DNA from: a virus
DNA length: 59,658 bases
Strand: one strand, 5' to 3'
IMG/VR virus record: IMGVR_UViG_3300047994_000202
Location: 1 to 59,658 of that record
The translations under genes were made by a program, and so were the position numbers. The notes beneath the pieces are model-generated. The model made no database searches, had not been told where the DNA came from, and was given only the letters and a program-made list of their open reading frames with translations. Positions within the stretch are counted from its first letter, which is position 1. Each line of letters opens with the position of its first letter. Below are positions 1 through 59,658 of the stretch, one piece after another.

Positions 1-59
1 GCGTTCAATGTCAATTATTATGAAAAACTAACTCTATATGCATCATGGCTGAATAAACT
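1..59. repeat. Terminal direct repeat, copy 1
   Basis: These 59 bases are identical to 59600-59658. A third, nearly identical copy (one base different) lies at about 382-440 inside the tandem gene. The repeat is coding (C-terminus of the Ala-rich family), so it could be a true circular join, a terminal redundancy, or an assembly join across a repeated gene. Confidence 0.9.
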
Positions 60-84
60 GATTGATGAATATGATCTTTACTAA
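1..84 (+). CDS. Ala-rich repeat protein, C-terminal end (partial)
   Basis: Only the last 27 residues are inside the window; the frame is open from base 1 and ends in TAA at 82-84. The residues match the C-terminus of the next gene except the final two. If the window is joined end to start (the first and last 59 bases are identical) this completes the gene that begins at 59228. The last codons overlap the start of the next copy, so a recombination junction between tandem copies lies around 73-84. Confidence 0.6.
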   Translation, partial: AFNVNYYEKLTLYASWLNKLIDEYDLY

Positions 85-466
85 ACTCATTCATGGAACT
101 TTTACTGCCGAAGACATCGATAATCGTTCCGAACGAATAAATCAATTACCAGTTGATATAAAAGTCAAATGGGCTTGGATGTGTGCCGATGACGTAGTTC
201 ATTTGGCGAGTGGGCACAAAAAGGCGGAATATTGCATTGCGCTTGCAAATAAGTATCGTGACGGAACTGCAAATAATGATCAGGAGTTAAAAGCTGCCGA
301 TGCCGCCGCCGCCTATGCCGCCAATGCCGCCTATGCCGCCGCCAATGCCGCCAATGCCGCCAATGCCGCCGGCCATGCCTCTGCGTTCAAAGTCAATTAT
401 TATGAAAAACTAACTCTATATGCATCATGGCTGAATAAACTGATTGATGAATATGATTCAGAGTAA
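65..466 (+). CDS. Ala/Asn/Tyr-repeat protein, phage family
   Basis: About 133 aa. The N-terminal ~70 residues are ordinary and charged; then comes a low-complexity block of A-A-N and A-A-Y units built from nine-base coding repeats (about 293-378); then a conserved 27-residue tail. ATG 65 is chosen; a TTG at 62 and ATG at 71 are alternatives. The copy at 59228 has an almost identical head and tail but a different number and order of repeat units. Proteins with a similar layout (helical head, A-A-x repeats) are common in phages and bacteria, often labelled putative immunity proteins, without a proven role. Function unknown. Confidence 0.75.
   Translation: MNMIFTKLIHGTFTAEDIDNRSERINQLPVDIKVKWAWMCADDVVHLASGHKKAEYCIALANKYRDGTANNDQELKAADAAAAYAANAAYAAANAANAANAAGHASAFKVNYYEKLTLYASWLNKLIDEYDSE
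293..378. repeat. Nine-base coding repeats (GCCGCCAAT / GCCGCCTAT)
   Basis: An imperfect tandem array of nine-base units encoding A-A-N and A-A-Y, with some interrupted units. Units differ from those at the other end of the window, consistent with slippage or recombination while keeping the reading frame. Confidence 0.85.
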
Positions 467-470
467 TAAA

Positions 471-722
471 ATGGATTACAACGAATTTAATCGTAGATGC
501 TCTAAATTGGGTATCCGTCATTCAAATATGGAAGAAAAAATAAAGGAATTTTATTGTGTTAAAATTAACAATTTATTAAAAAATGAAGCATATACTTGGG
601 CGAACAAACATGCTGGAAATGAATGGATTTATTCAAGTCCTACGCACACAGACTGGACTGAGCTTTATTTTTTGAAGGAAGAAGACGCGCTAGTCTTTAA
701 ACTAACCTTCGACACTTTTTGA
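471..722 (+). CDS. Small phage protein, family A
   Basis: 83 aa from ATG 471; longer readings from 444 would run through the end of the upstream gene. It ends with the family A signature: an acidic pair followed by A-L-V-F-K-L (residues about 70-80). This motif recurs near the C-terminus of about 18 small proteins in the window. No function is recognised. Its 3' end overlaps the convergent endonuclease gene by about 20 bases. Confidence 0.7.
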   Translation: MDYNEFNRRCSKLGIRHSNMEEKIKEFYCVKINNLLKNEAYTWANKHAGNEWIYSSPTHTDWTELYFLKEEDALVFKLTFDTF

Positions 723-2273
723 ATTAGTCCAAACCCAAACAGAATTACCAGAATTCCAATATCGATCATATCCATTATTTTTCATATTTTCCCATTCAGT
801 TAGATTTGGATCAAATATAGGTAATAATTTTTCTAATTTATGTTTTTGATATTTTATTCTACTTTCGTATGTTTTATAATTATGAGTATATGAATAAGAA
901 GGATTATTATCTCTGATATGATTAAATCCTAATTTAGAATATAAATTACCTGTACCCCACCTTAAATCGCAAAAAGAAATAATATTATTGCAATTTAAGT
1001 ATTCTGTAGAATACTTAAATAATTTAGATGCGCCGCCTATAACATTTATTCCTTTAATATTACAAAATCTTATAAGTTCGTATTCGTGAGAAGTATATCT
1101 CGATTTACCGAAACTCATCGCAGCTATAATTTTTCCTTCGTATTCTAATCCCGCACAAAATAAATAATTTGCATTACCTTGAATATGATTTTCGTCAAAA
1201 AATATTTTAGTTTCTTTTTTACTTAACACTTTTATAAAAGTGTGTCTTCCATAGATTTTATTATTTTCCCCCAGTAATGATTGTAATCTAGATTTTACAA
1301 GTTCCTTTTTATTATTCCATTCTAAATCTAAAATATGAAATAATTTTATACCTTTAGATTTAGCAAGTAAATCTTTTTCTTTGTGGTAATTTATTTTTCC
1401 TGATGAATTTTGAGAATGCCAAAAAATTCCATCATATTCAATTCCTATATTTAATTCTGGTAATAAAATATCTATTTCTTTTCCTTCTAATACTTTTCTA
1501 TCATTACATAAAATTTCGCCATTATAGATTGATTTAATAAAATCAATCACTTGTAGTTGTCCTACACTTTGATGTATTTCAATTCCAAAATTTTTAAACT
1601 GAATACATAATTGAGAATGTCCTACGTCTAATAATTCTGCTATATCTTTTATACTTTTTGTGCCATCGTATAATTCTACTAATTTTTCTTTATTGGATCT
1701 TATTATATATGATTCATCGGAATAATGAAGTTGACTCTGTCTTTTTCTTTTATATTTGTTTTCATGTGTATCATTAATTTTTTTCTTTACCGAATTGATT
1801 TTACTTGGATTTGAAACTCCATAATTTTGTTGAAAATAATCTTTTATTGAATCTTGAACAATTTTACTTTTAAATGGATTATCTACTCCGTATTTTTGTT
1901 TCATTAATTTAGAATAATTTTCTTTAGAATCATTGGTTATTAGATTTGTTTTTACTCCAAATTTAGTTATACAGGTATTTTCTATTTTTTTCTTTACTGA
2001 TTCATCATTGTGGGCACATTTAGATGAACAAAAAGATCTATATGAATTATTTTTTATATTCCATTTAACTTTATTATCGCATTTTTCCGATTTACATTTT
2101 ACTTGATCTTTAATTTCATTTAACAAATGCCAAAGTCTCTGTTTAATAACAGCATCCTTTAAAAAATTTGTTTCATCTATAACAAAGTTCACATAATCCT
2201 TATTAATCATAAATTTTCTTAGATAAGAATATTCTGTATTTGCTAATTGTAGTTCTTGTATGGTCGGTCTCAT
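702..2273 (-). CDS. Homing endonuclease, Vsr-like PD-(D/E)xK type with KYG-V repeats
   Basis: 523 aa, minus strand. N-terminal part has a CxxxxC...CxxKC zinc-binding pattern (about residues 60-90), then repeated K-Y-G-V-x-N-P units (about 105-165) like those of Hef-type phage homing endonucleases, then a putative helix-turn-helix, then a nuclease core with I-D-I-L-L-P and I-E-Y-D-G-I-F-W-H (about 265-290), the EDxHD/Vsr-like arrangement. A C-terminal ~200-residue domain may bind DNA. Markedly AT-rich and opposite to all neighbours, as expected for an invading selfish gene. Likely inserts beside the moxR-like gene. Confidence 0.8.
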   Translation of the reverse strand: MRPTIQELQLANTEYSYLRKFMINKDYVNFVIDETNFLKDAVIKQRLWHLLNEIKDQVKCKSEKCDNKVKWNIKNNSYRSFCSSKCAHNDESVKKKIENTCITKFGVKTNLITNDSKENYSKLMKQKYGVDNPFKSKIVQDSIKDYFQQNYGVSNPSKINSVKKKINDTHENKYKRKRQSQLHYSDESYIIRSNKEKLVELYDGTKSIKDIAELLDVGHSQLCIQFKNFGIEIHQSVGQLQVIDFIKSIYNGEILCNDRKVLEGKEIDILLPELNIGIEYDGIFWHSQNSSGKINYHKEKDLLAKSKGIKLFHILDLEWNNKKELVKSRLQSLLGENNKIYGRHTFIKVLSKKETKIFFDENHIQGNANYLFCAGLEYEGKIIAAMSFGKSRYTSHEYELIRFCNIKGINVIGGASKLFKYSTEYLNCNNIISFCDLRWGTGNLYSKLGFNHIRDNNPSYSYTHNYKTYESRIKYQKHKLEKLLPIFDPNLTEWENMKNNGYDRYWNSGNSVWVWTNSKSVEG

Positions 2274-2324
2274 CTATTATTTATCTCTTTGTCCTATACA
2301 CGGCGGTAAAGCAGATCATGCCAG

Positions 2325-2353
2325 TTGACACAATCGCATAAGTAAAACATAAT
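2325..2353 (+). promoter_or_regulatory. Sigma70-type promoter for moxR-like gene
   Basis: TTGACA, 17-base spacer, CATAAT, about 38 bases ahead of the start codon at 2391. Confidence 0.8.
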
Positions 2354-2390
2354 ACATACATCAACTTTTAACCCAACTGGAGAACAACTA

Positions 2391-3482
2391 ATGGCTATTG
2401 ATACTCACCGCATTGAACGTCCCCGCGATGTTCGTACACTTCTTACCCGTTGCATGGCCGTTGGTCGTCCGGCCATGATATGGGGGCCGCCCGGTATTGG
2501 TAAGTCCGAATTGATTGCTGAAATCGGTCAAGAAACTGGTCGTCCCGTGATTGACATGCGACTGTTGCTTCTTGAACCCACAGACATCAAGGGCATCCCA
2601 TATTACGATATCGAAACCAAGACCATGAAGTGGGCTCAGCCTGCTGACCTGCCTACCGAAAGTCAGTTTGCAAACGCAATCCTGTTCCTGGACGAAATCA
2701 ATGCTGCCCCTCCGAGTGTTCAAGCTGCTGCTTACCAGCTGATTCTGAATCGTCGAGTCGGTGAATATCATCTGCCGAAGGGTGTGTCGATGGTTTGCGC
2801 GGGCAACCGTGATAGCGACAAGGGTGTTACATATCGTATGCCGTCTCCGCTGGCTAACCGCCTGGTCCACATCGAGATGGGCGCAAACTTCGAAGACTGG
2901 CAGAAGTGGGCTATTCAAGCCCGTACGCACGCCGACGTTGTTGGTTTCTTGTCGCATCACAAGCAGAAGTTGTTCAACTTCGATCCGAAATCTTCAGACA
3001 AGGCGTTTGCTACTCCGCGTTCGTGGGTTTTCGTTTCCCAGCTGATTTCTGATTCGATGCCTGAGTCGATGAACACGGCACTGGTTGCTGGTACTGTCGG
3101 CGAAGGGTTGGCATCTGAATTTGCTGCACACCGTAAGGTTGCTGCTCGTATGCCGAAGTCGGAAGACGTGCTGATGGGCAAGGAAAAAAACCTGAACGTC
3201 AAAGATCTGAGCGCCATGTATTCTTTGACCATCTCCATGTGCTATACGCTACAGGAATGGGTGGCAAAGGCCAAGGCTAAGGAAGACGGATTTGGTATGG
3301 ACGACTGGCACCAGTGCGTTGACCACTTCTTTACGTTCATGATGGATAACTTCCAAACGGAAATGATCGTCCTGGGCGCGAAAACGGCGCTCCGTGATTA
3401 TCAGCTTCCGATCAACCATCGTCAACTGAAGACGTTCAAGAACTTCCACGAGCGTTATGGGAAATATATTTTGGAAGACTAA
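2391..3482 (+). CDS. MoxR-family AAA+ ATPase
   Basis: 363 aa. Walker A G-P-P-G-I-G-K-S at residues 32-39 and Walker B I-L-F-L-D-E-I-N at about 97-105, followed by the MoxR-like N-R pattern near residue 140. MoxR ATPases are chaperone-like and usually work with VWA-domain proteins; here the probable partner is the VWA protein at 5886. Preceded by a strong promoter and followed by a bidirectional terminator. The two genes of the pair are separated by a homing endonuclease and small genes, which suggests later invasion of an older module. Confidence 0.9.
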   Translation: MAIDTHRIERPRDVRTLLTRCMAVGRPAMIWGPPGIGKSELIAEIGQETGRPVIDMRLLLLEPTDIKGIPYYDIETKTMKWAQPADLPTESQFANAILFLDEINAAPPSVQAAAYQLILNRRVGEYHLPKGVSMVCAGNRDSDKGVTYRMPSPLANRLVHIEMGANFEDWQKWAIQARTHADVVGFLSHHKQKLFNFDPKSSDKAFATPRSWVFVSQLISDSMPESMNTALVAGTVGEGLASEFAAHRKVAARMPKSEDVLMGKEKNLNVKDLSAMYSLTISMCYTLQEWVAKAKAKEDGFGMDDWHQCVDHFFTFMMDNFQTEMIVLGAKTALRDYQLPINHRQLKTFKNFHERYGKYILED

Positions 3483-3521
3483 AATTTCCTACTAAGCGAA
3501 TAAATTTCGCAACGGAAAAGT

Positions 3522-3546
3522 AATAAGCCCGCAATGCGGGCTTATT
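3522..3546. terminator. Bidirectional terminator between moxR-like gene and endonuclease
   Basis: Perfect 11-bp inverted repeat AATAAGCCCGC/GCGGGCTTATT with a 3-base loop; serves the + gene ending at 3482 and the - gene ending at 3547. Confidence 0.9.
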
Positions 3547-4503
3547 CTATTTCTTTCCCATAATCATAAACTCGTGTTTATATCCAGCGGAAATGCTTGC
3601 ATTATGCTTCTGCATATTTGTTTCATACCAACCTCTGAATCCGTTATAGGTATATTGACTCTTTACTTCAATTAATAGGTTATTTTTCGGAATATAAATA
3701 TCTGGAAAATATACGTGATTTTTACCTTCTGTATCTGTGTACGGAATTATAGGAATACATTCCGTTTCAGTAATAATTTCAGATTCTGTATAAGTTTTCA
3801 ATAATTCGGTCACTGCCTTGCATTCGTATCCTTGTAATCTTACTATCTTTCCAGATGGGAATATAAATTCTTTTGTCCTGAATTGAGATTTCATTTTCCT
3901 TGCATGCACCTCGGCATTCTGTGATGCATTTTCGACACCGAATCTCTCAATCATGGTCTCAGTTCGTTTGACTTGTACATCAATATTCGATGAAGGATTT
4001 TCACATCCATATCTTTCTATATTTGTGATAGATGCCTTCGCCAACCTCTCAACTGCATTATCTCTATTCTTCTGTGCAACCGAGGCAGTTACCTCCGGAA
4101 TTTTTAGCTGGTGATCTACACCATACTTTTCGATAAACACTGCTTTCTTTTTAGCCTTTACTGATTGCAGTGAGTTTGTAGATTCGACACCGTGATTTTT
4201 GAGGTTGGTCTCTTTAGTTTTGGCGCTGCGAATATCAGCAGTAGCAGCGGTTGTAATCCGCAACTTATCCTTTACAGATTCTGCCTGTGCTACATTGGCG
4301 ACGCCATAGCGAGCAGTGACGGTTGCTTTGCGTTTTTCCGCTACAGCATCCATATCTTTGTTTGCATATGCTGCCTGCATTTTTGCAAGTTGGGAAACTT
4401 GCTTACATTCAATACAACAATATCGTTTATAGTTTCCGTATTTGTCTTTTTCTGCGACATTGGTGCAAATAGGATTTTGGCAGGTGTGTATTATTTTGGT
4501 CAT
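3547..4503 (-). CDS. Homing endonuclease, PD-(D/E)xK type with KYG-V repeats
   Basis: 318 aa on the minus strand. N-terminal Cys cluster (CxNPxC ... CCxxC), then about five repeats resembling R/K-Y-G-V-x-N spaced 25-30 residues (about 65-200), a Hef-like DNA-binding array. C-terminal nuclease core F-P-D-I-Y-I ... L-I-E-V-K-S (about 265-285) gives the D-x(n)-E-x-K triad. Same N-terminal architecture as the gene at 702-2273 but a different nuclease core; both sit beside moxR with opposite orientation to it. Confidence 0.8.
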   Translation of the reverse strand: MTKIIHTCQNPICTNVAEKDKYGNYKRYCCIECKQVSQLAKMQAAYANKDMDAVAEKRKATVTARYGVANVAQAESVKDKLRITTAATADIRSAKTKETNLKNHGVESTNSLQSVKAKKKAVFIEKYGVDHQLKIPEVTASVAQKNRDNAVERLAKASITNIERYGCENPSSNIDVQVKRTETMIERFGVENASQNAEVHARKMKSQFRTKEFIFPSGKIVRLQGYECKAVTELLKTYTESEIITETECIPIIPYTDTEGKNHVYFPDIYIPKNNLLIEVKSQYTYNGFRGWYETNMQKHNASISAGYKHEFMIMGKK

Positions 4504-4568
4504 CGTTTTTACCGTGATTTGTTATTCTATATATTTAGCATATTTTTTGTAGTTTGTCAATAAACCGA

Positions 4569-4598
4569 TTGACTTTATCTGTGTTACAATATTACAAT
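4569..4598 (+). promoter_or_regulatory. Sigma70-type promoter
   Basis: TTGACT and TACAAT with an 18-base spacer, just ahead of the gene at 4604; the transcript would have almost no leader. Confidence 0.5.
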
Positions 4599-4603
4599 AT
4601 CTT

Positions 4604-4897
4604 ATGAACAAATACCAAATAAGATTTCATGCCACAGATGATCATTTTGATTCCCAGACAAGCAATAGCGTGCTATTATCGCGTGCTGGTATTTCATATC
4701 AAGACAGAACATGTATATGTGCCAGTAGTTCAAGCAAAGGTCGATATCACGAATGGCGGATAAAATGTACCGAGGAACAGCTTTCCGTACTTGTGCTATC
4801 GGGTGCAATAATAATCCGAAACCTGACTGAACAATACAAGACCGAGGGCTTGGCCAAACTAACGGATGACGAAAAAGAAGCACTAGGGCTTGCATAA
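4604..4897 (+). CDS. Small phage protein, family A (divergent)
   Basis: 97 aa, starts N-K-Y-Q-I-R-F-H like other family A members that open with a beta strand; the C-terminal part has T-E-E-Q-L-S-V-L-V-L at the position of the family motif. No known domain recognised. Confidence 0.65.
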   Translation: MNKYQIRFHATDDHFDSQTSNSVLLSRAGISYQDRTCICASSSSKGRYHEWRIKCTEEQLSVLVLSGAIIIRNLTEQYKTEGLAKLTDDEKEALGLA

Positions 4898-4923
4898 TTT
4901 TTACATTGTGTTATAATAGAGAC

Positions 4924-5067
4924 ATGTCAAGATATACACTAAAAACATACTGCGGTGGAAAAGAACTTGAAAAGTTTGAACATCGTTCCCCTCCTAAACT
5001 ACATAGTATTCTATCTCACCCAAGAATGGATAGAGCAGGCCAAACTGATCCTTGGGCGAACCGTTAA
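4924..5067 (+). CDS. Hypothetical small protein
   Basis: 47 aa, basic. A TATAAT box lies immediately upstream. No recognised domain. Kept because it fills a gene-sized space in the same direction as its neighbours; coding is not certain. Confidence 0.4.
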   Translation: MSRYTLKTYCGGKELEKFEHRSPPKLHSILSHPRMDRAGQTDPWANR

Positions 5068-5160
5068 ATCATGCCGATAGGTTTGAAATATACGACTCCC
5101 TCCGAGAAAAATATTTGACGGTAGAATAAATGATGCCTTAACTTTTGTAAAGGGGTTGAA

Positions 5161-5331
5161 ATGATAGTACAAGAATACAAATTACTTTCACATAATTATT
5201 GCTCCGCTTTATCGGAGATAGTTAATAAACATTTACAAATTGGATGGAAACTCTATGGTAGTCCCTGTGTTACATCCGAACGAGAATATTCACAGGCAGT
5301 CGTAAGAGATGTTGAGCAACCCGATGCTTAG
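5161..5331 (+). CDS. DUF1737-like small protein
   Basis: 56 aa starting at ATG 5161 after an AGGGG ribosome-binding site. Pattern V-Q-E-Y-K-L ... L-x-x-I-V-N-K-x-L-x-x-G-W-K-L-Y-G-S-P ... Y-S-Q-A-V-V matches the compact DUF1737 fold seen in many phages and bacteria. Role unknown. Confidence 0.7.
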   Translation: MIVQEYKLLSHNYCSALSEIVNKHLQIGWKLYGSPCVTSEREYSQAVVRDVEQPDA

Positions 5332-5367
5332 GGTTATTACAGCGATTGATTTGAGAACCACTTGCAT

Positions 5368-5380
5368 GGGCTTTAAGCCC
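5368..5380. terminator. Short hairpin downstream of DUF1737 gene
   Basis: GGGCTT/AAGCCC stem followed by a T-rich stretch; it lies between two genes and supports a start at 5402 for the next one. Confidence 0.5.
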
Positions 5381-5401
5381 TTGTCTTTTATTAGGAAATA
5401 T

Positions 5402-5608
5402 ATGAAACTAAATAATGTAACAGCGAAGATAAGTGAAACTGATCTTGAGGCGATGATTAAGAAAACAGTATTAGATCAATCAGGATTAAAAGTGAGATCT
5501 GTTACTTTTAATATCGGACAAAGAACAACCGGTTATGGTATGAATGAAACAACCACTTATTATTTTGAGGGTGCAACAATTCTTTTTGAAAATAATAAAA
5601 AAGATTAG
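5402..5608 (+). CDS. Hypothetical phage protein
   Basis: 68 aa from ATG 5402 (TTAGGAAAT upstream); an open frame continues back to 5309 but would read through the hairpin. The middle has V-x-F-N-I-G-x-x-T-T-G-Y-G-M-N-E, a pattern I associate with small phage proteins of unknown role. Confidence 0.65.
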   Translation: MKLNNVTAKISETDLEAMIKKTVLDQSGLKVRSVTFNIGQRTTGYGMNETTTYYFEGATILFENNKKD

Positions 5609-5617
5609 ACATAAAAA

Positions 5618-5824
5618 ATGAATAAGACGTTATTTGATACAGTTAACGAAGAAATGCCCAATCGGGAACAGAACACGGTCGACGTGCTTTGTCACGGTCT
5701 ATGCCGCTGCGGGAGACCGGGTACTAAAAATCATGCCTGTCCTTATTCAGAAGAACTATACAACTCTACTACTCTTTGCAACTGCTGTCATTATTGTAAA
5801 AAAGAATGCATGGCTGAGCTATAA
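5618..5824 (+). CDS. Cys-rich small protein
   Basis: 68 aa with ten cysteines and two histidines arranged as C-H-G-L-C-R-C, then C-x-C-C-H-Y-C-x-x-x-C; likely binds one or two zinc ions. No family recognised. Follows the previous gene by nine bases. Confidence 0.6.
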   Translation: MNKTLFDTVNEEMPNREQNTVDVLCHGLCRCGRPGTKNHACPYSEELYNSTTLCNCCHYCKKECMAEL

Positions 5825-5831
5825 CACCCTG

Positions 5832-5860
5832 TTGACTTAATTCAATATACGCGCTACACT
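5832..5860 (+). promoter_or_regulatory. Sigma70-type promoter for VWA gene
   Basis: TTGACT, 17-base spacer, TACACT, ending 26 bases before the start at 5886. Confidence 0.6.
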
Positions 5861-5885
5861 ATAAGCAATAAATAAGGACTCAAAC

Positions 5886-7088
5886 ATGGCCACTCCCGAC
5901 AAGTTTACCAAAGAAGCAATTCTTGAACAACTCACCCGTGCTCGTATTTCACTTCTCCTACAGCAGCCTTTTTGGGGAACACTGGCTACTCGTCTTATCC
6001 TAAAGGATGCAACTGACGACGAATGGTGCCCCACTGCTGCAACTGATGGTCGTTACTTCTACTACAATCGTAACTTTATCGGTAAGCTGACCAAACCCGA
6101 AACTATTTTCTTGGTAGCTCACGAAGTCGAGCATTGTGTTTACGACCATATGTCACGTCGTGGAAGTCGACTCCCCAAAATGTGGAATGCTGCTGCGGAC
6201 TATGTTATCAATTGGGAACTTCACGAACACAATATCGGTAAGCTTCCCGATCCCAAGACCAGTGGTGTGCAGGCTTGCTTCGACTCGAAGTATAAGGGCA
6301 TGTTTGCTGAAGAAGTTTACGAACTGCTTCTGAAGGACCCGACCGCTAAGTTTCCAGAATTTGACATTCACTTGGAACCAGGTGACGGCAAGGGTACGCC
6401 CATGACTGACGAAGAGCGTCGAATTCTGCAAGACGAGATTCGTGCTGCCGTGATGCAGGCTGCTAAAGCTGCGGGCGCAGGCAATACGCCTGCAGGCGTG
6501 AAGCGTATGCTTAAGGACCTCACTGATCCCCAGATGGACTGGCGAGAGATTCTGAACATGAAACTTCAGTCAATGATTAAGTCTGACTTCACGTGGAGTC
6601 GTTGTTCGCGCAAGGCACAATCCAGCGGCATTTATCTGCCGGCTATGAAGGAAGACGTGCGTGTATCCGCAGCGGTTGCTATCGACTGTTCCGGTTCTAT
6701 GTCGGATGAGATGCTGAGGGATTTGCTTAGTGAAACTAAAGGCATCATGCAACAGTTTACCGACTTTGACTTGATGGTTTGGTGTTTTGATACTCGTGTC
6801 TACAACTTTGCTAAGTTTACTCCAGATACCATCGACGATATCGACCATTATGAAATTAAGGGCGGCGGCGGCACTGACTTTATGTGCAACTGGGAATACA
6901 TGAAGGAAGAAGGTATTGAGCCTGAACGTTTCATTATGATGACTGACGGTTATCCTTGTGGTAGTTGGGGCGACGAGCTCTACTGCGATACTTTGTTTCT
7001 GATTCACGGAGATCCGGGTCATAAGTTGGTTGCACCGTTTGGTATGACAGCGTGGTATGAACCTGACGGTTTTACTAAGAAGAAGTAA
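5886..7088 (+). CDS. VWA-like protein with metallopeptidase-like N-domain (DUF2201 type)
   Basis: 400 aa. N-terminal domain carries H-E-V-E-H (residues 79-83), a zincin-like motif of the predicted metallopeptidase domain found with VWA_2/DUF2201. The C-terminal half has a MIDAS-type D-C-S-G-S-M-S near residue 260 and T-D-G near 350, typical of von Willebrand A domains. Family members pair with MoxR ATPases, which fits the gene at 2391. Possible role: an ATPase-driven metal-dependent chaperone or remodelling complex in the infected cell (inference). Confidence 0.88.
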   Translation: MATPDKFTKEAILEQLTRARISLLLQQPFWGTLATRLILKDATDDEWCPTAATDGRYFYYNRNFIGKLTKPETIFLVAHEVEHCVYDHMSRRGSRLPKMWNAAADYVINWELHEHNIGKLPDPKTSGVQACFDSKYKGMFAEEVYELLLKDPTAKFPEFDIHLEPGDGKGTPMTDEERRILQDEIRAAVMQAAKAAGAGNTPAGVKRMLKDLTDPQMDWREILNMKLQSMIKSDFTWSRCSRKAQSSGIYLPAMKEDVRVSAAVAIDCSGSMSDEMLRDLLSETKGIMQQFTDFDLMVWCFDTRVYNFAKFTPDTIDDIDHYEIKGGGGTDFMCNWEYMKEEGIEPERFIMMTDGYPCGSWGDELYCDTLFLIHGDPGHKLVAPFGMTAWYEPDGFTKKK

Positions 7089-7173
7089 ATGAAACTAAAC
7101 AGCGGTATTAGTGGGCAAATGTCTAAAAGAGACTCTTTTAGACATAGCCCTACACTTACAGAGTCTGCGTTAC

Positions 7174-7191
7174 GATGGCTTTTTAGCCATC
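7174..7191 (+). terminator. Hairpin terminator after VWA gene
   Basis: GATGGCT-TTTT-AGCCATC perfect stem. A second inverted repeat, TCTAAAAGA/TCTTTTAGA, lies just upstream (about 7120-7142). The same TGGCTTTTTAGCCA hairpin recurs near 28770. Confidence 0.7.
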
Positions 7192-7204
7192 GTTCGGTAA
7201 AATA

Positions 7205-7486
7205 ATGTCGGGTTATCTTATTCCCTCCACAGATGCTTTTGTCGAGGATGTAGCTAAAGCAATTGCATTGGGTAGACTAAAAAAGGATGCCGCTTCCGAA
7301 TTAGAGTCCATGATCGGTATGAAAATGGATGATATCTCGGGTATTGAATCCACTTTTGAAAAAGTATTTGAACAGCTATGGTCATCGCCCGGAACAGTAG
7401 CGGAGACTCAGCGTCGTAACTACAGAGAAGATGCATTAGCTGCTATTCGAACCATAAACCTAAAGTTGATCACCTCAATTGAGTGA
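7205..7486 (+). CDS. Hypothetical protein
   Basis: 93 aa, predominantly helical by eye, acidic. No recognised domain. Its TGA overlaps the ATG cluster of the next gene, so the two are probably translated together. Confidence 0.7.
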   Translation: MSGYLIPSTDAFVEDVAKAIALGRLKKDAASELESMIGMKMDDISGIESTFEKVFEQLWSSPGTVAETQRRNYREDALAAIRTINLKLITSIE

Positions 7487-7488
7487 TG

Positions 7489-7779
7489 ATGGTAAATACA
7501 TCAAAGGCAACTTTGATGTATCAAACTTCATTATATTTTCATTTTAAAGCACCGAACAGCAATGCGGATAATGTATTGCTAATGTTCTTTGAAGATTGGG
7601 CAGATCAAATCTGCGATAGGGAAGTTAGTTATTCAGTTGTTGGTAGTGATGGTGGTGGAAAATTTTGGAGTAACGAAATTATCCGAGTTGACTTTGTAAA
7701 TAAAGAAGATGCCATCGCTATGAAACTCAAAGGTATTCCCGACGAATTTAAGAAATATCTAACCTTTACTACAGAATAA
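7489..7779 (+). CDS. Small phage protein, family A
   Basis: About 96 aa; ATG 7489 chosen over 7483 and 7486 because they overlap the upstream stop. Contains V-N-K-E-D-A-I-A-M-K-L near the C-terminus, the clearest form of the family A motif. Unknown function. Confidence 0.7.
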   Translation: MVNTSKATLMYQTSLYFHFKAPNSNADNVLLMFFEDWADQICDREVSYSVVGSDGGGKFWSNEIIRVDFVNKEDAIAMKLKGIPDEFKKYLTFTTE

Positions 7780-7837
7780 CTCCAGTTGACATTGTGTCAA
7801 TTGCTCTATAAACTGTAACTAACAACTCTTAAAAATC

Positions 7838-8464
7838 ATGGACTCACTTTTATTAAATGCAGATGGACAGCCATTGTCATATGTTCCTCTGTCGGTCGTA
7901 TCATGGCAAGTGGCTATGCGTCTTTTGTTTACTGAAAAAGTCAATGTATTAAAAGAGTATGATGACTGGGTAGTAAGATCACAGAAGGTAGAATGGAAAG
8001 TTCCCTCTGTCATTATGATGACAAGTCAGAAAAAGTGGAATAAGGGATTAAAGTATAGTCGTGGAAATGTATATCTGAGAGATGATTATACCTGTCAACT
8101 GCAAACTACATGGAAATGTAAAGAACTAGACGGAAAGGTAAAGCTGCAAGAGCTAACACTAGACCACGTGGTTCCACGATCACACGGTGGTAAGACAAGC
8201 TGGTTGAATGTTTGTACTTCGTGTAAGGCGTGCAACAGCGAAAAAGGTAATAATCATACTATTCTTCCAAAGAAAACACCTTACAAACCGACATACTTTG
8301 AAATCTTAAATAAGAGAAAAAAGATGCCGATTTATATTCGCGATCCAGAATGGGCATACTACCTTGATTGGCCGGAAGATTTGATAGTGGTTGTACCTCA
8401 TCAACGAGGTGCTACACCGAGTATTCCGGATGAATATTTTAGTCTAGGTGATAAAGACCTATAG
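7838..8464 (+). CDS. HNH endonuclease (McrA-like fold)
   Basis: 208 aa. HNH/zinc motif: L-D-H-V-V-P (residues 108-113), W-L-N-V-C (122-126) and C-x-x-C-N-x-x-K-G-N (about 129-138). Complete length, own promoter-like TTGACA at 7786 and strong terminator downstream. Could be a free-standing homing or host/phage DNA-cleaving nuclease; the HNH family alone does not say which. Confidence 0.9.
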   Translation: MDSLLLNADGQPLSYVPLSVVSWQVAMRLLFTEKVNVLKEYDDWVVRSQKVEWKVPSVIMMTSQKKWNKGLKYSRGNVYLRDDYTCQLQTTWKCKELDGKVKLQELTLDHVVPRSHGGKTSWLNVCTSCKACNSEKGNNHTILPKKTPYKPTYFEILNKRKKMPIYIRDPEWAYYLDWPEDLIVVVPHQRGATPSIPDEYFSLGDKDL

Positions 8465-8480
8465 GGATAAAACCCTACAC

Positions 8481-8502
8481 AAAGGGGCCTTCGGGCCCCT
8501 TT
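8481..8502 (+). terminator. Rho-independent terminator
   Basis: AAAGGGGCC/GGCCCCTTT stem with TTCG loop, followed by T-rich sequence. Confidence 0.92.
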
Positions 8503-8620
8503 CTTCTTTTTGAATAAAATCGTCCATAATATTTGACCAATATTATGGTATAAATCTACATTTTTGAATAAATAAAGTAGTAGATTATTACTAACCCATT
8601 TACAATAAACGGAGATAAAA

Positions 8621-8923
8621 ATGGCAAAAACAAAAAAGGCAGTATCATCAGAAGTAGAAACAGTAACACCAGCACCTGCTGCTGAAGCACCAACAACCAC
8701 CAGTCTAGAGCCTGTGCAATTGACAATCGCCGATCTTCAGCTTCTATCGCGTATTGTTGATCTCGCGTCGAGACGCGGGGCCTTTCAAGCTGCAGAACTA
8801 TCACAAGTCGGTGATGCTTACAACAAGCTCTCAGGTTTCTTAGCATATGTTGAGTCGATGCAAAAGAAGGAAGAATCAGCAAAATCAACAGAAACACCAG
8901 TTACTGCTCCGGTAGCAGAATAA
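8621..8923 (+). CDS. T4-like small phage protein
   Basis: 100 aa: Pro/Ala/Thr-rich low-complexity head, central helical domain L-T-I-A-D-L-Q-L-L ... S-R-R-G-A-F ... V-G-x-x-Y-N-K-L, and a disordered tail. I know this domain layout from T4-like (including cyanophage) small proteins of unknown role. An AATAAATAAAG box lies at about 8566, similar to a T4 late promoter. Confidence 0.75.
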   Translation: MAKTKKAVSSEVETVTPAPAAEAPTTTSLEPVQLTIADLQLLSRIVDLASRRGAFQAAELSQVGDAYNKLSGFLAYVESMQKKEESAKSTETPVTAPVAE

Positions 8924-8957
8924 TCACAGAGGGTGTAAAAACTCGAGGAGAAATAAA

Positions 8958-9734
8958 ATGCCATTAGAAAATTTAAAAAAACACGCAGGACAACTTTCTA
9001 ATACCGGAGTTCGAGTAGCGGTAGTCTTTAGAAAACTACCCAACGATGAATCTTCTTGTTTAATTGTTGAGACAGAACGCCTTCCTGATAGTTATCATGA
9101 CTATTTGATACAATGTCTAAATAGCAAAGAAGCTGTAGAAACAAATGACTTCTATGAAGTTCTAAATCGTAGAACATTTCCGGACGGATTAAATTGCTTA
9201 ACAGCACTTCATCAGCGCGGATATTTACGTAAGGAACCTGTTTCTAACATTACTATGTTTCCTTTACCAAATCAACCAGTACCATTAGGACTTATCAATG
9301 CAACTATTGATAAAAAAGTCGATGAATATGTTCGTAGACAAAAAGGAGAAACAGAAGTTGTTCCACCAGTCGATACGAGAACATTAGAAGAAAAGAAAGC
9401 AGCAGCAGAAGCACTTGCGGCTAAGATGCAAGATCCAGCAGCAGCGGCAAAAGCTCTTATTTCGCAGGCAGAAGCACTTGAAACAGCAGCAGCAGCAAAA
9501 AGAGAAGAAGCATATGCTATGTCACCTGAGCTAAAGCCTGGGCGTGGTCGCCCACCTACTCCCGAGGAGTTAAAGGCGGAAAAGATGGAGGAACGCAAGA
9601 TAAAACGTAGGGAAAGAGACCAGCGTAAAGCTGCAGAGGCTAAAATCGAAAAGAAAGAGGCCGAGATTGATGCTAAGGTAAAAGCAAAGATAAAGAGAGA
9701 TTCTCTACGCCTATCTGAAAAGACTCAAGCCTAA
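8958..9734 (+). CDS. T4-like hypothetical protein with long charged tail
   Basis: 258 aa. Globular N-terminal ~125 residues (V-V-F-R-K-L-P-x-D-E ... L-P-D-x-Y-H-D ... L-N-R-R-x-F-x-D-G), then a linker and a highly charged Ala/Glu/Lys helix, probably coiled coil. The layout resembles proteins of T4-like myoviruses; role not known to me. Adjacent to two other T4-like genes with the same direction. Confidence 0.75.
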   Translation: MPLENLKKHAGQLSNTGVRVAVVFRKLPNDESSCLIVETERLPDSYHDYLIQCLNSKEAVETNDFYEVLNRRTFPDGLNCLTALHQRGYLRKEPVSNITMFPLPNQPVPLGLINATIDKKVDEYVRRQKGETEVVPPVDTRTLEEKKAAAEALAAKMQDPAAAAKALISQAEALETAAAAKREEAYAMSPELKPGRGRPPTPEELKAEKMEERKIKRRERDQRKAAEAKIEKKEAEIDAKVKAKIKRDSLRLSEKTQA

Positions 9735-9771
9735 TACTTAATACTCCCGTAATACGCATAGTGAATACATG

Positions 9772-9797
9772 CGTGTATCTAATAAATAATAGATACA
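9772..9797. promoter_or_regulatory. Inverted repeat containing a TAAATA box
   Basis: GTATCTA...TAGATAC arms surround AATAAATAA, just upstream of the gene at 9814. The centre resembles a T4-type late promoter box; the palindrome may instead be a hairpin in the leader. Confidence 0.4.
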
Positions 9798-9813
9798 GGG
9801 AGGGAACAACAGC

Positions 9814-10149
9814 ATGGCTAAGAAGTCTACTACCAGCTTTAATCTCGACAAAGCTATCGGAAGAATCGCTAAACCATCAGTATTTGATCGTATAGTCAAA
9901 GAGATTGATGCTAAAGAAATTCCAGCAAAATATATTGAACAAATACTTGTTCAATATTATGATGGCAATGTTGTTGAACTCAGCGGCAAAGAAATAACTC
10001 ATCCAATTCCAGTAAATAAATCATCTAGCTGGGAAATGATGGAAGATTCTTTTAAAAAAATTCGCGATGTCAAGATATTTTTGAACACCGATAATCTTGA
10101 AAGAGATATTAACGAGTTAGTTGAAAAAATACTCGGAAATTACTGTTAA
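9814..10149 (+). CDS. T4-like hypothetical protein
   Basis: 111 aa. Contains I-V-Q/V-Q-Y-Y-D-G-N-V-V-E-L and H-P-I-P-V-N-K ... W-x-M-M-E-x-S-F-K-K-I, a pattern I associate with conserved small proteins of T4-like phages. No function known. Ends at a terminator. Confidence 0.75.
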   Translation: MAKKSTTSFNLDKAIGRIAKPSVFDRIVKEIDAKEIPAKYIEQILVQYYDGNVVELSGKEITHPIPVNKSSSWEMMEDSFKKIRDVKIFLNTDNLERDINELVEKILGNYC

Positions 10150-10156
10150 GAATATT

Positions 10157-10183
10157 ATCGCGTCTAAATGGCGCGATTTTTTT
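10157..10183 (+). terminator. Rho-independent terminator
   Basis: ATCGCG/CGCGAT stem with a 9-base loop and a run of seven Ts. Confidence 0.85.
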
Positions 10184-10210
10184 GACTTTTTCCCTGTTAC
10201 AGTGTAAAAT
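10182..10210 (+). promoter_or_regulatory. Sigma70-type promoter
   Basis: TTGACT, 17-base spacer, TAAAAT, 19 bases before the start at 10230; the -35 box overlaps the terminator T-run. Confidence 0.7.
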
Positions 10211-10229
10211 GTAGTATTAGGGGATTTCA

Positions 10230-10739
10230 ATGAAGAAAATCGTTTGCGGTATAATTTCTATTTTATTCAGTTCTGCTGCTTTCTGTCAGTCAGTTCCCTG
10301 GACACTTACAGAAGTAAAGGATAAAACCGACATTGCAGGATACATTTATCATACCGAATCTCTGGGTACACAATACGGTGTCAAAAATGAAAAAATATTC
10401 ACAAGTCTAAGATTTGCTTGCTCTCCAAAAAGTAGTGCTCCTCCGTTAATAATTATTATGTGGGATAGTCCTTTATTGAAGGGATCTTCTACTCAACTGG
10501 TATATGCAATAGTAGATAATAAAATTATACCTTCCTATGATCAATGGGATCAAGATGAAAATATTGTGTATAAACCCATACATGATACAGATGTAATTAT
10601 GCAACAACTCAAAATTGGAAATGTTGTTACTTTTACATGGACTGATAATAGTGGTATTCGCCTCACAACTGCATTTGATTTACAGAATATGAAAAAGGGT
10701 TTGATCGAGTTTAATAAAGTTTGCAATACACATATATAA
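10230..10739 (+). CDS. Secreted protein with signal peptide
   Basis: 169 aa. Lys-Lys start, hydrophobic core and A-F-C-Q cleavage-like site at about residues 17-20 indicate export by Sec. The rest is a beta-rich domain with two cysteines (about 61 and 166). I do not recognise the family; it probably acts in the periplasm of the infected cell or lysogen. Confidence 0.7.
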   Translation: MKKIVCGIISILFSSAAFCQSVPWTLTEVKDKTDIAGYIYHTESLGTQYGVKNEKIFTSLRFACSPKSSAPPLIIIMWDSPLLKGSSTQLVYAIVDNKIIPSYDQWDQDENIVYKPIHDTDVIMQQLKIGNVVTFTWTDNSGIRLTTAFDLQNMKKGLIEFNKVCNTHI

Positions 10740-10762
10740 ATAGGGATATAGTCGGAGTAGTT

Positions 10763-11092
10763 ATGATAAAATGTGTGGTAGTCTCTTTATTGTCTGTAAT
10801 TTTAACATTAGTAGCCATAGTATGGATAGTTAGTGATGAACCTAATGTATCTTTAGACAATTCGCCGGCTGTCACAGTTAATAAAGATGGTATCGAAAAA
10901 GTTGAATTAGATCTTTTTAAAAAATCTATAGTGTTGAATGTATTTTTATTTAAACCAGTAAGCTGTGAACAAATTATTGAAATATTGGAAATAAAATCAT
11001 TTCCAGTAAAGGAAAAAATATATACACCTACATGTCATATTATAAATGATAGACTTGTTAAGATTATATACATTGAAACTTTATCAGCATGA
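10763..11092 (+). CDS. Small membrane-anchored protein
   Basis: 109 aa from ATG 10763. One hydrophobic N-terminal segment (about residues 3-24), then a periplasm-facing domain with two Cys. Overlaps the start of the next gene (ATGA). Confidence 0.65.
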   Translation: MIKCVVVSLLSVILTLVAIVWIVSDEPNVSLDNSPAVTVNKDGIEKVELDLFKKSIVLNVFLFKPVSCEQIIEILEIKSFPVKEKIYTPTCHIINDRLVKIIYIETLSA

Positions 11093-11282
11093 AAAAATAT
11101 GTTTTAATCGAGTTTTTATTTCCTACAATAGACCAAGGTGTTTGGTCTAAAAACTTGAAGATTTAGGTAACGATTTTAATATAATTTATTCTTCGCTCGA
11201 AGATAAAGTTGTATTTCTAAGTAAGGAAAAAGCTACTCAGTTTCGTCTTGCTTGGCAGGAGTTCCTAGCCAGGAGAAGATAA
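11089..11282 (+). pseudogene. Family A member broken by a frameshift
   Basis: Starts at ATG 11089 and stops at about 11166 after 25 codons, but the -1 frame continues in register through a family A motif (L-S-K-E-K-A-T-Q-F-R-L) to TAA 11280-11282. The switch is at a five-A run (TCT AAA AAC). One extra A would restore a ~64-aa protein. It is either a mutation or a programmed -1 shift; the run is not a canonical slippery heptamer. Confidence 0.7.
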
Positions 11283-11289
11283 ATACTGG

Positions 11290-11676
11290 ATGACTACTAC
11301 CATTTCTGATGTAAGAACATTACCTTATTCTCCGTACAATAATACGGGTGTAGTAGGAATTATTATTACAAGTGGATTACCTACCTATTTTCAAGTATCT
11401 GGAATAAATCTTGATGGAATAGTTTCTGTAAATTGGTATCCTAAAAATCCGTCGAGTCTACAGTTCAAAACCAGACAGATGATTCTGGTCGACGATACTC
11501 TTGGAACTTTTATGATTCAGGTTACTGATAATTATCTATCTACGGTAGATAGAGCAGGATTTATAAGTTTTAGAATTAGTGATGATACCAATATAGTTTG
11601 GCCAGTGAAAACTTATGGACCAGTGAGTGGAGGTCCATTATGGCAGGCACCAGACAGCGGCTTATCGACCGGATGA
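11290..11676 (+). CDS. Ig-like-fold phage protein (putative)
   Basis: 128 aa, beta-rich. Segments Y-F-Q-V-S-G-I-N-L ... V-N-W-Y-P-K-N-P ... M-I-L-V-D-D-T-L-G-T-F resemble IPT/TIG- or Ig-like small virion-associated proteins of T4-like phages. The only hint of a structural gene in the window. Function not proven. Confidence 0.6.
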   Translation: MTTTISDVRTLPYSPYNNTGVVGIIITSGLPTYFQVSGINLDGIVSVNWYPKNPSSLQFKTRQMILVDDTLGTFMIQVTDNYLSTVDRAGFISFRISDDTNIVWPVKTYGPVSGGPLWQAPDSGLSTG

Positions 11677-11683
11677 TCGGATT

Positions 11684-11983
11684 GTGCATGAAATTAGTAT
11701 TTTTCTAAAGAATAAATTACTAATCACACAAGAAGAGTATAGAATACTCGATAAATATTCCTCTCCTGGAAAAATCTGGTCTATAATTCATAAGCCCGAC
11801 TTATATACTTCATATATTATAAGGGAAAAATCACTTGAATATATACTTGATAAAGAAACATTATTTCTACTAAAATTAATATCTCAAAATATATTAGCAT
11901 ATTGGGATACTAATATTACAAGAAATCTTAAAGATAACGAAGAATACAATATTCGCGATTCTTTATTTATCTGTCGAGCGTAA
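11684..11983 (+). CDS. Small phage protein, family A
   Basis: About 100 aa from GTG 11684, just after the upstream TGA; the frame is open further back to GTG 11627, overlapping the previous gene by 50 bases. Carries L-D-K-E-T-L-F-L-L-K-L, a family A motif, in the C-terminal third. Confidence 0.6.
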   Translation: MHEISIFLKNKLLITQEEYRILDKYSSPGKIWSIIHKPDLYTSYIIREKSLEYILDKETLFLLKLISQNILAYWDTNITRNLKDNEEYNIRDSLFICRA

Positions 11984-12218
11984 AACCATACGATCTTTAG
12001 TCGTATGGATGTAAGCGATTTGAGGCTAAATACACCATCACTGTTTATATTGACTCATCATTCATACAAACATATTCAAAGACATAGCATTGGGTTGCTA
12101 TAGATGAAAATATGGGGATATTTGGCTCTGTGATGTATAGCAAACCCTTACATTAATACAACCATCATATCGGCATCGAAAAAAGTAGAAGTAGAAGTAA
12201 AAATATTGATTTGAGTAA
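11984..12218. other. Non-coding, possible left part of an IS605-type remnant
   Basis: No convincing reading frame. It precedes the TnpB 3' remnant and contains TTGAC near 12049, a kind of site where IS200/IS605 elements insert. Whether this is element left end or decayed tnpB could not be decided by eye. Confidence 0.35.
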
Positions 12219-12395
12219 TTATTGATTGAGATGAAGACATTCGGTAATGAAAGAACTTGTAGGGCAGGAATTGCCCGAACAAGTAAAAATAACGCCTGTG
12301 GAGATACGAAACCACTTGTTGATGAGAGGCATATGTCTCAAGTTGATAAGGTATCGATGAAACAGGAAGCTACTGTATCTCTAGTCCAGTGGTAG
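12219..12395 (+). pseudogene. tnpB: TnpB C-terminal remnant (IS200/IS605 family)
   Basis: About 58 codons open after a TAA. The translation shows the hallmark TnpB tail: C-R-A-G-I-A, then N-A-C-G-D-T, then V-S-M-K-Q-E-A, ending V-Q-W-stop. The rest of the nuclease is missing. The DNA around the stop (AGCTACTG...CAGTGGTAG) forms the hairpin typical of IS605 right ends and of the omegaRNA 3' scaffold, so this may retain a guide-RNA-like transcript without its nuclease. Confidence 0.75.
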
Positions 12396-12415
12396 TTCAC
12401 TAGTAAGTATTACCG

Positions 12416-12443
12416 TTGACTTTACTGCAATAGCATGTTATAT
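12416..12443 (+). promoter_or_regulatory. Sigma70-type promoter
   Basis: TTGACT, 16-base spacer, TTATAT, upstream of the DD-carboxypeptidase gene. Confidence 0.6.
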
Positions 12444-12460
12444 TAACTATGAGATATATT

Positions 12461-13237
12461 ATGAATAAACTGTTTATTGCATTTGTGATATCCACAGCAT
12501 TTGCTGTACCAGCCAGTGCTCATAGATCTACGAAACAAAGATATATTTCTGTACCCATTCCGACCGAAAGTTTCTTAGTCGCGGATAGTGATGGGAATGT
12601 GCTTAAAGAACAAAATAGTTCTGTAATTCGTCCTATAGCTTCAATTTCTAAACTTCTTGTTGCATTACTTTCATCCGAGCAAGATCTAAACGAAAAACTT
12701 TCTATACCCAAAAAAAGAACAGTACACACAACTATACCTTGGAAAATTGATTTCCTCTCAAGAAAAGAATTATTGACACTTGCTTTGGTAAAATCAGATA
12801 ATTTTGCTGCACAAATACTTTGTGATAATTTACCTAATTGTATAGATAATATGAATGCTAAGGCTGCAGAAATAGGAATGACAAATACTCACTATGAAGA
12901 ACCTACTGGATTAAGTAAAGAGAATGTTAGTACGGCTAATGATTTATTAAAATTAATGATGGCAGCGTCTACTCATCCTATACTCGGAGAGTTATCGAGT
13001 ATGCCGAAGGCTGTTGTGGTTGCCGGTAACAAGACTATCAAAGTAAATAATACTAATCCACTTACATCAAAACTTAATATACTTTTATCAAAAACTGGAT
13101 TTACAAATCCTGCTGGCGGGTGTTTAGTAATGATGATAAACACTGCTGTAGGTAAACGTATCCTTATTTTGCTTGGATCTAAAAATGCTAGGACTCGAAT
13201 TCCGGATATGGAAAGGTTAGTGAAGGATTTTGGTTGA
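12461..13237 (+). CDS. D-alanyl-D-alanine carboxypeptidase / endopeptidase (S11, PBP-like)
   Basis: 258 aa from ATG 12461 (ATG 12449 also possible). Signal peptide ends A-S-A around residue 20. Active-site motifs are all present: S61-I-S-K64, S112-D-N114 and K211-T-G213. It trims peptidoglycan stem peptides in the periplasm. Length matches the catalytic domain only; the C-terminal beta domain and membrane helix of DacA types are absent, as in PbpG-like endopeptidases. A phage copy may remodel the wall for lysis, DNA entry or superinfection control (inference). Confidence 0.88.
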   Translation: MNKLFIAFVISTAFAVPASAHRSTKQRYISVPIPTESFLVADSDGNVLKEQNSSVIRPIASISKLLVALLSSEQDLNEKLSIPKKRTVHTTIPWKIDFLSRKELLTLALVKSDNFAAQILCDNLPNCIDNMNAKAAEIGMTNTHYEEPTGLSKENVSTANDLLKLMMAASTHPILGELSSMPKAVVVAGNKTIKVNNTNPLTSKLNILLSKTGFTNPAGGCLVMMINTAVGKRILILLGSKNARTRIPDMERLVKDFG

Positions 13238-13411
13238 AATAAATCTTATAGTTAGCATAATCAGGAAGACTTTGTCTCTAGTCTTGTAGAGAAAGATACG
13301 TTTGAAATAATTGCAATCAGTCGCCACGGACAAACTAAAACTATGTTGTATGTATAAGAGTTAAAAAGAAGATTTTTTAATTCTAAAATTTAAATACGGA
13401 AGTAATTATAT

Positions 13412-13762
13412 ATGGAAAAGATAACACAAGATTTTCAATTTAATAAATTTAGTGCCCAATATGGCAGATTCCTTATTGCTGTCAATGACATGGCGCCGGC
13501 AGCAAAAATCAGTGATGTCTCATCATATTATACTACCGATTCTGGTACTATTTATGTGTCGGTAGATGTTTCCGAAGATATTGCTATGTTACTGAAACTT
13601 CAGTTTGGTCTGGAATTAGCAAAACGTCCTATTGTGGATACTGTGGATACTGTGGATACTGCGGATTATGAAGAATATATGTACAATCTGAAATCACTAA
13701 TGAAAAATTACACAGTAGAAGAATATAAGAAAAATAATAAATATATCAATGATACTTTCTAA
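13412..13762 (+). CDS. Small phage protein, family A, with internal repeat
   Basis: 116 aa. The family motif V-S-E-D-I-A-M-L-L-K-L lies mid-protein, followed by D-T-V-D-T-V-D-T from three nine-base repeats. Overlaps the next gene by 14 bases. Confidence 0.7.
   Translation: MEKITQDFQFNKFSAQYGRFLIAVNDMAPAAKISDVSSYYTTDSGTIYVSVDVSEDIAMLLKLQFGLELAKRPIVDTVDTVDTADYEEYMYNLKSLMKNYTVEEYKKNNKYINDTF
13634..13660. repeat. Three tandem GTGGATACT units
   Basis: Perfect nine-base triplicate inside the gene at 13412; in-frame, so copy-number change would keep the frame. Confidence 0.9.
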
Positions 13763-13970
13763 GAATAAACGTTATGAAATTTTAATTTCCCATAATGATG
13801 TTAATAGATTTAAAGATTTACTATATCATATGGACGAAAAATTTGTGTCTTCCTATGATTCATATGGTAAAAAGTGGATAATTTGTTATCCGTCCGAAGA
13901 GTTCAAAGTAATAGCAAAGTTATCGTTTGATATAGAAGAAATAGGAACGGGTATAGACATTCAACTGTAA
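13749..13970 (+). CDS. Small phage protein, family A
   Basis: 73 aa; starts with a strand pattern (R-Y-E-I-L-I) and ends with P-S-E-E-F-K-V-I-A-K-L near the C-terminus. Unknown role. Confidence 0.7.
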   Translation: MILSKNKRYEILISHNDVNRFKDLLYHMDEKFVSSYDSYGKKWIICYPSEEFKVIAKLSFDIEEIGTGIDIQL

Positions 13971-14005
13971 TCAGTCGTATTTGTGTAACTATGTTAAACT
14001 GAGTT

Positions 14006-14221
14006 ATGATTAAACTAATCTACAAGGTAGAAGCAAAAGATAAAGATTTTGAGCTACAATGGCTCAATGATCAACGTATCTATCCAGCAGTGAAAGACTG
14101 GTGGGATTGGACAAAAAATAGTAAACATTACATACAGTTTGGTATGATTGTAAACGAGCAGCAGGCTTTAGCAGTAAAGTTACGTCATCCATTGCAATTT
14201 CAAACCGAATATAAACAATGA
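14006..14221 (+). CDS. Small phage protein, family A
   Basis: 71 aa; N-E-Q-Q-A-L-A-V-K-L-R motif close to the C-terminus. Its TGA overlaps the next ATG (ATGA). Confidence 0.7.
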   Translation: MIKLIYKVEAKDKDFELQWLNDQRIYPAVKDWWDWTKNSKHYIQFGMIVNEQQALAVKLRHPLQFQTEYKQ

Positions 14222-14454
14222 AAATATTTGCAGTTACCTGTAACCCAGTAAAACTCATGGACACACTGGTAAAATTAAAATCAGAACCCGGAGTTTATAT
14301 TGTTAAAGTAGAAAAACTTAGTGAATTTGTTACAAGTTTAAGATATTCTTCAGATGAATCTATAATAATATTTCGTATTATGGATGAAGAAACCGAAGTA
14401 TTATTAAGACTAAAATATCCTCCCGGAACATTTATAGATTGTATTGAAGCATAA
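14218..14454 (+). CDS. Small phage protein, family A
   Basis: 78 aa; M-D-E-E-T-E-V-L-L-R-L-K-Y motif. Translationally coupled on both sides by one- to four-base overlaps. Confidence 0.72.
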   Translation: MKIFAVTCNPVKLMDTLVKLKSEPGVYIVKVEKLSEFVTSLRYSSDESIIIFRIMDEETEVLLRLKYPPGTFIDCIEA

Positions 14455-14648
14455 TGAATACATATATGATACTTTTTGATAAGGCAGGTGCTGAGAGAAT
14501 GTGGAAATTTTCGATTAATAATCAATTAAATATTAAACAGTTAGCCAATAGTTCGGAATTTTATCTTTATGATGTGATAATGAATGACGAAATTTCTACT
14601 ATGTTTATTATTGCTACTGAACCAATATCGTGCGCCAAAGTACAATAG
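14454..14648 (+). CDS. Small phage protein, possible truncated family A member
   Basis: 64 aa; opens with N-T-Y-M-I-L-F like its neighbours and has M-N-D-E-I-S-T-M-F where the motif should be, but the K-L end is missing and the protein stops early. Overlapping junctions with neighbours. Confidence 0.55.
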   Translation: MNTYMILFDKAGAERMWKFSINNQLNIKQLANSSEFYLYDVIMNDEISTMFIIATEPISCAKVQ

Positions 14649-14656
14649 ACGTTTGT

Positions 14657-14917
14657 ATGATTGAAGAAAAAATATTGAAAAATAAATACTATATCAAAAT
14701 AAGCAAGACCTTAATAAAAGACTTTGAGGCGTTTCTTAACGAAAATAATTTTGACTATTTATCTTTATCTTTTGCTGATAGTATTATTGATAGAGGTACT
14801 TGTTTATATTCGGCTAAATTAACAGGCGAAGAAGTAGTAATAATTAAATTAAGATTTCCAATAATTGGTTTTCTTGACTTTGCAAAAACAATCGGTAGAC
14901 AAATCAAGCAAGTATAA
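14657..14917 (+). CDS. Small phage protein, family A
   Basis: 86 aa from ATG 14657. Contains L-T-G-E-E-V-V-I-I-K-L-R-F. AT-rich like its neighbours. Confidence 0.7.
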   Translation: MIEEKILKNKYYIKISKTLIKDFEAFLNENNFDYLSLSFADSIIDRGTCLYSAKLTGEEVVIIKLRFPIIGFLDFAKTIGRQIKQV

Positions 14918-14948
14918 ATATAATGCAGCAATATAAATAGGAGCAACC

Positions 14949-15278
14949 ATGACTCAGTATACGTTTCGCTTTCCACGCAAGGAAGAAAAGGTCTTTAAGA
15001 GTGTTGTCGACCGTCTTGATCCGGATGAATTTAAAGTAATTGAAGAAATTCGTACTGTCGATCTTCAAAAGGGCGAAGATGCTCGCTATGCTGACCTCCA
15101 AACTGTTATGGAAATGGATCCGGAAGCAGCTTCTACTTTCCGCTTCAGAATGGGTAACGATGTGAAGATTCGTCGTCAACGCAGTGAAGAAGAACTGAAG
15201 GAAGAGGAAGAACAACTTGCCAAGCACAAGATTACCATCCATGTTCAAGTTCCTATGGGAGAACCGGGCTCGTCATGA
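14949..15278 (+). CDS. Family A-related protein with charged tail
   Basis: 109 aa. Starts T-Q-Y-T-F-R-F and has M-D-P-E-A-A-S-T-F-R-F-R at the motif position, then a Glu/Lys helix. Codon use is less AT-rich than neighbours and a clear GGAG site precedes the start, so it may be better expressed. Confidence 0.7.
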   Translation: MTQYTFRFPRKEEKVFKSVVDRLDPDEFKVIEEIRTVDLQKGEDARYADLQTVMEMDPEAASTFRFRMGNDVKIRRQRSEEELKEEEEQLAKHKITIHVQVPMGEPGSS

Positions 15279-15523
15279 GAACTACCTATCGTATTACAAC
15301 ACAGGGCGATGACCAAGACTTAAAACTTAAGAAAGTTTGTGAGTTTCTTGGTACGCCTCCATTGATTTACAATATTACCGATGGATCTGTTCATCCTGAA
15401 GATAAGGTAATAAATGCGATTGTTGATCTTTCTAAGTATGAACTTCTGTATGTAAGACTTACCGTGAACATACAGGATATAACAGAAATTAAGGATAATG
15501 AATCATCTAAGACATATAGTTGA
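15275..15523 (+). CDS. Small phage protein, family A
   Basis: 82 aa; ATGA overlap with the previous gene. L-S-K-Y-E-L-L-Y-V-R-L is the motif equivalent. Confidence 0.65.
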   Translation: MRTTYRITTQGDDQDLKLKKVCEFLGTPPLIYNITDGSVHPEDKVINAIVDLSKYELLYVRLTVNIQDITEIKDNESSKTYS

Positions 15524-15776
15524 CATTAGCAAAATACCCGTCCCCTATTGGGAAGATTATCTCACAGAGCTCTATTCTCATATCAAAATTAAACCTATAA
15601 GAAATTATAATAAACTATTTGTATTAGAAAATGCATACAAAGAAGATGTAATAGCTCTGACACTTATTGGATTTATTTTTAAGAATGATATATTTTCTCA
15701 TTTTGATGAATTAACTGTTAATTTATCAACAGTTAATTTTCTTTGCGATACTACCAAAGGTAGTTCACAAGATTGA
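15498..15776 (+). CDS. Small phage protein, family A
   Basis: 92 aa overlapping the previous gene by 26 bases in another frame. Y-K-E-D-V-I-A-L-T-L at the motif position. Unknown function. Confidence 0.62.
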   Translation: MNHLRHIVDISKIPVPYWEDYLTELYSHIKIKPIRNYNKLFVLENAYKEDVIALTLIGFIFKNDIFSHFDELTVNLSTVNFLCDTTKGSSQD

Positions 15777-15798
15777 ATTACTCAAAAATAGTTACAGT

Positions 15799-16122
15799 AT
15801 GAAATACTATTATACACTTCTACAGCCATTAAATACTACAGAACAATATCTCACAAACTATTTTGATGGTTTTAATATCAAATACAAAATGTCTGTAGAT
15901 TTTGTAGATTTTGTTAATACAGATCATGACAATTCCTCTGTTTATCTATATTGGGACTGGGACACTTTAAAATTCTATGCAATGATATATACTGTAATGA
16001 TGACTAAAGAAGATCTATTAGCATTACAACTGACTATTAATGCCGTGAGAGTTATTAAAACCCAACTATATTATAGACTTGTTAACAAATTTCGAAATAT
16101 GTTAAAATGGATACTGAGCTAA
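15799..16122 (+). CDS. Small phage protein, family A
   Basis: 107 aa; M-T-K-E-D-L-L-A-L-Q-L motif about two-thirds along. Overlaps the next start by 16 bases. Confidence 0.65.
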   Translation: MKYYYTLLQPLNTTEQYLTNYFDGFNIKYKMSVDFVDFVNTDHDNSSVYLYWDWDTLKFYAMIYTVMMTKEDLLALQLTINAVRVIKTQLYYRLVNKFRNMLKWILS

Positions 16123-16418
16123 AGAAGGCTTATATTATCTACGCATGCTGGACAGATCTTGATGACGTAGGATTATGGTTGTGGGATAATAATATTTCCT
16201 ATAATATAAGAGTTACCTCTGAACCTACTAATATTCCTTCTCGCTTACATAATAAACCGAACGATACAATGTGGGTAATTTATTCAGTTTATCTTACCGA
16301 AGAAGAATCGACCATTATCGGATTAATTTTCATAAATACAGTAGTTACTGAAGCCAAAAAGGAACCCGATGTTGGTCTTCTTATACATAAAGTTATCAAA
16401 GGTGTACTAAATATATGA
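16107..16418 (+). CDS. Small phage protein, family A
   Basis: 103 aa; L-T-E-E-E-S-T-I-I-G-L-I-F motif. ATGA overlap with the next, exported protein. Confidence 0.65.
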   Translation: MDTELKKAYIIYACWTDLDDVGLWLWDNNISYNIRVTSEPTNIPSRLHNKPNDTMWVIYSVYLTEEESTIIGLIFINTVVTEAKKEPDVGLLIHKVIKGVLNI

Positions 16419-16852
16419 AGTTTATTTTCTTTTTTGCATTAATTATTATTCCTTTTATTGTAGTAGCTGATCCGATAACTAAAAGAGACTGGCATCCAAT
16501 TATCGGTTTTAATCCAAATCTTAATGTTAGTGGATATTACGATAGAAATAGTATAATAGTAAATAAAGAAGAAAATAAAATTTACACACACGGCACCGTA
16601 CTTCTTATTGCAAAAAGTCAAATAATTATAAAAGTAAATGGTAAAGAAATTTCTACAAAAAGCATGATGCAAAATTATGTTGTAGAATGCAATACTGGTT
16701 TATCAATTGAATATTCAGATGTCTTTTATAATATTACAACACCCGACGATACTTCTAGACCGGTATGGCACATTGAGAGAGGTGCCGATGACGTAATGGT
16801 TATATCAAAGGACTCGATGCTCTATCGTCTCCTCTGTCCCGAATATATCTAA
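16415..16852 (+). CDS. Surface-adhesin-E-like secreted protein
   Basis: 145 aa. Hydrophobic signal peptide (residues 1-18). The mature part follows the adhesin protein E pattern: W near the start, G-Y-Y-D-x-N-S-I, a K-S-M ... V-x-C-N strand, a later W, and a final C in L-L-C-P-E-Y, giving two cysteines for a disulphide. Such lipidated or secreted proteins sit at the cell surface of proteobacteria; in a phage they may alter the envelope. Moderate confidence from motif order only. Confidence 0.6.
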   Translation: MKFIFFFALIIIPFIVVADPITKRDWHPIIGFNPNLNVSGYYDRNSIIVNKEENKIYTHGTVLLIAKSQIIIKVNGKEISTKSMMQNYVVECNTGLSIEYSDVFYNITTPDDTSRPVWHIERGADDVMVISKDSMLYRLLCPEYI

Positions 16853-17013
16853 AATTCCAGATCAGATTTGTAAATCAAAAGTGTAAATATATTTTTCAAT
16901 CTCAGATTTTTATCTGAAATTTGGATTTTTATTTTAGAAAATTACACCAAAATTTTACCTATAGACCTATGTGACACATAGACATTACAATACATATTTA
17001 ACACATAAAAATT
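16853..17013. other. AT-rich intergenic stretch with hairpin
   Basis: Contains TCAGATTTTTATCTGA (about 16902-16917), a short inverted repeat also echoed near 31935. No gene seen. Confidence 0.5.
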
Positions 17014-17526
17014 ATGCACAAAGACGACGAATTATTTGAAAGACTGGCAAAGAAACATCCGGACCTAATGCAAAAGTCAAATCAGCAATATCTCGGAGTA
17101 GGAGAAGGTTGGTTTAATATAATTGATACATTATGTGGATGTATGTCGAAGCGTGTCAATCAGGCGCGATACCAACTAAAATATGCAATGGAAAATCAGG
17201 GAGGAAAACATGCCAAATCTATCCCCGAAGCCGAAGCAGAATTCGTTAGTGCGTTAGATGACCTTCCGACAATTATGCAAATTAAGGAAAAATTTGGTGG
17301 GCTTCGCTTCTATATTCACGGTGGCGATGATGCTACCGACCACTACGTCGAATTTGCTGAATCATTGGCTAGTCGCACTTGCGAAATTTGCGGATCTTCC
17401 GGCGAAGCTCGTGATACTGGTTGGATGAAAACTTTGTGTGATAAGCACCACCGAGAAAAAGAATTCGAAGATAGTAAGTCTTTCTTTTTAAGAAAGAAGA
17501 CCGAACCGAAGCTTTCCGATGAGTGA
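17014..17526 (+). CDS. Conserved phage protein with zinc-ribbon-like C-terminus
   Basis: 170 aa. Central K-E-K-F-G-G-L-R-F-Y and C-terminal C-E-I-C-G ... W-x-x-T-L-C-D-x-H, a four-ligand zinc pattern seen in many phage and prophage proteins of unknown role. ATG 17014 follows an AT-rich leader. Confidence 0.75.
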   Translation: MHKDDELFERLAKKHPDLMQKSNQQYLGVGEGWFNIIDTLCGCMSKRVNQARYQLKYAMENQGGKHAKSIPEAEAEFVSALDDLPTIMQIKEKFGGLRFYIHGGDDATDHYVEFAESLASRTCEICGSSGEARDTGWMKTLCDKHHREKEFEDSKSFFLRKKTEPKLSDE

Positions 17527-17641
17527 AAACTGGATACATTTTGTTACAGGAATTACTTCTAGTTACGATTGTTACATTTTTCTTCCTACTGTTGCTGCTG
17601 AGCCACATTTTTGCCCTTGTATGGCCTTGACGAATAGTTAG
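17519..17641 (+). CDS. Hypothetical microprotein
   Basis: 40 aa, overlapping the previous stop by eight bases. Starts M-S-E-N-W-I-H-F; no domain. Coding is tentative. Confidence 0.35.
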   Translation: MSENWIHFVTGITSSYDCYIFLPTVAAEPHFCPCMALTNS

Positions 17642-17697
17642 TTCCCTTCAATACGAGGCTGTACCTCGACCACATACATATATGTCGATCATACCAG

Positions 17698-17726
17698 TTG
17701 ACGTATAACAGGATCTACATTAAAAT
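17698..17726 (+). promoter_or_regulatory. Sigma70-type promoter
   Basis: TTGACG, 17-base spacer, TAAAAT; serves the gene starting at 17747. Confidence 0.65.
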
Positions 17727-17746
17727 GCTTGCAAATGGAGAATCTT

Positions 17747-17929
17747 ATGCAAAATCCTCGCTACCGTCAACCCGATTTCGAAGACAGCGAATACGATGAA
17801 GACTGGTATGACGCTAACGGTAATATTGACCCTTCAGGCATCTACGATGTTGGTGGTCATATGGATGGTGAACGTGCTGCATCTCGCGGCGAATGGATTC
17901 TTGATCAAATACGAGACAGGGGTATTTAA
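17747..17929 (+). CDS. Hypothetical acidic protein
   Basis: 60 aa. ATG 17747 is placed seven bases after GGAG; an in-frame ATG at 17735 and a TTG at 17729 are alternatives. Rich in Asp, Tyr and Gly. No known domain. Confidence 0.65.
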   Translation: MQNPRYRQPDFEDSEYDEDWYDANGNIDPSGIYDVGGHMDGERAASRGEWILDQIRDRGI

Positions 17930-17930
17930 T

Positions 17931-18071
17931 GTGTGGATTGAACTTCTTGTTGTTGGATGTATTATTTACGCACTCTTCGGTGACTATTTTAAGGCCAACG
18001 CTGAGTTGATTGCTCAACAAGCTCTCGAAAAAGAAATCGAAAATAATCGTAAAGAGGCAGAAGCAGAATGA
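17931..18071 (+). CDS. Single-span membrane microprotein
   Basis: 46 aa from GTG 17931. Hydrophobic segment in residues 3-18, then a charged helix. Ends in an ATGA overlap with the next gene. The open frame extends upstream inside the previous gene but that part is a shadow. Confidence 0.5.
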   Translation: MWIELLVVGCIIYALFGDYFKANAELIAQQALEKEIENNRKEAEAE

Positions 18072-18517
18072 AAAAGCATTTTACTGATATCGGCGAAGCC
18101 CAAGATTTCGTCGATGATCTCTACAAAGAAGAAAAATGGATTATCAAGGCCACTATCGGAAATAATGACGAAGGCGGCTATAATGTCGAATGGCAAGAAC
18201 ACAAAAAGTATACTGCGTTCGATGGTAAAGAATACTTTGACGAAGTCTGGACAACCGAGCAAGGAGAAGTGATATTTATTCAGGATCTTTCCGAAGCTCA
18301 TGCTCGAAATATTTTGCGAATGATTCTTCGAAATGAATGTATTCAGAAGGAAGCATATGCTGGCTTACTGGATAAGCTTCAATCGGCCATGATGAATGTT
18401 GTAAATGAAAAAGACTCCACCGAATCGATCAATGAATCGATGCCAGATGTGAATGATGATAAATTCACTCTTCCCGAAGGTGTTTTTGCAGTAAAAGGAA
18501 ATACCACTTTGAATTAA
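18068..18517 (+). CDS. Conserved phage protein
   Basis: 149 aa. Contains I-Q-D-L-S-E-x-H-A-R-N-I-L-R-M-I-L-R-N, a helical segment I associate with T4-like small proteins. C-terminal tail acidic. Function unknown. Confidence 0.7.
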   Translation: MKKHFTDIGEAQDFVDDLYKEEKWIIKATIGNNDEGGYNVEWQEHKKYTAFDGKEYFDEVWTTEQGEVIFIQDLSEAHARNILRMILRNECIQKEAYAGLLDKLQSAMMNVVNEKDSTESINESMPDVNDDKFTLPEGVFAVKGNTTLN

Positions 18518-18563
18518 ATAGGATCTGTGCTACAATAGTACAGACCTTACAAAAGGAACATAG

Positions 18564-18761
18564 ATGAAATCATGGCATATTGTTGTTCTGGATGGCTGCC
18601 GCACTGTTACTGAACGTGAAATTTTCAACATCAAGGAAGCAAATGCTCTCTTTGATGAGTGGAAAGAAAAGTATGCTGCTTTGAATCTTGAAGAAGAGGC
18701 CAAAGCTCGTGTCGCCGGAACAAAGCCAATTGTCTATGCTGTAAAGCGTGAATGGTATTAA
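18564..18761 (+). CDS. Hypothetical protein
   Basis: 65 aa, good AAAGGAAC ribosome-binding site upstream. Strand-helix-strand pattern; no recognised family. Confidence 0.65.
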   Translation: MKSWHIVVLDGCRTVTEREIFNIKEANALFDEWKEKYAALNLEEEAKARVAGTKPIVYAVKREWY

Positions 18762-18762
18762 G

Positions 18763-19023
18763 ATGTGGACACCGCCCATAAATCCATATCCCGATTGGGA
18801 TCCGATTGCTCATTTGCAAAGTCTTCACACCAAACAGATCATGAATCTCCGTAATGATGCATATCTCTACGGACACAAACAAGTGAGCATAGATGATGCT
18901 GGTTGGATGATTATTACCATTGATCAAATCAATGAAGTCCTTAAAACTCGGGAACATATTCCGAACAAGGCAGAAGCAAAGAAAATTCGCCAGTTTAAGA
19001 TGCGGGCAACGCGGCATCGCTAG
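18763..19023 (+). CDS. Hypothetical protein
   Basis: 86 aa from ATG 18763, one base after the previous stop. W-T-P-P-I-N-P-Y-P-x-W start; basic tail. No domain recognised. Confidence 0.65.
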   Translation: MWTPPINPYPDWDPIAHLQSLHTKQIMNLRNDAYLYGHKQVSIDDAGWMIITIDQINEVLKTREHIPNKAEAKKIRQFKMRATRHR

Positions 19024-19054
19024 ACAAACCGACCTCTAATCTACATAATACAAT

Positions 19055-19255
19055 ATGACAACAAAACTTGCTGAAAGAAAAGTACTGGTAAAGGATCTCG
19101 ACGGCCATTGGTATGCTATTCCTGCTTCTTTTGAAGAAGATTTTGTTATTATGCGGGAAGCAATTCAACTTGCTGAATGGGGCACTGATAGCTGGTACGA
19201 AGCAAACGATCAACTCTCTGATACATTTGGTCAATACATGAAAAGCGATCTATGA
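19055..19255 (+). CDS. Hypothetical protein
   Basis: 66 aa; K-V-L-V-K-D-L-D-G-H-W-Y-A-I-P resembles a conserved opening of small phage proteins. ATGA overlap with a 16-codon frame (19252-19302) that leads into the next gene. Confidence 0.6.
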   Translation: MTTKLAERKVLVKDLDGHWYAIPASFEEDFVIMREAIQLAEWGTDSWYEANDQLSDTFGQYMKSDL

Positions 19256-19302
19256 AAAAGCTCGAAACACTGGGAATGATCTCTCCAATGGTGTCAAAAT
19301 GA
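19252..19302 (+). CDS. Possible 16-aa leader peptide
   Basis: Short frame linked by ATGA overlaps to both neighbours (19252-19255 and 19299-19302); it could simply couple translation of the two real genes. Confidence 0.3.
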   Translation: MKKLETLGMISPMVSK

Positions 19303-19619
19303 CATCGCCAGTTATTGATAGAAGCTGGTATCCTATACCGGTAGGAAATGCTATTTGCCCTACCTGCGAAGGTACGGCTATGATTCCGCTTACCGAAAAA
19401 GAACTAACTTATAGTTGGAACAAAAATCGTACACATCAGCAATGTCTTAACTGTGGTGGTCAAACAATGAGTGGAAAAGCACTAGGCTACACGAAGATCG
19501 ATCCTGCCACCGGTCTTGGATGCAATCATACTGTTCAAGGTAGAAGTGCTGGCCGATGCTATAATATCTACACTTGCACCAAGTGTAAATTTTCTTTTGA
19601 TATCGATAGCAGTGACTGA
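19299..19619 (+). CDS. Zinc-binding protein with two CxxC pairs
   Basis: 106 aa. C-P-T-C ... C-L-N-C forms a zinc ribbon (about residues 24-54); a second set C-N-H ... C-T-K-C follows (about 83-99). Probable nucleic-acid or protein-binding ribbon; family not identified. Confidence 0.7.
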   Translation: MTSPVIDRSWYPIPVGNAICPTCEGTAMIPLTEKELTYSWNKNRTHQQCLNCGGQTMSGKALGYTKIDPATGLGCNHTVQGRSAGRCYNIYTCTKCKFSFDIDSSD

Positions 19620-19655
19620 GTCATGCACTGAAATGTAGCAGGATACACAAAATTG

Positions 19656-19684
19656 TTGCATTATGCCTTAATTTTGTGTATAAT
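19656..19684 (+). promoter_or_regulatory. Sigma70-type promoter
   Basis: TTGCAT, 17-base spacer, TATAAT, about 53 bases before the start at 19738. Confidence 0.75.
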
Positions 19685-19737
19685 TAAAAAGGTAAACATA
19701 AATAACACTCCCCAAAGGGAAACAACGGAGAAACAAA

Positions 19738-19950
19738 ATGAAGACTTTTATCGCACTCGTACTATCTGCTTTCACCATCGGCGCAATGGCTGCACCGGCA
19801 GCTTCGGCACCTGGTGCATCTGCTCCTAAGGTTGCAGCATCTGCACCAGCCAAGTCACACAAGGCCCATAAAGCCAAGTCACACAAGGTAAAGGCAGTAA
19901 AGAAGGCTGCACCTCTGAAGGCCGCAGCCTCTGCACCAGCTAAGAAGTAA
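19738..19950 (+). CDS. Secreted Ala/Lys-rich basic protein
   Basis: 70 aa. Signal peptide (residues 1-18, ending A-M-A). The mature peptide is A-P-A-S-A-P and K-S-H-K-A-H-K-like repeats, strongly basic and disordered. Own promoter and terminator, so probably a well-expressed monocistron. It could bind nucleic acid or envelope polyanions after export; function unknown. Confidence 0.75.
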   Translation: MKTFIALVLSAFTIGAMAAPAASAPGASAPKVAASAPAKSHKAHKAKSHKVKAVKKAAPLKAAASAPAKK

Positions 19951-19970
19951 AATCTTACTGGATGTAAAAT

Positions 19971-19992
19971 AAAGGGCCGGTTCCGGCCCTTT
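19971..19992 (+). terminator. Rho-independent terminator
   Basis: AAAGGGCCGG-TT-CCGGCCCTTT, perfect 10-bp stem, followed by ATTTTT. Confidence 0.93.
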
Positions 19993-20026
19993 ATTTTTGC
20001 TATAATGTAGACTACAAGGAGAAATC

Positions 20027-20146
20027 ATGACCTATCTTGAACGAATTCAAATCGGACTGTTTCGGATGTTCGAGCAAGTTGCTTGTAATCCGGAATTTTG
20101 GTTTATTCAATATGCACCGGTCTTCTGCAACATCGTCCTGAACTGA
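20027..20146 (+). CDS. Hypothetical small protein
   Basis: 39 aa with a strong AAGGAGAAA ribosome-binding site and a TATAAT box about 20 bases before it. No domain. Ends ten bases before the tRNA-Arg-like gene. Confidence 0.6.
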   Translation: MTYLERIQIGLFRMFEQVACNPEFWFIQYAPVFCNIVLN

Positions 20147-20155
20147 TCAAACAAT

Positions 20156-20233
20156 ACCCCGGTACCTCAACGCTCTTCTAAAGCGTAGCAGAGTAACTGG
20201 AGTCAATGCAGGTTCGAATCCTGTCCGGGGTAC
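20156..20233 (+). tRNA. tRNA-Arg(UCU)-like, non-canonical fold
   Basis: Acceptor ACCCCGG/CCGGGGT with ACCA encoded, T-arm GCAGG-TTCGAAT-CCTGT, and a perfect anticodon arm ACGCT-CTTCTAA-AGCGT (anticodon TCT). But only seven bases separate the acceptor from the anticodon arm, so there is no D-arm; about 21 extra bases sit between the anticodon and T arms instead. Total length is normal. Either a degenerate gene or an unusual D-armless tRNA with a long variable region. Confidence 0.65.
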
Positions 20234-20243
20234 CATAAATCAC

Positions 20244-20272
20244 TAGACAGTATTGTCATAAGTATGTTATAC
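20244..20272 (+). promoter_or_regulatory. Promoter-like pair
   Basis: TAGACA, 17-base spacer, TTATAC upstream of the gene at 20299. Confidence 0.5.
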
Positions 20273-20298
20273 TGTAATCAATCTTGCAAAGGAATATC

Positions 20299-20577
20299 AT
20301 GTATCTGAATAAGCCTGCTACTGTTGATTTTGATCCTAACAAGAAAGATCATCGTGCCGCTTTCCGTGCCTTTATGAGGCGTAAGGCCTGGAGCGATTGT
20401 CCTATGCGATTTACTCATGACCCCGGTTATGGCAGTATTTCTGAACAAGTTCAAGCAAAAATGCTCGATTGGTATATTGCACAGGATGAAGCAACCGAAG
20501 AAAGGAAAGTTTCCCGTAACCGTAGTCGAGCGGTAATTGATGCTATTCCTGCAGAAGAATTTGTAGCTCAGATGTAA
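20299..20577 (+). CDS. Conserved hypothetical protein
   Basis: 92 aa from ATG 20299 after AAAGGAAT. Helical, with aromatic and charged residues. No family recognised. Lies between two tRNA genes. Confidence 0.65.
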   Translation: MYLNKPATVDFDPNKKDHRAAFRAFMRRKAWSDCPMRFTHDPGYGSISEQVQAKMLDWYIAQDEATEERKVSRNRSRAVIDAIPAEEFVAQM

Positions 20578-20610
20578 TTATTTACAGAAACTAAATAAAT
20601 AAGACACACT

Positions 20611-20686
20611 GGGACGGCAGCTTGAGTGAAGAAGCAGTGGTCTCATAAACCACAGTCAATCGGTTTGAGTCCGATACGTCCTACCA
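20611..20686 (+). tRNA. tRNA with CAU anticodon (probably tRNA-Ile2)
   Basis: 76 nt with all standard arm lengths: acceptor GGGACGG/ACGTCCT (G1-U72 wobble, 7-66 mismatch), D-arm GCTT/AAGC, anticodon arm GTGGT-CTCATAA-ACCAC, variable AGTCA, T-arm ATCGG-TTTGAGT-CCGAT, encoded ACCA. CAU could mean Met or Ile (C34 changed to lysidine). It lacks the GGG/CCC anticodon stem of initiator tRNA. The tilS gene begins five bases downstream, which favours tRNA-Ile2. The D-loop lacks the usual GG pair. Confidence 0.85.
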
Positions 20687-20691
20687 AATAT

Positions 20692-21294
20692 ATGCCATAT
20701 TGGAACTATTCAAAGTCTGTGCCGCAGGAAATTTTTGTAGCCTGTAGCGGAGGTGTGGATAGTGTCGCAGCGGCAGTCATTCTGTCAGAATGGAGAAATG
20801 TAACTTTATTGCATTTTAGCCATTCTGACAATGTTGCAGATAAAGAGATTGAGGTAGTAAAAAAATTATCAAATAGGTTCAGTATTCCGTTATTGACCAA
20901 ATCCCAGGATAAATCTCAATCTCCCGGTAATTCAGAAGAACAATGGAGAGTTGCAAGATACGAATGGTTCAATTCATTTGATACACCAGTTGTTACTGGA
21001 CATACATTGGATGATGCGGTTGAATGGTATTTAATGACCTGTCTTCGTGGACGAGGCGAATACATGCCAATCGAAAATAATAATGTATTTAGACCATTTC
21101 TTTTTACTGAAAAAAAGTTTTTAATTCAATACGCTGAATCTGCAGGATTAGAATGGTTTGAAGATCCAGGTAATGCCGATCCCGAATTTAGTCTTCGAAG
21201 TAATGTAAGAAAAAATCTTGTACCAGCAGCATTGCTTTGTGAACCGAGTTTGAAAAACATGGTAAAGAAAAGATTAATCGAGAAATACAAATGA
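20692..21294 (+). CDS. tilS: tRNA(Ile)-lysidine synthase, short form
   Basis: 200 aa from ATG 20692; the open frame upstream runs through the tRNA and is not coding. PP-loop ATPase motif S19-G-G-V-D-S24, the T-G-H-T-L-D-D motif (about 104-109) and the E-D-P-G-N ... R-S-N-V-R-K-N-L-V-P segment (about 163-185) are TilS signatures. TilS ligates lysine to C34 of tRNA-Ile(CAU) so that it reads AUA. Only the catalytic domain is present (E. coli TilS is over 400 aa). Placed directly after a CAU tRNA, so enzyme and substrate are encoded together. Confidence 0.9.
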   Translation: MPYWNYSKSVPQEIFVACSGGVDSVAAAVILSEWRNVTLLHFSHSDNVADKEIEVVKKLSNRFSIPLLTKSQDKSQSPGNSEEQWRVARYEWFNSFDTPVVTGHTLDDAVEWYLMTCLRGRGEYMPIENNNVFRPFLFTEKKFLIQYAESAGLEWFEDPGNADPEFSLRSNVRKNLVPAALLCEPSLKNMVKKRLIEKYK

Positions 21295-21500
21295 ACAAAG
21301 ACAAGACAAAGCCATGGAGGGTTGATCTTTACGAATCCGAACGTGGCTGGGGTGGAAAAATAGAAGATAGTGTTTATTTCGATACTTATGAAGAAGCAAA
21401 GACTTATATGAAGGACTATAACAATAAACATAACCCACCCGGACCACCTCCCGATTGGTATATAGTTGCGCTGAGACCGGTAAAGAATAAAATTTCCTAA
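21291..21500 (+). CDS. Hypothetical protein
   Basis: 69 aa, ATGA overlap with tilS. W-R-V-D-L-Y-E-S-E-R-G-W start and W-Y-I-V-A-L-R end suggest a small beta protein. No family recognised. Confidence 0.6.
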   Translation: MNKDKTKPWRVDLYESERGWGGKIEDSVYFDTYEEAKTYMKDYNNKHNPPGPPPDWYIVALRPVKNKIS

Positions 21501-22005
21501 TCGCTAGTCGAGGACAGAGCTATTCCAGTTCCGATCTACTGAAAAGTATAAACGGATGGTAGGCGGCTGAATCTGTCATTAGGAAAAGGTGCAGACTGAT
21601 AATTTGCACAGATAGTAGAATACATTGTAATTGGAATAATGTTGACGGACACCAATTGCACCCTATATTCGTGATTATCAATGCAGTGGGTGTCTAACTC
21701 TGGACACAGGTAATGGGAGCATGATTGCAAACGGCATTCCGGGTTACTCGGATAAGAGTATGTTCGTCGAGCGATCCGATACTCTGCGATTACCAACTAT
21801 TTTGTAAGAATGCTAACCATGGCATAAGTGGAGCCAATCATTGTAAGATGCTGTAAACTTCTTGCAGGAAGGTGTTATTATAGAATGTATGCAACTTTCA
21901 TACACACTTTAATAATACAGGCAGTGTAAGTATTATAGGGTAAAAGGCGGTTAAACCGTAATAACTTATTCTCTAATCGCGACTGTCACTAATATCATTA
22001 TCCAG
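21501..22005 (+). ncRNA. Candidate structured RNA(s), ~500 nt
   Basis: No gene on either strand is convincing. Nested stems are visible: ATTCCAGTT/AATTGGAAT (about 21520/21638) enclosing TCTACT/AGTAGA and GTGCA/TGCAC; GGACACC/GGTGTCT (about 21648/21690) enclosing TTGCA/TGCAG; GGTAAT/ATTACC enclosing AGAGTAT/ATACTCT (about 21767/21777-21784). The regular nesting suggests one or more folded RNAs beside the tRNA genes. No known class recognised. Confidence 0.5.
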
Positions 22006-22034
22006 TTGACCGGATATATTAGCCCGTGCATAAT
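22006..22034 (+). promoter_or_regulatory. Sigma70-type promoter giving a leaderless transcript
   Basis: TTGACC, 17-base spacer, CATAAT; the ATG at 22041 is six bases past the -10 box, at the expected start of transcription, and has no Shine-Dalgarno. Confidence 0.75.
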
Positions 22035-22040
22035 GCTTAT

Positions 22041-22586
22041 ATGCGTTATGTATTCCTACCTCTACTCGCTGCAATACCACTCGGTCTAAGCACTGGGAGA
22101 CCAACGTCTTGTTATTCTCCTCCCTATGTCCCTGTGGTAGTGGATCCTGTACAAGAAAAGTGCCTGGCTACTATGATTTGGGGAGAAGCTCGCGGCGAGT
22201 CTACAGAGGGTATGGCCGCTGTAGCACACACAGCACTGAATCGTGCTGCTAAATCGCCTAAATCCGGTGTTTGCAAAGTCGTCCTTGCCCCTAAACAATA
22301 CAGCATCTTTAATCAAAATCCCTCTTTGCGCAAGGCAGCAATGAGTAAGGATATTATTCCTAAATTGAAAAATCCGATTGACCAAGCAAGTTGGTTAAAG
22401 TCTGTCGAGGTCGCAGCTATGGTAATGCGTGGACTATTATCAGATCCCACAAATGGTGCTACATCATACCTGGCACCGAAGGTGATGAAAAGTAAAGGAT
22501 ATGCCTATCCCAAATGGTCGAAGGAATATACAATGGTGGCTATTATTGACAGTCATCACTTCTATAAGCCTGTTGACAAAAAGTAA
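22041..22586 (+). CDS. SleB-like cell wall hydrolase
   Basis: 181 aa from ATG 22041. N-terminal export signal (about residues 1-18). Hydrolase_2 (SleB) signature M-I-W-G-E-A-R-G-E ... G-M-A-A-V-A-H-T-A-L-N-R, with E48 as the likely catalytic glutamate, then Q-Y-S-I-F-N and a C-terminal D-S-H-H-F-Y. It cuts the glycan backbone of peptidoglycan. Plausible endolysin or envelope-remodelling enzyme. Confidence 0.88.
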   Translation: MRYVFLPLLAAIPLGLSTGRPTSCYSPPYVPVVVDPVQEKCLATMIWGEARGESTEGMAAVAHTALNRAAKSPKSGVCKVVLAPKQYSIFNQNPSLRKAAMSKDIIPKLKNPIDQASWLKSVEVAAMVMRGLLSDPTNGATSYLAPKVMKSKGYAYPKWSKEYTMVAIIDSHHFYKPVDKK

Positions 22587-22626
22587 AAATAAAGTATACT
22601 ATGCTGACGTGTGAAGGCAGTGCGGC

Positions 22627-22728
22627 AGATGGTTGACCGAGTGGATTAAGGTTGAAACATAGATAGACTTGTGGAACAGGGATATGTCCGACTTCCATGA
22701 GCCAGCGGTTCGAATCCGCTACCATCTG
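22627..22728 (+). tRNA. Class II tRNA-like gene (Ser/Leu/Tyr type), anticodon unclear
   Basis: Acceptor AGATGGT/ACCATCT, Ser/Leu-type D-arm ACC-GAGTGGATTAA-GGT and T-arm AGCGG-TTCGAAT-CCGCT are all good. The 51 bases between D and T arms do not give a standard 5-bp/7-nt anticodon arm: alternatives are ACATA/TATGT around 21 bases, or a 9-bp stem CTTGTGGAA/TTCCATGAG. CCA is not encoded. About 15 nt longer than usual; could contain an insertion or be a pseudo-tRNA. Confidence 0.55.
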
Positions 22729-22744
22729 TATTCTGAAAGACATT

Positions 22745-22891
22745 ATGGATGTAATTCAGAAACTGAAATCAGTATATTTCGATGTAAAGCGTAAGACAAA
22801 TAACTTGCGTAATCCTACCTATTACCGTAAGGATGAAAAACCCGTAGATGTGACCATGATGGCTGCAATGATTTTTACTGTGGAGATCTAG
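22745..22891 (+). CDS. Hypothetical small protein
   Basis: 48 aa from ATG 22745, just after the tRNA-like gene. Basic first half; no domain. Confidence 0.5.
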   Translation: MDVIQKLKSVYFDVKRKTNNLRNPTYYRKDEKPVDVTMMAAMIFTVEI

Positions 22892-22893
22892 AA

Positions 22894-23088
22894 ATGTTTT
22901 TTGCAATTTATTTTCTGTATGCATTTGCGCAAGCCATATTAATGGCAAGATATATAGATTCAGATAAAACATCGCCAGTAGCCAATGTAATAGTTTATAC
23001 TCTTCTTGCTCCATTTGTTAGTATTTTTCTTGTCTTTACTGCGTTCAATTTTGGAATCAGATGGCTGGTAACATATAAAAAACCATGA
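22894..23088 (+). CDS. Two-span membrane microprotein
   Basis: 64 aa with hydrophobic segments at about 2-18 and 30-52 and a basic C-terminus (T-Y-K-K-P). Inner-membrane location expected. ATGA overlap with the next gene. Confidence 0.65.
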   Translation: MFFAIYFLYAFAQAILMARYIDSDKTSPVANVIVYTLLAPFVSIFLVFTAFNFGIRWLVTYKKP

Positions 23089-23327
23089 CTGTCTCAAACG
23101 TTATTGTCGGAAATGCTCTTAAGTGGTGGGTCGATACTGAACCGGATTATCCTATTCCCAAATGGAGACAATACAGAAATCAATGGCTCCGCGCACAAGG
23201 TATAGGCGGAGTCATAAAGGACGGAAAAAAGTCCAAGACCATCCCAGATTGGTGGGGAGATGGCACAGAATTTTGGTTTGCCGATGAAATTGACGAACAG
23301 ATATTTCTAGATAAATGGAAACAATGA
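23085..23327 (+). CDS. Hypothetical Trp-rich phage protein
   Basis: 80 aa with nine tryptophans, e.g. K-W-W-V-D and P-D-W-W-G-D-G. Such small Trp-rich proteins occur in T4-like phages; function unknown. Confidence 0.65.
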   Translation: MTVSNVIVGNALKWWVDTEPDYPIPKWRQYRNQWLRAQGIGGVIKDGKKSKTIPDWWGDGTEFWFADEIDEQIFLDKWKQ

Positions 23328-23344
23328 ATCAAAAATCACTAGTA

Positions 23345-23517
23345 AGACCGATACATTCAGGGGAAGAAATAAGAATCCCGGAAAAAAGAAAGTAACCGAC
23401 GCCGAGCTATTGACTGCGTTGAGCAAAAGCAGTAACATTAGACAAGCATTGCAGAGCGTAGTGCTTGCTGCAAAAGGTGGTAATTACGAAAGAGCAACTA
23501 GACTACTGAATAAATAA
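23345..23517 (+). pseudogene. Remnant of an HNH endonuclease C-terminus
   Basis: An open frame without a clear start encodes R-G-R-N-K-N-P-G-K-K-K then D-A-E-L-L-x-A-L ... N-I-R-Q-A-L ... L-A-A-K-G-G-N-Y-E-R-A, the helical tail found at the end of many phage HNH endonucleases. The HNH core is missing. A competing ATG frame (23324-23395) is out of phase, so a frameshift may separate them. It lies directly upstream of an intron-containing tRNA. Confidence 0.55.
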
Positions 23518-23518
23518 T

Positions 23519-23838
23519 GCCCCGGTGGTGAAATGGTAGACACAAGGGAGGACCAGAAAGCCCGTCCCCTTCAATTAGAAATAATTGAATAAACTGTGGG
23601 TTAATTCGGGAGAGCCTGTAAAATGGCGATCGCGAGCCAAGCAGATAATACATTATCTGAAGGTGTAGAGACTACTGGAGAGGTTTAGCCCTCTTAATAA
23701 CCAGCTTAGAACGCCCACTACCTGAACAGGTTATGCTGAAGGTAAAGAGATAGTCCATGCTAATAGGAAACTTTTAGACAACATGCTTAAAATCCCTCGC
23801 CGAAAGGCATGCCGGTTCGAGTCCGGCCCGGGGCACCA
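23519..23838 (+). tRNA. tRNA-Leu(UAA) interrupted by a group I intron
   Basis: 5' exon: acceptor GCCCCGG, D-arm GTG/CAC and AGGGA. 3' exon: CTTAAAA loop and TCCCT, variable arm GCC-GAAA-GGC, T-arm GCCGG-TTCGAGT-CCGGC, acceptor CCGGGGC, encoded ACCA. Joining 23549 to 23786 gives a canonical tRNA-Leu with anticodon UAA (loop C-T-T-A-A-A-A). The break falls at the start of the anticodon loop. Confidence 0.9.
23550..23785 (+). ncRNA. Group I self-splicing intron (236 nt)
   Basis: Conserved P/Q/R/S-like elements are present: AATTCGGGAG region, then R-like GTAGAGACTACT and S-like AAAGAGATAGTCC, whose GACTA/TAGTC pair forms P7. The last base is G, as required. GGAC/GTCC plus exon AAGGG pairing with CCTT can form P1 around the 5' splice site, although the expected U-G pair at the cut is not evident. 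No open frame inside. Confidence 0.85.
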
Positions 23839-23953
23839 CAGATATCAGTTACGAAGTACCTAATCCTGTATACTGCGGTTCCTACAGGAGGCTATAAAAT
23901 AATCGTTTCACAACAGTTTGGTTAGGCTGTTGGCTGTTTTTTAAGAAAGTAAA

Positions 23954-24016
23954 TATGAAGACACAAACAGTTTATGGATTGATTGCCGAAACACATCTCG
24001 AAGTTAAAGTTTCTTA
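23954..24016 (+). CDS. Possible 20-aa peptide
   Basis: ATG frame after a T-rich hairpin; no other support. It may be a leader to the L7/L12-like gene. Confidence 0.25.
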
Positions 24017-24061
24017 AGCTTCATACGAAATAACGATATACAATAAATCGAGAGGTAACAA

Positions 24062-24424
24062 ATGGCTCAAGAAAAAATCACCATCATCTGCCCGGCGAAT
24101 TATCACAACAAGGTTGCGGTCATCAAGGCTATTCGTACCCTGACTGGAATTGGATTGAAGGAAGCCAAGGATGCTTCCGAAAGGGTGGGAGAGGCTCAGA
24201 CCTTCGATTTGCAAGACATGTCATCCTATGGCAATGCGAGCCAGATCATCGAGGAACAGATACGAATACTTCGCAACGAAGGCGTAAATGTCGGTGAACC
24301 TGTTCATAGGCTGCTGGAAGAGCTTCGTAAGCTGGGCGCTGCTGCGCTTCAGCAAGGTGAAGACGAACTTGCTAATGAAATCCTTCAACTTGTTCTTGCA
24401 GAGAAGTTGCGCAGAAAGCCATAA
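24062..24424 (+). CDS. Ribosomal protein L7/L12 C-terminal-domain-like protein
   Basis: 120 aa. K-V-A-V-I-K-A-I-R-T-L-T-G-I-G-L-K-E-A-K-D (about residues 17-37) is the signature helix-turn of the L7/L12 CTD that binds translation GTPases, followed by the expected I-x-x-L-R-x-x-G-V-N-V strand. The usual L7/L12 N-terminal dimer domain is absent; instead there is a helical tail rich in Leu/Glu. It may compete for or recruit EF-G/EF-Tu-type factors (inference). Confidence 0.85.
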   Translation: MAQEKITIICPANYHNKVAVIKAIRTLTGIGLKEAKDASERVGEAQTFDLQDMSSYGNASQIIEEQIRILRNEGVNVGEPVHRLLEELRKLGAAALQQGEDELANEILQLVLAEKLRRKP

Positions 24425-24428
24425 TATA

Positions 24429-24548
24429 ATGAACAATCATTACACAAGGCGGATGGTTCTGCCTGTAGACGAAGTAGTATGGCGAGCAGGGGATTTGCAT
24501 TGCAGTCGGCTTTGTCGTACAATACATAGTCTACCGAGGTACGTTTGA
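24429..24548 (+). CDS. Hypothetical small protein
   Basis: 39 aa, four bases after the previous stop. Arg/His-rich. Coding uncertain: the same DNA contains partial inverted repeats. Confidence 0.3.
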   Translation: MNNHYTRRMVLPVDEVVWRAGDLHCSRLCRTIHSLPRYV

Positions 24549-24599
24549 TAAAAGAACCGGTACAGGATCGTGAAGCTACCTTTACAGTTGGGGCGAATA

Positions 24600-24818
24600 A
24601 TGTCGATGACTAAATTTACCTACAAGGTAGAAATTAAAGAAGACGGCGGCCACATCACAGTTACTCGTCTTGCAGATAGCGCAGAAAAACATTTCTTTGT
24701 TGCTGTACACAAAGAACCTTCTAGACTTGAAAATTTTATGAATTCAATCACCGATGAATTAGCAGATGGCTACTGGCCTAAGGAACGCAAAGTAAAGGAA
24801 AAGAAAAATGGCTCGTGA
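24600..24818 (+). CDS. Hypothetical protein
   Basis: 72 aa from ATG 24600 (24606 also possible). Beta-rich start (F-T-Y-K-V-E-I-K-E) and basic tail. Overlaps the next gene by 11 bases. Confidence 0.65.
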   Translation: MSMTKFTYKVEIKEDGGHITVTRLADSAEKHFFVAVHKEPSRLENFMNSITDELADGYWPKERKVKEKKNGS

Positions 24819-25200
24819 GACAAAAGAAGAAAAATTGGCAAGAGAAGCTCGCGAACAAGCCACTGCCGAAGCTGCGCTGGAAGCCTATCTACAGACTGTT
24901 CCGAAGCGTCTGATGGATGCGCAGGCACTGGCACAAAGTCTCGGTATATCTGTTCATGTAGGGCTCACGGAGAACGGTCCCCTGGTAAGTTTCCATGACT
25001 ATAATCATGCTATCGATGATAGACTTACCTATCAATGCGATCAATGGGAGCTCGAGAGCCTCGAACGTAGCCTTCTTGCAATAAAAGAAGAACAGGAAGC
25101 AAAAGCTTCTAGGTTGGAAATTGCACGGGACGTTTGGGCAAATAAGCTGACCGAAATTGAAAAATTTGCTCTCAAAGAAAACATTTTGCAAATATGGTAA
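24808..25200 (+). CDS. Conserved phage protein, helical
   Basis: 130 aa, rich in Glu/Ala/Lys with probable coiled-coil ends. No recognised domain. Confidence 0.65.
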   Translation: MARETKEEKLAREAREQATAEAALEAYLQTVPKRLMDAQALAQSLGISVHVGLTENGPLVSFHDYNHAIDDRLTYQCDQWELESLERSLLAIKEEQEAKASRLEIARDVWANKLTEIEKFALKENILQIW

Positions 25201-25202
25201 TT

Positions 25203-25400
25203 ATGTCTACTATTCTTATTCTTTATTTGTTTTCCGTTTTGTTTTCATATTTAGTTTTATACAGTGACTATCTTATTTTACTAGAAAAAGGGTATAAATT
25301 TAGACTGCACGAAAAAATTGTAGGATTATTTATTGTTCCTATATTTCCTCTTCTCAACGTAGTTCTCTGCGCCCTTATCCTGGCAGAAAAAATATTATGA
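25203..25400 (+). CDS. Two-span membrane protein, paralogue of next gene
   Basis: 65 aa; hydrophobic segments at about 3-20 and 40-60. Shares Y-x-x-x-L/K-K-G-L/Y-x-x-x-x-E-x-x-V ... P-x-F-P-x-x-N with the following protein. ATGA overlap. Confidence 0.65.
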   Translation: MSTILILYLFSVLFSYLVLYSDYLILLEKGYKFRLHEKIVGLFIVPIFPLLNVVLCALILAEKIL

Positions 25401-25594
25401 TTTTTATTATTGTTTATATCCTGTCGGCTTTGGTTGTCGGTTCAGTCCACTATGCTCAATATCAGGATAGAAAGAAAGCAGGTCTATCGATTAAAATGGA
25501 AGACCGAGTAATGAGGCTTTATATTCTTCCTCTTTTTCCTGTCGTAAATACTGTTTTAGTTATTTTTATACTTCTTGATTACTTGATGGGATAA
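25397..25594 (+). CDS. Two-span membrane protein, paralogue of previous gene
   Basis: 65 aa with the same layout and the conserved I-L-P-L-F-P-V-V-N motif. A tandem duplication of an inner-membrane microprotein. Confidence 0.65.
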   Translation: MIFIIVYILSALVVGSVHYAQYQDRKKAGLSIKMEDRVMRLYILPLFPVVNTVLVIFILLDYLMG

Positions 25595-25598
25595 TCAC

Positions 25599-25627
25599 TT
25601 GACATTTTTCTCATGTTAAGACATAAT
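25599..25627 (+). promoter_or_regulatory. Sigma70-type promoter for tRNA-like RNAs
   Basis: TTGACA, 17-base spacer, CATAAT, consensus-like; transcription would start near 25634, just before the tRNA-like sequences. Confidence 0.8.
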
Positions 25628-25636
25628 AGCTACATG

Positions 25637-25730
25637 CGTTGGTAAGGGGCCTGTACATCTTCTTACTAAAAGGCTGCGCCGACCTACTTATTAAAGATAC
25701 GGTAGGGGTTCGAGTCCCCGAGGAACTTTT
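25637..25730 (+). ncRNA. tRNA-like or structured RNA with T-arm motif
   Basis: Contains GGGG-TTCGAGT-CCCC, a perfect T-arm-like hairpin (about 25701-25715), preceded by stems GTTGG/CCGAC enclosing GGCCT/AGGCT, and CCTAC/GTAGG. No complementary acceptor strands, so not a normal tRNA. Confidence 0.45.
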
Positions 25731-25738
25731 CAAATACG

Positions 25739-25834
25739 CTCTTGAAATGGGGATGCTACGGATATAGTTGCTATAAGACCCTGCAAGCATGTCTGATTAG
25801 CTATTCGTTGTTTGGTTCGAGACCGAAGCAAGAG
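25739..25834 (+). ncRNA. Second tRNA-like RNA
   Basis: Ends CTCTTGA/GCAAGAG can pair as an acceptor (last pair mismatched) and TTTGG-TTCGAGA-CCGAA is a good T-arm. The interior (GGG..CCC, TATAG-TTG-CTATA) does not give a standard D or anticodon arm and no CCA is encoded. 96 nt, class II-like length. Confidence 0.45.
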
Positions 25835-25860
25835 TTTTACATTCTACATAAGGAAACAAA

Positions 25861-26250
25861 ATGAAACAAGTTACTCCAAAACAAATTTACAAGCGGTGGC
25901 TGGCCGCACTTCGCTCTGGAAAATATAAGCAGAGTAGAGGGCGTCTTCGCGAATGCAGATACAGCTATTTAAACGGCGATTTTGACACCGCAGTGGTGTC
26001 AGAGGTCTACGGCTATTGTTGCTTGGGAGTTCTGCAGGATTTGGCAGTGAAGGATGGCGGACCAGGTTGGAACACCAAACACGGTGTAACCGATGATGAT
26101 GGTGCCCCAAGCAACAAGATCCTTAACTTCATGGGTCTTGACAGTGAGATGGTTAATCATTTGGTCGAACTGAATGACGATGAAGTCAAATCCTTTGCTG
26201 AGATTGCTGATGTAATCGAATTCGAAATCATGCCAGCTACCGGTAACTAA
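25861..26250 (+). CDS. Conserved phage protein
   Basis: 129 aa. R-W-L-A-A-L-R-S-G-K-Y-x-Q-x-x-G ... Y-C-C-L-G-V-L is a pattern I know from many tailed-phage proteins with no assigned role. AAGGAAAC ribosome-binding site. Confidence 0.75.
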   Translation: MKQVTPKQIYKRWLAALRSGKYKQSRGRLRECRYSYLNGDFDTAVVSEVYGYCCLGVLQDLAVKDGGPGWNTKHGVTDDDGAPSNKILNFMGLDSEMVNHLVELNDDEVKSFAEIADVIEFEIMPATGN

Positions 26251-26251
26251 A

Positions 26252-26350
26252 ATGAAGAGATTTATGAATATTTTTGCAGCAATTATCGATTATTTCGATC
26301 TGCAATCAGAGAATCGACCTGTGAAGTTCGGTGATAGATTTCGTCGATAA
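26252..26350 (+). CDS. Hypothetical microprotein
   Basis: 32 aa, starting two bases after the previous stop. Amphipathic first half, basic end. Tentative. Confidence 0.4.
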   Translation: MKRFMNIFAAIIDYFDLQSENRPVKFGDRFRR

Positions 26351-27047
26351 ACACTGCTAATGCTGGCAGTGGCGGTGCCGCAGTGGGTTCATGTTTTATT
26401 CCCGACTGTATATCATGTGGGATATGGCACTTAATCCTATGTAGATCCGATTCTACTGTTATAATCGGAAATTGCACAACTGATGAGTTCACGTGAGAAC
26501 GAAATGGTCGGATTGTAGAGAACGTAAGAGTTTTCCAATCCGCAAGGATAATTGACTCCAGTGGGGACTGCACTGTTGAGACTCATCCTTGTGAACCATA
26601 TTGTGCTGAAGTACCCTGGGCTCTAAAAAGCATCGGCAGGGAAGATAGGCCAAGCCCTCTGAACGATGGGTGCCGGAACGCTGGCCACCGATAGATTCGT
26701 TTATGGATATGGATGATAAATATATACCTTGTAATAAACGGAAAGAAACGGAAATAACCTAACCCGATTTATCGGCTTGAGGAGATATATCCAAGATACT
26801 AACCCTGATCACAAAGGGGCCTGACGCCCCGGCCACTCCTTGTTGCTCGGCATTGCGAGGTCAAGAGATGCAATATTGTTAATGTAAATTGGAAACTTAG
26901 TCTCTGAGAACACTGGAGGAAAGGTAACTGGAACTCCCAGAAACCAAGTACATAGAAGGTGCAGAGGCGGAAGATCGATGCTGTAGCCGGTGTCGACAAA
27001 GTGAAAACGATGGGCCCTGCTTAATCCGGAACTGTCCCGGTTGCAGG
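26351..27047 (+). ncRNA. Long structured non-coding region with embedded hammerhead
   Basis: About 700 bases without a convincing gene on either strand. Visible elements in order: GC-rich inverted repeats near 26364-26390, CCGATT/AATCGG (about 26447/26463), a hammerhead ribozyme (26474-26606), CATCG/CGATG enclosing AGGG/CCCT (about 26630-26673), GGGGC/GCCCC (about 26817-26831), and a final stem GCCCTGC/GCAGGGC followed by TTTCTT (about 27014-27050) that looks like a terminator. Probably one long RNA, or several, processed by the ribozyme. Confidence 0.55.
26474..26606 (+). ncRNA. Hammerhead ribozyme (type I) with branched stem III
   Basis: Core CTGATGA (26480-26486), stem II GTTC-ACGTGA-GAAC (26487-26500) and GAAA (26501-26504) match the hammerhead consensus exactly. 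Stem I pairs GCACAA (26474-26479) with TTGTGC (26601-26606). Stem III pairs TGGT (26505-26508) with ACCA (26595-26598); U at 26599 pairs with the A of GAAA, and A at 26600 is the cleavage-site base, so cutting is expected after 26600. Stem III is capped by two adjoining hairpins, CGGATTG/CAATCCG (26509-26542) and CAAGGAT/ATCCTTG (26543-26591). Confidence 0.88.
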
Positions 27048-27069
27048 GCTTTCTTCTGACTAATGTTAG

Positions 27070-27097
27070 TTGACTTATACAAAAACTATGTTATAAT
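27070..27097 (+). promoter_or_regulatory. Sigma70-type promoter
   Basis: TTGACT, 16-base spacer, TATAAT, 20 bases before the start at 27118. Confidence 0.75.
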
Positions 27098-27117
27098 GTA
27101 AATAACAAAGGGAACGT

Positions 27118-27489
27118 ATGAAGGTTGATATTACTGCGACGTGTGACGGTATGGGATATTGGTCCCGAAGACCTTTTCGACGTGTTCATATTTCCAAAAT
27201 TGATGTTACCTACATCGATGATAAAAAAGAGTTTGGAGAGCTTATAGCAACATTCGACAAAGGTTGGAATGTTAAAAAAGACGGACTGATCTATACCGAT
27301 GCTCTTTGGATTAAAGATTTTCGTAATGGTCTTGTTGCTTTTGGTTTCAGCCGTGAAGCTGCAGACAATGTGGAATATTCCGAACAAGGAATGCAATCCG
27401 AAACTTATATCTCTATGGATGTAGGTAAAAAGTTTCTCGATGAATGGGAAACCATTCGTAAATCAACACGTAAAGGAACCAAGAAATGA
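27118..27489 (+). CDS. Conserved phage protein
   Basis: 123 aa, beta-rich, basic tail. No domain recognised. ATGA-type overlap with the lipoprotein gene that follows. Confidence 0.65.
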   Translation: MKVDITATCDGMGYWSRRPFRRVHISKIDVTYIDDKKEFGELIATFDKGWNVKKDGLIYTDALWIKDFRNGLVAFGFSREAADNVEYSEQGMQSETYISMDVGKKFLDEWETIRKSTRKGTKK

Positions 27490-27779
27490 AACGAGCTCTA
27501 TTTGCTACTCTGCTGGCTAGCACCCTTCTACTTTCTGCATGCGGTGCCGAAGACAAGACCATTAATGGTGTCACTTTCGGCACATACGGTCTAATGAACG
27601 AAAATGAAATGCACAACCCGAAAATCCAGTACGAAATATCCGGCTGGTCAATTTTCTGGTCAGTGGTTTTTTGCGAGACAGTTGTTGTCCCAATCTATTT
27701 TATTTGCTGGGATCTGTATCAGCCGGTCGGTATCAAAGATCCGAATTGGGTCCCCGGTCAAGTTTCACCGGTTAAGTAA
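27486..27779 (+). CDS. Lipoprotein
   Basis: 97 aa. Signal peptide with lipobox L-S-A-C (Cys about residue 20) and a second hydrophobic stretch (about 54-75). Likely anchored in the membrane of the host; a candidate for superinfection exclusion or other envelope change (inference). Confidence 0.75.
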   Translation: MKRALFATLLASTLLLSACGAEDKTINGVTFGTYGLMNENEMHNPKIQYEISGWSIFWSVVFCETVVVPIYFICWDLYQPVGIKDPNWVPGQVSPVK

Positions 27780-27977
27780 ATGAAGAAGGGTAACGACTTT
27801 AAGCTCGAGGACAATGGCTCGAATGTCGACCTTACCTTCGACTGGAAAGAAAATCCGGGAGATGTAATGGAAAAGGTTGATAAGTTTCTACAATCACTCG
27901 GGTACGAAGTTGTGTCTCACGAAACACAAAGTGACTTCTATGCCTATTCCATCAAGCGTATTTGTAATCCTCGTTGA
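27780..27977 (+). CDS. Hypothetical protein
   Basis: 65 aa, begins immediately at the previous stop. Strand-helix-strand pattern; no family recognised. Confidence 0.6.
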   Translation: MKKGNDFKLEDNGSNVDLTFDWKENPGDVMEKVDKFLQSLGYEVVSHETQSDFYAYSIKRICNPR

Positions 27978-28022
27978 AGCACACATTATGGAACAACACA
28001 ATAAATCTCTATCAGAAACCAG

Positions 28023-28051
28023 TTGACCCGCGGTACCTACTGTTGCATAAT
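28023..28051 (+). promoter_or_regulatory. Sigma70-type promoter
   Basis: TTGACC, 17-base spacer, CATAAT with the leader ATCAACAAGGAAT, a variant of the repeated promoter-leader module seen after 39 kb. Confidence 0.8.
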
Positions 28052-28074
28052 ACATAGATCAACAAGGAATCAAT

Positions 28075-28326
28075 ATGGCATCCTTAAAGCAAGCTATCGC
28101 CGACAAATGTAAAGACTGCATTTACGATCCACTTGCAGGCGGTACATGGAGAAGTCAGGTCGAAGCCTGTCGTAGCACCAAATGTCCGTTGTGGACTGTT
28201 CGACCAATTACAGTTGAAACTTTAAATTCAAATCGCAAAAAGGCTAACACCGACAGCGGAATTGATATTGACGCACTGGTGGCAAGCCTACCCGACGATG
28301 ACGAAGAAACGGAGATGGCAGCATGA
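28075..28326 (+). CDS. Conserved Cys-rich phage protein
   Basis: 83 aa. K-C-K-D-C-I-Y-D-P-x-x-G-G-T-W-R-x-Q-V-E-x-C ... C-P-L-W-x-x-R-P: a zinc-binding family common in prophages of proteobacteria, function unknown. ATGA overlap with the next gene. Confidence 0.8.
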   Translation: MASLKQAIADKCKDCIYDPLAGGTWRSQVEACRSTKCPLWTVRPITVETLNSNRKKANTDSGIDIDALVASLPDDDEETEMAA

Positions 28327-28610
28327 GAGCTACCAAGAAAGCATTGGGTGAGATGGTTACTGATCTCAACGAAGCCATGGGTAGGCCGCCTGGTGCAATG
28401 GATATCGGCCATCTCTCACTCGACTACAATCGACATATGGGATATCAGCTTCAGGAAGAGCTGAATGGTCTCGGCGCGGTGTTCAATCATACCGGTCGTA
28501 TGAAAATAGCCGAAATGAAGTATTTTCTGATCGGCATGATCAAAGGTGTCAAAATCTCGAAGTCAGTATTACGTCTACCTACTAAACCCGGAGACGTAAC
28601 TTTCCTCTGA
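28323..28610 (+). CDS. Hypothetical protein
   Basis: 95 aa, helical. Translationally coupled to the previous gene. No recognised domain. Confidence 0.65.
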   Translation: MRATKKALGEMVTDLNEAMGRPPGAMDIGHLSLDYNRHMGYQLQEELNGLGAVFNHTGRMKIAEMKYFLIGMIKGVKISKSVLRLPTKPGDVTFL

Positions 28611-28800
28611 AACAGACCCCGCCGCCCGATGCTCTTTTTTCCTATACACTTCATTGTAGGTTCGGCGTCGAAGTCGGTGTCTGGCAATCAAAGATAAACT
28701 GTTTAGGGGACTACTAAAAATAAAACTCGATAATCTTTGTGGTAAGAGTAGTCTCCACGGTAAATATTTAACGTGGCTTTTTAGCCATCATAACTATCAT
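28611..28800 (+). ncRNA. Structured intergenic RNA candidate
   Basis: A 10-bp stem GGGGACTACT/AGTAGTCTCC (about 28706/28753) with a ~30-base loop, an outer CAGAC/GTCTG pair, and a terminator-like TGGCTTTTTAGCCA hairpin (about 28773-28786). Confidence 0.4.
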
Positions 28801-28875
28801 TGGATTCGTGTAATGCGAGTCATTTTTGTTGGGAATATGGTATTCCCAAGATCCAATACCTCAAAAAGGCAAAAT

Positions 28876-29124
28876 ATGTCTCTACTCGGAAAGAAAGTAA
28901 AGTTAACGGGTATCAGCCAGAAGGGAAAAAATCGCGTTAGAGAGTCTGGAGAAACTTGGATCGTGTTTGCGGAAACCGATACCATTCTTTTTAGCCCAGG
29001 CGTAAAAGGTCCCTGGCTTTTTCTCTCTCCCGAAGGATGTGACCAAAATCACAAGGCCGGTCGATGGGTAAAAGCTACTGCCGACCAAGACTTTATTGTA
29101 AGCGATCTTAGTAAACAGGTTTAG
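28876..29124 (+). CDS. Conserved phage protein
   Basis: 82 aa from ATG 28876. S-L-L-G-K-K-V-K-L-T-G-I-S-Q-K-G-K-N-R-V-R-E opening and P-W-L-F-L-S-P form a pattern I recognise from large-phage hypothetical proteins; small beta-barrel (SH3-like) fold is plausible. Confidence 0.7.
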   Translation: MSLLGKKVKLTGISQKGKNRVRESGETWIVFAETDTILFSPGVKGPWLFLSPEGCDQNHKAGRWVKATADQDFIVSDLSKQV

Positions 29125-29131
29125 CCAGAGG

Positions 29132-29160
29132 TTGACAGACCCCAATGCTTAGTGCAAAAT
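29132..29160 (+). promoter_or_regulatory. Sigma70-type promoter
   Basis: TTGACA, 17-base spacer, CAAAAT ahead of the gene at 29229. Confidence 0.65.
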
Positions 29161-29228
29161 AGAGTTGTGATGTTAGGGATAGGCCCAAAGCATCAGTCTA
29201 CTGGTTACTCATACACACAGGAAACACC

Positions 29229-29717
29229 ATGAACCAAGTTACCCAAACCCCTGACACGCAAGTTGTCGAAACCACTGTTACTACCACCGCTGTTGCTGCG
29301 CCGGCCGCCCCCAAGGCTCCGTCGAAGAAGAGCCAAGCCGACGTCATCTTCGCCAACGCGATGACCCAACGTGCTGCTGGTGCCTTTTCGTCGAACAAGG
29401 CGTTCCGCGCTGCTGTTCTGACTGCCATCCAAACGCAGCTGAACGTGAGCGTTGCGTCCGCTGCGACGATGTACAACTCAGCCAAGAAGGCTGCTGAAGC
29501 TGCTGACGCCAATGTCGGCCTGGGCCGTGATCCGAAGAAGGAAAAGCCCGCCAAGGTCGAAGGCGCGCGTCGAGGCCGGCCGGTTGGTTCCAAGAACAGG
29601 CCGAAGGAAGTTGCTCCGGTTGCGACCGAGACTCCCGCTGCTGTTGAAGGCGCCAATGTTGTGGTGATCGACACCCCGGCTGTCGAGATGCCGGTCGACG
29701 AACCCGCTTTGATGTAA
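29229..29717 (+). CDS. Family C protein with AT-hook-like segment
   Basis: 162 aa. Disordered Ala/Thr/Pro head; a helical core F-R-A-A-V-L ... V-S-V-A-S-A-A-T-M-Y-N-x-A-K-K (about 57-90) shared with the proteins at 38635 and 40867; then R-R-G-R-P-V-G-S-K, an AT-hook-like basic patch. Much GC-richer than its neighbours. Likely a small DNA-binding protein (inference). Confidence 0.7.
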   Translation: MNQVTQTPDTQVVETTVTTTAVAAPAAPKAPSKKSQADVIFANAMTQRAAGAFSSNKAFRAAVLTAIQTQLNVSVASAATMYNSAKKAAEAADANVGLGRDPKKEKPAKVEGARRGRPVGSKNRPKEVAPVATETPAAVEGANVVVIDTPAVEMPVDEPALM

Positions 29718-29798
29718 TCAAACAGGTGGCTGTTAAGTAGGGGATATTCTTGGATTATTCCCTATTATTCACTATTATTTTCAACTTTGAATATCAAA

Positions 29799-30149
29799 AT
29801 GCTCAAACTTACCTCTTTTTTTGCTTTCGCTGTTATTGCCCTTTCCGGTTGCTCCATTGCAAATCCTGGTTCGGGTGAAAAAGTCGGCCAAATTACTCGC
29901 GTTGTTGACGAAGGTTTGGCCTGTACTACGCACACCGTTGTTATCACGGGCAAGTTTGGTGGCAGTGAATTGAAGCTGACTGCGCCGAATCATCTCCTGG
30001 CTGATGTACGAAAGTACCAAGATAGCCAGGAGATGGTGAAGGTTCAGTTCCATACCAGCTTTATCGCATCAGCTTGTTCCAATGACACAGACAATGTGTT
30101 TATGGATTCAATTGCGCCGCATAAGGAAGGCTCTCCTGCGGGACAGTGA
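29799..30149 (+). CDS. Lipoprotein
   Basis: 116 aa from ATG 29799 (29787 possible). Lipobox L-S-G-C near residue 18. Two further Cys (about 45, 93) could form a disulphide. Ends before a strong terminator. Probably a periplasmic lipoprotein made in infected cells. Confidence 0.75.
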   Translation: MLKLTSFFAFAVIALSGCSIANPGSGEKVGQITRVVDEGLACTTHTVVITGKFGGSELKLTAPNHLLADVRKYQDSQEMVKVQFHTSFIASACSNDTDNVFMDSIAPHKEGSPAGQ

Positions 30150-30158
30150 TTTTACTTA

Positions 30159-30191
30159 AATAGAAAAGACCCCGTCGGGGTCTTTTCTATT
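30159..30191. terminator. Strong terminator
   Basis: AATAGAAAAGACCCC/GGGGTCTTTTCTATT, 15-bp perfect stem with a 3-base loop and T-run. Confidence 0.95.
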
Positions 30192-30286
30192 GAGCTTTTT
30201 ATTCGCGTGGTTTTGAATTTGAAATCGGCACTGGTTGTCTCGACTCACGTTGATTATACTGCTACAATACAATATAGGAGAATAGT

Positions 30287-30724
30287 ATGAAGCACAATCT
30301 CAACAAAATGCTCGTTTTGGTTGCTACGGAATTCGATGGCATCTACGATAAAGGTGGAATTCCCTATCTACTCCACTGTCTGAAAGTTCTTCATTATACA
30401 AAGAGCGAAGATGACGAAGTGCAGCAAATTGCTGCCGGCCACGATCTTATCGAAGATAGAAAAAATATTACCTACAAGTTGCTTCGTGAGATGGGTTTCT
30501 CCGAACGTGTTATTGAAGGCATCCGCTGCTTGACTAAAGTACCCGGCGAGACGGAAGAAGAATATTTGGCCAAGGTAATGTCTAATAAGGATGCTATTCT
30601 TGTTAAATTGGCTGACTTGCGTCACAACAGCGATATTCGTCGACTGAAGGGTGTTACTGAGAAAGATATCAAGCGAATCGAGAAATACCATCGCATGTAT
30701 ATGGCGCTAAAGAATTTGTTGTGA
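30287..30724 (+). CDS. MESH1-like HD-domain (p)ppGpp hydrolase
   Basis: 145 aa. G-I-P-Y-L-L-H30, H52-D53 in G-H-D-L-I-E-D, and D110 in K-L-A-D-L-R-H-N-S-D are the metal ligands of the RelA/SpoT HD hydrolase domain; length equals a stand-alone small alarmone hydrolase. No synthetase or regulatory domain follows. It should remove pyrophosphate from (p)ppGpp and so relieve the stringent response during infection. Confidence 0.88.
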   Translation: MKHNLNKMLVLVATEFDGIYDKGGIPYLLHCLKVLHYTKSEDDEVQQIAAGHDLIEDRKNITYKLLREMGFSERVIEGIRCLTKVPGETEEEYLAKVMSNKDAILVKLADLRHNSDIRRLKGVTEKDIKRIEKYHRMYMALKNLL

Positions 30725-30948
30725 GTAAAGGATATAAAATCAATGTAGCGTATAAGCATAAGCAGGGCTCGCAAGAGCTTTACCTTAACGCTACAAACGA
30801 CGGTTTATGCCGAATGCTCCGTCTACTAAGCGAGTCTGCAGATGTAGACTCGTTTGAGGTCTTTTCCTGTGTCTCAGTACCGTCCCTTACGGTTATGACT
30901 AAATTAACTTCTACCGATATATCAATAGAACTGGTAAAATTAAAATGA
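30721..30948 (+). CDS. Hypothetical protein
   Basis: 75 aa from GTG 30721 (GTGA overlap with the hydrolase). Beta-rich ends; I-S-I-E-L-V-K-L at the C-terminus faintly resembles family A. Confidence 0.55.
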   Translation: MSKGYKINVAYKHKQGSQELYLNATNDGLCRMLRLLSESADVDSFEVFSCVSVPSLTVMTKLTSTDISIELVKLK

Positions 30949-31415
30949 ATGAAATTTATCTTGTCTTACATTCCAATGGATCCTACGATGCATACCAAGA
31001 GTTTCCTATAAAAGCGTTCTCTAAAATAGAGAAGTCAAAGGAGTTTGTGGATGCAATGTATCTTCGCAAGCTTCGTTGGGAAGCTAATAGTCAAAAGCAA
31101 ATGCAAATGGATCAGGAATGGCTAACTGCTAATCCTTATCTAACGATCAGACGTGGTTATCCAAAACCTCTTCCGAGCTTCCCCGGACCTCGGAAATCCT
31201 GGACCGCTGAGCAGAAGGAAGAACTCAAACAAACACAAAACTGGAATAAAAAAGTTGAAAGAGAAATTTCAGAGCAGACCCGGGCATGGAATACTGCATA
31301 CATGGCTAAGCAAGAAGAATTTCTTTTAGGTCTTTCTCAAAAAGAAAAAGATGATCTAAGCTCCTTTAATTCAGATTCTAATTGGTCAATAGAGCCCATA
31401 CCATACGAGGAATAA
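30945..31415 (+). CDS. Hypothetical protein
   Basis: 156 aa, ATGA overlaps on both sides. N-terminal strand then a long charged helical region with Trp. No recognised domain. Confidence 0.65.
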   Translation: MNEIYLVLHSNGSYDAYQEFPIKAFSKIEKSKEFVDAMYLRKLRWEANSQKQMQMDQEWLTANPYLTIRRGYPKPLPSFPGPRKSWTAEQKEELKQTQNWNKKVEREISEQTRAWNTAYMAKQEEFLLGLSQKEKDDLSSFNSDSNWSIEPIPYEE

Positions 31416-31645
31416 TGACTGGATTTAATCTATATCGTATCTTCGTTATCGAAGATTATAGAGAAAGACTTTATGAACTCATTATTTCTATTCGTCCCGA
31501 AGAATCCAAGGTCCAATGTATTAGGCCAGAACAAGGGATGTTGAGGATCGAATTAGCTATTTCAGAAGAAGAACTTGCTTTTATAAAGCTGGGAATTCCT
31601 TTTGCATGTAAAGAAGTATGGATACAAGAATGGCCATCTAAATGA
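31415..31645 (+). CDS. Small phage protein, family A
   Basis: 76 aa from ATG 31415. I-S-E-E-E-L-A-F-I-K-L-G-I is a textbook family A motif. ATGA overlap with next gene. Confidence 0.7.
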   Translation: MTGFNLYRIFVIEDYRERLYELIISIRPEESKVQCIRPEQGMLRIELAISEEELAFIKLGIPFACKEVWIQEWPSK

Positions 31646-31923
31646 TAAAAATACCAATAATCATTACCCGGCCAAGCGACGTCGATTCTATCGATTGGCC
31701 GGAAGACTCTCGCCCACTCTATTATCGGGTTCGGTGGATTTATGTTGATCCCGTAATGTTTCTAGGCTCTCGTTTTATTACAGATGCAACATTAGAGGAG
31801 ATTTCCTTTATGAAGTTGAAAGGATTTACTGTTATGGATGCATCGGGTGAAATTGTCATATTTCAAGATAACAAATATATTATGAACAAAACACCTGGAG
31901 TACTAAAAGTAAACTGTGTATAG
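31642..31923 (+). CDS. Small phage protein, family A
   Basis: 93 aa; A-T-L-E-E-I-S-F-M-K-L-K-G motif followed by a longer C-terminal extension than its relatives. Confidence 0.68.
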   Translation: MIKIPIIITRPSDVDSIDWPEDSRPLYYRVRWIYVDPVMFLGSRFITDATLEEISFMKLKGFTVMDASGEIVIFQDNKYIMNKTPGVLKVNCV

Positions 31924-32028
31924 GAAAATCCATCTCAGATTTTTAAGTCAGATTTGGAAATCTAAATAGGAATCTTGCGGTAAAATCCTGTGTAGAAATC
32001 GTGTGCATAGACCAAAAAAAAGAATAAA

Positions 32029-32277
32029 ATGCAAGAATATGTTATCTATACGCCACCTGAATTACGGGAATCTCTTAAGGAGACTCTTCATTCATTTAAA
32101 ATAGATAATATTTTAGGTGTTAGACTTAAAAATATTTTTGTCAAAGGAAATGTGCAGTTATACTACCGATACAATGTCGAACTTGCTGATGACGAACTGT
32201 CTATTCTAAAACTTAGATATTCAGATGATATTACAATATGTAAATTAGAAAATGTAATAAAGTTTCATCCACTATGA
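32029..32277 (+). CDS. Small phage protein, family A
   Basis: 82 aa; L-A-D-D-E-L-S-I-L-K-L-R-Y motif. ATGA overlap with the following gene. Confidence 0.7.
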   Translation: MQEYVIYTPPELRESLKETLHSFKIDNILGVRLKNIFVKGNVQLYYRYNVELADDELSILKLRYSDDITICKLENVIKFHPL

Positions 32278-32498
32278 GAAGAGATTGGTATATAGCAAAG
32301 ATTAAATATTATACAAATAATACCTTAAGTTTTATTCAATTTGTAAATAATTCTTTTGGAAGACAAGTTGAAAATAATAACATTCATATAGAGATCATAA
32401 ACGATAATCTTTATACCTGCTACCATAGCAACTTTTCTTTGCTTATCCTTTGCAGATACTCTTATACTCTACCCGGCAGCCAACGACGAATACAATGA
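32274..32498 (+). CDS. Small phage protein, probably altered family A member
   Basis: 74 aa; starts like family A (W-Y-I-A-K-I-K-Y) but the expected motif is replaced by an unrelated Tyr/Ser-rich end, which suggests a frameshift in the last third. Confidence 0.5.
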   Translation: MRRDWYIAKIKYYTNNTLSFIQFVNNSFGRQVENNNIHIEIINDNLYTCYHSNFSLLILCRYSYTLPGSQRRIQ

Positions 32499-32608
32499 GC
32501 ATCGATATTTCTAAAAGTTACATTTCTTTACACTTTTCAAGTTTCGATATTCATTTTAGCATAGGTCCTATGTGCTGGGTCTGGAGAAAACAAAGAATGA
32601 ATAAATGA
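32495..32608 (+). CDS. Hypothetical microprotein
   Basis: 37 aa, ATGA overlap with the previous gene. Aromatic and Ser-rich; no domain. Confidence 0.35.
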   Translation: MSIDISKSYISLHFSSFDIHFSIGPMCWVWRKQRMNK

Positions 32609-32610
32609 GG

Positions 32611-32639
32611 TTGCACTATTGCGAAGCTGACCGTATAAT
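32611..32639 (+). promoter_or_regulatory. Sigma70-type promoter
   Basis: TTGCAC, 17-base spacer, TATAAT. Confidence 0.7.
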
Positions 32640-32666
32640 GATGGCATCAACTACATACACAATGCC

Positions 32667-32978
32667 ATGATGCAAATCGCAAAAATTAGTGCATTTCTAC
32701 ATAGTGCAGCTGACAAGTTTCTGCCTCACGACGATCCTCGATATGGTTTCAGCTGCGAAGCTTTTCGGAGTGCTCTGAATGATGCCTTAGCAAAGGGCGA
32801 AATCGGCTTAATAGAATATCATGAGTTGGTGTTCCAATTCGTGGATGGAATAGAAGCACTCGGTCTAGATTTTGGCAGCATGAATGCTTTCGATGATGTG
32901 CCATACGAGACACGGCAAGCTGCACGTTATCAATGGCTGAAGTTCTGCGCATTGCTGGCCGAAGAACAAGGAGAATGA
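32667..32978 (+). CDS. Hypothetical protein
   Basis: 103 aa (ATG 32667 or 32670). Helical; H-D-D-P-R-Y-G-F-S-C-E-A-F segment. No family recognised. First gene of a two-gene unit. Confidence 0.65.
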   Translation: MMQIAKISAFLHSAADKFLPHDDPRYGFSCEAFRSALNDALAKGEIGLIEYHELVFQFVDGIEALGLDFGSMNAFDDVPYETRQAARYQWLKFCALLAEEQGE

Positions 32979-32979
32979 G

Positions 32980-33186
32980 ATGGCGTTGAAAGCTACAATT
33001 CAGACAACTGACTATCAATGTGGTCTGTATCCGGTCTTCTACGCATTGGACAACGGTGTAAAGGTTGGTTCAATCGGTGAACTGGTGCTTGTTTCTGCTC
33101 GTGACGAGGCTGACAAGCCGACCGAGTTCCGTATCTATGCACCAGGTACCTGGAAAGAAGTCAACGTCGAGTACGTAAACGAATAA
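32980..33186 (+). CDS. Hypothetical protein
   Basis: 68 aa, starts one base after the previous stop. Beta-rich; no known domain. Confidence 0.65.
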   Translation: MALKATIQTTDYQCGLYPVFYALDNGVKVGSIGELVLVSARDEADKPTEFRIYAPGTWKEVNVEYVNE

Positions 33187-33194
33187 AAGAATTT

Positions 33195-33269
33195 GGGATC
33201 GAAGCTTTAAGGTGAAGCAACGGACTTTTAATCCGTAGAAGTGGGATCACTGGCCCACCGGTCCTACCA
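33195..33269 (+). tRNA. tRNA-Lys(UUU), unusual T-loop
   Basis: Acceptor GGGATCG/CGGTCCT, D-arm GCTT-TAAGGTG-AAGC, anticodon arm ACGGA-CTTTTAA-TCCGT (anticodon TTT), T-stem GTGGG/CCCAC and encoded ACCA. The T-loop is eight bases (ATCACTGG) rather than TTCRANY, which would weaken the normal D-loop/T-loop contact. Confidence 0.85.
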
Positions 33270-33545
33270 TTTTGGAAATTAGGGATGTAGGATTAAGAGC
33301 GTCCACCATCTAAGGAGTGGGGCGAGAACCATACGTCACGAAAAGAATAGTCCTTTACACGGCGAGTTCTATGCGAATCCTGCAATTATAGAGCATAGAA
33401 TAGTTAGAGAGGGATAGGTCTTTTCGTTTTTCAGAAACAAATCTGAAAAGTAGACGGTGGTGCAGGTTTCCGGGAAAGATGAGCACTACCGAGAGGTATC
33501 ACCATCCCCTTTGGCGTACAAGCACACCTGATTTCACTTTTATCA
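33270..33545 (+). ncRNA. Structured RNA candidate downstream of tRNA-Lys
   Basis: No gene in ~330 bases. Stems visible: TTCTATGC/GCATAGAA (about 33367/33399), TTTTCAG/CTGAAAA (about 33427/33443), GGTGGTGC/GCACTACC with one G-U (about 33456/33483). Could be co-transcribed with the tRNA. No class recognised. Confidence 0.45.
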
Positions 33546-33553
33546 TTTAATTG

Positions 33554-33582
33554 TTGACCACTATGACGCGCTGCGCTATAGT
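33554..33582 (+). promoter_or_regulatory. Sigma70-type promoter
   Basis: TTGACC, 17-base spacer, TATAGT, followed by GTCAACACAACAGGAG. Confidence 0.75.
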
Positions 33583-33607
33583 TTAGTCAACACAACAGGA
33601 GTTCCAC

Positions 33608-34054
33608 GTGAAATACAACTGGCCCAAAATTAACGAAGCATTCCGAGCCGAAGTGGTCAAGCACGTGGAGTTTTACTCGGAAGACCCCAATGACAGTGAT
33701 CTACAAGTGGTAGATAAAGACTGGAAAGATCACTTCGCATATTACATGCGTTCGACCGATACATTTCATCCTTTCAACAGCGATGGAGATCTCTGCCGCG
33801 CCCTGGAACGTATGCCGACCCGATGCAATTACCGTAGCATCAAGTCCTATTGGGATTTTAAGGAAGGTAAGGAACGAATCCTCGATGCATTGTTCGATAT
33901 GTGTCAGGAAGTGGATGATCTTATCAGGGATTATTACAGTGACAGATGGAATTTCGAACCAGGTCTGAAGCTGCCGTGCGAAATCGAAACTACTATATGG
34001 GATAATGTAGTCCCGATGATGATGCCAAAAATCATGAAGGCTGCAAAAATGTAA
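33608..34054 (+). CDS. Hypothetical protein
   Basis: 148 aa from GTG 33608, eight bases after AGGAG. Trp- and Asp-rich, helical. No recognised family. Confidence 0.7.
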   Translation: MKYNWPKINEAFRAEVVKHVEFYSEDPNDSDLQVVDKDWKDHFAYYMRSTDTFHPFNSDGDLCRALERMPTRCNYRSIKSYWDFKEGKERILDALFDMCQEVDDLIRDYYSDRWNFEPGLKLPCEIETTIWDNVVPMMMPKIMKAAKM

Positions 34055-34060
34055 CAGAGG

Positions 34061-34089
34061 TTGACTTTAGGCTGGTGCTGCTACATAAT
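34061..34089 (+). promoter_or_regulatory. Sigma70-type promoter with GTAACAGAGG upstream element
   Basis: TTGACT, 17-base spacer, CATAAT. The sequence GTAACAGAGG directly before the -35 box is shared with promoters at 44150 and 54590. Confidence 0.8.
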
Positions 34090-34110
34090 AGTGGCAATAA
34101 GGAGCAGATC

Positions 34111-34380
34111 ATGGGATACAGAACACGAGACGGTGGCATCAGAACTTTCTGGCCGGATGACACGGAAACGGAAATGTATATCGAAGCAGGCGGAATGTTT
34201 GCGCCGCCTGCTACCATGTCCGATCTTCTCCAAAAGATCAACGAGAAGTGGGAAGGTGCTTCCCTGAGCAATATCGAAATCACCGCCGAATACATCCAGA
34301 CCGATTGCCTGGGCTACGACCTGTACGATGCGGGCGATTACACTACTTTTATCAAGATTCGACGCAACCCCGGAGCCTAA
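34111..34380 (+). CDS. Hypothetical protein
   Basis: 89 aa from ATG 34111 after AAGGAG. No recognised domain. First of an operon of four or five small genes. Confidence 0.68.
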   Translation: MGYRTRDGGIRTFWPDDTETEMYIEAGGMFAPPATMSDLLQKINEKWEGASLSNIEITAEYIQTDCLGYDLYDAGDYTTFIKIRRNPGA

Positions 34381-34381
34381 C

Positions 34382-34582
34382 ATGACCAAGAAAACCTACG
34401 AAAGTGAGATTGCTGGCGTCCGGCAAGACATGAAGGACGATGGTACCTACGGTGACACCGAGATGGTTTTCGCAGTAGCAGAAGCCTTGTTGGATGACCC
34501 CGAATTCAAGAAGCTGGCTAAGGACAAGTTTCCGGGCCGCAGTGACGAACTCCTAAAAGAGTGCGTGGCCTGCAACATCTGA
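34382..34582 (+). CDS. Hypothetical protein
   Basis: 66 aa, begins one base after the previous stop. Acidic, helical; C-terminal C-V-A-C. Confidence 0.65.
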   Translation: MTKKTYESEIAGVRQDMKDDGTYGDTEMVFAVAEALLDDPEFKKLAKDKFPGRSDELLKECVACNI

Positions 34583-34595
34583 TTTGGAGAACGAA

Positions 34596-34754
34596 ATGTG
34601 GCTCGGAAGTATGACTCTGGAACAGGCCCGTGACCTGGAACCCATCTTTGCGGAGTTCAAAGGAGAACTCGGCTGGGTGATTCCAAACTGGCTTCTCCAG
34701 CTGAAAATGAACATCATCATTCGCGATCTCGAAGGGGAATCCGAGAGTGATTGA
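34596..34754 (+). CDS. Hypothetical protein
   Basis: 52 aa after GGAGAACGAA. Helical with acidic tail. Overlaps the next gene (GTGATTGA). Confidence 0.6.
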   Translation: MWLGSMTLEQARDLEPIFAEFKGELGWVIPNWLLQLKMNIIIRDLEGESESD

Positions 34755-34950
34755 TCGAAAGAAACTCGAGAACCTGATTGCGAGACTGGAAAGGCAGCGC
34801 GGACCCTACATGGGCGACGGTGTCAATCCGGGATTTACTACGCATGAGGTACTCGAGTTTCTCCGTCCTCTTCTAAAAGTAGTTGACCAAAATCAAGAGG
34901 TCAGCTATAGTAACGGATCAGCAGCAAAGGCGACCGATGTCAACCAATAG
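34747..34950 (+). CDS. Hypothetical protein
   Basis: 67 aa from GTG 34747. Basic helix then linker. The last 70 bases also contain the promoter of the next gene. Confidence 0.6.
   Translation: MIDRKKLENLIARLERQRGPYMGDGVNPGFTTHEVLEFLRPLLKVVDQNQEVSYSNGSAAKATDVNQ
34883..34911 (+). promoter_or_regulatory. Sigma70-type promoter inside a coding region
   Basis: TTGACC, 17-base spacer, TATAGT, 25 bases before the start at 34937. Confidence 0.7.
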
Positions 34951-35389
34951 CGCCATCATTGTCCGACATCCTACCACCGGGGTGTATGCCAGCATTTATG
35001 TCCACTCCGATGGCTACCTGGAACACAACGGCGTGATCCTCCAACGATGCTTTACCACGTTGGATCAAGTGCTCGCGCTTGTTTCGCTGGGCGATCTTTC
35101 CTACCTGGGTAACAGCTACGAAACGGCGCTGTCTTACTACCGGTGGCGTCAAGAATCTATCAAAATCAACGTGAGCCACATCCTGGAGGATCACGCGGAT
35201 CTCGAATACAACTATCTCTTCCGAGATGGCGCCTGGCATGTGAAATACCATAACCATGGCTGGCAACCACTTGCACCATTGGTAGAAAAAATGCCAATGC
35301 CACACATCGCAGATACCAGCGGTCGCTGGGATGGAAAGACACGTTACATTGGTCAGGAATTGACCAAACTGGTCGGTTGGGCTAGCTGA
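34937..35389 (+). CDS. Hypothetical protein
   Basis: 150 aa from ATG 34937. Pattern of alternating strands with H-G-W-Q-P-L and T-G/S-G-R-W near the end. Family not identified. Confidence 0.68.
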   Translation: MSTNSAIIVRHPTTGVYASIYVHSDGYLEHNGVILQRCFTTLDQVLALVSLGDLSYLGNSYETALSYYRWRQESIKINVSHILEDHADLEYNYLFRDGAWHVKYHNHGWQPLAPLVEKMPMPHIADTSGRWDGKTRYIGQELTKLVGWAS

Positions 35390-35403
35390 CTATCACTAAA
35401 CAC

Positions 35404-35442
35404 TTGACCAATCCACTGAACGATCGTATTATAAGATCGTTC
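35404..35442 (+). promoter_or_regulatory. Promoter with operator-like inverted repeat
   Basis: TTGACC, 17-base spacer, TATTAT (35427-35432). The -10 box lies between the arms of a perfect 8-bp inverted repeat GAACGATC (35418-35425) / GATCGTTC (35435-35442), the expected place for a repressor site. Confidence 0.75.
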
Positions 35443-35470
35443 AGCAACACTTTTACCTAGGAGTTAGTGA

Positions 35471-36613
35471 ATGACGATTCAAGCGAAGATCATCAAGGGC
35501 AAGTATCGCGGCATCGATGTGGAGGGCACTTTCCGGCTTGTTAAGCCGTGGACCAGTGGTGCCAAGGGTGGCTACCTTACTATCTACAATCCCGATCCGG
35601 CTCCCGGTACTCCCAATGCGCAGCGTGTTTCGTGCGAACAGGGTGACTTTGTGCTGCTGGATGCTGCCGGCGAAGAGCTGGGCGAGCATGTGGTAGTCGA
35701 TGGTGGCAGCGGCGGTGCTGGTATTATCCAGACTACCAACTACGAGCAAGTGTTCGTTGCTGCAGAAACAGACGAAGAAGCAATGGACCGAATCGAGGAG
35801 ACTTTCCTGATGCTGGACAAGATCACGGATGCATGTGCTCGCAGTGTCATCCGTGGCTTGGTTGTTTCGGGGCCGCCCGGTATCGGCAAGAGCTTTGGTG
35901 TGGAGAAGCAGCTGGAAAGTGCAAATATGTTTCGCAAGATAGAAGGCAAAGACCCGCGCTACGAGTTTGTGACTGGTGGTGTGTCCAGCATCGGCCTATA
36001 CCAGAAGCTCTACTACAACCGTGCCCCCGACCAAGTTATTGTGTTTGACGATACGGACTCGATCCTGTTCGACGAAGAGTGCCTATCGCTGCTGAAGGGT
36101 GCGCTGAACTCCGGTGACAAGAGACGTATCTGCTGGAACAAGGAAAGCCGTGTTCTGCAGACGGAAGACATCCCCGAGCAGTTTGACTTCGAAGCGTCGA
36201 TCATCTTCCTGTCCAATATCGACTTCGAACGCACCATCTCCAAGGGATCCAGGGTCGCTTCGCACTTGGAAGCAATCATGTCGCGTTGCCATTATCTGGA
36301 TCTGGAGATTGGCAGCATGCGTGATAAGCTGCTGCGTATCAAGCAGATCATCCGTGACGGCATGCTTGCGCCGTACGACTTCACTCCGGAGCAAGAAAAA
36401 GCCCTGATGGACTTTGTGATGGAGAATGCAGAATACATGCGTGAAGTCAGCCTGCGTGCTGTCAAGAAGATTGCCGACTTCATTAAGGCGGATCCGAACG
36501 GATGGCTGGAGATGACAGAAGCTACCATCCTGACTCGTGAAGCCAAGTTCCGCAGGCTCTACGAGAAGCGCAAGACTGCTGCCGAAAAGGGTGTTGTGCT
36601 TCAGCTGGTCTGA
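35471..36613 (+). CDS. AAA+ ATPase
   Basis: 380 aa. An ~85-residue N-terminal beta-rich domain precedes the ATPase core: Walker A G-P-P-G-I-G-K-S (about 134-141), Walker B V-I-V-F-D-D-T-D (about 183-190), sensor region F-L-S-N. Similar ATPases are conserved in T4-like and jumbo phages; substrate unknown. Its own regulated promoter and downstream structured RNA set it apart from the small genes around it. Confidence 0.88.
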   Translation: MTIQAKIIKGKYRGIDVEGTFRLVKPWTSGAKGGYLTIYNPDPAPGTPNAQRVSCEQGDFVLLDAAGEELGEHVVVDGGSGGAGIIQTTNYEQVFVAAETDEEAMDRIEETFLMLDKITDACARSVIRGLVVSGPPGIGKSFGVEKQLESANMFRKIEGKDPRYEFVTGGVSSIGLYQKLYYNRAPDQVIVFDDTDSILFDEECLSLLKGALNSGDKRRICWNKESRVLQTEDIPEQFDFEASIIFLSNIDFERTISKGSRVASHLEAIMSRCHYLDLEIGSMRDKLLRIKQIIRDGMLAPYDFTPEQEKALMDFVMENAEYMREVSLRAVKKIADFIKADPNGWLEMTEATILTREAKFRRLYEKRKTAAEKGVVLQLV

Positions 36614-36639
36614 TAAGCAAAACAAGGGGGCTGCGGTCT

Positions 36640-36792
36640 CCTTGTTTTGCTATAACAAAGTGGCTTTTAGACAGCTCGGGCTTCTACTCTGCACATTTTG
36701 GTTGCAGAGATGACCGTAAGGATTACCCATACCAGGGAATAATAATCCGAGAAGGTCTTCGGTTCAGCTCTTAACGCTCCTTCGGGAGCGTT
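36640..36792 (+). ncRNA. Structured RNA with terminator (1 of 3)
   Basis: CTCTGCA/TGCAGAG hairpin (about 36698-36719), GACC...GGTC closing GGATTA/TAATCC with inner CCC/GGG (about 36712-36757), then AACGCTCC-TTC-GGGAGCGTT terminator (36773-36792). The compact nested fold and terminator suggest a small RNA or a 3' element of the ATPase mRNA. Confidence 0.55.
36773..36792 (+). terminator. Rho-independent terminator
   Basis: AACGCTCC/GGGAGCGTT followed by TTTCTTTT. Confidence 0.9.
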
Positions 36793-36803
36793 TCTTTTAC
36801 CTC

Positions 36804-36832
36804 TTGATCATCCTTTAACTATCCCGTATAAT
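36804..36832 (+). promoter_or_regulatory. Sigma70-type promoter
   Basis: TTGATC, 17-base spacer, TATAAT. Confidence 0.75.
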
Positions 36833-36853
36833 AACACATCAATAGGAGACTTA

Positions 36854-37204
36854 ATGCGTTATATTAATCGTGATACTGCACCTTTTCCTTGGGCTGCTAT
36901 TCAAAATATTCGAATCCGCAACGCCAATGGCAAATCACATTTTACTACTGCACAAATTTCGCAGGGTGTGAGAATGAAGCTTGCTTTGGAAATGTGCTAT
37001 GCTGGTGATTTCTACGAACCCACGCACCGTGCAGGCAGAGCCCCGCATCGAAACAAGTGCATTGCAATCAAAATTGGCAACCCAGTGGTAAAAGATAGGC
37101 ATGCGCTAAAGTATCTCATTGATGGATGGGATCAAGACCCATCCATCGTGGTTGACAATGTTCGAACCAAACAAGGAATTATCTATCGGGTTTATTTTAC
37201 CTGA
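36854..37204 (+). CDS. Hypothetical protein
   Basis: 116 aa, basic; AATAGGAGA ribosome-binding site. His/Arg-rich middle (T-H-R-A-G-R-A-P-H-R-N-K-C). No family recognised. Confidence 0.68.
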   Translation: MRYINRDTAPFPWAAIQNIRIRNANGKSHFTTAQISQGVRMKLALEMCYAGDFYEPTHRAGRAPHRNKCIAIKIGNPVVKDRHALKYLIDGWDQDPSIVVDNVRTKQGIIYRVYFT

Positions 37205-37361
37205 TAGAAAACAAGCGGCAAGCATAGAAACTGCCGATAAACTTTATCTTTAACCAAGATAAGGGCGGTTTGTTAGGGCGAGGATTGTTTCCGAGGGCCT
37301 GAACTGGCGACGGCTGGTGTAACATCAACCGAACTCAAATGGGCATCTTTGATGCCCATTT
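37205..37361 (+). ncRNA. Structured RNA with terminator (2 of 3)
   Basis: CGGCA/TGCCG hairpin (about 37213-37233), TTATCTT/AAGATAA (about 37244-37262), further GC-rich pairings, then the terminator AAATGGGCATC/GATGCCCATT (37338-37361). Downstream sequence TTTTACCTCTTGA is shared with the first RNA, so the two units look like duplicates. Confidence 0.5.
37338..37361 (+). terminator. Rho-independent terminator
   Basis: AATGGGCATC-TTT-GATGCCCATT and a T-run. Confidence 0.92.
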
Positions 37362-37372
37362 TCTTTTACCTC

Positions 37373-37401
37373 TTGACCTTATCCGAGTCTGCATGTATTA
37401 T
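37373..37401 (+). promoter_or_regulatory. Sigma70-type promoter for the third RNA
   Basis: TTGACC, 17-base spacer, TATTAT; the next 220 bases hold hairpins, not a gene. Confidence 0.75.
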
Positions 37402-37404
37402 AAA

Positions 37405-37620
37405 GACACTGTGGTAACGCGGTAAACACTCAAAATTGAAACAACGGAAACGAAATGAAACAACAGAAACATATAGAAGGCTAAAAGTAGCTGAAGTTTT
37501 GCTGTTTGGACGCAAACATAAGCTTCAGCAGCTGACTAAAAAGTTGGGCCCAACTAATTAGTCGGTTAAAAGGAACTAAAACCGAAACCGGACGAGTAGA
37601 AACTGCTCTCCGGTTTCACC
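37405..37620 (+). ncRNA. Structured RNA with own promoter and terminator (3 of 3)
   Basis: After the promoter: GCTGAAG/CTTCAGC stem (about 37490/37525), a long palindrome GACTAA..AGTTGGGCCCAACT..TTAGTC (about 37534-37564), and a terminator-like AAACCGGA/TCCGGTTT stem (37585-37616). No reading frame fits, so this is the best-supported independent small RNA of the set. Confidence 0.6.
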
Positions 37621-37653
37621 TATGATCAAAAGACTTGGTTGATTATGAATAGT

Positions 37654-37682
37654 TTGACTTTCGTGGCACGAAATGCTATAAT
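37654..37682 (+). promoter_or_regulatory. Sigma70-type promoter
   Basis: TTGACT, 17-base spacer, TATAAT, consensus-like. Confidence 0.85.
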
Positions 37683-37710
37683 TAGTCCATAAACTATAAG
37701 GAGGCCAAAA

Positions 37711-37956
37711 ATGGCTTTTACTCAAATCAAGTCTACTCAAGTAGCATTCTTAGAAAATCATCTTCGCGGAACCAACCGTAAGATGTCGGCTGATCAAGCT
37801 CGCGAAACATATAATGTTCGCAATCTTCGAGCCCGCATCTCTGAATTACGTTCGGCCGGTTTGCGTATTCGCAAGACTAAAAATACTCGTGGGAAGACAG
37901 CATATTCCATCTCGAGGAGAGATGTATTTGGTGATCAGTTCCGCCTGTTCGCCTGA
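37711..37956 (+). CDS. Winged-helix DNA-binding protein
   Basis: 81 aa with AAGGAGG ribosome-binding site. A-D-Q-A-R-E-T-Y-N-V-R-N-L-R-A-R-I-S-E-L-R-S-A-G (split over the recognition helix) followed by a basic wing is a compact winged helix-turn-helix typical of T4-like phage regulators. Strong promoter suggests an abundant transcription regulator. Confidence 0.8.
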   Translation: MAFTQIKSTQVAFLENHLRGTNRKMSADQARETYNVRNLRARISELRSAGLRIRKTKNTRGKTAYSISRRDVFGDQFRLFA

Positions 37957-38029
37957 TCCAAAACTTGGTCAAATGAGATGGGCTGCTTCGGCAGACTTTC
38001 TTCTGATAAATAGCATAACGGAGGACAAG

Positions 38030-38146
38030 ATGATGAGAATAATGGAACTTGCGGAAAATGTAACACCAGAAGAAAGACTAGCAAGGATGAATCAACTTCT
38101 TGATGAAATGCTTGACTTAACTGATGCACTAGAAGATGGAGAATAA
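38030..38146 (+). CDS. Hypothetical microprotein
   Basis: 38 aa after CGGAGGA; acidic amphipathic helix. The longer frame back to 37814 is a shadow of the previous gene. Confidence 0.6.
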   Translation: MMRIMELAENVTPEERLARMNQLLDEMLDLTDALEDGE

Positions 38147-38147
38147 T

Positions 38148-38315
38148 ATGAAATCAACTGATTTTATCAGAAAAGACATAAAAGATATGTCTAAGGAAGA
38201 ACTTGAAGAATATATATTAGAAACAGTTTCTGAAATAAAAAATGATTTTTCTGAGGCTCGATCAAAGGCACTAAATGAACAAAATAGAGTCAGAAATAAG
38301 ATCGTTGCATGCTGA
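38148..38315 (+). CDS. Hypothetical small helical protein
   Basis: 55 aa; ATG one base after the previous stop. Charged, coiled-coil-like. Overlaps the next gene by 41 bases. Confidence 0.5.
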   Translation: MKSTDFIRKDIKDMSKEELEEYILETVSEIKNDFSEARSKALNEQNRVRNKIVAC

Positions 38316-38490
38316 TATTATTAGAAAAACAGGATTTAAGTATATAGATTATCTAAAGAACCCTGCCGCAACCTGCCGAAAAGTAAAACGCCTTAAGATT
38401 GCACTTACTTTCCTATCACTACAAGATCAAACTATTCCCAAAGATGAGCTATTAAATCTTCTTTCTGAAGTTGAAAACTTTACTTGTTAA
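38275..38490 (+). CDS. Hypothetical protein
   Basis: 71 aa; N-x-I-E-S-E-I-R opening similar to ribosomal protein L29-like helices, but no firm family. AT-rich. Confidence 0.55.
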   Translation: MNKIESEIRSLHADIIRKTGFKYIDYLKNPAATCRKVKRLKIALTFLSLQDQTIPKDELLNLLSEVENFTC

Positions 38491-38537
38491 CTCATTACAC
38501 AGGTTTTCTTATTTCCGCCCCTGTTACACTTTAACCG

Positions 38538-38566
38538 TTGACTAAAAGTTCTCCCTGTCACATAAT
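38538..38566 (+). promoter_or_regulatory. Sigma70-type promoter
   Basis: TTGACT, 17-base spacer, CATAAT. Confidence 0.8.
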
Positions 38567-38634
38567 ACAGACATGGGTTGCAAAACATAAGCGCCCATGC
38601 AACTCAACCCCAACCAAGTGAAAGTGAGAGCATC

Positions 38635-39072
38635 ATGACCAAGGGCATCAGAGATTTTGTCAACGAGAAGTTTGCTGAACTGCTGCCGCGACGCGCCGAG
38701 ATGGGCAACACGGCCTTCCGCGCCGCTGTGATGAACGCTGCCGTGGCGCAGTACGGCATCAGCGTCGCGTCGGCGGCCACCCACTACAACCACACGCTGA
38801 AGTTCATCCGTGCTGCGGACGCTTCGCTGGTGGAAGATCTGGGTCGTCCGGAAGGCAAGAAGGGTGGTCGTAAGGTTGTGAAGGCCGTCACCGTCATCAA
38901 GATGAAGACGGGCGAAGTGGTTGCCGAAGGCATCAGCCGCGCCAAGGCCAACGAGCTCCTGATCGCGGCGATCGGCAAGGGCAAGACGAAGCTGGTAATC
39001 AAGGAAGACGTCGAAGTGGAAGCCGCTGAAGTCGTGGCGCCTGCTGCGGCTGTCGAAACGCTGCCGGCCTAA
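38635..39072 (+). CDS. Family C protein
   Basis: 145 aa from ATG 38635. Core T-A-F-R-A-A-V-M ... I-S-V-A-S-A-A-T-H-Y-N (about 24-50) then G-K-K-G-G-R-K basic patch and a C-terminal strand-helix region. Related to proteins at 29229 and 40867. GC-rich codons. Probable nucleic-acid-binding protein. Confidence 0.72.
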   Translation: MTKGIRDFVNEKFAELLPRRAEMGNTAFRAAVMNAAVAQYGISVASAATHYNHTLKFIRAADASLVEDLGRPEGKKGGRKVVKAVTVIKMKTGEVVAEGISRAKANELLIAAIGKGKTKLVIKEDVEVEAAEVVAPAAAVETLPA

Positions 39073-39084
39073 TCGGCCTTCGCC

Positions 39085-39615
39085 CTACCAGCCAGGGCTT
39101 TGCTGAGGTTGGTTCGGTGCTGCTCGGAACCGAGCAGCACTTATCTTTGCTTTAGTTTCGTCTGACATCTTCCTCCCGGTCGATGTAGCACATTTCGCTT
39201 TCGTCTCTTCGGTGTGTTTCTTCCCAAGATTGATGATGCGAAGTTTTTCTTTTGTCTCTTCCGACTGCGGCTTTCCTATTTTGCCCTTCAGTTTGGAAGG
39301 TCGACCTTTCATCTTTGCTTTGGTTTCATCGGTGTGAAGATAGCCTTCACTTCCTTCGCCGCCGTCTGTGCGGTTTCGAAGGATACCAGTTCCCAAATCT
39401 TTTCTTCCATACCACCTAATCATTCTTCGTTCGAGTGCTAAGGCGCCAGTATCGGTAAGATTGGTTTCGAGAAATACGATTCTGCTTCGATCACGCGGAA
39501 CAACCACGCTGTGACTTATTTCATATGCTCTTCTTCCTTTCCCCTTCCCTATATAGTAAGGTGTCAGATCGGATGTACGAAGATAAGCATACACATAATA
39601 ATCCAAATTTTTCAT
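39085..39615 (-). CDS. GIY-YIG homing endonuclease with NUMOD3 repeats
   Basis: 176 aa from ATG 39615 on the minus strand. GIY-YIG core Y-Y-V-Y-A-Y-L ... [11 protein letters not shown] (residues about 5-28), catalytic-type E in A-L-E-R-R-M-I. C-terminal NUMOD3-like repeats T-D-E-T-K-A-K, S-E-E-T-K-E-K and T-E-E-T-K-A-K. Third selfish endonuclease of the window, again opposite to its neighbours, between two promoter-driven genes. Confidence 0.9.
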
Positions 39616-39667
39616 AATAGTCGAGTGTAACACAGTTTCACTAAATAGTCAACTATTCGTTTAGCGG

Positions 39668-39696
39668 TTGACACAACCGTCAACCTGCGGCATAAT
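39668..39696 (+). promoter_or_regulatory. Repeated promoter-leader module
   Basis: TTGACA, 17-base spacer, CATAAT, leader ACATCGCAACAAGG. The -35 is inside an inverted repeat GGTTGAC/GTCAACC (39666-39685). Confidence 0.85.
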
Positions 39697-39721
39697 ACAA
39701 ACATCGCAACAAGGACAACGA

Positions 39722-39832
39722 ATGCGCGACAACCTGATCCGCTTCAAGCAGCGTGGTTTCAGTGGCCGCAAGGACCACTACCGCTTCTCCAAGCGTGCCT
39801 ATCTCCGCGATATGGCTCGCATCAACTCCTGA
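39722..39832 (+). CDS. Small basic protein
   Basis: 36 aa, Arg/Lys-rich (R-F-K-Q-R-G-F-S-G-R-K). Follows the promoter-leader module with AAGG as ribosome-binding site. Confidence 0.6.
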   Translation: MRDNLIRFKQRGFSGRKDHYRFSKRAYLRDMARINS

Positions 39833-39842
39833 GGAATTCACA

Positions 39843-40007
39843 ATGCGAACCTACAAGGCATTCTACCGCGGCAAGACCATCGAAGTGCAGGCTGAAACCA
39901 GCTACAATGCACAACAGGCTGCCGCCAAAATCTTCAAGGCCAAGAAGGCCTATGATGTGACTGTAGTTCTGTGCGATGTTCCTCTGTCAACTTCTTCGAT
40001 TGGCTAA
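39843..40007 (+). CDS. Conserved small phage protein
   Basis: 54 aa from ATG 39843 after GAGGAA. Y-K-A-F-Y-R-G-K-T-I-E-V-Q-A ... A-Q-Q-A-A-A-K-I-F-K-A-K-K resembles a widespread phage family of unknown role. Confidence 0.7.
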   Translation: MRTYKAFYRGKTIEVQAETSYNAQQAAAKIFKAKKAYDVTVVLCDVPLSTSSIG

Positions 40008-40012
40008 TCATT

Positions 40013-40102
40013 ATGATCTATATTGCTGCATGGCTGATCTTTTCTCTTCTGATTGGCATCGCTAATTATCGTTTCTGGTCTGCAACGGATCCGCAAAACT
40101 AA
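40013..40102 (+). CDS. Single-span membrane microprotein
   Basis: 29 aa, residues 2-20 hydrophobic. Six bases after the previous stop. Confidence 0.5.
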   Translation: MIYIAAWLIFSLLIGIANYRFWSATDPQN

Positions 40103-40115
40103 ATTCAAAAAGTCG

Positions 40116-40144
40116 TTGACAGATTCAAAATCCTGCACTAATAT
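40116..40144 (+). promoter_or_regulatory. Sigma70-type promoter
   Basis: TTGACA, 17-base spacer, TAATAT. Confidence 0.7.
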
Positions 40145-40166
40145 ACAGTCTTACTAACTGAGATAG

Positions 40167-40415
40167 ATGGACAAGATGAAATCGCATGCTACTTTTTCGT
40201 TCCGTGGTACCGAAGTCGAAATTACTCAGGAAATCCTGAGAGCATGGATGAGCGAGTCACCCAAAGGTCACATCGAAGTCAATTTGTTCAACAAGGAACA
40301 GGCCGAGGCAGTTTTCGATTACCTGTCCAACGAGCTCGATCCGAAGATCGTTTCCCTCCTGGAGCAGATGGGCGAACGTCAGTTTGCTTCCCTGTTTACC
40401 GTTTATGAATCCTGA
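40167..40415 (+). CDS. Hypothetical protein
   Basis: 82 aa; F-N-K-E-Q-A-E-A-V-F-D-Y-L near the middle. ATGA-like overlap (10 bases) with the zinc-finger gene that follows. Confidence 0.65.
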   Translation: MDKMKSHATFSFRGTEVEITQEILRAWMSESPKGHIEVNLFNKEQAEAVFDYLSNELDPKIVSLLEQMGERQFASLFTVYES

Positions 40416-40650
40416 AACCGAAATCGAATCTTTTCAGCACCTAAATCTCGAAGAATCCGAGATGGGTCAAATTCACGCAATGCATTTGAATGAAAATGCA
40501 ATTGCTGCTGTGCGTGCTCGTATGCCTACCGGTGCAAGTGCTGAATTTTGCACAGACTGCGAAGAAACAATTCCCCTACAACGACGTCTTGCTGTGCAGG
40601 GCTGTCTACGTTGCATACACTGCCAGTCTCTCCACGAGGTGAAACGATGA
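40405..40650 (+). CDS. TraR/DksA-type C4 zinc finger protein
   Basis: 81 aa from ATG 40405. C49-x2-C52-x17-C70-x2-C73 with F-C-T-D-C-E-E-T-I-P-L-x-R-R and C-I-H-C-Q-x-L-H-E is the TraR/DksA finger. Length fits phage TraR-like proteins, which bind RNA polymerase through the secondary channel and mimic DksA plus ppGpp. Its presence with the (p)ppGpp hydrolase suggests the phage replaces host alarmone control of transcription (inference). Confidence 0.85.
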   Translation: MNPETEIESFQHLNLEESEMGQIHAMHLNENAIAAVRARMPTGASAEFCTDCEETIPLQRRLAVQGCLRCIHCQSLHEVKR

Positions 40651-40748
40651 CAACCTATGTTCAGTTCAAAGGCGAAGAAGGCCTGGAAACTGTTGACGAG
40701 TTTCCTACCTGGAAGGAAGCCAACGAAGCCCTGACACACTACCGATAG
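40647..40748 (+). CDS. Hypothetical microprotein
   Basis: 33 aa, ATGA overlap with the zinc-finger gene. V-Q-F-K-G ... F-P-T-W-K-E-A-N-E-A-L. Confidence 0.5.
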   Translation: MTTYVQFKGEEGLETVDEFPTWKEANEALTHYR

Positions 40749-40813
40749 CTGGGTGGCTACTATTACCTCTCCAGCCGTGCATGCAAAGCATGGCAGGAAG
40801 CTTCAAAAAGTAG

Positions 40814-40842
40814 TTGACCTATTTCTTCCTGTCATGCATAAT
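40814..40842 (+). promoter_or_regulatory. Repeated promoter-leader module
   Basis: AGTTGACCT, 17-base spacer, CATAAT, leader ACAAACATCGCAACAAGGAG directly before the start codon region. Confidence 0.9.
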
Positions 40843-40866
40843 ACAAACATCGCAACAAGGAGTCAC

Positions 40867-41376
40867 ATGACTACTGCCAAGGAACGTGCCGTCGAACTCT
40901 ACCAACAACACATCGCACTGGCTACTACCGATGGCCGTCTATTCCGTAAGACAGTAATGGACACGCTGATGGCCGAGACTGGCTGTTCGCTGGCGGCCGC
41001 TGCCACCCACTACAATGGCGCAAAGAAAGCTGCGCCTGTCGAAGGTCTCGGACGTGCTCCTGCTCCCAAGGGGTTGGTGAAGCCGGGCAGCACGAAGAAG
41101 CCCAAGGGCAACGATCCCGAAGTGGATGACGACGACTGCTTTGCGGTGATCGAACTGGTCAACCGCGACGGCAGCGAAGCCGTGGGCCGCTACCAATCGT
41201 TCATCCTGCAGGGCGACGCCAGCGAGAAGTTCGACGAGAAGATCGAGGCCTGGCCGCACACTGCCTGGGTGATGATCAAGGGACTCGGTCCCAACCACGG
41301 CGACACTTTCAAGCTGAGTTCCGGCGAGAAGATGATCAAGAAGTACGACCCAACAACCAAGACCGTTACCGCCTAA
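40867..41376 (+). CDS. Family C protein
   Basis: 169 aa from ATG 40867. Core G-R-L-F-R-K-T-V-M ... C-S-L-A-A-A-A-T-H-Y-N-G-A-K-K (about 23-57), basic linker, then an extra C-terminal domain (about 85-169) with W-P-H-T-A-W-V-M-I-K. Driven by the promoter-leader module. Confidence 0.72.
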   Translation: MTTAKERAVELYQQHIALATTDGRLFRKTVMDTLMAETGCSLAAAATHYNGAKKAAPVEGLGRAPAPKGLVKPGSTKKPKGNDPEVDDDDCFAVIELVNRDGSEAVGRYQSFILQGDASEKFDEKIEAWPHTAWVMIKGLGPNHGDTFKLSSGEKMIKKYDPTTKTVTA

Positions 41377-41385
41377 GGAATCGAC

Positions 41386-41691
41386 ATGCAAAAGAAAAAA
41401 CGACTGGCCATCGCCTTGGCCCTGAAGAACGCCAAGCCGTACCTTTCACGAGGCAACGACGGAAAGGAAGAGTTTATTTGCTATTCAATCGAACTCGGCA
41501 ACCAATTCGAACCATATCGGGTAGCCCTTGCTAAGGATCTCATCATGGAACGCCTTGACGGTTGTGCCACCGCCGAAGAATGGCTGAATCACCGGGTGGG
41601 CGCCTATCCAGAGCGGTCAGCGGCAGGGCGTCGGGTTCTCCAGGCTTGGCGGCATCGATGGCTGGATGCACTGATCACCGAATTTTCATAA
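41386..41691 (+). CDS. Hypothetical protein
   Basis: 101 aa, nine bases after the previous stop. Basic, Trp-containing C-terminus. No family recognised. Confidence 0.65.
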   Translation: MQKKKRLAIALALKNAKPYLSRGNDGKEEFICYSIELGNQFEPYRVALAKDLIMERLDGCATAEEWLNHRVGAYPERSAAGRRVLQAWRHRWLDALITEFS

Positions 41692-41696
41692 AATAG

Positions 41697-41724
41697 TTGA
41701 CTGCACATAAAACTGTGCTACAAT
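41697..41724 (+). promoter_or_regulatory. Sigma70-type promoter
   Basis: TTGACT, 16-base spacer, TACAAT. Confidence 0.7.
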
Positions 41725-41738
41725 TATTTTAGTGGTTA

Positions 41739-41762
41739 GGGATCTTCCACATTTAAGATCCC
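41739..41762 (+). promoter_or_regulatory. Leader hairpin
   Basis: GGGATCTT/AAGATCCC perfect stem in the short leader of the gene at 41781; may control translation or act as an attenuator. Confidence 0.55.
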
Positions 41763-41780
41763 GTGTGATAGAGGTATTTT

Positions 41781-42050
41781 ATGAACTCACGTTTTTTCAT
41801 TTCCGAAGCGCAACACCTGTTGATCGAAATCAACGACTTGCAGGTGAAGTCCATCGTCGCTAGCGACGCAGAAATTGCAGCCGACACTGACGCGCTCCAG
41901 AAGCGTGCCACTCAACTGCTGCAAAGCATGGTGAATCCGACGCTGCCCAGCGCCTTCAAATTGGTCGACAAGATGCTCGAGCTGGACTGGCCTGTGGATC
42001 AGAAGGTGCTGCAGAAGCTGGGCGCCGGCGAACGCATGTATCAGGGCTGA
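41781..42050 (+). CDS. Hypothetical protein
   Basis: 89 aa, all-helical by eye. No recognised domain. Confidence 0.65.
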   Translation: MNSRFFISEAQHLLIEINDLQVKSIVASDAEIAADTDALQKRATQLLQSMVNPTLPSAFKLVDKMLELDWPVDQKVLQKLGAGERMYQG

Positions 42051-42054
42051 TACC

Positions 42055-42327
42055 ATGGGACTCGCATTCGGCATCTTCTGGGCCGTGGTGATCATTGGAT
42101 CCATAATGCTGCTGTATGCGGGTTCCTTTGGACTCCTCGACTTTCTGAACACCACAATGAATGACAAGAATGTAGATGGAGGAGTAAAGTTTCTTCTTTT
42201 TCTTCCATTCTTGTTCGTGTTCCTGTGGTGTGTTGTGCTAGAAATCATCAGTGTGCTGTTCACGCTTGGTTTGGCCATTAGTATGGCAAACAGTTTTCGC
42301 AATTGGTGGCATAAAGGATCAAAGTAA
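42055..42327 (+). CDS. Membrane protein, two or three spans
   Basis: 90 aa; hydrophobic stretches about 3-25, 43-62 and 62-80. Basic C-terminus (W-H-K-G-S-K). Immediately followed by the next gene. Confidence 0.65.
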   Translation: MGLAFGIFWAVVIIGSIMLLYAGSFGLLDFLNTTMNDKNVDGGVKFLLFLPFLFVFLWCVVLEIISVLFTLGLAISMANSFRNWWHKGSK

Positions 42328-42846
42328 ATGAATTTGCTCGATAAGCTCAATGTCCTCGGGCAGGATGTCTACGACAAGTTTCCGTACATCAACCACGGCG
42401 GGTGTTGTGTCTATGCTCGCGCCGTTGCTGAAGCTTTGCTCCAGTACCGCATCAAGGCTAAGGGCATTGTGTCAGCATACGGTGCGAAAACCTGGGATCA
42501 GAAACACATGGCACTCGGGAATACGCGGCGAAAAGTGAAAACCAATACCACATTCGAGTGGAATGAACACGGCGTCTGCTTCGCACATGTTGGCCTGGAG
42601 TTCACCTATCGCGGCAAGGTATGGCATTATGACACAGATGGATGCCATCTGAAAACGGATGAGCTCTATGGAATGGTGATCTATCGCGGCAGGCTTTCAT
42701 TGGAAGAGATGAAGGACCTGACCACCGGTAATCAAGGCTGGAATACACTTTTTGATAAGAAGCATATTCCTGCAGTGAGCAAAATGGTGCGGCAGGCACT
42801 GCAAAAACCAAAAAAGACTTGCCCTAAGGTTCCTGTCAGCGCATAA
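42328..42846 (+). CDS. Putative papain/transglutaminase-fold protein
   Basis: 172 aa. H-G-G-C-C-V-Y-A-R-A-V-A-E-A-L (Cys near 27), then F-A-H-V-G-L-E-F (His near 92) and W-H-Y-D-T-D-G (Asp near 108) give the order Cys-His-Asp of papain-like enzymes. May be a protease or amidase; no substrate can be inferred. Confidence 0.6.
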   Translation: MNLLDKLNVLGQDVYDKFPYINHGGCCVYARAVAEALLQYRIKAKGIVSAYGAKTWDQKHMALGNTRRKVKTNTTFEWNEHGVCFAHVGLEFTYRGKVWHYDTDGCHLKTDELYGMVIYRGRLSLEEMKDLTTGNQGWNTLFDKKHIPAVSKMVRQALQKPKKTCPKVPVSA

Positions 42847-42847
42847 T
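42819..42847 (+). promoter_or_regulatory. Repeated promoter-leader module (variant)
   Basis: TTGCCC, 17-base spacer, CATAAT, leader ACAAACATCGCAA; overlaps the end of the upstream gene. Confidence 0.75.
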
Positions 42848-42879
42848 ACAAACATCGCAAACACATATAGGAACCTGAG

Positions 42880-43347
42880 ATGACTCTGCCCGCACGAATC
42901 CCGACTGGCTACAAGGGACGCACCATTCCCAATCCGCAGTTCCTGTCGTATCTGGCGAGAGAAACCTACCAGGGGCCGGCAACCGACTACAACTTCCGCA
43001 AGCAGAAGGCCAACAAGGACAAGCTGGAAGCTGCGCTGGCGTTCCACGGCATCCGGTTCACGGAAGTTTCCAGCTTGATCTATGACGGTGACCGCGGCTA
43101 CAACCAACGGTTCGTGGTGATGACTACCCACCCGGATGTGATGTGGTACAAGTACGTCGGCTTCATCGCCCAATCCGGCCAAAACCATCTGTTCATCCAC
43201 GGGCGCCGCATCAGGGTTAGCCTGTTCCTGGGGCTGAAGGAAGACGAGCAGGCGGCGCTGTTGAGCGGTGCCGATTCCGAAATCAAGTATTACTTCAGCG
43301 GCAAGAAGCTGGAGCTCCTCGACGAAGCCGGCCAGTTATGGCACTGA
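42880..43347 (+). CDS. Hypothetical protein
   Basis: 155 aa, basic N-terminus; R-F-V-V-M-T-T-H-P-D and W-Y-K-Y-V-G-F. No known domain. Confidence 0.65.
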   Translation: MTLPARIPTGYKGRTIPNPQFLSYLARETYQGPATDYNFRKQKANKDKLEAALAFHGIRFTEVSSLIYDGDRGYNQRFVVMTTHPDVMWYKYVGFIAQSGQNHLFIHGRRIRVSLFLGLKEDEQAALLSGADSEIKYYFSGKKLELLDEAGQLWH

Positions 43348-43400
43348 TTCCCAATCTGCAACGATGGGGCACAGGACTTCCAAATAGTACAAAAAAGTAG

Positions 43401-43429
43401 TTGACCTAATCCACTTTGTGCTGCATAAT
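43401..43429 (+). promoter_or_regulatory. Repeated promoter (module core)
   Basis: TTGACCTAATCCA spacer and CATAAT almost identical to the one at 51050. A nine-codon frame (43436-43465) begins at the expected transcript start, before the gene at 43467. Confidence 0.85.
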
Positions 43430-43466
43430 ATGCACATGGTCAAGCAACACAACTCGGAAGACTAAA

Positions 43467-43811
43467 ATGATCTACGTTCCGCGTGAAGTCATTTCCCTGC
43501 TGGCACTGAAAATCCGGCGAGGCGAGAACAGCAATCCGTGCGTTTGCACGAAGATGAAATACAAGGGTTACGAGATCTCCATCAGCTCGGATGCAAGCCA
43601 TGGCGCTGGCGACCTGTTCCGCACCGACATCCGCGTCTATACGGATCCGGGCGCTGCACCGCAGGTGGATGTCACCGAACTCTTCCTGGCCGAAGGCGAG
43701 ACGATGCTGTACGGCGATGTCGAAACGCTTTATCGCGTGCTGGACACCATCAACAAGTTCGATGAGCAATCTCATCGTGACGATTTCCTCCCCAACATCC
43801 TGGCGGGCTAA
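43467..43811 (+). CDS. Hypothetical protein
   Basis: 114 aa from ATG 43467. Mixed strands and helices; two Cys near residue 25. No family recognised. Confidence 0.65.
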   Translation: MIYVPREVISLLALKIRRGENSNPCVCTKMKYKGYEISISSDASHGAGDLFRTDIRVYTDPGAAPQVDVTELFLAEGETMLYGDVETLYRVLDTINKFDEQSHRDDFLPNILAG

Positions 43812-43871
43812 ATGAAACCACTGAATCCAAAGCTCGGATACTTCGCTCGCAGTCAGGCGCATTGCGCCTGA
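43812..43871 (+). CDS. Possible 19-aa peptide
   Basis: ATG frame directly after the previous stop; spans GTCAGGCGCATTGCGCCTGAC, an inverted repeat that could instead be a terminator. Confidence 0.25.
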   Translation: MKPLNPKLGYFARSQAHCA

Positions 43872-43872
43872 C

Positions 43873-44088
43873 TTGGCGCGTGACAAGGGTGAGAAGGGTG
43901 GTTCCTGCAACCGCACTGCCTGTCAGAAACCCGCAGCGGATGATCCCCACGGCATCCGCTGGTTCAACCATTCGACGCGGAAGTATTACTGCCGCTCCTG
44001 TGCTTGGGAACTGAACGACGATCCCTTCAACAAGCGTGATGCCCAGCAGATCTGGGGCCACACCCTTTGCACCCTCGAGGAAGCCTAA
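43873..44088 (+). CDS. Conserved phage zinc-binding protein
   Basis: 71 aa from TTG 43873 (no ATG available). G-S-C-N-R-T-A-C-Q-x-P ... W-F-N-H-S-T-R-K-Y-Y-C-R-S-C-A: two Cys pairs of a family widespread in phages and prophages. Function unknown. Confidence 0.75.
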   Translation: MARDKGEKGGSCNRTACQKPAADDPHGIRWFNHSTRKYYCRSCAWELNDDPFNKRDAQQIWGHTLCTLEEA

Positions 44089-44149
44089 AACCTTCTATCT
44101 GCTGCTAAAGGCCTCGCATCGTTGCGTATCAACTAATATGTAACAGAGG

Positions 44150-44178
44150 TAGACGTGTGCCCACGCCTACCGCATAAT
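44150..44178 (+). promoter_or_regulatory. Repeated promoter-leader module with GTAACAGAGG element
   Basis: TAGACG, 17-base spacer, CATAAT, leader ATCGCAACAC. The -35/spacer contains GGTAGaCGTG..CACGcCTACC, an imperfect inverted repeat. Confidence 0.8.
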
Positions 44179-44210
44179 ACATACATCGCAACACAAAAGC
44201 GCCAAACAAA

Positions 44211-45794
44211 ATGTCCGCAACTCCATTTAAGCTGTCTGCACTGCAAGATGCAATCCTGACCTGGACTACCGGTAGCACGGGTTCGTTGGAACTGGTCGCC
44301 CGCGCTGGTTGCGGCAAGACCACCATGCTGATGCTGGTCGTCGAAGCTATCGTGAAAGGCAAGCTGGGTGACGTAGCACTGATGGCCTACAACAAGAGCA
44401 TCGCCACCGAAATCAAAGCCAAGCTGGAAAAGGCGGGCTACGATTGGAAGATCGCACAAGCGGGAACCGTTCATTCATTCGGATACGGGGCGTGGCGCAA
44501 GGTTGCTCCGGATGTCAAGCTCAACGCCAACAAGGTGTTGGAGATCATTGACGAACAGAAGGAACATGAACACGCACCGGTATTCATCGAGTGCAAGTCT
44601 GCTATCGCTAAGCTGGTAGGTTACGCAAAGCAGCGGGCTGTTGGACATCTGTGCCCCATTGAAGACCAAGATGTCTGGTTTGATATGTGGGACCACTTCG
44701 ACCTGGACAACGACATCACGGACAACTGGCAACCAGCCGAAGTGATCCGCGCCGCTGTCTACATTTATCGCATTTCACTGAAGCAATGCCGCGAAGTTAT
44801 TGACTTCGACGACATGATACTGGCTCCACTGTATTTCAAGGCTCGTTTCTGGCCAAAGCGTTGGGTGCTGGTTGACGAGTCCCAGGACACGAATCCTGCA
44901 CGGCGTGCGCTGGCGCTGGCTATGCTTGCTCCGCGTATTGGACGGATGATCTTTGTTGGTGATCCGTGTCAAGCAATCTACGGATTTACTGGTGCGGATG
45001 CCAACTCCATGGATCAACTGCGCGAAGCGACCAAAGCTACCACCCTGCCGCTGAATGTCACATATCGCTGCCCCAAGGCAATCGTTCGTGAAGCACAAAA
45101 GTTGGTGCCAGATCTGATTGCACACGAAACGGCTCCGGAAGGTATTGTGCGTGCAATTGCTTACGAAGAATTGATGAATGTGGAGAAGCTGCAAAAAGAA
45201 GATGTTATCCTGTGCCGCAACACCGCACCGCTCATCCAAACTGCTTATTCACTACTGTCGTGTGGTACTGCGTGCCGTGTGGAAGGACGGGACATTGGCG
45301 AAGGCCTGGCCAAGCTGGCAAGCCGTTGGAAAGTGAGCACGCTGTCGGCGCTGCTGACGAAGCTAGAAGACTACGAAGCTCGCCAAACCGCCAAATATAT
45401 GTCCAAGAACCAGGAGTCCAAAGTCGAAGCACTTGTCGACCAAGTGGAATGCCTGCGAGTTATTATCACCAGGTGCCAATCCCAAAGCAAGCAGACGGTG
45501 AACGAACTGCTGAAGGAAATCGAGCAAATGTTCGGTAACACGCCGGAAGGCGAAAAGGCCAAGGTGCTGACGCTTTCCACAATTCACCGTTCGAAGGGAC
45601 GCGAATGGCCGAGAGTGTTCATGCTTGGACGTTCTACGTATCTGCCCAGTCCATATGCACGGAAGCCCTGGCAGCAGGTGCAAGAATCCAACCTCGAATA
45701 CGTTGGTATCACCCGCGCACAAGCGGAGTTCATTGATGTCACTGCTCCGCCCAAGGCGGATAAGAAGAGTTCCCCTGTCCCCCAACCCAAGTGA
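44211..45794 (+). CDS. Superfamily 1 DNA helicase (UvrD-like)
   Basis: 527 aa. Motif I A-R-A-G-C-G-K-T-T (residues 30-38), Ia/Ib with A-Y-N-K-S-I-A, motif II V-D-E-S-Q-D-T (about 222-228), motif III G-D-P-C-Q-A-I-Y-G-F-T-G-A-D (about 246-259), motif IV R-C-P, motif V S-T-I-H-R-S-K-G-R-E-W (about 450-460) and motif VI Y-V-G-I-T-R-A. Complete core in one chain; C-terminal Pro/Lys tail. Likely unwinds DNA in phage replication, recombination or repair. Confidence 0.92.
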   Translation: MSATPFKLSALQDAILTWTTGSTGSLELVARAGCGKTTMLMLVVEAIVKGKLGDVALMAYNKSIATEIKAKLEKAGYDWKIAQAGTVHSFGYGAWRKVAPDVKLNANKVLEIIDEQKEHEHAPVFIECKSAIAKLVGYAKQRAVGHLCPIEDQDVWFDMWDHFDLDNDITDNWQPAEVIRAAVYIYRISLKQCREVIDFDDMILAPLYFKARFWPKRWVLVDESQDTNPARRALALAMLAPRIGRMIFVGDPCQAIYGFTGADANSMDQLREATKATTLPLNVTYRCPKAIVREAQKLVPDLIAHETAPEGIVRAIAYEELMNVEKLQKEDVILCRNTAPLIQTAYSLLSCGTACRVEGRDIGEGLAKLASRWKVSTLSALLTKLEDYEARQTAKYMSKNQESKVEALVDQVECLRVIITRCQSQSKQTVNELLKEIEQMFGNTPEGEKAKVLTLSTIHRSKGREWPRVFMLGRSTYLPSPYARKPWQQVQESNLEYVGITRAQAEFIDVTAPPKADKKSSPVPQPK

Positions 45795-45804
45795 AAGGTA
45801 TCCC

Positions 45805-45996
45805 ATGAACAACGTCGTCTACGCCGGCCTCATCATCCTGATCATCGTCTTCGCGCCGTTCTGCTCCATCTGGGCCATCAACACGCTGTTCTTCAGCGGC
45901 CCGCTGGTGGCCTACGCCATTCACTACACGTTATGGACGTGGCTGTCCATCATCATCTTCGGCGCGCTCCTGAAGGGTGGCAAGAGCTCCAGCTGA
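45805..45996 (+). CDS. Two-span membrane microprotein
   Basis: 63 aa from ATG 45805, ten bases after the helicase stop, GAAAGG upstream. Hydrophobic spans about 5-28 and 34-56. Confidence 0.6.
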   Translation: MNNVVYAGLIILIIVFAPFCSIWAINTLFFSGPLVAYAIHYTLWTWLSIIIFGALLKGGKSSS

Positions 45997-46000
45997 TGGC

Positions 46001-46030
46001 TTGACCTTCCGAGGCGTGCTGCTGCATAAT
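46001..46030 (+). promoter_or_regulatory. Sigma70-type promoter giving a leaderless transcript
   Basis: TTGACC, 18-base spacer, CATAAT; ATG 46036 follows five bases after the -10 box and has no Shine-Dalgarno. Confidence 0.7.
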
Positions 46031-46035
46031 AGCGC

Positions 46036-46194
46036 ATGCCAAAGAAAAACCCAAGCACTGTGAGGCTCGTATCCCAAGTTAGGAAGAATAGAAAGCTACG
46101 AGCCCTCATTATGCTGAAGAAGGGCCACCGCCGTCCTTTCTCCATTCGTCGTTCTGTAAATGCGGCAAAAACATTCTATAAGGATCCAAAATGA
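46036..46194 (+). CDS. Small basic protein
   Basis: 52 aa, very rich in Lys and Arg, no acidic cluster. Possible nucleic-acid binder. Leaderless start; ATGA overlap with the next gene. Confidence 0.6.
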   Translation: MPKKNPSTVRLVSQVRKNRKLRALIMLKKGHRRPFSIRRSVNAAKTFYKDPK

Positions 46195-46523
46195 AGTTGC
46201 TCTTATGCGCCAAGTGCCAACAAGTATTCAACTTGGCATTCGATTATAAAGAATGCAAGGGCCAACATTGCGGTGGCCAATACATCGACAACCTGAATGC
46301 CAAGGTGTGGGGCGACCTGACGAATGCCTTTGTCCTCGGCTTCGCCAATTCCAGCCTGACGGGCGCACTGCGAGACCAGCTGAACATTGGCGACCAGGCT
46401 CCCTCCTACCTCCCGGGATATGGTCTGACTCCGAAGGGGCGTGAATTCACAGCCTTCGTGATACCGGATGCTGCGAAGAGTGTGGAACGGGTGTTGGAAC
46501 GTTTCGAACCTATCGTGCGTTGA
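46191..46523 (+). CDS. Zinc-ribbon phage protein
   Basis: 110 aa. L-C-A-K-C-Q-Q-V-F-N-L ... C-x-x-x-H-C-G-G-Q-Y at residues 6-31 forms a zinc ribbon; the rest is predicted mixed. Family common in phages, role unknown. Confidence 0.7.
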   Translation: MKLLLCAKCQQVFNLAFDYKECKGQHCGGQYIDNLNAKVWGDLTNAFVLGFANSSLTGALRDQLNIGDQAPSYLPGYGLTPKGREFTAFVIPDAAKSVERVLERFEPIVR

Positions 46524-46666
46524 TACAGCGGGGCTATTGTAACAGGGGTCGGCTACTAGACCCGCAGGCCCGTGTTTACCCCGCTGCATTCTAGCCTAAA
46601 ACAGGCGAATTCGGCAGGTGTTTTAGCCCTGTCTGCACATAGGGCAAGCTCTGTTCCAAATAGTTG

Positions 46667-46695
46667 TTGACTTCTTTCATCTCCTGCCGCATAAT
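46667..46695 (+). promoter_or_regulatory. Repeated promoter-leader module
   Basis: TTGACT, 17-base spacer, CATAAT, leader ACACTGCAACAAGGAGTCACT. Confidence 0.9.
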
Positions 46696-46720
46696 ATAGA
46701 CACTGCAACAAGGAGTCACT

Positions 46721-46954
46721 ATGCTCGACGACATCCTGGAAGTGTACGAAACAGATGCCGACTTTTCAATGGAGTCGCAAAATCTCAAGCATCAAGGTTT
46801 TCATCTCGACATAGCCGAAACCAAGATGATGCTCTTATTTCGTGCTTCCGGATACGGTAAGGATTATCTGATCTACAATCGAAACAAGCAGGAAATTTTG
46901 GCATTCTGTCTTACTTCACAAACCAAAAGGCGTCGTGGAGAATGTCAAGCATGA
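46721..46954 (+). CDS. Hypothetical protein
   Basis: 77 aa; acidic first half, basic tail. Overlaps the next gene by about 12 bases. Confidence 0.62.
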   Translation: MLDDILEVYETDADFSMESQNLKHQGFHLDIAETKMMLLFRASGYGKDYLIYNRNKQEILAFCLTSQTKRRRGECQA

Positions 46955-47382
46955 ACAAGAAACTGACACGAGTACACGAGATAGCGCTCGAGGTCAGATC
47001 CTGGTGCGAAAATGAAGCCGATAAGGCGCGGCGCGAGGATAATCTCGTTGGTTATTGTGCCATTGCGAGTGCCGAGCTTCACAAGAGACTCATGAAGGTA
47101 GGAATTCAGTCTGAAATTCACATGCACAATGGCGATTTCTTATCGCATGTGTTCCTGACAGTCGAAGATCATGTTGTGGATGTCACAGCTACCCAATTTA
47201 GCGAATTTCGTTATCACCCTGTAGTCATTATTCACTGCAAGGAAGCACAACAATACGAATTTTTTGAAACTGATGAAACATTTGTTGATGTAATGAGTCT
47301 TCGAAAGTACCAAGCCAAATATAAATGGCCGGCTAATCAGATAGCCTATGCTGTAAGCTGTTCAAAACATTCTAGTAGGTAA
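46942..47382 (+). CDS. Putative papain/transglutaminase-fold protein
   Basis: 146 aa (ATG 46942 or 46951). G-Y-C-A-I-A-S-A-E-L (Cys near 39), F-L-S-H-V-F-L-T-V (His near 71) and V-V-D-V-T (Asp near 81) give the Cys-His-Asp order of transglutaminase-like/cysteine peptidases. Second such protein in the window after 42328; sequences are otherwise different. Confidence 0.6.
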   Translation: MSSMNKKLTRVHEIALEVRSWCENEADKARREDNLVGYCAIASAELHKRLMKVGIQSEIHMHNGDFLSHVFLTVEDHVVDVTATQFSEFRYHPVVIIHCKEAQQYEFFETDETFVDVMSLRKYQAKYKWPANQIAYAVSCSKHSSR

Positions 47383-47408
47383 GTATAGTAACGACTACTG
47401 GAGAAATC

Positions 47409-47570
47409 ATGCAAGGCGATTATGACGAAGAGTTCGATGACTTCATGGATATGATGCGAGACCAGATGGAGCCCAAGCCGCTCCAACAGCAGCAAATCCA
47501 GCAGCAACTGGTGCAGCAACAGCAGCAACAGAAGCCCGACGAAAACCCGCAACCACCCTCACAACCATGA
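47409..47570 (+). CDS. Gln-rich small protein
   Basis: 53 aa after GGAGAAATC. Acidic head followed by runs of Gln (about 25-41) and a Pro-rich end. Disordered. ATGA overlap with the next gene. Confidence 0.6.
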   Translation: MQGDYDEEFDDFMDMMRDQMEPKPLQQQQIQQQLVQQQQQQKPDENPQPPSQP

Positions 47571-47719
47571 ACATCTTCGTCATCCTGTTCGGCATCGTGC
47601 TGTTCGGCCTTCTGTGCCTGGCACTCTACCACAACTACCAAGGCACGAAGCCTCTGCCGGATGACTCCGAGGCCTGGCGCCGTTCCTGGGAAGCCTACGG
47701 ACCCAAATCCACAAAGTAG
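47567..47719 (+). CDS. Single-span membrane microprotein
   Basis: 50 aa; residues 3-22 hydrophobic, hydrophilic tail. Coupled to the Gln-rich gene. Confidence 0.6.
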   Translation: MNIFVILFGIVLFGLLCLALYHNYQGTKPLPDDSEAWRRSWEAYGPKSTK

Positions 47720-47748
47720 TCGACCACATCCATCTTCCTGTGCATAAT
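47720..47748 (+). promoter_or_regulatory. Repeated promoter-leader module
   Basis: TCGACC, 17-base spacer, CATAAT, leader GAATCGCAACAC. Confidence 0.8.
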
Positions 47749-47779
47749 ACAGGAATCGCAACACAACAGCGAGCACAAA

Positions 47780-48238
47780 ATGGCAAAGACGAAGTCTGCA
47801 CTGGATCCGAAGAAGTGGGCCGACCTGAAGAAGGCCTGGGATGACTACGGTCACTCCATCAAGTTCGAGGACCTGTTCGACTACATGCTCCGCGAAGACG
47901 GCTACTACATCGTGGTGGCCTGGAAGTACGGCAACGACGAAGTCGAATGCGCTGACCTCTACTTCGTGAATGGCGTCTGGGACTTCCAGAACGACAGCGG
48001 CGAGCCGATGACCATGGAACAGTGGAAGCGGGCGAAGATCGTTCCCGGCTGCGACGCCTTCGACTACCCCTCGGAAGACGAGATGGTCGACATCCTCCAC
48101 GAAGAGCGCCTGAAGAAGGACAAGAAGTATGCGGCCGCTTTCGCGATCTACGAAGAAGGCTACCAGGCCGCCTACGGGATGGACAACCTGGTCGAGAAGT
48201 GGATGGCCAGCTACGCCTACAGCAAGTTTCAAAAGTAG
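47780..48238 (+). CDS. Hypothetical protein
   Basis: 152 aa, rich in Tyr, Asp and Trp; strongly GC-rich codons. No recognised domain. Confidence 0.68.
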   Translation: MAKTKSALDPKKWADLKKAWDDYGHSIKFEDLFDYMLREDGYYIVVAWKYGNDEVECADLYFVNGVWDFQNDSGEPMTMEQWKRAKIVPGCDAFDYPSEDEMVDILHEERLKKDKKYAAAFAIYEEGYQAAYGMDNLVEKWMASYAYSKFQK

Positions 48239-48239
48239 G

Positions 48240-48268
48240 TCGACCAAATCCATTATGTGCCGCATAAT
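48240..48268 (+). promoter_or_regulatory. Repeated promoter-leader module
   Basis: TCGACC, 17-base spacer, CATAAT, leader TTGCAGCAAAGGAGCCACTC. Confidence 0.85.
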
Positions 48269-48295
48269 GTGTTTATTGCAGCAAAGGAGCCACTC

Positions 48296-48592
48296 ATGAG
48301 CTACGTCGTCTACAACAAGGAAACGACTCGTTACTTAACATTTCACCCGAAGGTGAAGACGCATCAAACCGGCTTTGCATCCGAAGGTGCTGCCAAGGCT
48401 GCACTGACTCGTGAAGTGAATCGCGGTGCTGTGAAGCGCGAGGATTTTGCTATCGCGGACAGTGATACATTCCATGCTTCCATCGAAAAGAAGGTCACGA
48501 AGATGAACTTGATGAATGGCAAACCCTTCCAACAAACGGTGAACACGCCGAGAGTGTCTGACCCGAGCACCGAACTATATTGGAGTGTTTGA
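48296..48592 (+). CDS. Hypothetical protein
   Basis: 98 aa from ATG 48296. Contains F-A-S-E-G-A-A-K-A-A-L-T-R (helix) and F-A-I-A-D-S. TGATG junction with the next gene. Confidence 0.65.
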   Translation: MSYVVYNKETTRYLTFHPKVKTHQTGFASEGAAKAALTREVNRGAVKREDFAIADSDTFHASIEKKVTKMNLMNGKPFQQTVNTPRVSDPSTELYWSV

Positions 48593-48846
48593 TGCTGAGC
48601 TCCAAGCGACAACTCATCGAGGCCACCGATCTGACGGTTGCCGAAGTTCGCGCAGCCATGGGTCGCGGCAGCTATCCGGATACAAACAACGAAATCAAAT
48701 TCGCGTCCTTCGAAGGCATGTCGCCCTCGGGCAACTTCGTCTACAGGATCGGCTTCAAGGGCGAGACTGGCCGCAACGAATCCGGGAACGTCTACTTGAA
48801 GTTCGTGCAGACCAACAACCGCTTTGTCCTCGAGGCCACCAACTAA
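48592..48846 (+). CDS. Hypothetical protein
   Basis: 84 aa from ATG 48592. Beta-rich C-terminal half (F-V-Y-R-I-G-F-K-G ... V-Y-L-K-F-V). No family recognised. Confidence 0.65.
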   Translation: MLSSKRQLIEATDLTVAEVRAAMGRGSYPDTNNEIKFASFEGMSPSGNFVYRIGFKGETGRNESGNVYLKFVQTNNRFVLEATN

Positions 48847-49058
48847 TGAATATTCCGACCGTTGCAGAAGCTCTTCGTCGTCTCGATGAAGTGCGGCATC
48901 AGTTTGAAAAACTGGTGCAGGAATCTCGCACAAATCCTGAAGGTATTCATCTGGATGAATTTGCCCGAAACCTTGCTGACCATCGAAAAGCATCCGATAA
49001 TGTGTGGGAAGCTCGCTTCGCAAGTATCGCTGACACTGGTGCAAAAGTAAGGCGGTAA
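48846..49058 (+). CDS. Hypothetical helical protein
   Basis: 70 aa; ATG overlaps the previous TAA by one base. Charged helices. Third gene of a three-gene unit. Confidence 0.6.
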   Translation: MNIPTVAEALRRLDEVRHQFEKLVQESRTNPEGIHLDEFARNLADHRKASDNVWEARFASIADTGAKVRR

Positions 49059-49075
49059 ACTACACCAACTAATGG

Positions 49076-49104
49076 TCGACCTTTGGGATCAAGTCGGTCA
49101 TAAT
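49076..49104 (+). promoter_or_regulatory. Repeated promoter-leader module
   Basis: TCGACC, 17-base spacer, CATAAT, leader ACATACATCGCAACAAGGAG. Confidence 0.9.
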
Positions 49105-49130
49105 ACATACATCGCAACAAGGAGTCAAAC

Positions 49131-49601
49131 GTGAACATCCGAAAAATGAAGCGCAACATCTATGCCCGCATGTGGCGTGACCTTTTCTATGGTCAGCCCA
49201 TTGCCCAGTATCTGGGCACGTTTCGACACGTGAATACCACGCCGCTTGACGGCACCGTGGTGATCGATGATCTGATGCAGGTGTTCCGTGATGCGGCTGG
49301 CATCACCGAAAAATCCAAAAGTCTGGGTGATCTTTTGCGTGAGAAGATCGAACACGACCAGAAGATGGCCGAGCTGGTGGAGCCGGTCGGCAAGACCTAC
49401 CTGAACATGCAGGACATTCCTGTGTCGGTTCCTATCGAAGCACAGACCTCTGGCCTCACCAAGTATGTCGTGGCCAAGAAATCAACTGGCGAGGTGGTGG
49501 GTGAATTCGACCTACTGGAAGAAGCGCAAGCGATGATCGACAAGGCCAAGCGTGCCAAGAAGGCTGCGCTGGTGCTGATCAACGAAGATGCGGTGGCCTG
49601 A
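49131..49601 (+). CDS. Hypothetical protein
   Basis: 156 aa from GTG 49131, placed correctly after AAGGAGTCAAAC. C-terminal ~45 residues (Y-V-V-A-K-K-S-T-G-E-V-V-G-E-F) form a strand-helix repeat. No known domain. Confidence 0.65.
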   Translation: MNIRKMKRNIYARMWRDLFYGQPIAQYLGTFRHVNTTPLDGTVVIDDLMQVFRDAAGITEKSKSLGDLLREKIEHDQKMAELVEPVGKTYLNMQDIPVSVPIEAQTSGLTKYVVAKKSTGEVVGEFDLLEEAQAMIDKAKRAKKAALVLINEDAVA

Positions 49602-49602
49602 C

Positions 49603-49767
49603 ATGAACTGGGGTATCATGTTTCAACCAGGTGCCTGGTGGATTGGGTGCCATCATTCTGACTGCGAGAAGAGGTATTGCATCAATTTGGTGCCGTGCCT
49701 TACCCTTTGGATTCTGAAGAAGGATGGTCGAATCCCGAGGAAGAAATCGTTTTTCATTTACCGCTAG
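49603..49767 (+). CDS. Hypothetical Cys/Trp-rich small protein
   Basis: 54 aa, starts one base after the previous stop. W-W-I-G-C-H-H-S-D-C-E suggests metal binding. Tentative. Confidence 0.5.
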   Translation: MNWGIMFQPGAWWIGCHHSDCEKRYCINLVPCLTLWILKKDGRIPRKKSFFIYR

Positions 49768-49966
49768 ACAGGATTCAATCAACTTGTTATAGTTTAGACA
49801 CTGCAACATGCGCTGGACAGTAAAGGCTGTAAACGCCCAAAGGTTCCTTCGCATTAGCATACAGCCAAGTAGCGGACACGGTACGACGCCCGATACTATC
49901 CAGGGAAATGATCTACCAGCGGCTGGCAACAGATCTTTTTTATCAACCAACGTGGAGCTACAAGCA

Positions 49967-50197
49967 ATGAAGCGTATTTTCGAAGTCAATGGTCAGTATT
50001 TCGCCACCAAGGCCGATGCCAAGGCCGCACGCGGCGACAAGATTCCCAACAAGGAGGGCGGTGGTTTCCATTACGCCCACACCGTTTCCAAGGGCCCGGA
50101 TCACATCGGCAATCACGGACATCGCGTGCCTGCCACGCGTCACCGTGCGCCGCAAGGATATCACAAACCGAAGCCCGAGACGTCCCCGGCGGCCTGA
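49967..50197 (+). CDS. Hypothetical basic protein
   Basis: 76 aa from ATG 49967 with GGAG upstream. F-E-V-N-G-Q-Y-F-A-T-K-A-D-A-K-A-A-R-G-D opening, then His-rich basic tail. The frame is open back to 49808, but that part probably is leader (TTATAGTTTAGACACTGCAAC resembles the promoter-leader module). Confidence 0.62.
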   Translation: MKRIFEVNGQYFATKADAKAARGDKIPNKEGGGFHYAHTVSKGPDHIGNHGHRVPATRHRAPQGYHKPKPETSPAA

Positions 50198-50211
50198 TCG
50201 CCAAAATGCAT

Positions 50212-50243
50212 ATGACAGGGTGGCCTGGCCACCCTGTCATAGT
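50212..50243. promoter_or_regulatory. Perfect 14-bp inverted repeat over a promoter
   Basis: ATGACAGGGTGGCC / GGCCACCCTGTCAT with a one-base centre (50212-50240), overlapping a -10-like CATAGT and followed by the leader AACACTGCAAAC. It may end transcription of the upstream gene, act as an operator, or both. Confidence 0.65.
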
Positions 50244-50295
50244 GTAAACACTGCAAACAACGCAGCAACCCGCAACAAACGAAAGAAAGTTTATC

Positions 50296-50574
50296 ATGAG
50301 CAGCACCGTTGCCCCCAAGACCGTCGTTTGCGCTGACACCCGGCGCGCTGTTTTTATGATCGCCAAGGGGCGACGCAAAGATGGCGTGCTGAAGGAGAAG
50401 CACGAAGATTTCATCCGCCGCGAACTGAAGGCCCGCATGGGCTGGCCGAAGAACGATCCGGCCCCCGAAAGCATCAAGGCCGTGGCCAGGGAAATCGCTG
50501 CCGTCCTGAAGCACATGGAACAGGAAGAGGCTGACGCGGCTGCCGCTAAGAAGGCCGCTGCACCGGCCGCCTGA
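50296..50574 (+). CDS. Hypothetical helical protein
   Basis: 92 aa, basic core R-R-E-L-K-A-R-M-G-W-P-K and Ala/Lys tail. No family recognised. Confidence 0.65.
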   Translation: MSSTVAPKTVVCADTRRAVFMIAKGRRKDGVLKEKHEDFIRRELKARMGWPKNDPAPESIKAVAREIAAVLKHMEQEEADAAAAKKAAAPAA

Positions 50575-50581
50575 TACTCGG

Positions 50582-50610
50582 TTGACAACAGACACCGTGT
50601 AAGGCATAAT
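50582..50610 (+). promoter_or_regulatory. Sigma70-type promoter giving a leaderless transcript
   Basis: TTGACA, 17-base spacer, CATAAT; ATG 50617 lies six bases past the -10 box with no Shine-Dalgarno. Confidence 0.75.
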
Positions 50611-50616
50611 ATGAAC

Positions 50617-51045
50617 ATGCTTAAACACGGTGTCTGTGTCATTCTTCCAGCCCCAGAACTGGGTCCCGATGGTGTACTATCCATCAGTCGTCGCAACGAT
50701 ACCACCAAATGGGGCCTCCCGGGTGGTAAGGTAGATCCTGGAGAAACAAATCTCCAAGCTATTTTGCGAGAGACAAAAGAAGAATGCAATCTCATTCTGA
50801 ATCCTGTTGCACTTCTTCCTATCTTCAGCCGCACTTGCTACGGCAAGGATGGTGTTGATTATTGGATTACCACTTATCTCTACACCGATGAGTGGAATCG
50901 CAATGATCTCCAACCCGAAGCTGAGTTTACACTCCTTTTTTCCAGTCTTCTTCATCTCGGATTCGAAAGTATGAGTCCGTTTCATACCTACAATCAAGAA
51001 GTGCTGGTCGCCTGGCATTCATACAGACAACACAATCTGGATTGA
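50617..51045 (+). CDS. Nudix hydrolase
   Basis: 142 aa from ATG 50617 (50611 also in frame but inside the promoter region). Nudix box G-K-V-D-P-G-E ... R-E-T-K-E-E-C fits G-x5-E-x7-R-E-x-x-E-E, with Cys in place of the usual Gly after E-E. Would hydrolyse a nucleoside diphosphate linked to another group; substrate not predictable. Confidence 0.88.
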   Translation: MLKHGVCVILPAPELGPDGVLSISRRNDTTKWGLPGGKVDPGETNLQAILRETKEECNLILNPVALLPIFSRTCYGKDGVDYWITTYLYTDEWNRNDLQPEAEFTLLFSSLLHLGFESMSPFHTYNQEVLVAWHSYRQHNLD

Positions 51046-51049
51046 TCAG

Positions 51050-51078
51050 TTGACCTAATCCAATTTGTGCTGCATAAT
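51050..51078 (+). promoter_or_regulatory. Repeated promoter-leader module
   Basis: TTGACCTAATCCA, CATAAT, leader TTGCAGCAAGGAGTCACAC; near copy of 43401. Confidence 0.92.
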
Positions 51079-51106
51079 GTTGACATTGCAGCAAGGAGTC
51101 ACACAA

Positions 51107-51415
51107 ATGGCACGCATCTTCAAAGGCGACATCGGCTTGTTCCGATTGGCCCTCGTGGAAGCCGGTTTCGAGAATGCGTCCAAGCGCATCATCTTCAACG
51201 ACGACAGCAAGGCGAAGCCCAAGACCGGCGTTCGTCGGCTGAAGTTGTGGTCGGCGGATGACATCAACCGTGCTTCGCAGAAGAAGCAGTGGAAGCTGGA
51301 GAAGTCGCTGCGTGAGCTCTTCGGCGAACGCATCGTCTCTATGTATTTCCTCCCTGGCAGCCGCTGGGCGCGTATGCCGTATCCGGCACTCTGCATCAAA
51401 CTCAAGGACATCTGA
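51107..51415 (+). CDS. Hypothetical basic protein
   Basis: 102 aa from ATG 51107. Helix-rich centre with K-K-Q-W-K-L-E-K-S-L-R-E-L. No family recognised. Confidence 0.65.
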   Translation: MARIFKGDIGLFRLALVEAGFENASKRIIFNDDSKAKPKTGVRRLKLWSADDINRASQKKQWKLEKSLRELFGERIVSMYFLPGSRWARMPYPALCIKLKDI

Positions 51416-51417
51416 CC

Positions 51418-51936
51418 ATGCATCACACCACCCTTATTGCTGCTGTCTCGGCCATCAATGGTGCCAGCTTCGTCGGTATCGATACTCGCACCGTGGTCAA
51501 GTTGACAGGTGGAAAAAATAACCCGCAACAAGGGCGCGTCACGAAGCGCATGATTGGTGCCAGTGTGATGGCCTTCACCAATCAAAACGTCAATGCATAC
51601 AAAGCCATGGTCGAACGTCGACTGGTAGCCGAGGGTAAGGCTCCCACCGACTTCGTGCTGCACGAACGTGCTTGGGGCACTCGAATTCCAAATATGCCCA
51701 TTGTTGTTCACAACAAGGATGGCGTGGACAATTACTATTTGGAAGTTATCTTCCTGAAGCCGGGTGTCACTTACTACGAACTCGACGGTGTTCAAGTTCC
51801 GGCCTCGGACATTATTGGCCTTCCTGCTGCGCGCGAAGGTGGTGAACAAGGTGGTTTGGACAACAAGGTTATCATTCGCGATTTCAAATGCGAAAGCATT
51901 ACCGAGATGCGCATCGACGGTAAAGTGGTGGCATGA
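51418..51936 (+). CDS. Conserved large-phage protein
   Basis: 172 aa. F-V-G-I-D-T-R-T-V-V-K-L-T-G-G-K-N-N-P and R-V-T-K-R-M-x-G-A-S-V-M ... W-G-T-R-I-P-N-M-P are highly patterned segments I associate with hypothetical proteins of large phages. Function unknown. Confidence 0.72.
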   Translation: MHHTTLIAAVSAINGASFVGIDTRTVVKLTGGKNNPQQGRVTKRMIGASVMAFTNQNVNAYKAMVERRLVAEGKAPTDFVLHERAWGTRIPNMPIVVHNKDGVDNYYLEVIFLKPGVTYYELDGVQVPASDIIGLPAAREGGEQGGLDNKVIIRDFKCESITEMRIDGKVVA

Positions 51937-51979
51937 CTGACCTTCGAATGCAAAGTTCCGCATCAAGCCTAAAGAAGAA

Positions 51980-52414
51980 ATGAAATACCTGTTCATTAGC
52001 TTGCTATTTGTTACCAGTATCGCTCAAGCTGATGATCTGGTAATTCATACGGTATCCTGGCATGCCAGACCTTCATGGGAAGAAAACTATAATACCAAAG
52101 TTCGATATAACGACTACAATCCAGGACTCGGGTATCGATGGAATAATGGGTGGAATGTAGGATTTTACTACAATTCCTTTTACAAAACAAGTGTCTATTC
52201 TGCAAAAGAATTCATGCTTTCCGACAATGTAGGGCTGATAGCCGGCGGTGTAACTGGCTATAAATCTTCAACTGGCTATTCGGTAGCACCGTTGCTGGGC
52301 GCTGAATGGTGTCAACCTATTACCGATAAATTGAGTGCAGTAATGTTGGTAATACCGGCCTTTCGAAATTCACCCGGGGTGTTACATTTCGCTGCCGAAT
52401 ATTCTTTACCATAA
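51980..52414 (+). CDS. Exported outer-membrane beta-barrel-like protein
   Basis: 144 aa with signal peptide (about 1-17, A-Q-A-D). The mature part alternates aromatic/polar strands: N-P-G-L-G-Y-R, W-N-V-G-F-Y-Y-N-S, K-T-S-V-Y, G-L-I-A-G-G-V-T-G-Y, a pattern of small outer-membrane-like proteins found in several proteobacterial phages. May change receptor access (inference). Confidence 0.68.
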   Translation: MKYLFISLLFVTSIAQADDLVIHTVSWHARPSWEENYNTKVRYNDYNPGLGYRWNNGWNVGFYYNSFYKTSVYSAKEFMLSDNVGLIAGGVTGYKSSTGYSVAPLLGAEWCQPITDKLSAVMLVIPAFRNSPGVLHFAAEYSLP

Positions 52415-52431
52415 TAACTAAGGGGATTTCT

Positions 52432-52644
52432 TTGAGCCCACTTTCGTACATCTGGAACGAATACAAGAGCGCGTTTTTTACTTATCTTATTATTTCTGCA
52501 ATACTGGCTGTCATGCCATGGAATATCGGCCATTTCTTTCTGAATTGGTTTGCAATTTTCATTGGTGCGTATCTTTACTTGACCATTTGGTGCTTCATTA
52601 TCCGTCCCACTTACCTCAGCCTCACACGGAAAAAAGAGAAGTAA
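52432..52644 (+). CDS. Two-span membrane protein
   Basis: 70 aa from TTG 52432 after AAGGGG. Hydrophobic spans about 14-32 and 36-57, basic C-terminus. Confidence 0.58.
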   Translation: MSPLSYIWNEYKSAFFTYLIISAILAVMPWNIGHFFLNWFAIFIGAYLYLTIWCFIIRPTYLSLTRKKEK

Positions 52645-52660
52645 ACGTTTCACAAAGTAG

Positions 52661-52689
52661 TTGACCATTCCGGTTCCAGACCGCATAAT
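52661..52689 (+). promoter_or_regulatory. Repeated promoter-leader module
   Basis: AGTTGACC, 17-base spacer, CATAAT, leader ACATCGCGCAATAAGGAA. Confidence 0.88.
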
Positions 52690-52718
52690 GCATACATCGC
52701 GCAATAAGGAACCGCAAC

Positions 52719-53669
52719 ATGACTCCGGCCGAACAAGTCCGCTCCAAGTGCAAGGAAATCATCGAAAAAGCCAAGACGCTATATGGAGTTGACATCAGTC
52801 AAACCTCCATTCAGTTCAACCTGAAGGGTCGTGTTGCCGGCTGGGCCGAATACAAAGGCAGTATCTTTGGTGAAAAGAAGCTCACTGTTCGCTTCAACTA
52901 TGACATGCTGATGCGGAATGATCCCGAAGTTCTGCGTAACATGCTGGAAGATACTGTACCTCATGAACTAGCTCATCTGGTTTGCTTTTTGAAGCCTTCA
53001 CTCGGAAAGAACCACGACGCCGGATGGCAGCGCGTTTGCATTGCGTTGGGAGGCACTGGTGGCCGCACGCATGACAACGAAGTGGTGTACGGCAAGGGTA
53101 CTACTTACGAATACACAACCGACCGTGGACACAAGGTGCGGCTGAACGAACGCAGGCACCAATACATTCGCTCCGGTGGCACACTGATTTATCGAAAGGG
53201 CATGGGTTCCGTTACGATGTCGTGTGCCTACAGCATCGTCGGTGCGAATGGCCGCACACTGTCACAGCCGATTGTGAAGCAACCAGCAGCACAGCCGGAT
53301 GCGGCCGAAATGGCCCGACGGCAGGCGATGGTCGACGAACTGCGACGCCGGGAACTGGCGACCAAAGCGGTCCCTGTGCAGACCCTGTGCCCAGAGCTTG
53401 CCCTGCTGCTTCCCCCTGTTGCTCCGCGTATTTTGCCCCCTGCTCCGCCCGTGCAGCGCCCAGCGCCCGTGCATGTTACTGCTGCACCAGGCGAATCCAA
53501 AGCGGCTACCAGCAGGCGCATCATGCTTTCGGGCTATCGCGCTGGGCACAGTTACGAAACGATCATCGCAGCCATGCAGCTCGCGAATGGATACGATCGC
53601 CAACTGGCACGCGGCACTTTTAGGGCGAATGCCCCGAAGATCGGCATCCCGGCAAGTTTCTACCAATAA
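52719..53669 (+). CDS. SprT-like zinc metallopeptidase
   Basis: 316 aa. H82-E-L-A-H86 with a third His in K-N-H-D-A-G-W (near 100) forms the SprT/Spartan zinc site, followed by a Y-x-Y/C-rich substrate region. After about residue 190 comes an Ala/Pro-rich linker and a small C-terminal helical domain (S-x-R-R-I-M-L-S-G-Y-R-A-G). SprT proteases remove DNA-protein crosslinks or bind DNA; phage versions are common. The extra C-terminal domain is not typical. Confidence 0.88.
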   Translation: MTPAEQVRSKCKEIIEKAKTLYGVDISQTSIQFNLKGRVAGWAEYKGSIFGEKKLTVRFNYDMLMRNDPEVLRNMLEDTVPHELAHLVCFLKPSLGKNHDAGWQRVCIALGGTGGRTHDNEVVYGKGTTYEYTTDRGHKVRLNERRHQYIRSGGTLIYRKGMGSVTMSCAYSIVGANGRTLSQPIVKQPAAQPDAAEMARRQAMVDELRRRELATKAVPVQTLCPELALLLPPVAPRILPPAPPVQRPAPVHVTAAPGESKAATSRRIMLSGYRAGHSYETIIAAMQLANGYDRQLARGTFRANAPKIGIPASFYQ

Positions 53670-53681
53670 GCCAAAAGGCAG

Positions 53682-53710
53682 TTGACTTGCTTCGGCTATT
53701 GCGGCATAAT
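53682..53710 (+). promoter_or_regulatory. Repeated promoter-leader module
   Basis: TTGACT, 17-base spacer, CATAAT, leader TTTTTGCACAACAAGGAA. Confidence 0.88.
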
Positions 53711-53737
53711 GTGTTTTTGCACAACAAGGAATACTCA

Positions 53738-54037
53738 ATGTCAAAGGTCACCATTTATCTTAGTACGCAGATTATCCTGCGTGACTTCACTTTTTTTGAA
53801 GACAGGACGGAAATGGTTCGTACCCAGCTACCACACTACACAAGGGCTGGCAGCTTCTTTACCGAACTGACAGGTGAAGAAGCTGCCAAAGAGGCGTTCG
53901 ACCTCACCAACAATCCTTTCCTACAGGAAGAACGTGAACTAAAGTGTGGCCGGGGTCGAGGTGTTTCGACGGGCGATGTGATCGAAGTAGACGGTGTGAA
54001 ATACCTCTGCATGAGTGTTGGATGGGAGAAACTGTAA
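53738..54037 (+). CDS. Conserved phage protein
   Basis: 99 aa from ATG 53738. L-T-G-E-E-A-A-K-E-A-F-D-L-T-N-N-P ... G-D-V-I-E-V-D-G is a family I recognise from many phages and plasmids, role unknown. Confidence 0.75.
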   Translation: MSKVTIYLSTQIILRDFTFFEDRTEMVRTQLPHYTRAGSFFTELTGEEAAKEAFDLTNNPFLQEERELKCGRGRGVSTGDVIEVDGVKYLCMSVGWEKL

Positions 54038-54156
54038 TGAGGCTGCTCGAAGTCTTCCAAAAGCCGGACTACCAGCCACTGGATCGTGGGGAGTCCTTCC
54101 ATATGGTGAAGCAGAAGAAAGCACTCATCGTTTCATCAACAGGTACAAAGCAATGA
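54037..54156 (+). CDS. Hypothetical microprotein
   Basis: 39 aa, one-base overlap with the previous stop and ATGA with the next gene. No domain. Confidence 0.5.
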   Translation: MRLLEVFQKPDYQPLDRGESFHMVKQKKALIVSSTGTKQ

Positions 54157-54323
54157 CGCCCATTGGAATGATCATAGTTTTTGCACTGCTGCTAGCCGTC
54201 GGCATTCTGTTGGTTTCTATCGGAGCATGGGTGGCTGGTGCACTTCTGTTGGTAGCAAGTATCATTCTTGCCTGCCGGATTATTAAAGAAATCATTGACG
54301 CCAATGACCAACCCAACAGTTAA
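54153..54323 (+). CDS. Two-span membrane microprotein
   Basis: 56 aa; hydrophobic segments about 4-22 and 24-43, acidic tail. Confidence 0.6.
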   Translation: MTPIGMIIVFALLLAVGILLVSIGAWVAGALLLVASIILACRIIKEIIDANDQPNS

Positions 54324-54363
54324 CCAAATGATTTAAATCACAGAATACATTCCTGTTGAAAAG

Positions 54364-54576
54364 ATGGGAGAATTTCATGAAATTCTCTGTTCGACTGGTG
54401 GCCGATACCTTCATAATCCAATTCAAGTAGGAAATAGAGTCAGAGTTTATTACGAAACTGGTGATTACAAATCTCATACCGAAACATGGCAGAGGATAAT
54501 CACTCCGATTAAGGAAGTCAATAAAGATCAAATCTGGAGAACTGTTCTTCGCCGCATTAAATTGTTGTTTCGATAA
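54364..54576 (+). CDS. Hypothetical protein
   Basis: 70 aa; V-G-N-R-V-R-V-Y-Y-E strand and basic C-terminus. More AT-rich than neighbours. Confidence 0.55.
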   Translation: MGEFHEILCSTGGRYLHNPIQVGNRVRVYYETGDYKSHTETWQRIITPIKEVNKDQIWRTVLRRIKLLFR

Positions 54577-54589
54577 GATGTAACAGAGG

Positions 54590-54618
54590 TAGACACAGCC
54601 TCTACCCTATTGCATAAT
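54590..54618 (+). promoter_or_regulatory. Promoter with GTAACAGAGG element, leaderless transcript
   Basis: TAGACA, 17-base spacer, CATAAT; ATG 54625 is six bases past the -10. GGTAGA/TCTACC inverted repeat spans -35 and spacer. Confidence 0.75.
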
Positions 54619-54624
54619 AAGCAT

Positions 54625-54951
54625 ATGGAAACAATTACACTTAAAGACAATCCCAAACTCGCTTCCATTGTGCGCTTGGTCAGTCGAAAGCACAAGGCGT
54701 TCCTGTCCAAACAGGATCATGTGGTGCTGTCTGGTACTGCCTGGGACGGTGGAAGTCGATCTTCATACTTCAAGATCCACATCGAAAGTCTGGCAGTCGA
54801 AGCCATGCCGCATTACGCTCCTGTCCAGTTCGGAGGAGAAGTTACTAAGCCTATGGCTATCGATCCCGGCTACGCAATCGTGGAGGCGGGCATTTTCTGT
54901 GGTAAACCGGCTACTCCGTCCGTTTACATTCGTAAAGATCAAGTTCTTTAA
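54625..54951 (+). CDS. Hypothetical protein
   Basis: 108 aa from ATG 54625. V-V-L-S-G-T-A-W-D-G-G-S-R-S-S-Y pattern recurs in small phage proteins; beta-rich. No function known. Confidence 0.68.
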   Translation: METITLKDNPKLASIVRLVSRKHKAFLSKQDHVVLSGTAWDGGSRSSYFKIHIESLAVEAMPHYAPVQFGGEVTKPMAIDPGYAIVEAGIFCGKPATPSVYIRKDQVL

Positions 54952-54969
54952 TTTTTCAAAGGAGTTATC

Positions 54970-55284
54970 ATGTCTGACTTGCGCCAGGCTATTCCGATGA
55001 TTTTTGAACGGTTTGACTTTGAAAAGGTTCAAAGGGTCATGGAATTTTTGAACTGGACTTGGGCCAACGAAGGTGGCGTTCCATCAATCGCAAGTTTGAA
55101 GACCACAGCACGTGATTTGCTCGAAGATTGTGTGATTGACTTTGAAGGGCAAGGTCGCCCGAAGAGCGGCACGAGTTTTTCTACCGGTGGATTCGAAGCT
55201 TACATCGAATACCATGAACGTGGAAAGCCCCGGCTTCATCTTCTTTTCTACGTGGACACTGCCAGTTCGACTGGAGCATACTAA
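54970..55284 (+). CDS. Hypothetical protein
   Basis: 104 aa after AAAGGAG. Helical first half (W-x-W-A-N-E-G-G-V-P-S), G-x-S-F-S-T-G-G-F beta second half. Conserved in phages as far as I can judge; role unknown. Confidence 0.68.
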   Translation: MSDLRQAIPMIFERFDFEKVQRVMEFLNWTWANEGGVPSIASLKTTARDLLEDCVIDFEGQGRPKSGTSFSTGGFEAYIEYHERGKPRLHLLFYVDTASSTGAY

Positions 55285-55297
55285 TTCCATAAAGTGC

Positions 55298-55326
55298 TTG
55301 ACAGCACCAGACGATCAGCGCATAAT
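55298..55326 (+). promoter_or_regulatory. Repeated promoter-leader module
   Basis: TTGACA, 17-base spacer, CATAAT, leader ACAAACATTGCAACACAGGAGC. Confidence 0.9.
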
Positions 55327-55353
55327 ACAAACATTGCAACACAGGAGCCAATC

Positions 55354-55551
55354 GTGCCCAAAGATTCAGTTTCCAACCAGTACCACAAGGGCGACCTAAT
55401 CGCTGACTTCACGGTGGGTCGCACTTACGCCCGTGAGATCCTGGATCCGGATGGCGACTGCATCTGCCACGTGATCGAAGATCGCGACGCCGAGAAGACC
55501 ACCCCGGGCAACACGGCGGCCGATGCCCTGCTGTCGCACCTCAACCGCTAA
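55354..55551 (+). CDS. Hypothetical protein
   Basis: 65 aa from GTG 55354, eight bases after CAGGAG. Acidic; C-I-C-H near the middle. Confidence 0.6.
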   Translation: MPKDSVSNQYHKGDLIADFTVGRTYAREILDPDGDCICHVIEDRDAEKTTPGNTAADALLSHLNR

Positions 55552-55561
55552 GGGATTCGCA

Positions 55562-55804
55562 ATGTTTGCATCAGTTGGCGAGATGGTGGATCAAATCCAA
55601 GCCTACAACAATGTGACCAAGAGGGCCGGATTTGTATCGAATGGCGGCGGCATCAAGCCCTGGTCAAATCGTTACACGGGCCCGAAAGGGCACAATGTCG
55701 ACATCCGCGGATCCGATTGGACTCTTTACAGTCCAGTTGGCGAAGAGATGGCTACAGGAAAGACACCCACCGAACTGAAATGGTGCCTGCTTCTGGCAGT
55801 GTGA
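55562..55804 (+). CDS. Hypothetical protein
   Basis: 80 aa from ATG 55562. Beta-rich with N-G-G-G-I-K-P-W-S-N-R-Y. No family recognised. Confidence 0.62.
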   Translation: MFASVGEMVDQIQAYNNVTKRAGFVSNGGGIKPWSNRYTGPKGHNVDIRGSDWTLYSPVGEEMATGKTPTELKWCLLLAV

Positions 55805-55809
55805 ACATT

Positions 55810-56085
55810 ATGAGCCTCCAAGCACTCCTCCATCGCTACATCGACCAGGAAAGCCTTACCAGCTTCGAGGGCCAACGCGGAGTGAAGAACTTCGCCAAGC
55901 TGGTGAATGCCCTGGGCTACTCCGACTCCATCAATCGCTACGGGCAAATGGCCGGTGGAGCCTGCCTGGGCGACATCTTCGTATTCCTGGAGGACAATTC
56001 GGGCGCAATCGAGGCTCTAGTCGAATGGGTCGGCAGCCAAAACTCCCCGGAATGGATCGAAACGCTGGGTGATCAAGTCATCTGA
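55810..56085 (+). CDS. Hypothetical protein
   Basis: 91 aa from ATG 55810 (GTG 55801 possible, giving a GTGA overlap). Contains F-A-K-L-V-N-A-L-G-Y and G-A-C-L-G-D-I-F-V-F-L-E-D-N-S-G-A, a pattern common in phage hypothetical proteins. Confidence 0.68.
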   Translation: MSLQALLHRYIDQESLTSFEGQRGVKNFAKLVNALGYSDSINRYGQMAGGACLGDIFVFLEDNSGAIEALVEWVGSQNSPEWIETLGDQVI

Positions 56086-56123
56086 GCTGGTCCGACGGAT
56101 CCAAAAACTAAACAGAGATCAAA

Positions 56124-56228
56124 ATGAATCTAACAATCTTTTTCATTCTTGCCCTGATTGCTTTTGTTACAGGGCATTTCATTCTCGGAATCATTTTGAT
56201 GTTTTTTGCAATCTACGTGAATGTATAA
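56124..56228 (+). CDS. Membrane microprotein
   Basis: 34 aa, almost entirely hydrophobic with one Gly-His break; one or two spans. Confidence 0.5.
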   Translation: MNLTIFFILALIAFVTGHFILGIILMFFAIYVNV

Positions 56229-56229
56229 A

Positions 56230-56391
56230 ATGAAATTCAATCTTAAAATTTCTCTGATTGTTTCAATCGGTTTATTTCTTTTTCAATTATTGTCTGGTGC
56301 TGCACTAGCATTCTCTGCAGCAAATTTCGTAGTGACATTCATTCTCTGCCTGGCTCTGTGCATGATAATCGACTGGATGAATAAGTTGTGA
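56230..56391 (+). CDS. Two-span membrane microprotein
   Basis: 53 aa; spans about 7-27 and 31-48. One base after the previous stop and GTGA overlap with the next gene. Confidence 0.55.
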   Translation: MKFNLKISLIVSIGLFLFQLLSGAALAFSAANFVVTFILCLALCMIIDWMNKL

Positions 56392-56591
56392 CAACCAGTA
56401 TTAACGAATTCTACTCTTTGGTAGCCGGAGTCTACGGATTAGTTGTACTTGTTGTTTCACTCTTTTCCTATTTCGCAATCGGACTTCCGTTTTTCTGGTC
56501 TGCGCTCTATATAACAATTCTTCTTTCACCCGGTATTACAATTTCAATGTTAGCCGGACTGATATTTTATCGTAGTCGCGTCCATAGATAA
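56388..56591 (+). CDS. Two-span membrane microprotein
   Basis: 67 aa from GTG 56388; spans about 9-31 and 36-60, basic C-terminus (R-S-R-V-H-R). Third of three coupled membrane microproteins. Confidence 0.58.
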   Translation: MTTSINEFYSLVAGVYGLVVLVVSLFSYFAIGLPFFWSALYITILLSPGITISMLAGLIFYRSRVHR

Positions 56592-56600
56592 TCTTATCTA

Positions 56601-56855
56601 ATGGCCTTATTCGACGTAATCAAGTATCCAATTAGTATTCCTCCCACTGCGGAGGAATTCGCCGTTCTACCCTATAAACTTTATAAGATATGGATTGAAC
56701 ATCCAGATAATTCATGGAGTATAACGCATGATGACACACGGTTTGATAGATTGTGGGTATCAAAATGGATGAACATAAACAACTCGGAGATGGAAGAAGA
56801 AATAAAAAAAGACATTGCACTACTTAGAAAAATTATTAAGGAATATGAAGAATGA
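56601..56855 (+). CDS. Family B protein 1
   Basis: 84 aa. N-terminus A-L-F-D-V-I-K-Y-P-I-S-I-P-P-T shared with the following genes; the rest is acidic and helical, ending L-R-K-I-I-K-E-Y-E. ATGA overlap to copy 2. Function unknown. Confidence 0.7.
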   Translation: MALFDVIKYPISIPPTAEEFAVLPYKLYKIWIEHPDNSWSITHDDTRFDRLWVSKWMNINNSEMEEEIKKDIALLRKIIKEYEE

Positions 56856-57079
56856 GCTTGTTCGATGTAATCAAGTATCCGTTCTTACCAGGACAAAATT
56901 TTCGTGATGTAGGACTCACCCTGCCTCAAAATATAAGAATGGCTTTTTATACCCATCCAGAATATATATCAGATATGGAGTTAGCTTACTGTTTCGGGAT
57001 AGTATTTCATAGAAATTTAGAACATAATAACAATCTTCTTAAAAAAGTTATACTCGAATGGGAAGGACCCGAAGAATGA
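56852..57079 (+). CDS. Family B protein 2
   Basis: 75 aa; S-L-F-D-V-I-K-Y-P start, C-terminal L-L-K-K-V-I-L-E-W-E similar in layout to copy 1; middle unrelated by eye. Confidence 0.7.
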   Translation: MSLFDVIKYPFLPGQNFRDVGLTLPQNIRMAFYTHPEYISDMELAYCFGIVFHRNLEHNNNLLKKVILEWEGPEE

Positions 57080-57366
57080 GCTTATTCGATAATGTTCGAT
57101 CAAAAGAAGCACCAAGCGAATTAAAGCTAATGGTGCTTCTTAAATACGGTTCTCCATATCCGAATTTCAACGAATTTCTAGATTCTATTCCATCTGTGGT
57201 AGTAAGAGAAGCCTATAAAGACTTAGCACAATCTTATTATGATTATAATTTTCAAAAAATAAGGGAAACTCTTACTATCATGCTAGAGAACCCAGCCGAC
57301 AGAGATAGAGCAGCCAAAGTGCTAATGAATAGACTTTTTGAATATCATATGCTTACACCAATATGA
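57076..57366 (+). CDS. Family B protein 3 (divergent)
   Basis: 96 aa from ATG 57076. S-L-F-D-N-V-R-S start keeps only the first four family residues; long helical body with K-V-L-M-N-R-L-F-E-Y near the end. Confidence 0.65.
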   Translation: MSLFDNVRSKEAPSELKLMVLLKYGSPYPNFNEFLDSIPSVVVREAYKDLAQSYYDYNFQKIRETLTIMLENPADRDRAAKVLMNRLFEYHMLTPI

Positions 57367-57596
57367 GCTTATTCGATGTAATCAAGTATCCAATTAGTAT
57401 TCCTCCCACTGAGGAACAGATACTATCTCTACCAGAAGATATTATAAGAAAATTCAAATTAATGAATAGATTTGATCCTATCCACACTCCTGAATCTATT
57501 CATTATTGGTTTATAGAACATGGTAGAGAATATGAGCCCGGTTCCCCTTCACTTAAATATATTGAATCACTAAAAAAAATTATTCAGGAATATTAA
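57363..57596 (+). CDS. Family B protein 4
   Basis: 77 aa; N-terminal 15 residues nearly identical to copy 1 at protein and DNA level, then different. Ends L-K-K-I-I-Q-E-Y. Confidence 0.7.
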   Translation: MSLFDVIKYPISIPPTEEQILSLPEDIIRKFKLMNRFDPIHTPESIHYWFIEHGREYEPGSPSLKYIESLKKIIQEY

Positions 57597-57598
57597 GA

Positions 57599-57823
57599 AT
57601 GACTATCTTTCATGTAATCAAGTATCCCGTATCTGACTATTTAGGTGAGAACGGAATTAAAGGTCTTAAAGAAATCAGAACCGACTTACCGGAACTCTAT
57701 AATTCTTGGTTTGATAATCATTGTGCTCCTTATTATAGGAAAAGATTGGATACTGGAGATTTTACCCCTATTAAAATAATAGTCAAGGAACTAAGAAGAA
57801 TGTTATTGGAATACAAAGAATGA
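57599..57823 (+). CDS. Family B protein 5
   Basis: 74 aa; T-I-F-H-V-I-K-Y-P start; C-terminal L-R-R-M-L-L-E-Y-K-E. Confidence 0.7.
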   Translation: MTIFHVIKYPVSDYLGENGIKGLKEIRTDLPELYNSWFDNHCAPYYRKRLDTGDFTPIKIIVKELRRMLLEYKE

Positions 57824-58029
57824 CTATATTCCATGTAATCAAATACTATCCAAGAGGTAATTTAACACAGAAAATCTTTTGGGAAGATATGAATAGATTA
57901 AAAGAAGAACTTCCGACAGAAGTATACGAGCCCTGGAGGAAAAAATACTTCTTAACGCATTCTATGCGTGGTATGGATGCACTAAAAGAAGTTCTTCTAA
58001 ACTATCTTAAAGATAGTAATACAGGATGA
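57820..58029 (+). CDS. Family B protein 6
   Basis: 69 aa; T-I-F-H-V-I-K-Y-Y-P start; C-terminal L-K-E-V-L-L-N-Y-L-K-D. ATGA overlaps on both sides. Confidence 0.7.
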   Translation: MTIFHVIKYYPRGNLTQKIFWEDMNRLKEELPTEVYEPWRKKYFLTHSMRGMDALKEVLLNYLKDSNTG

Positions 58030-58076
58030 ATTTATTTTCGACACTGAAATATCCAATAAGCATCATTCCTGCATGA
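58026..58076 (+). pseudogene. Family B copy 7, truncated
   Basis: Begins N-L-F-S-T-L-K-Y-P-I-S-I-I-P and stops after 16 codons. A short repeat GCATGATGTA sits at the stop, so the array probably ended here by deletion. Confidence 0.7.
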
Positions 58077-59227
58077 TGTAGCATGATGTAGCATTTCTTA
58101 TTAAAAAATAACAATAAACCCCGGTATTCAATAAAAATAAGTGTTGGTATTTTGAGATTAATGATTAATGATATTGACAAGAAAATGGACATAAATGGAA
58201 TGTTATATTACACAAAAATCCTTTAGAAACAACAAGATAAGTGTAGTAATGAATGGATGTAAGTATTGGTAAAGTGATTAGATGAACGTATACGAAAAGA
58301 AAGGATTTCAATGAACCTCTCTCGGCGAGAGAAGAAGGTAGAAAAAGAATCTCACTGAAAATTTCGCAGAGAATTCTCAGAGTCAAGACAGGAAATCTAT
58401 GCAAGATTCTTGCATAGAAATCCTACACAGAATTTGCACCGCGAATTGCTCGCGTATCACAAGCCGCGACTTTCACGTATGCATATAAGCGAACAGTTCA
58501 ATCATCGAAGATCACGTAAGTCATTGATTTTCAATGTCTTAAACGGTGCTAAGCCTAAAACAATCTAAGTCGATCTACCGTGAATCCACATAGAAGCAAG
58601 GGGTCAAATCCGCGTTATAGCGTGCTGCAAGCATGATCGACTATACTGCAATGTCTACATAACTGTAGGCCTACACGGTCTCCGTGATAAATAGCATTGT
58701 AGCAGTATAAAAGAAGTTCAATGTAACTTAATAGCGGGCATCAAAACTAGCCCCCGTAGACGAATTTCGATTATATAGCGAAACATTTGCTTGATGTATA
58801 AAGAAGTGAGACTATACACTCGACGGAGTTCAAAGTATAGTGAAAGCGATAAGGTCGCAGCGGGTATTGAGTCCCAGCAGGTCTGTAGCTTCTATTATTG
58901 GTCTTCGTTTACATTGGCGAAGGCCTATCGCCTTTTCTCCTTTCGGTTATCACTAAGAAACGCCATTCATTATGAAAAGAGTATCAAGTGGGTTTCAAAT
59001 TTCAGCCTCGCGCAATGAAATTCTCTGTTACATCTTGTTACAACTTTTACATTTTGTTACATCTTGAGGCTGTGGGATTCGAGGTGCCTCGTAATTGATC
59101 TTGTAGTCTGCAAGCTCAGTTGCGAGGCTGTGTGCTGACCAGGGCAAATGTAACTATTTGTAATTCCGCTTGACGCTCTGGCGGAATGCTAATATAGTAA
59201 CGACTATAAACTTCGCAGGACAAGTAA
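58077..59227. ncRNA. 1.15-kb non-coding region with consecutive hairpins
   Basis: No convincing gene on either strand. AT-rich first third; then hairpins: TGCAAGA/TCTTGCA (about 58400-58415), a cluster at about 58810-58935 with ACTATAC/GTATAGT enclosing ACTC-GACG-GAGT, GCGA-TAAGG-TCGC, and GGTCTTCG/CGAAGGCC. TGTTACA repeats lie at about 59028-59065. Could hold a long RNA, an origin, or a cis control region for the Ala-rich gene. Confidence 0.45.
59028..59068. repeat. TGTTACA direct repeats
   Basis: Three copies of (T)GTTACA with T-rich spacers: TGTTACATC, TGTTACAAC, TGTTACATC. Related GTTACA strings occur in several other intergenic regions. Confidence 0.6.
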
Positions 59228-59658
59228 ATGACCGCCACTAAACTCATTCATGGAACTTTTACTGCCGAAGACATCGATAATCGTTCCGAACGAATAAATC
59301 AATTACCAGTTGATATAAAAGTCAAATGGGCTTGGATGTGTGCCGATGATGTAGTTCATTTGGCGAGTGGGCACAAAAAGGCGGAATATTGCATTGCGCT
59401 TGCAAATAAGTATCGTGACGGAACTGCAAATAATGATCAGGAGTTAAATGCTGCCACGCGCCAGGGTGGCGCCGGTGCCTCCAATGCCTCCAATGCCGCC
59501 TATGCCGCCTATGCTGCCGCTAATGCCGCCTATGCCGCCTATGCCGCCTATGCCGCCTATGCCGCCTATGCCGCTGCCTATGCCCCCGGCCCCGGCGCTG
59601 CGTTCAATGTCAATTATTATGAAAAACTAACTCTATATGCATCATGGCTGAATAAACT
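59228..59658 (+). CDS. Ala/Asn/Tyr-repeat protein, partial (runs off the window)
   Basis: Open from ATG 59228 to the window end without a stop. The head (after the first few residues) is identical in sequence to the gene at 65 for about 68 residues; then the repeat block differs (A-A-Y units dominate, with an inserted R-Q-G-G-A-G), then the conserved tail begins. Joined to bases 60-84 it would give a complete ~151-aa protein. Confidence 0.75.
   Translation, partial: MTATKLIHGTFTAEDIDNRSERINQLPVDIKVKWAWMCADDVVHLASGHKKAEYCIALANKYRDGTANNDQELNAATRQGGAGASNASNAAYAAYAAANAAYAAYAAYAAYAAYAAAYAPGPGAAFNVNYYEKLTLYASWLNK
59480..59590. repeat. Nine-base coding repeats (GCCGCCTAT / GCCGCCAAT)
   Basis: A longer and differently ordered array than at 293-378, dominated by GCCGCCTAT. 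Confidence 0.85.
59600..59658. repeat. Terminal direct repeat, copy 2
   Basis: Identical to bases 1-59; in frame with the Ala-rich gene on both sides. Confidence 0.9.

Follow-up and report, generated by a model that had tools for sequence, protein, structure and literature searches.

What hammerhead ribozymes do in phages is unsettled in biology, and the locus described here poses the question in a concrete form: what is a hammerhead doing in the tRNA-rich region of a giant phage? The window, i.e., the whole 59,658-base virus record IMGVR_UViG_3300047994_000202, is a jumbo phage fragment, and reading of its sequence revealed a complete type-I hammerhead at positions 26474 to 26606 (Table 1).

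Anatomy of the hammerhead

An initial annotation of this DNA had listed a complete conserved core (CUGAUGA, GAAA, and U-A at the cleavage site), and all of these elements are present in the window sequence. The perfect pairing it described for stems I to III could also be read directly from the sequence, with the correction that stem III has only 5 bp, A26504 and UGGU pairing with ACCA and U26599, including the A15.1-U16.1 pair. The cleavage site is AUA with A26600 as H17, which agrees with the cut proposed after 26600 and would place it between 26600 and 26601. That the DNA is of phage origin and has tRNA-like neighbors holds as well. The core (CUGANGA, GAA, and the A15.1-U16.1 pair) is found in the window and in all homologs described below, all of which have AUA or GUA as the NUH site and an open-ended stem I that contains the 5' and 3' ends of the motif. 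Judged from its sequence, the element is a genuine type-I hammerhead.

Stem II differs among the relatives (GUCC-GGAA-GGAC, GUUG..CAAC, and GUCG-GCAA-CGAC), and loop II is of the GNRA type in several members; for a contact between loop II and stem I, no receptor was identified in stem I. Two of the 14 copies have stem II defects, an extra U within the stem in G027 and a U-U at its base in G025, and may therefore be slow or inactive. The energy minimum of the window copy is another fold, in which GUUCAC pairs with GUGAAC and which is 3 kcal/mol better than the hammerhead (-44.0 versus -41.0); this alternative pairing was not found in the homologs examined by reading. The hammerhead of the other members is the energy minimum or within about 4 kcal/mol of it, several being at the minimum.

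The two back-to-back 7-bp hairpins described on stem III are present and abut each other, except that three unpaired bases, UGA (26592 to 26594), follow them on the 3' side of the three-way junction. The branch, which had been taken as a new architecture, is real but not fixed: a second hairpin on stem III occurs in only 4 of the 14 homologs (the window, G044, G029, and G024), as a lineage-specific elaboration, and most members outside these four have a single long stem III. A conserved type of asymmetric 5x2 internal loop lies in stem III between two covarying helices in 11 of 14 members, a permissive count because the script required merely any five bases opposite UC; UUGUA opposite UC is exact in six members, and the remaining carriers have variants. 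The three copies in which the same script detected none are those of the window, G044, and G025. Several members have an apical GUUCGGGA on stem III, and the cap varies across the family in length (45 to 140 nt) and in form. The branched cap appears to be one version of a conserved stem III domain, which hammerhead chemistry can do without.

Table 1. Features of the ribozyme locus, in window positions
Feature	Positions	Strand	Basis or remark
Sigma-70 promoter TTGACA-17-CATAAT (11/12)	25599..25627	+	Nearest strong promoter 5' of the window ribozyme
Degenerate tRNA-like element, T-arm GGGGTTCGAGTCCCC	25640..25733	+	Sequence; counterpart in relatives; no ARAGORN call
tRNA-like RNA, acceptor-type helix GCUCUUG/CAAGAGU and T-arm, odd middle part	25738..25836	+	z -2.1
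ORF, 129 aa, partial match to phrog_18067 (function unknown)	25861..26250	+	Family search
Possible extended -10 (TGTTATAAT), would start transcript at ~26472	26457..26465	+	Sequence; best promoter score 8/12
Stem I, 5' strand GCACAA	26474..26479	+	Sequence; relatives; pairs with UUGUGC 26601-26606
Catalytic core CUGAUGA	26480..26486	+	Sequence; CUGANGA in 14/14 homologs
Stem II GUUC-ACGUGA-GAAC	26487..26500	+	Strands 26487-26490 and 26497-26500; covaries in relatives
Core GAA and A15.1 (GAAA)	26501..26504	+	Sequence; relatives
Stem III, 5' strand UGGU	26505..26508	+	Pairs with ACCA 26595-26598
First hairpin of branched stem III cap, CGGAUUG/CAAUCCG	26509..26542	+	Folding; branched caps also in G044, G029, G024
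Second hairpin of branched cap, CAAGGAU/AUCCUUG	26543..26591	+	Folding
Stem III, 3' strand ACCA, with U16.1 (26599) and H17 (A26600)	26595..26600	+	Predicted cut 26600/26601
Stem I, 3' strand UUGUGC, first bases of predicted released RNA	26601..26606	+	Sequence; relatives
Predicted released structured non-coding RNA, about 455 nt	26601..27057	+	No Rfam match
Most conserved element of released RNA, GGAGAUAUAUCC	26781..26792	+	Family comparison
GGGGC/GCCCC hairpin, then GGCCACU	26816..26837	+	Kept in most of the family
Terminator GCCCTGC/GCAGGGC with internal arm, then TTTCTTCT	27014..27057	+	Sequence; family terminators
Promoter TTGACT-16-TATAAT of next unit	27070..27097	+	Promoter scan

Homologous loci and covariation

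A search of related phages, as the initial annotation had suggested, found hammerhead homologs in 13 other phage records, giving 14 distinct loci (the window, G044, G029, G024, G023, G011, G017, L153, L139, G027, G039, G025, G065, and G026). The metallopeptidase-like gene at 5886 to 7088 in the window has many relatives, including in records of 362 to 385 kb; a DNA search with the window region gave weak matches to those records, several of them collinear, and hammerheads were found there by reading. The set was enlarged to 14 by pattern scans, a neighboring-gene search, and a covariance model, which was built from eight members, window included, and recovered the six others with one copy per locus. 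In all seven relatives examined for synteny, the ribozyme occupies the corresponding genomic place in a tRNA-rich region. Phage isolates searched by BLASTN with the window region and with the G011 copy gave no match, the 129-aa ORF used as bait found no relatives, and a scan for exact copies of the window ribozyme had no match elsewhere. The cultured jumbo phages PA5oct, Phosso, Atu_ph07, GAP32, and SCTP-2 gave no convincing match (best E value, 0.76).

Stems I to III are all backed by compensatory changes across the 14 homologs. The 14-member alignment was fitted to the model structure and its members are related to one another, which biases the pair and covariation counts upwards. Of its pair cells, 94.9% hold standard pairs, two-sided changes occur in 15 of 20 pairs, and covariation is 0.54 versus 0.21 in shuffles, with 0 of 500 shuffles as high; slid partners, as a control, pair at 29 to 52%. 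A strand-swap control with 12 members, independent of that alignment, lowered stem pairing from 94% to 65%. Even the conserved stem I has compensatory changes (A-U to G-C in G024 and C-G to U-A in G026), and 12 of 14 members keep a standard core together with compensated stems. Core bases that vary while the flanks are conserved had been named as the pattern that would speak against a ribozyme. We looked for this pattern and saw the opposite, the core being kept in 14/14 copies and the stems and flanks varying.

The suggested comparison with the Rfam hammerhead models was also run. Rfam 15 did not report the window copy at the gathering threshold or at an E value of ≤5, and the relatives scored 20.8 to 28.0 bits, below the gathering threshold of 48.5 for RF00008, which is a detection limit and not a defining chemical feature. 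The family is a hammerhead subfamily that is missed or underscored, probably owing to its long stem III, since the standard models presumably expect a short one. A structural descriptor gave one match in the window and, besides recognizable hammerheads, two doubtful matches in 4.0 Mb counted on both strands.

The transcription unit and its surroundings

In the window, the unit begins with the promoter at 25599, takes in two tRNA-like elements, the ORF, and the ribozyme, and ends with the terminator at 27014 to 27057; no terminator-like signal lies between this promoter and the ribozyme. Across the family, the nearest strong sigma-70 promoter typically lies 120 to 890 nt upstream of the ribozyme, likewise with no terminator-like signal between them. 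The exceptions are G044, with a promoter about 50 nt upstream, and G039, with the nearest one at 2.4 kb; for G024, no strong sigma-70 promoter was found within 2.5 kb upstream. The ribozyme starts 1 to 21 nt past the stop codon of an upstream ORF in 6 of 14 loci, which leaves a promoter little room before it. Because of the close promoter in G044 and the possible extended -10 element in the window, these two ribozymes may remove their own leader instead of dividing a polycistronic RNA. The 14 loci abound in near-consensus sigma-70 promoters (TTGAC-N16-18-TATAAT), which are strand-biased, with 79 sense versus 1 antisense. A T4-like late promoter (TATAAATA) before the ribozyme was suggestive in several members and was rejected, since it is not enriched overall (19 sense versus 17.8 expected).

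The upstream neighbor of the ribozyme varies across the family and is either an ORF or a tRNA-like RNA. Between promoter and ribozyme, G011, G023, L153, L139, and G065 have no convincing gene and several structured RNAs, some of them tRNA-like by T-arm and acceptor helix (read by eye, with no ARAGORN call); in these five records the unit appears to be wholly non-coding. The tRNA-like RNA at 25738 to 25836 of the window has counterparts in G011, G023, and L153. A series of tRNA-like RNAs with a normal T-arm and acceptor helix and abnormal middle parts was observed ~520 bases upstream of the ribozyme in L308, L309, L153, L325, and L307, and a further element, GTCCCACCCAAGAAGCA ... GCGGGCA, is common to L153, L139, L325, and L307; these are possibly their own kind of non-coding RNAs.

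Downstream of the ribozyme, each of the 14 loci has a structured RNA that ends at an intrinsic terminator. The ribozyme had been described as embedded in a long RNA, and a long structured RNA is indeed present; more precisely, the ribozyme is the 5' boundary of a terminator-ended RNA. The script-measured length of this RNA is 205 to 455 nt in 13 of 14 loci; in G024, the script stopped early, and the true terminator lies further on in the sequence. The GGAGAUAUAUCCAAA element, exact or slightly varied, recurs in most members, as do a GGGG/CCCC hairpin and a GGCCACU element with another hairpin after it. The downstream domain covaries on its own, with two-sided changes in 19 of 32 pairs and 0 of 500 shuffles as high among the eight members that the core model, R1, reaches. 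R1 was built from five close members and misses the window, G044, G029, G024, G026, and G065 copies, and downstream homology in these therefore rests on motifs, order, and synteny. At permissive E values, no Rfam family matched the downstream RNA of the window and 12 relatives (all loci except L153), and the GOLLD and ROOL models gave no match in the same set. The downstream RNA has a good chance of being a new family, and this terminator-ended RNA with the ribozyme at its 5' boundary is the more novel part of the locus.

Elsewhere in the window, a group I intron (Rfam, 23544 to 23777) lies within an apparent tRNA-Leu gene (23520 to 23840); the tRNA region of G027 likewise contains a group I intron, and several relatives have an intron-less tRNA-Leu. 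A second hairpin-rich stretch of ~500 bases (21500 to 22020) has no obvious gene, adjoins tRNA genes, and possibly encodes a further structured RNA. Two phage genes may touch translation: one for a PP-loop ATPase of the TilS/QueC kind (20626 to 21294), just 3' of a tRNA-like sequence, and one whose protein matches the ribosomal L7/L12 C-terminal domain (24062 to 24424). Canonical hammerheads were seen in other phage records. Contigs L152, L160, L175, and L176 have two to four short ones each, ~640 to 1300 bases apart, and L350 (G048, IMGVR_UViG_3300027834_000005) has two directly before tRNAs at 7020 to 7304, just these two being found in the 347-kb record, with 27 called tRNAs in the surrounding 20-kb stretch. 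The L350 hammerheads, with stem I made with the acceptor strand, would cut after GUC exactly at tRNA position 1; the ARAGORN tRNA-Tyr starts at 7222, and the predicted cut is after 7221. The L350 hammerhead is thus apparently doing the job of RNase P.

Role of the ribozyme and relation to known systems

The core, the covarying stems, and the order of ribozyme, structured RNA, and terminator are established, as is the conserved place of these loci. We consider it quite likely that, in this jumbo-phage lineage, the hammerhead creates the 5' end of a structured non-coding RNA through a co-transcriptional cut that leaves a 5'-OH product, and we infer actual cleavage from the intact, covarying core. 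RNA polymerase would start at the upstream sigma-70 promoter and read the tRNA-like RNAs (in some phages, small genes) into the ribozyme, which would fold while emerging and cut after A26600. The upstream product would end in a 2',3'-cyclic phosphate and retain most of the ribozyme, and the downstream product would be a 5'-OH RNA of ~455 nt (about 205 to 455 nt in the relatives) with its 3' end from the intrinsic terminator. RNase E is attracted by a 5' phosphate, which a 5'-OH end does not carry, and the released RNA could therefore be stabilized. Co-transcription with the upstream RNAs, this stabilization, and any function of the released RNA we likewise infer. A larger claim has, in our judgment, a slightly better than even chance of holding: that this is a new class of jumbo-phage non-coding RNA, made from an all-non-coding operon of promoter, tRNA-like RNAs, hammerhead, structured RNA, and terminator, with its 5' end set by the hammerhead via a specialized stem III domain, and functional in infection.

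The ribozyme might instead mainly serve the upstream RNA, giving tRNA-like RNAs or an mRNA a defined 3' end, with the downstream part as a structured 3' trailer and terminator. tRNA-like RNAs or genes do lie directly 5' in many members, theta ribozymes of phages trim tRNA 3' trailers (PMC10879173), and hammerheads of prophages have been proposed to divide long transcripts into pieces of gene length (PMC3088659). However, the conserved partner lies downstream whereas the upstream neighbor varies, and a cut would leave the whole 80- to 180-nt ribozyme on the upstream product, a poor way of finishing a tRNA 3' end; we regard this explanation as unlikely. A natural aptazyme, in which the stem III domain senses a ligand or protein and gates cleavage, would be compatible with the formation of a 5' end by the hammerhead. 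The internal loop between covarying helices, unneeded for hammerhead catalysis, as well as the apical GUUCGGGA and the elaborate caps, would fit such a sensor, but the variable cap, the copies in which the script found no loop, and the fact that no ligand-linked gene context was seen make it a rather improbable reading.

If the hammerhead were a decayed or inactive remnant, its conserved structure would be just a domain of a large RNA. The stem II defects in two members and the alternative energy minimum of the window copy point that way, but the other 12 members have a standard core and compensated stems and the hammerhead is the energy minimum in several, and we find a remnant very unlikely. 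A chance resemblance in hairpin-rich DNA draws on nothing except the failure of Rfam to report the window copy; covariation in the homologs already refutes it, the false-positive rate of the descriptor is low, and its probability is negligible. A circular RNA produced by two flanking hammerheads was ruled out for the window, where the descriptor detected a single one.

At 14 phage loci the hammerhead goes together with one and the same conserved downstream RNA, and a concrete role, maturing the 5' end of a non-coding RNA, thereby becomes directly testable. If this role holds, these giant phages shape their own RNA without an enzyme. The loci also bring to light a structured phage RNA family absent from Rfam. 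In the open-licence papers searched, no hammerhead was described as serving one conserved structured phage RNA, and an earlier description elsewhere is possible.

Prophage hammerheads are already described in the literature, together with the proposal that they cut phage transcripts into pieces (PMC3088659). The present family shares with phage and prophage type-I hammerheads (PMC3088659, Perreault et al. 2011; RF00163 and RF00008) the common core, three stems, open stem I, and NUH site, and likewise lies in phage DNA, within a predicted long transcript. It differs in its long stem III (45 to 140 nt) with an internal loop or branched cap, in its AUA or GUA site, in always being followed by one structured RNA and a terminator, and in scoring below the Rfam thresholds. 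GOLLD and ROOL are large structured phage RNAs near tRNA islands, of unknown function, and the paper describing them does not mention hammerheads (PMC12286853). The present RNA is similarly a structured phage RNA in a tRNA-rich region but is shorter and does not match their Rfam families. Theta (HDV-like) ribozymes, which trim phage tRNA 3' ends (PMC10879173), are alike in being small ribozymes that act on non-coding RNA of phages within tRNA regions. They are of another class, however, and cut at tRNA 3' ends, whereas the present hammerhead would make the 5' end of a different RNA.
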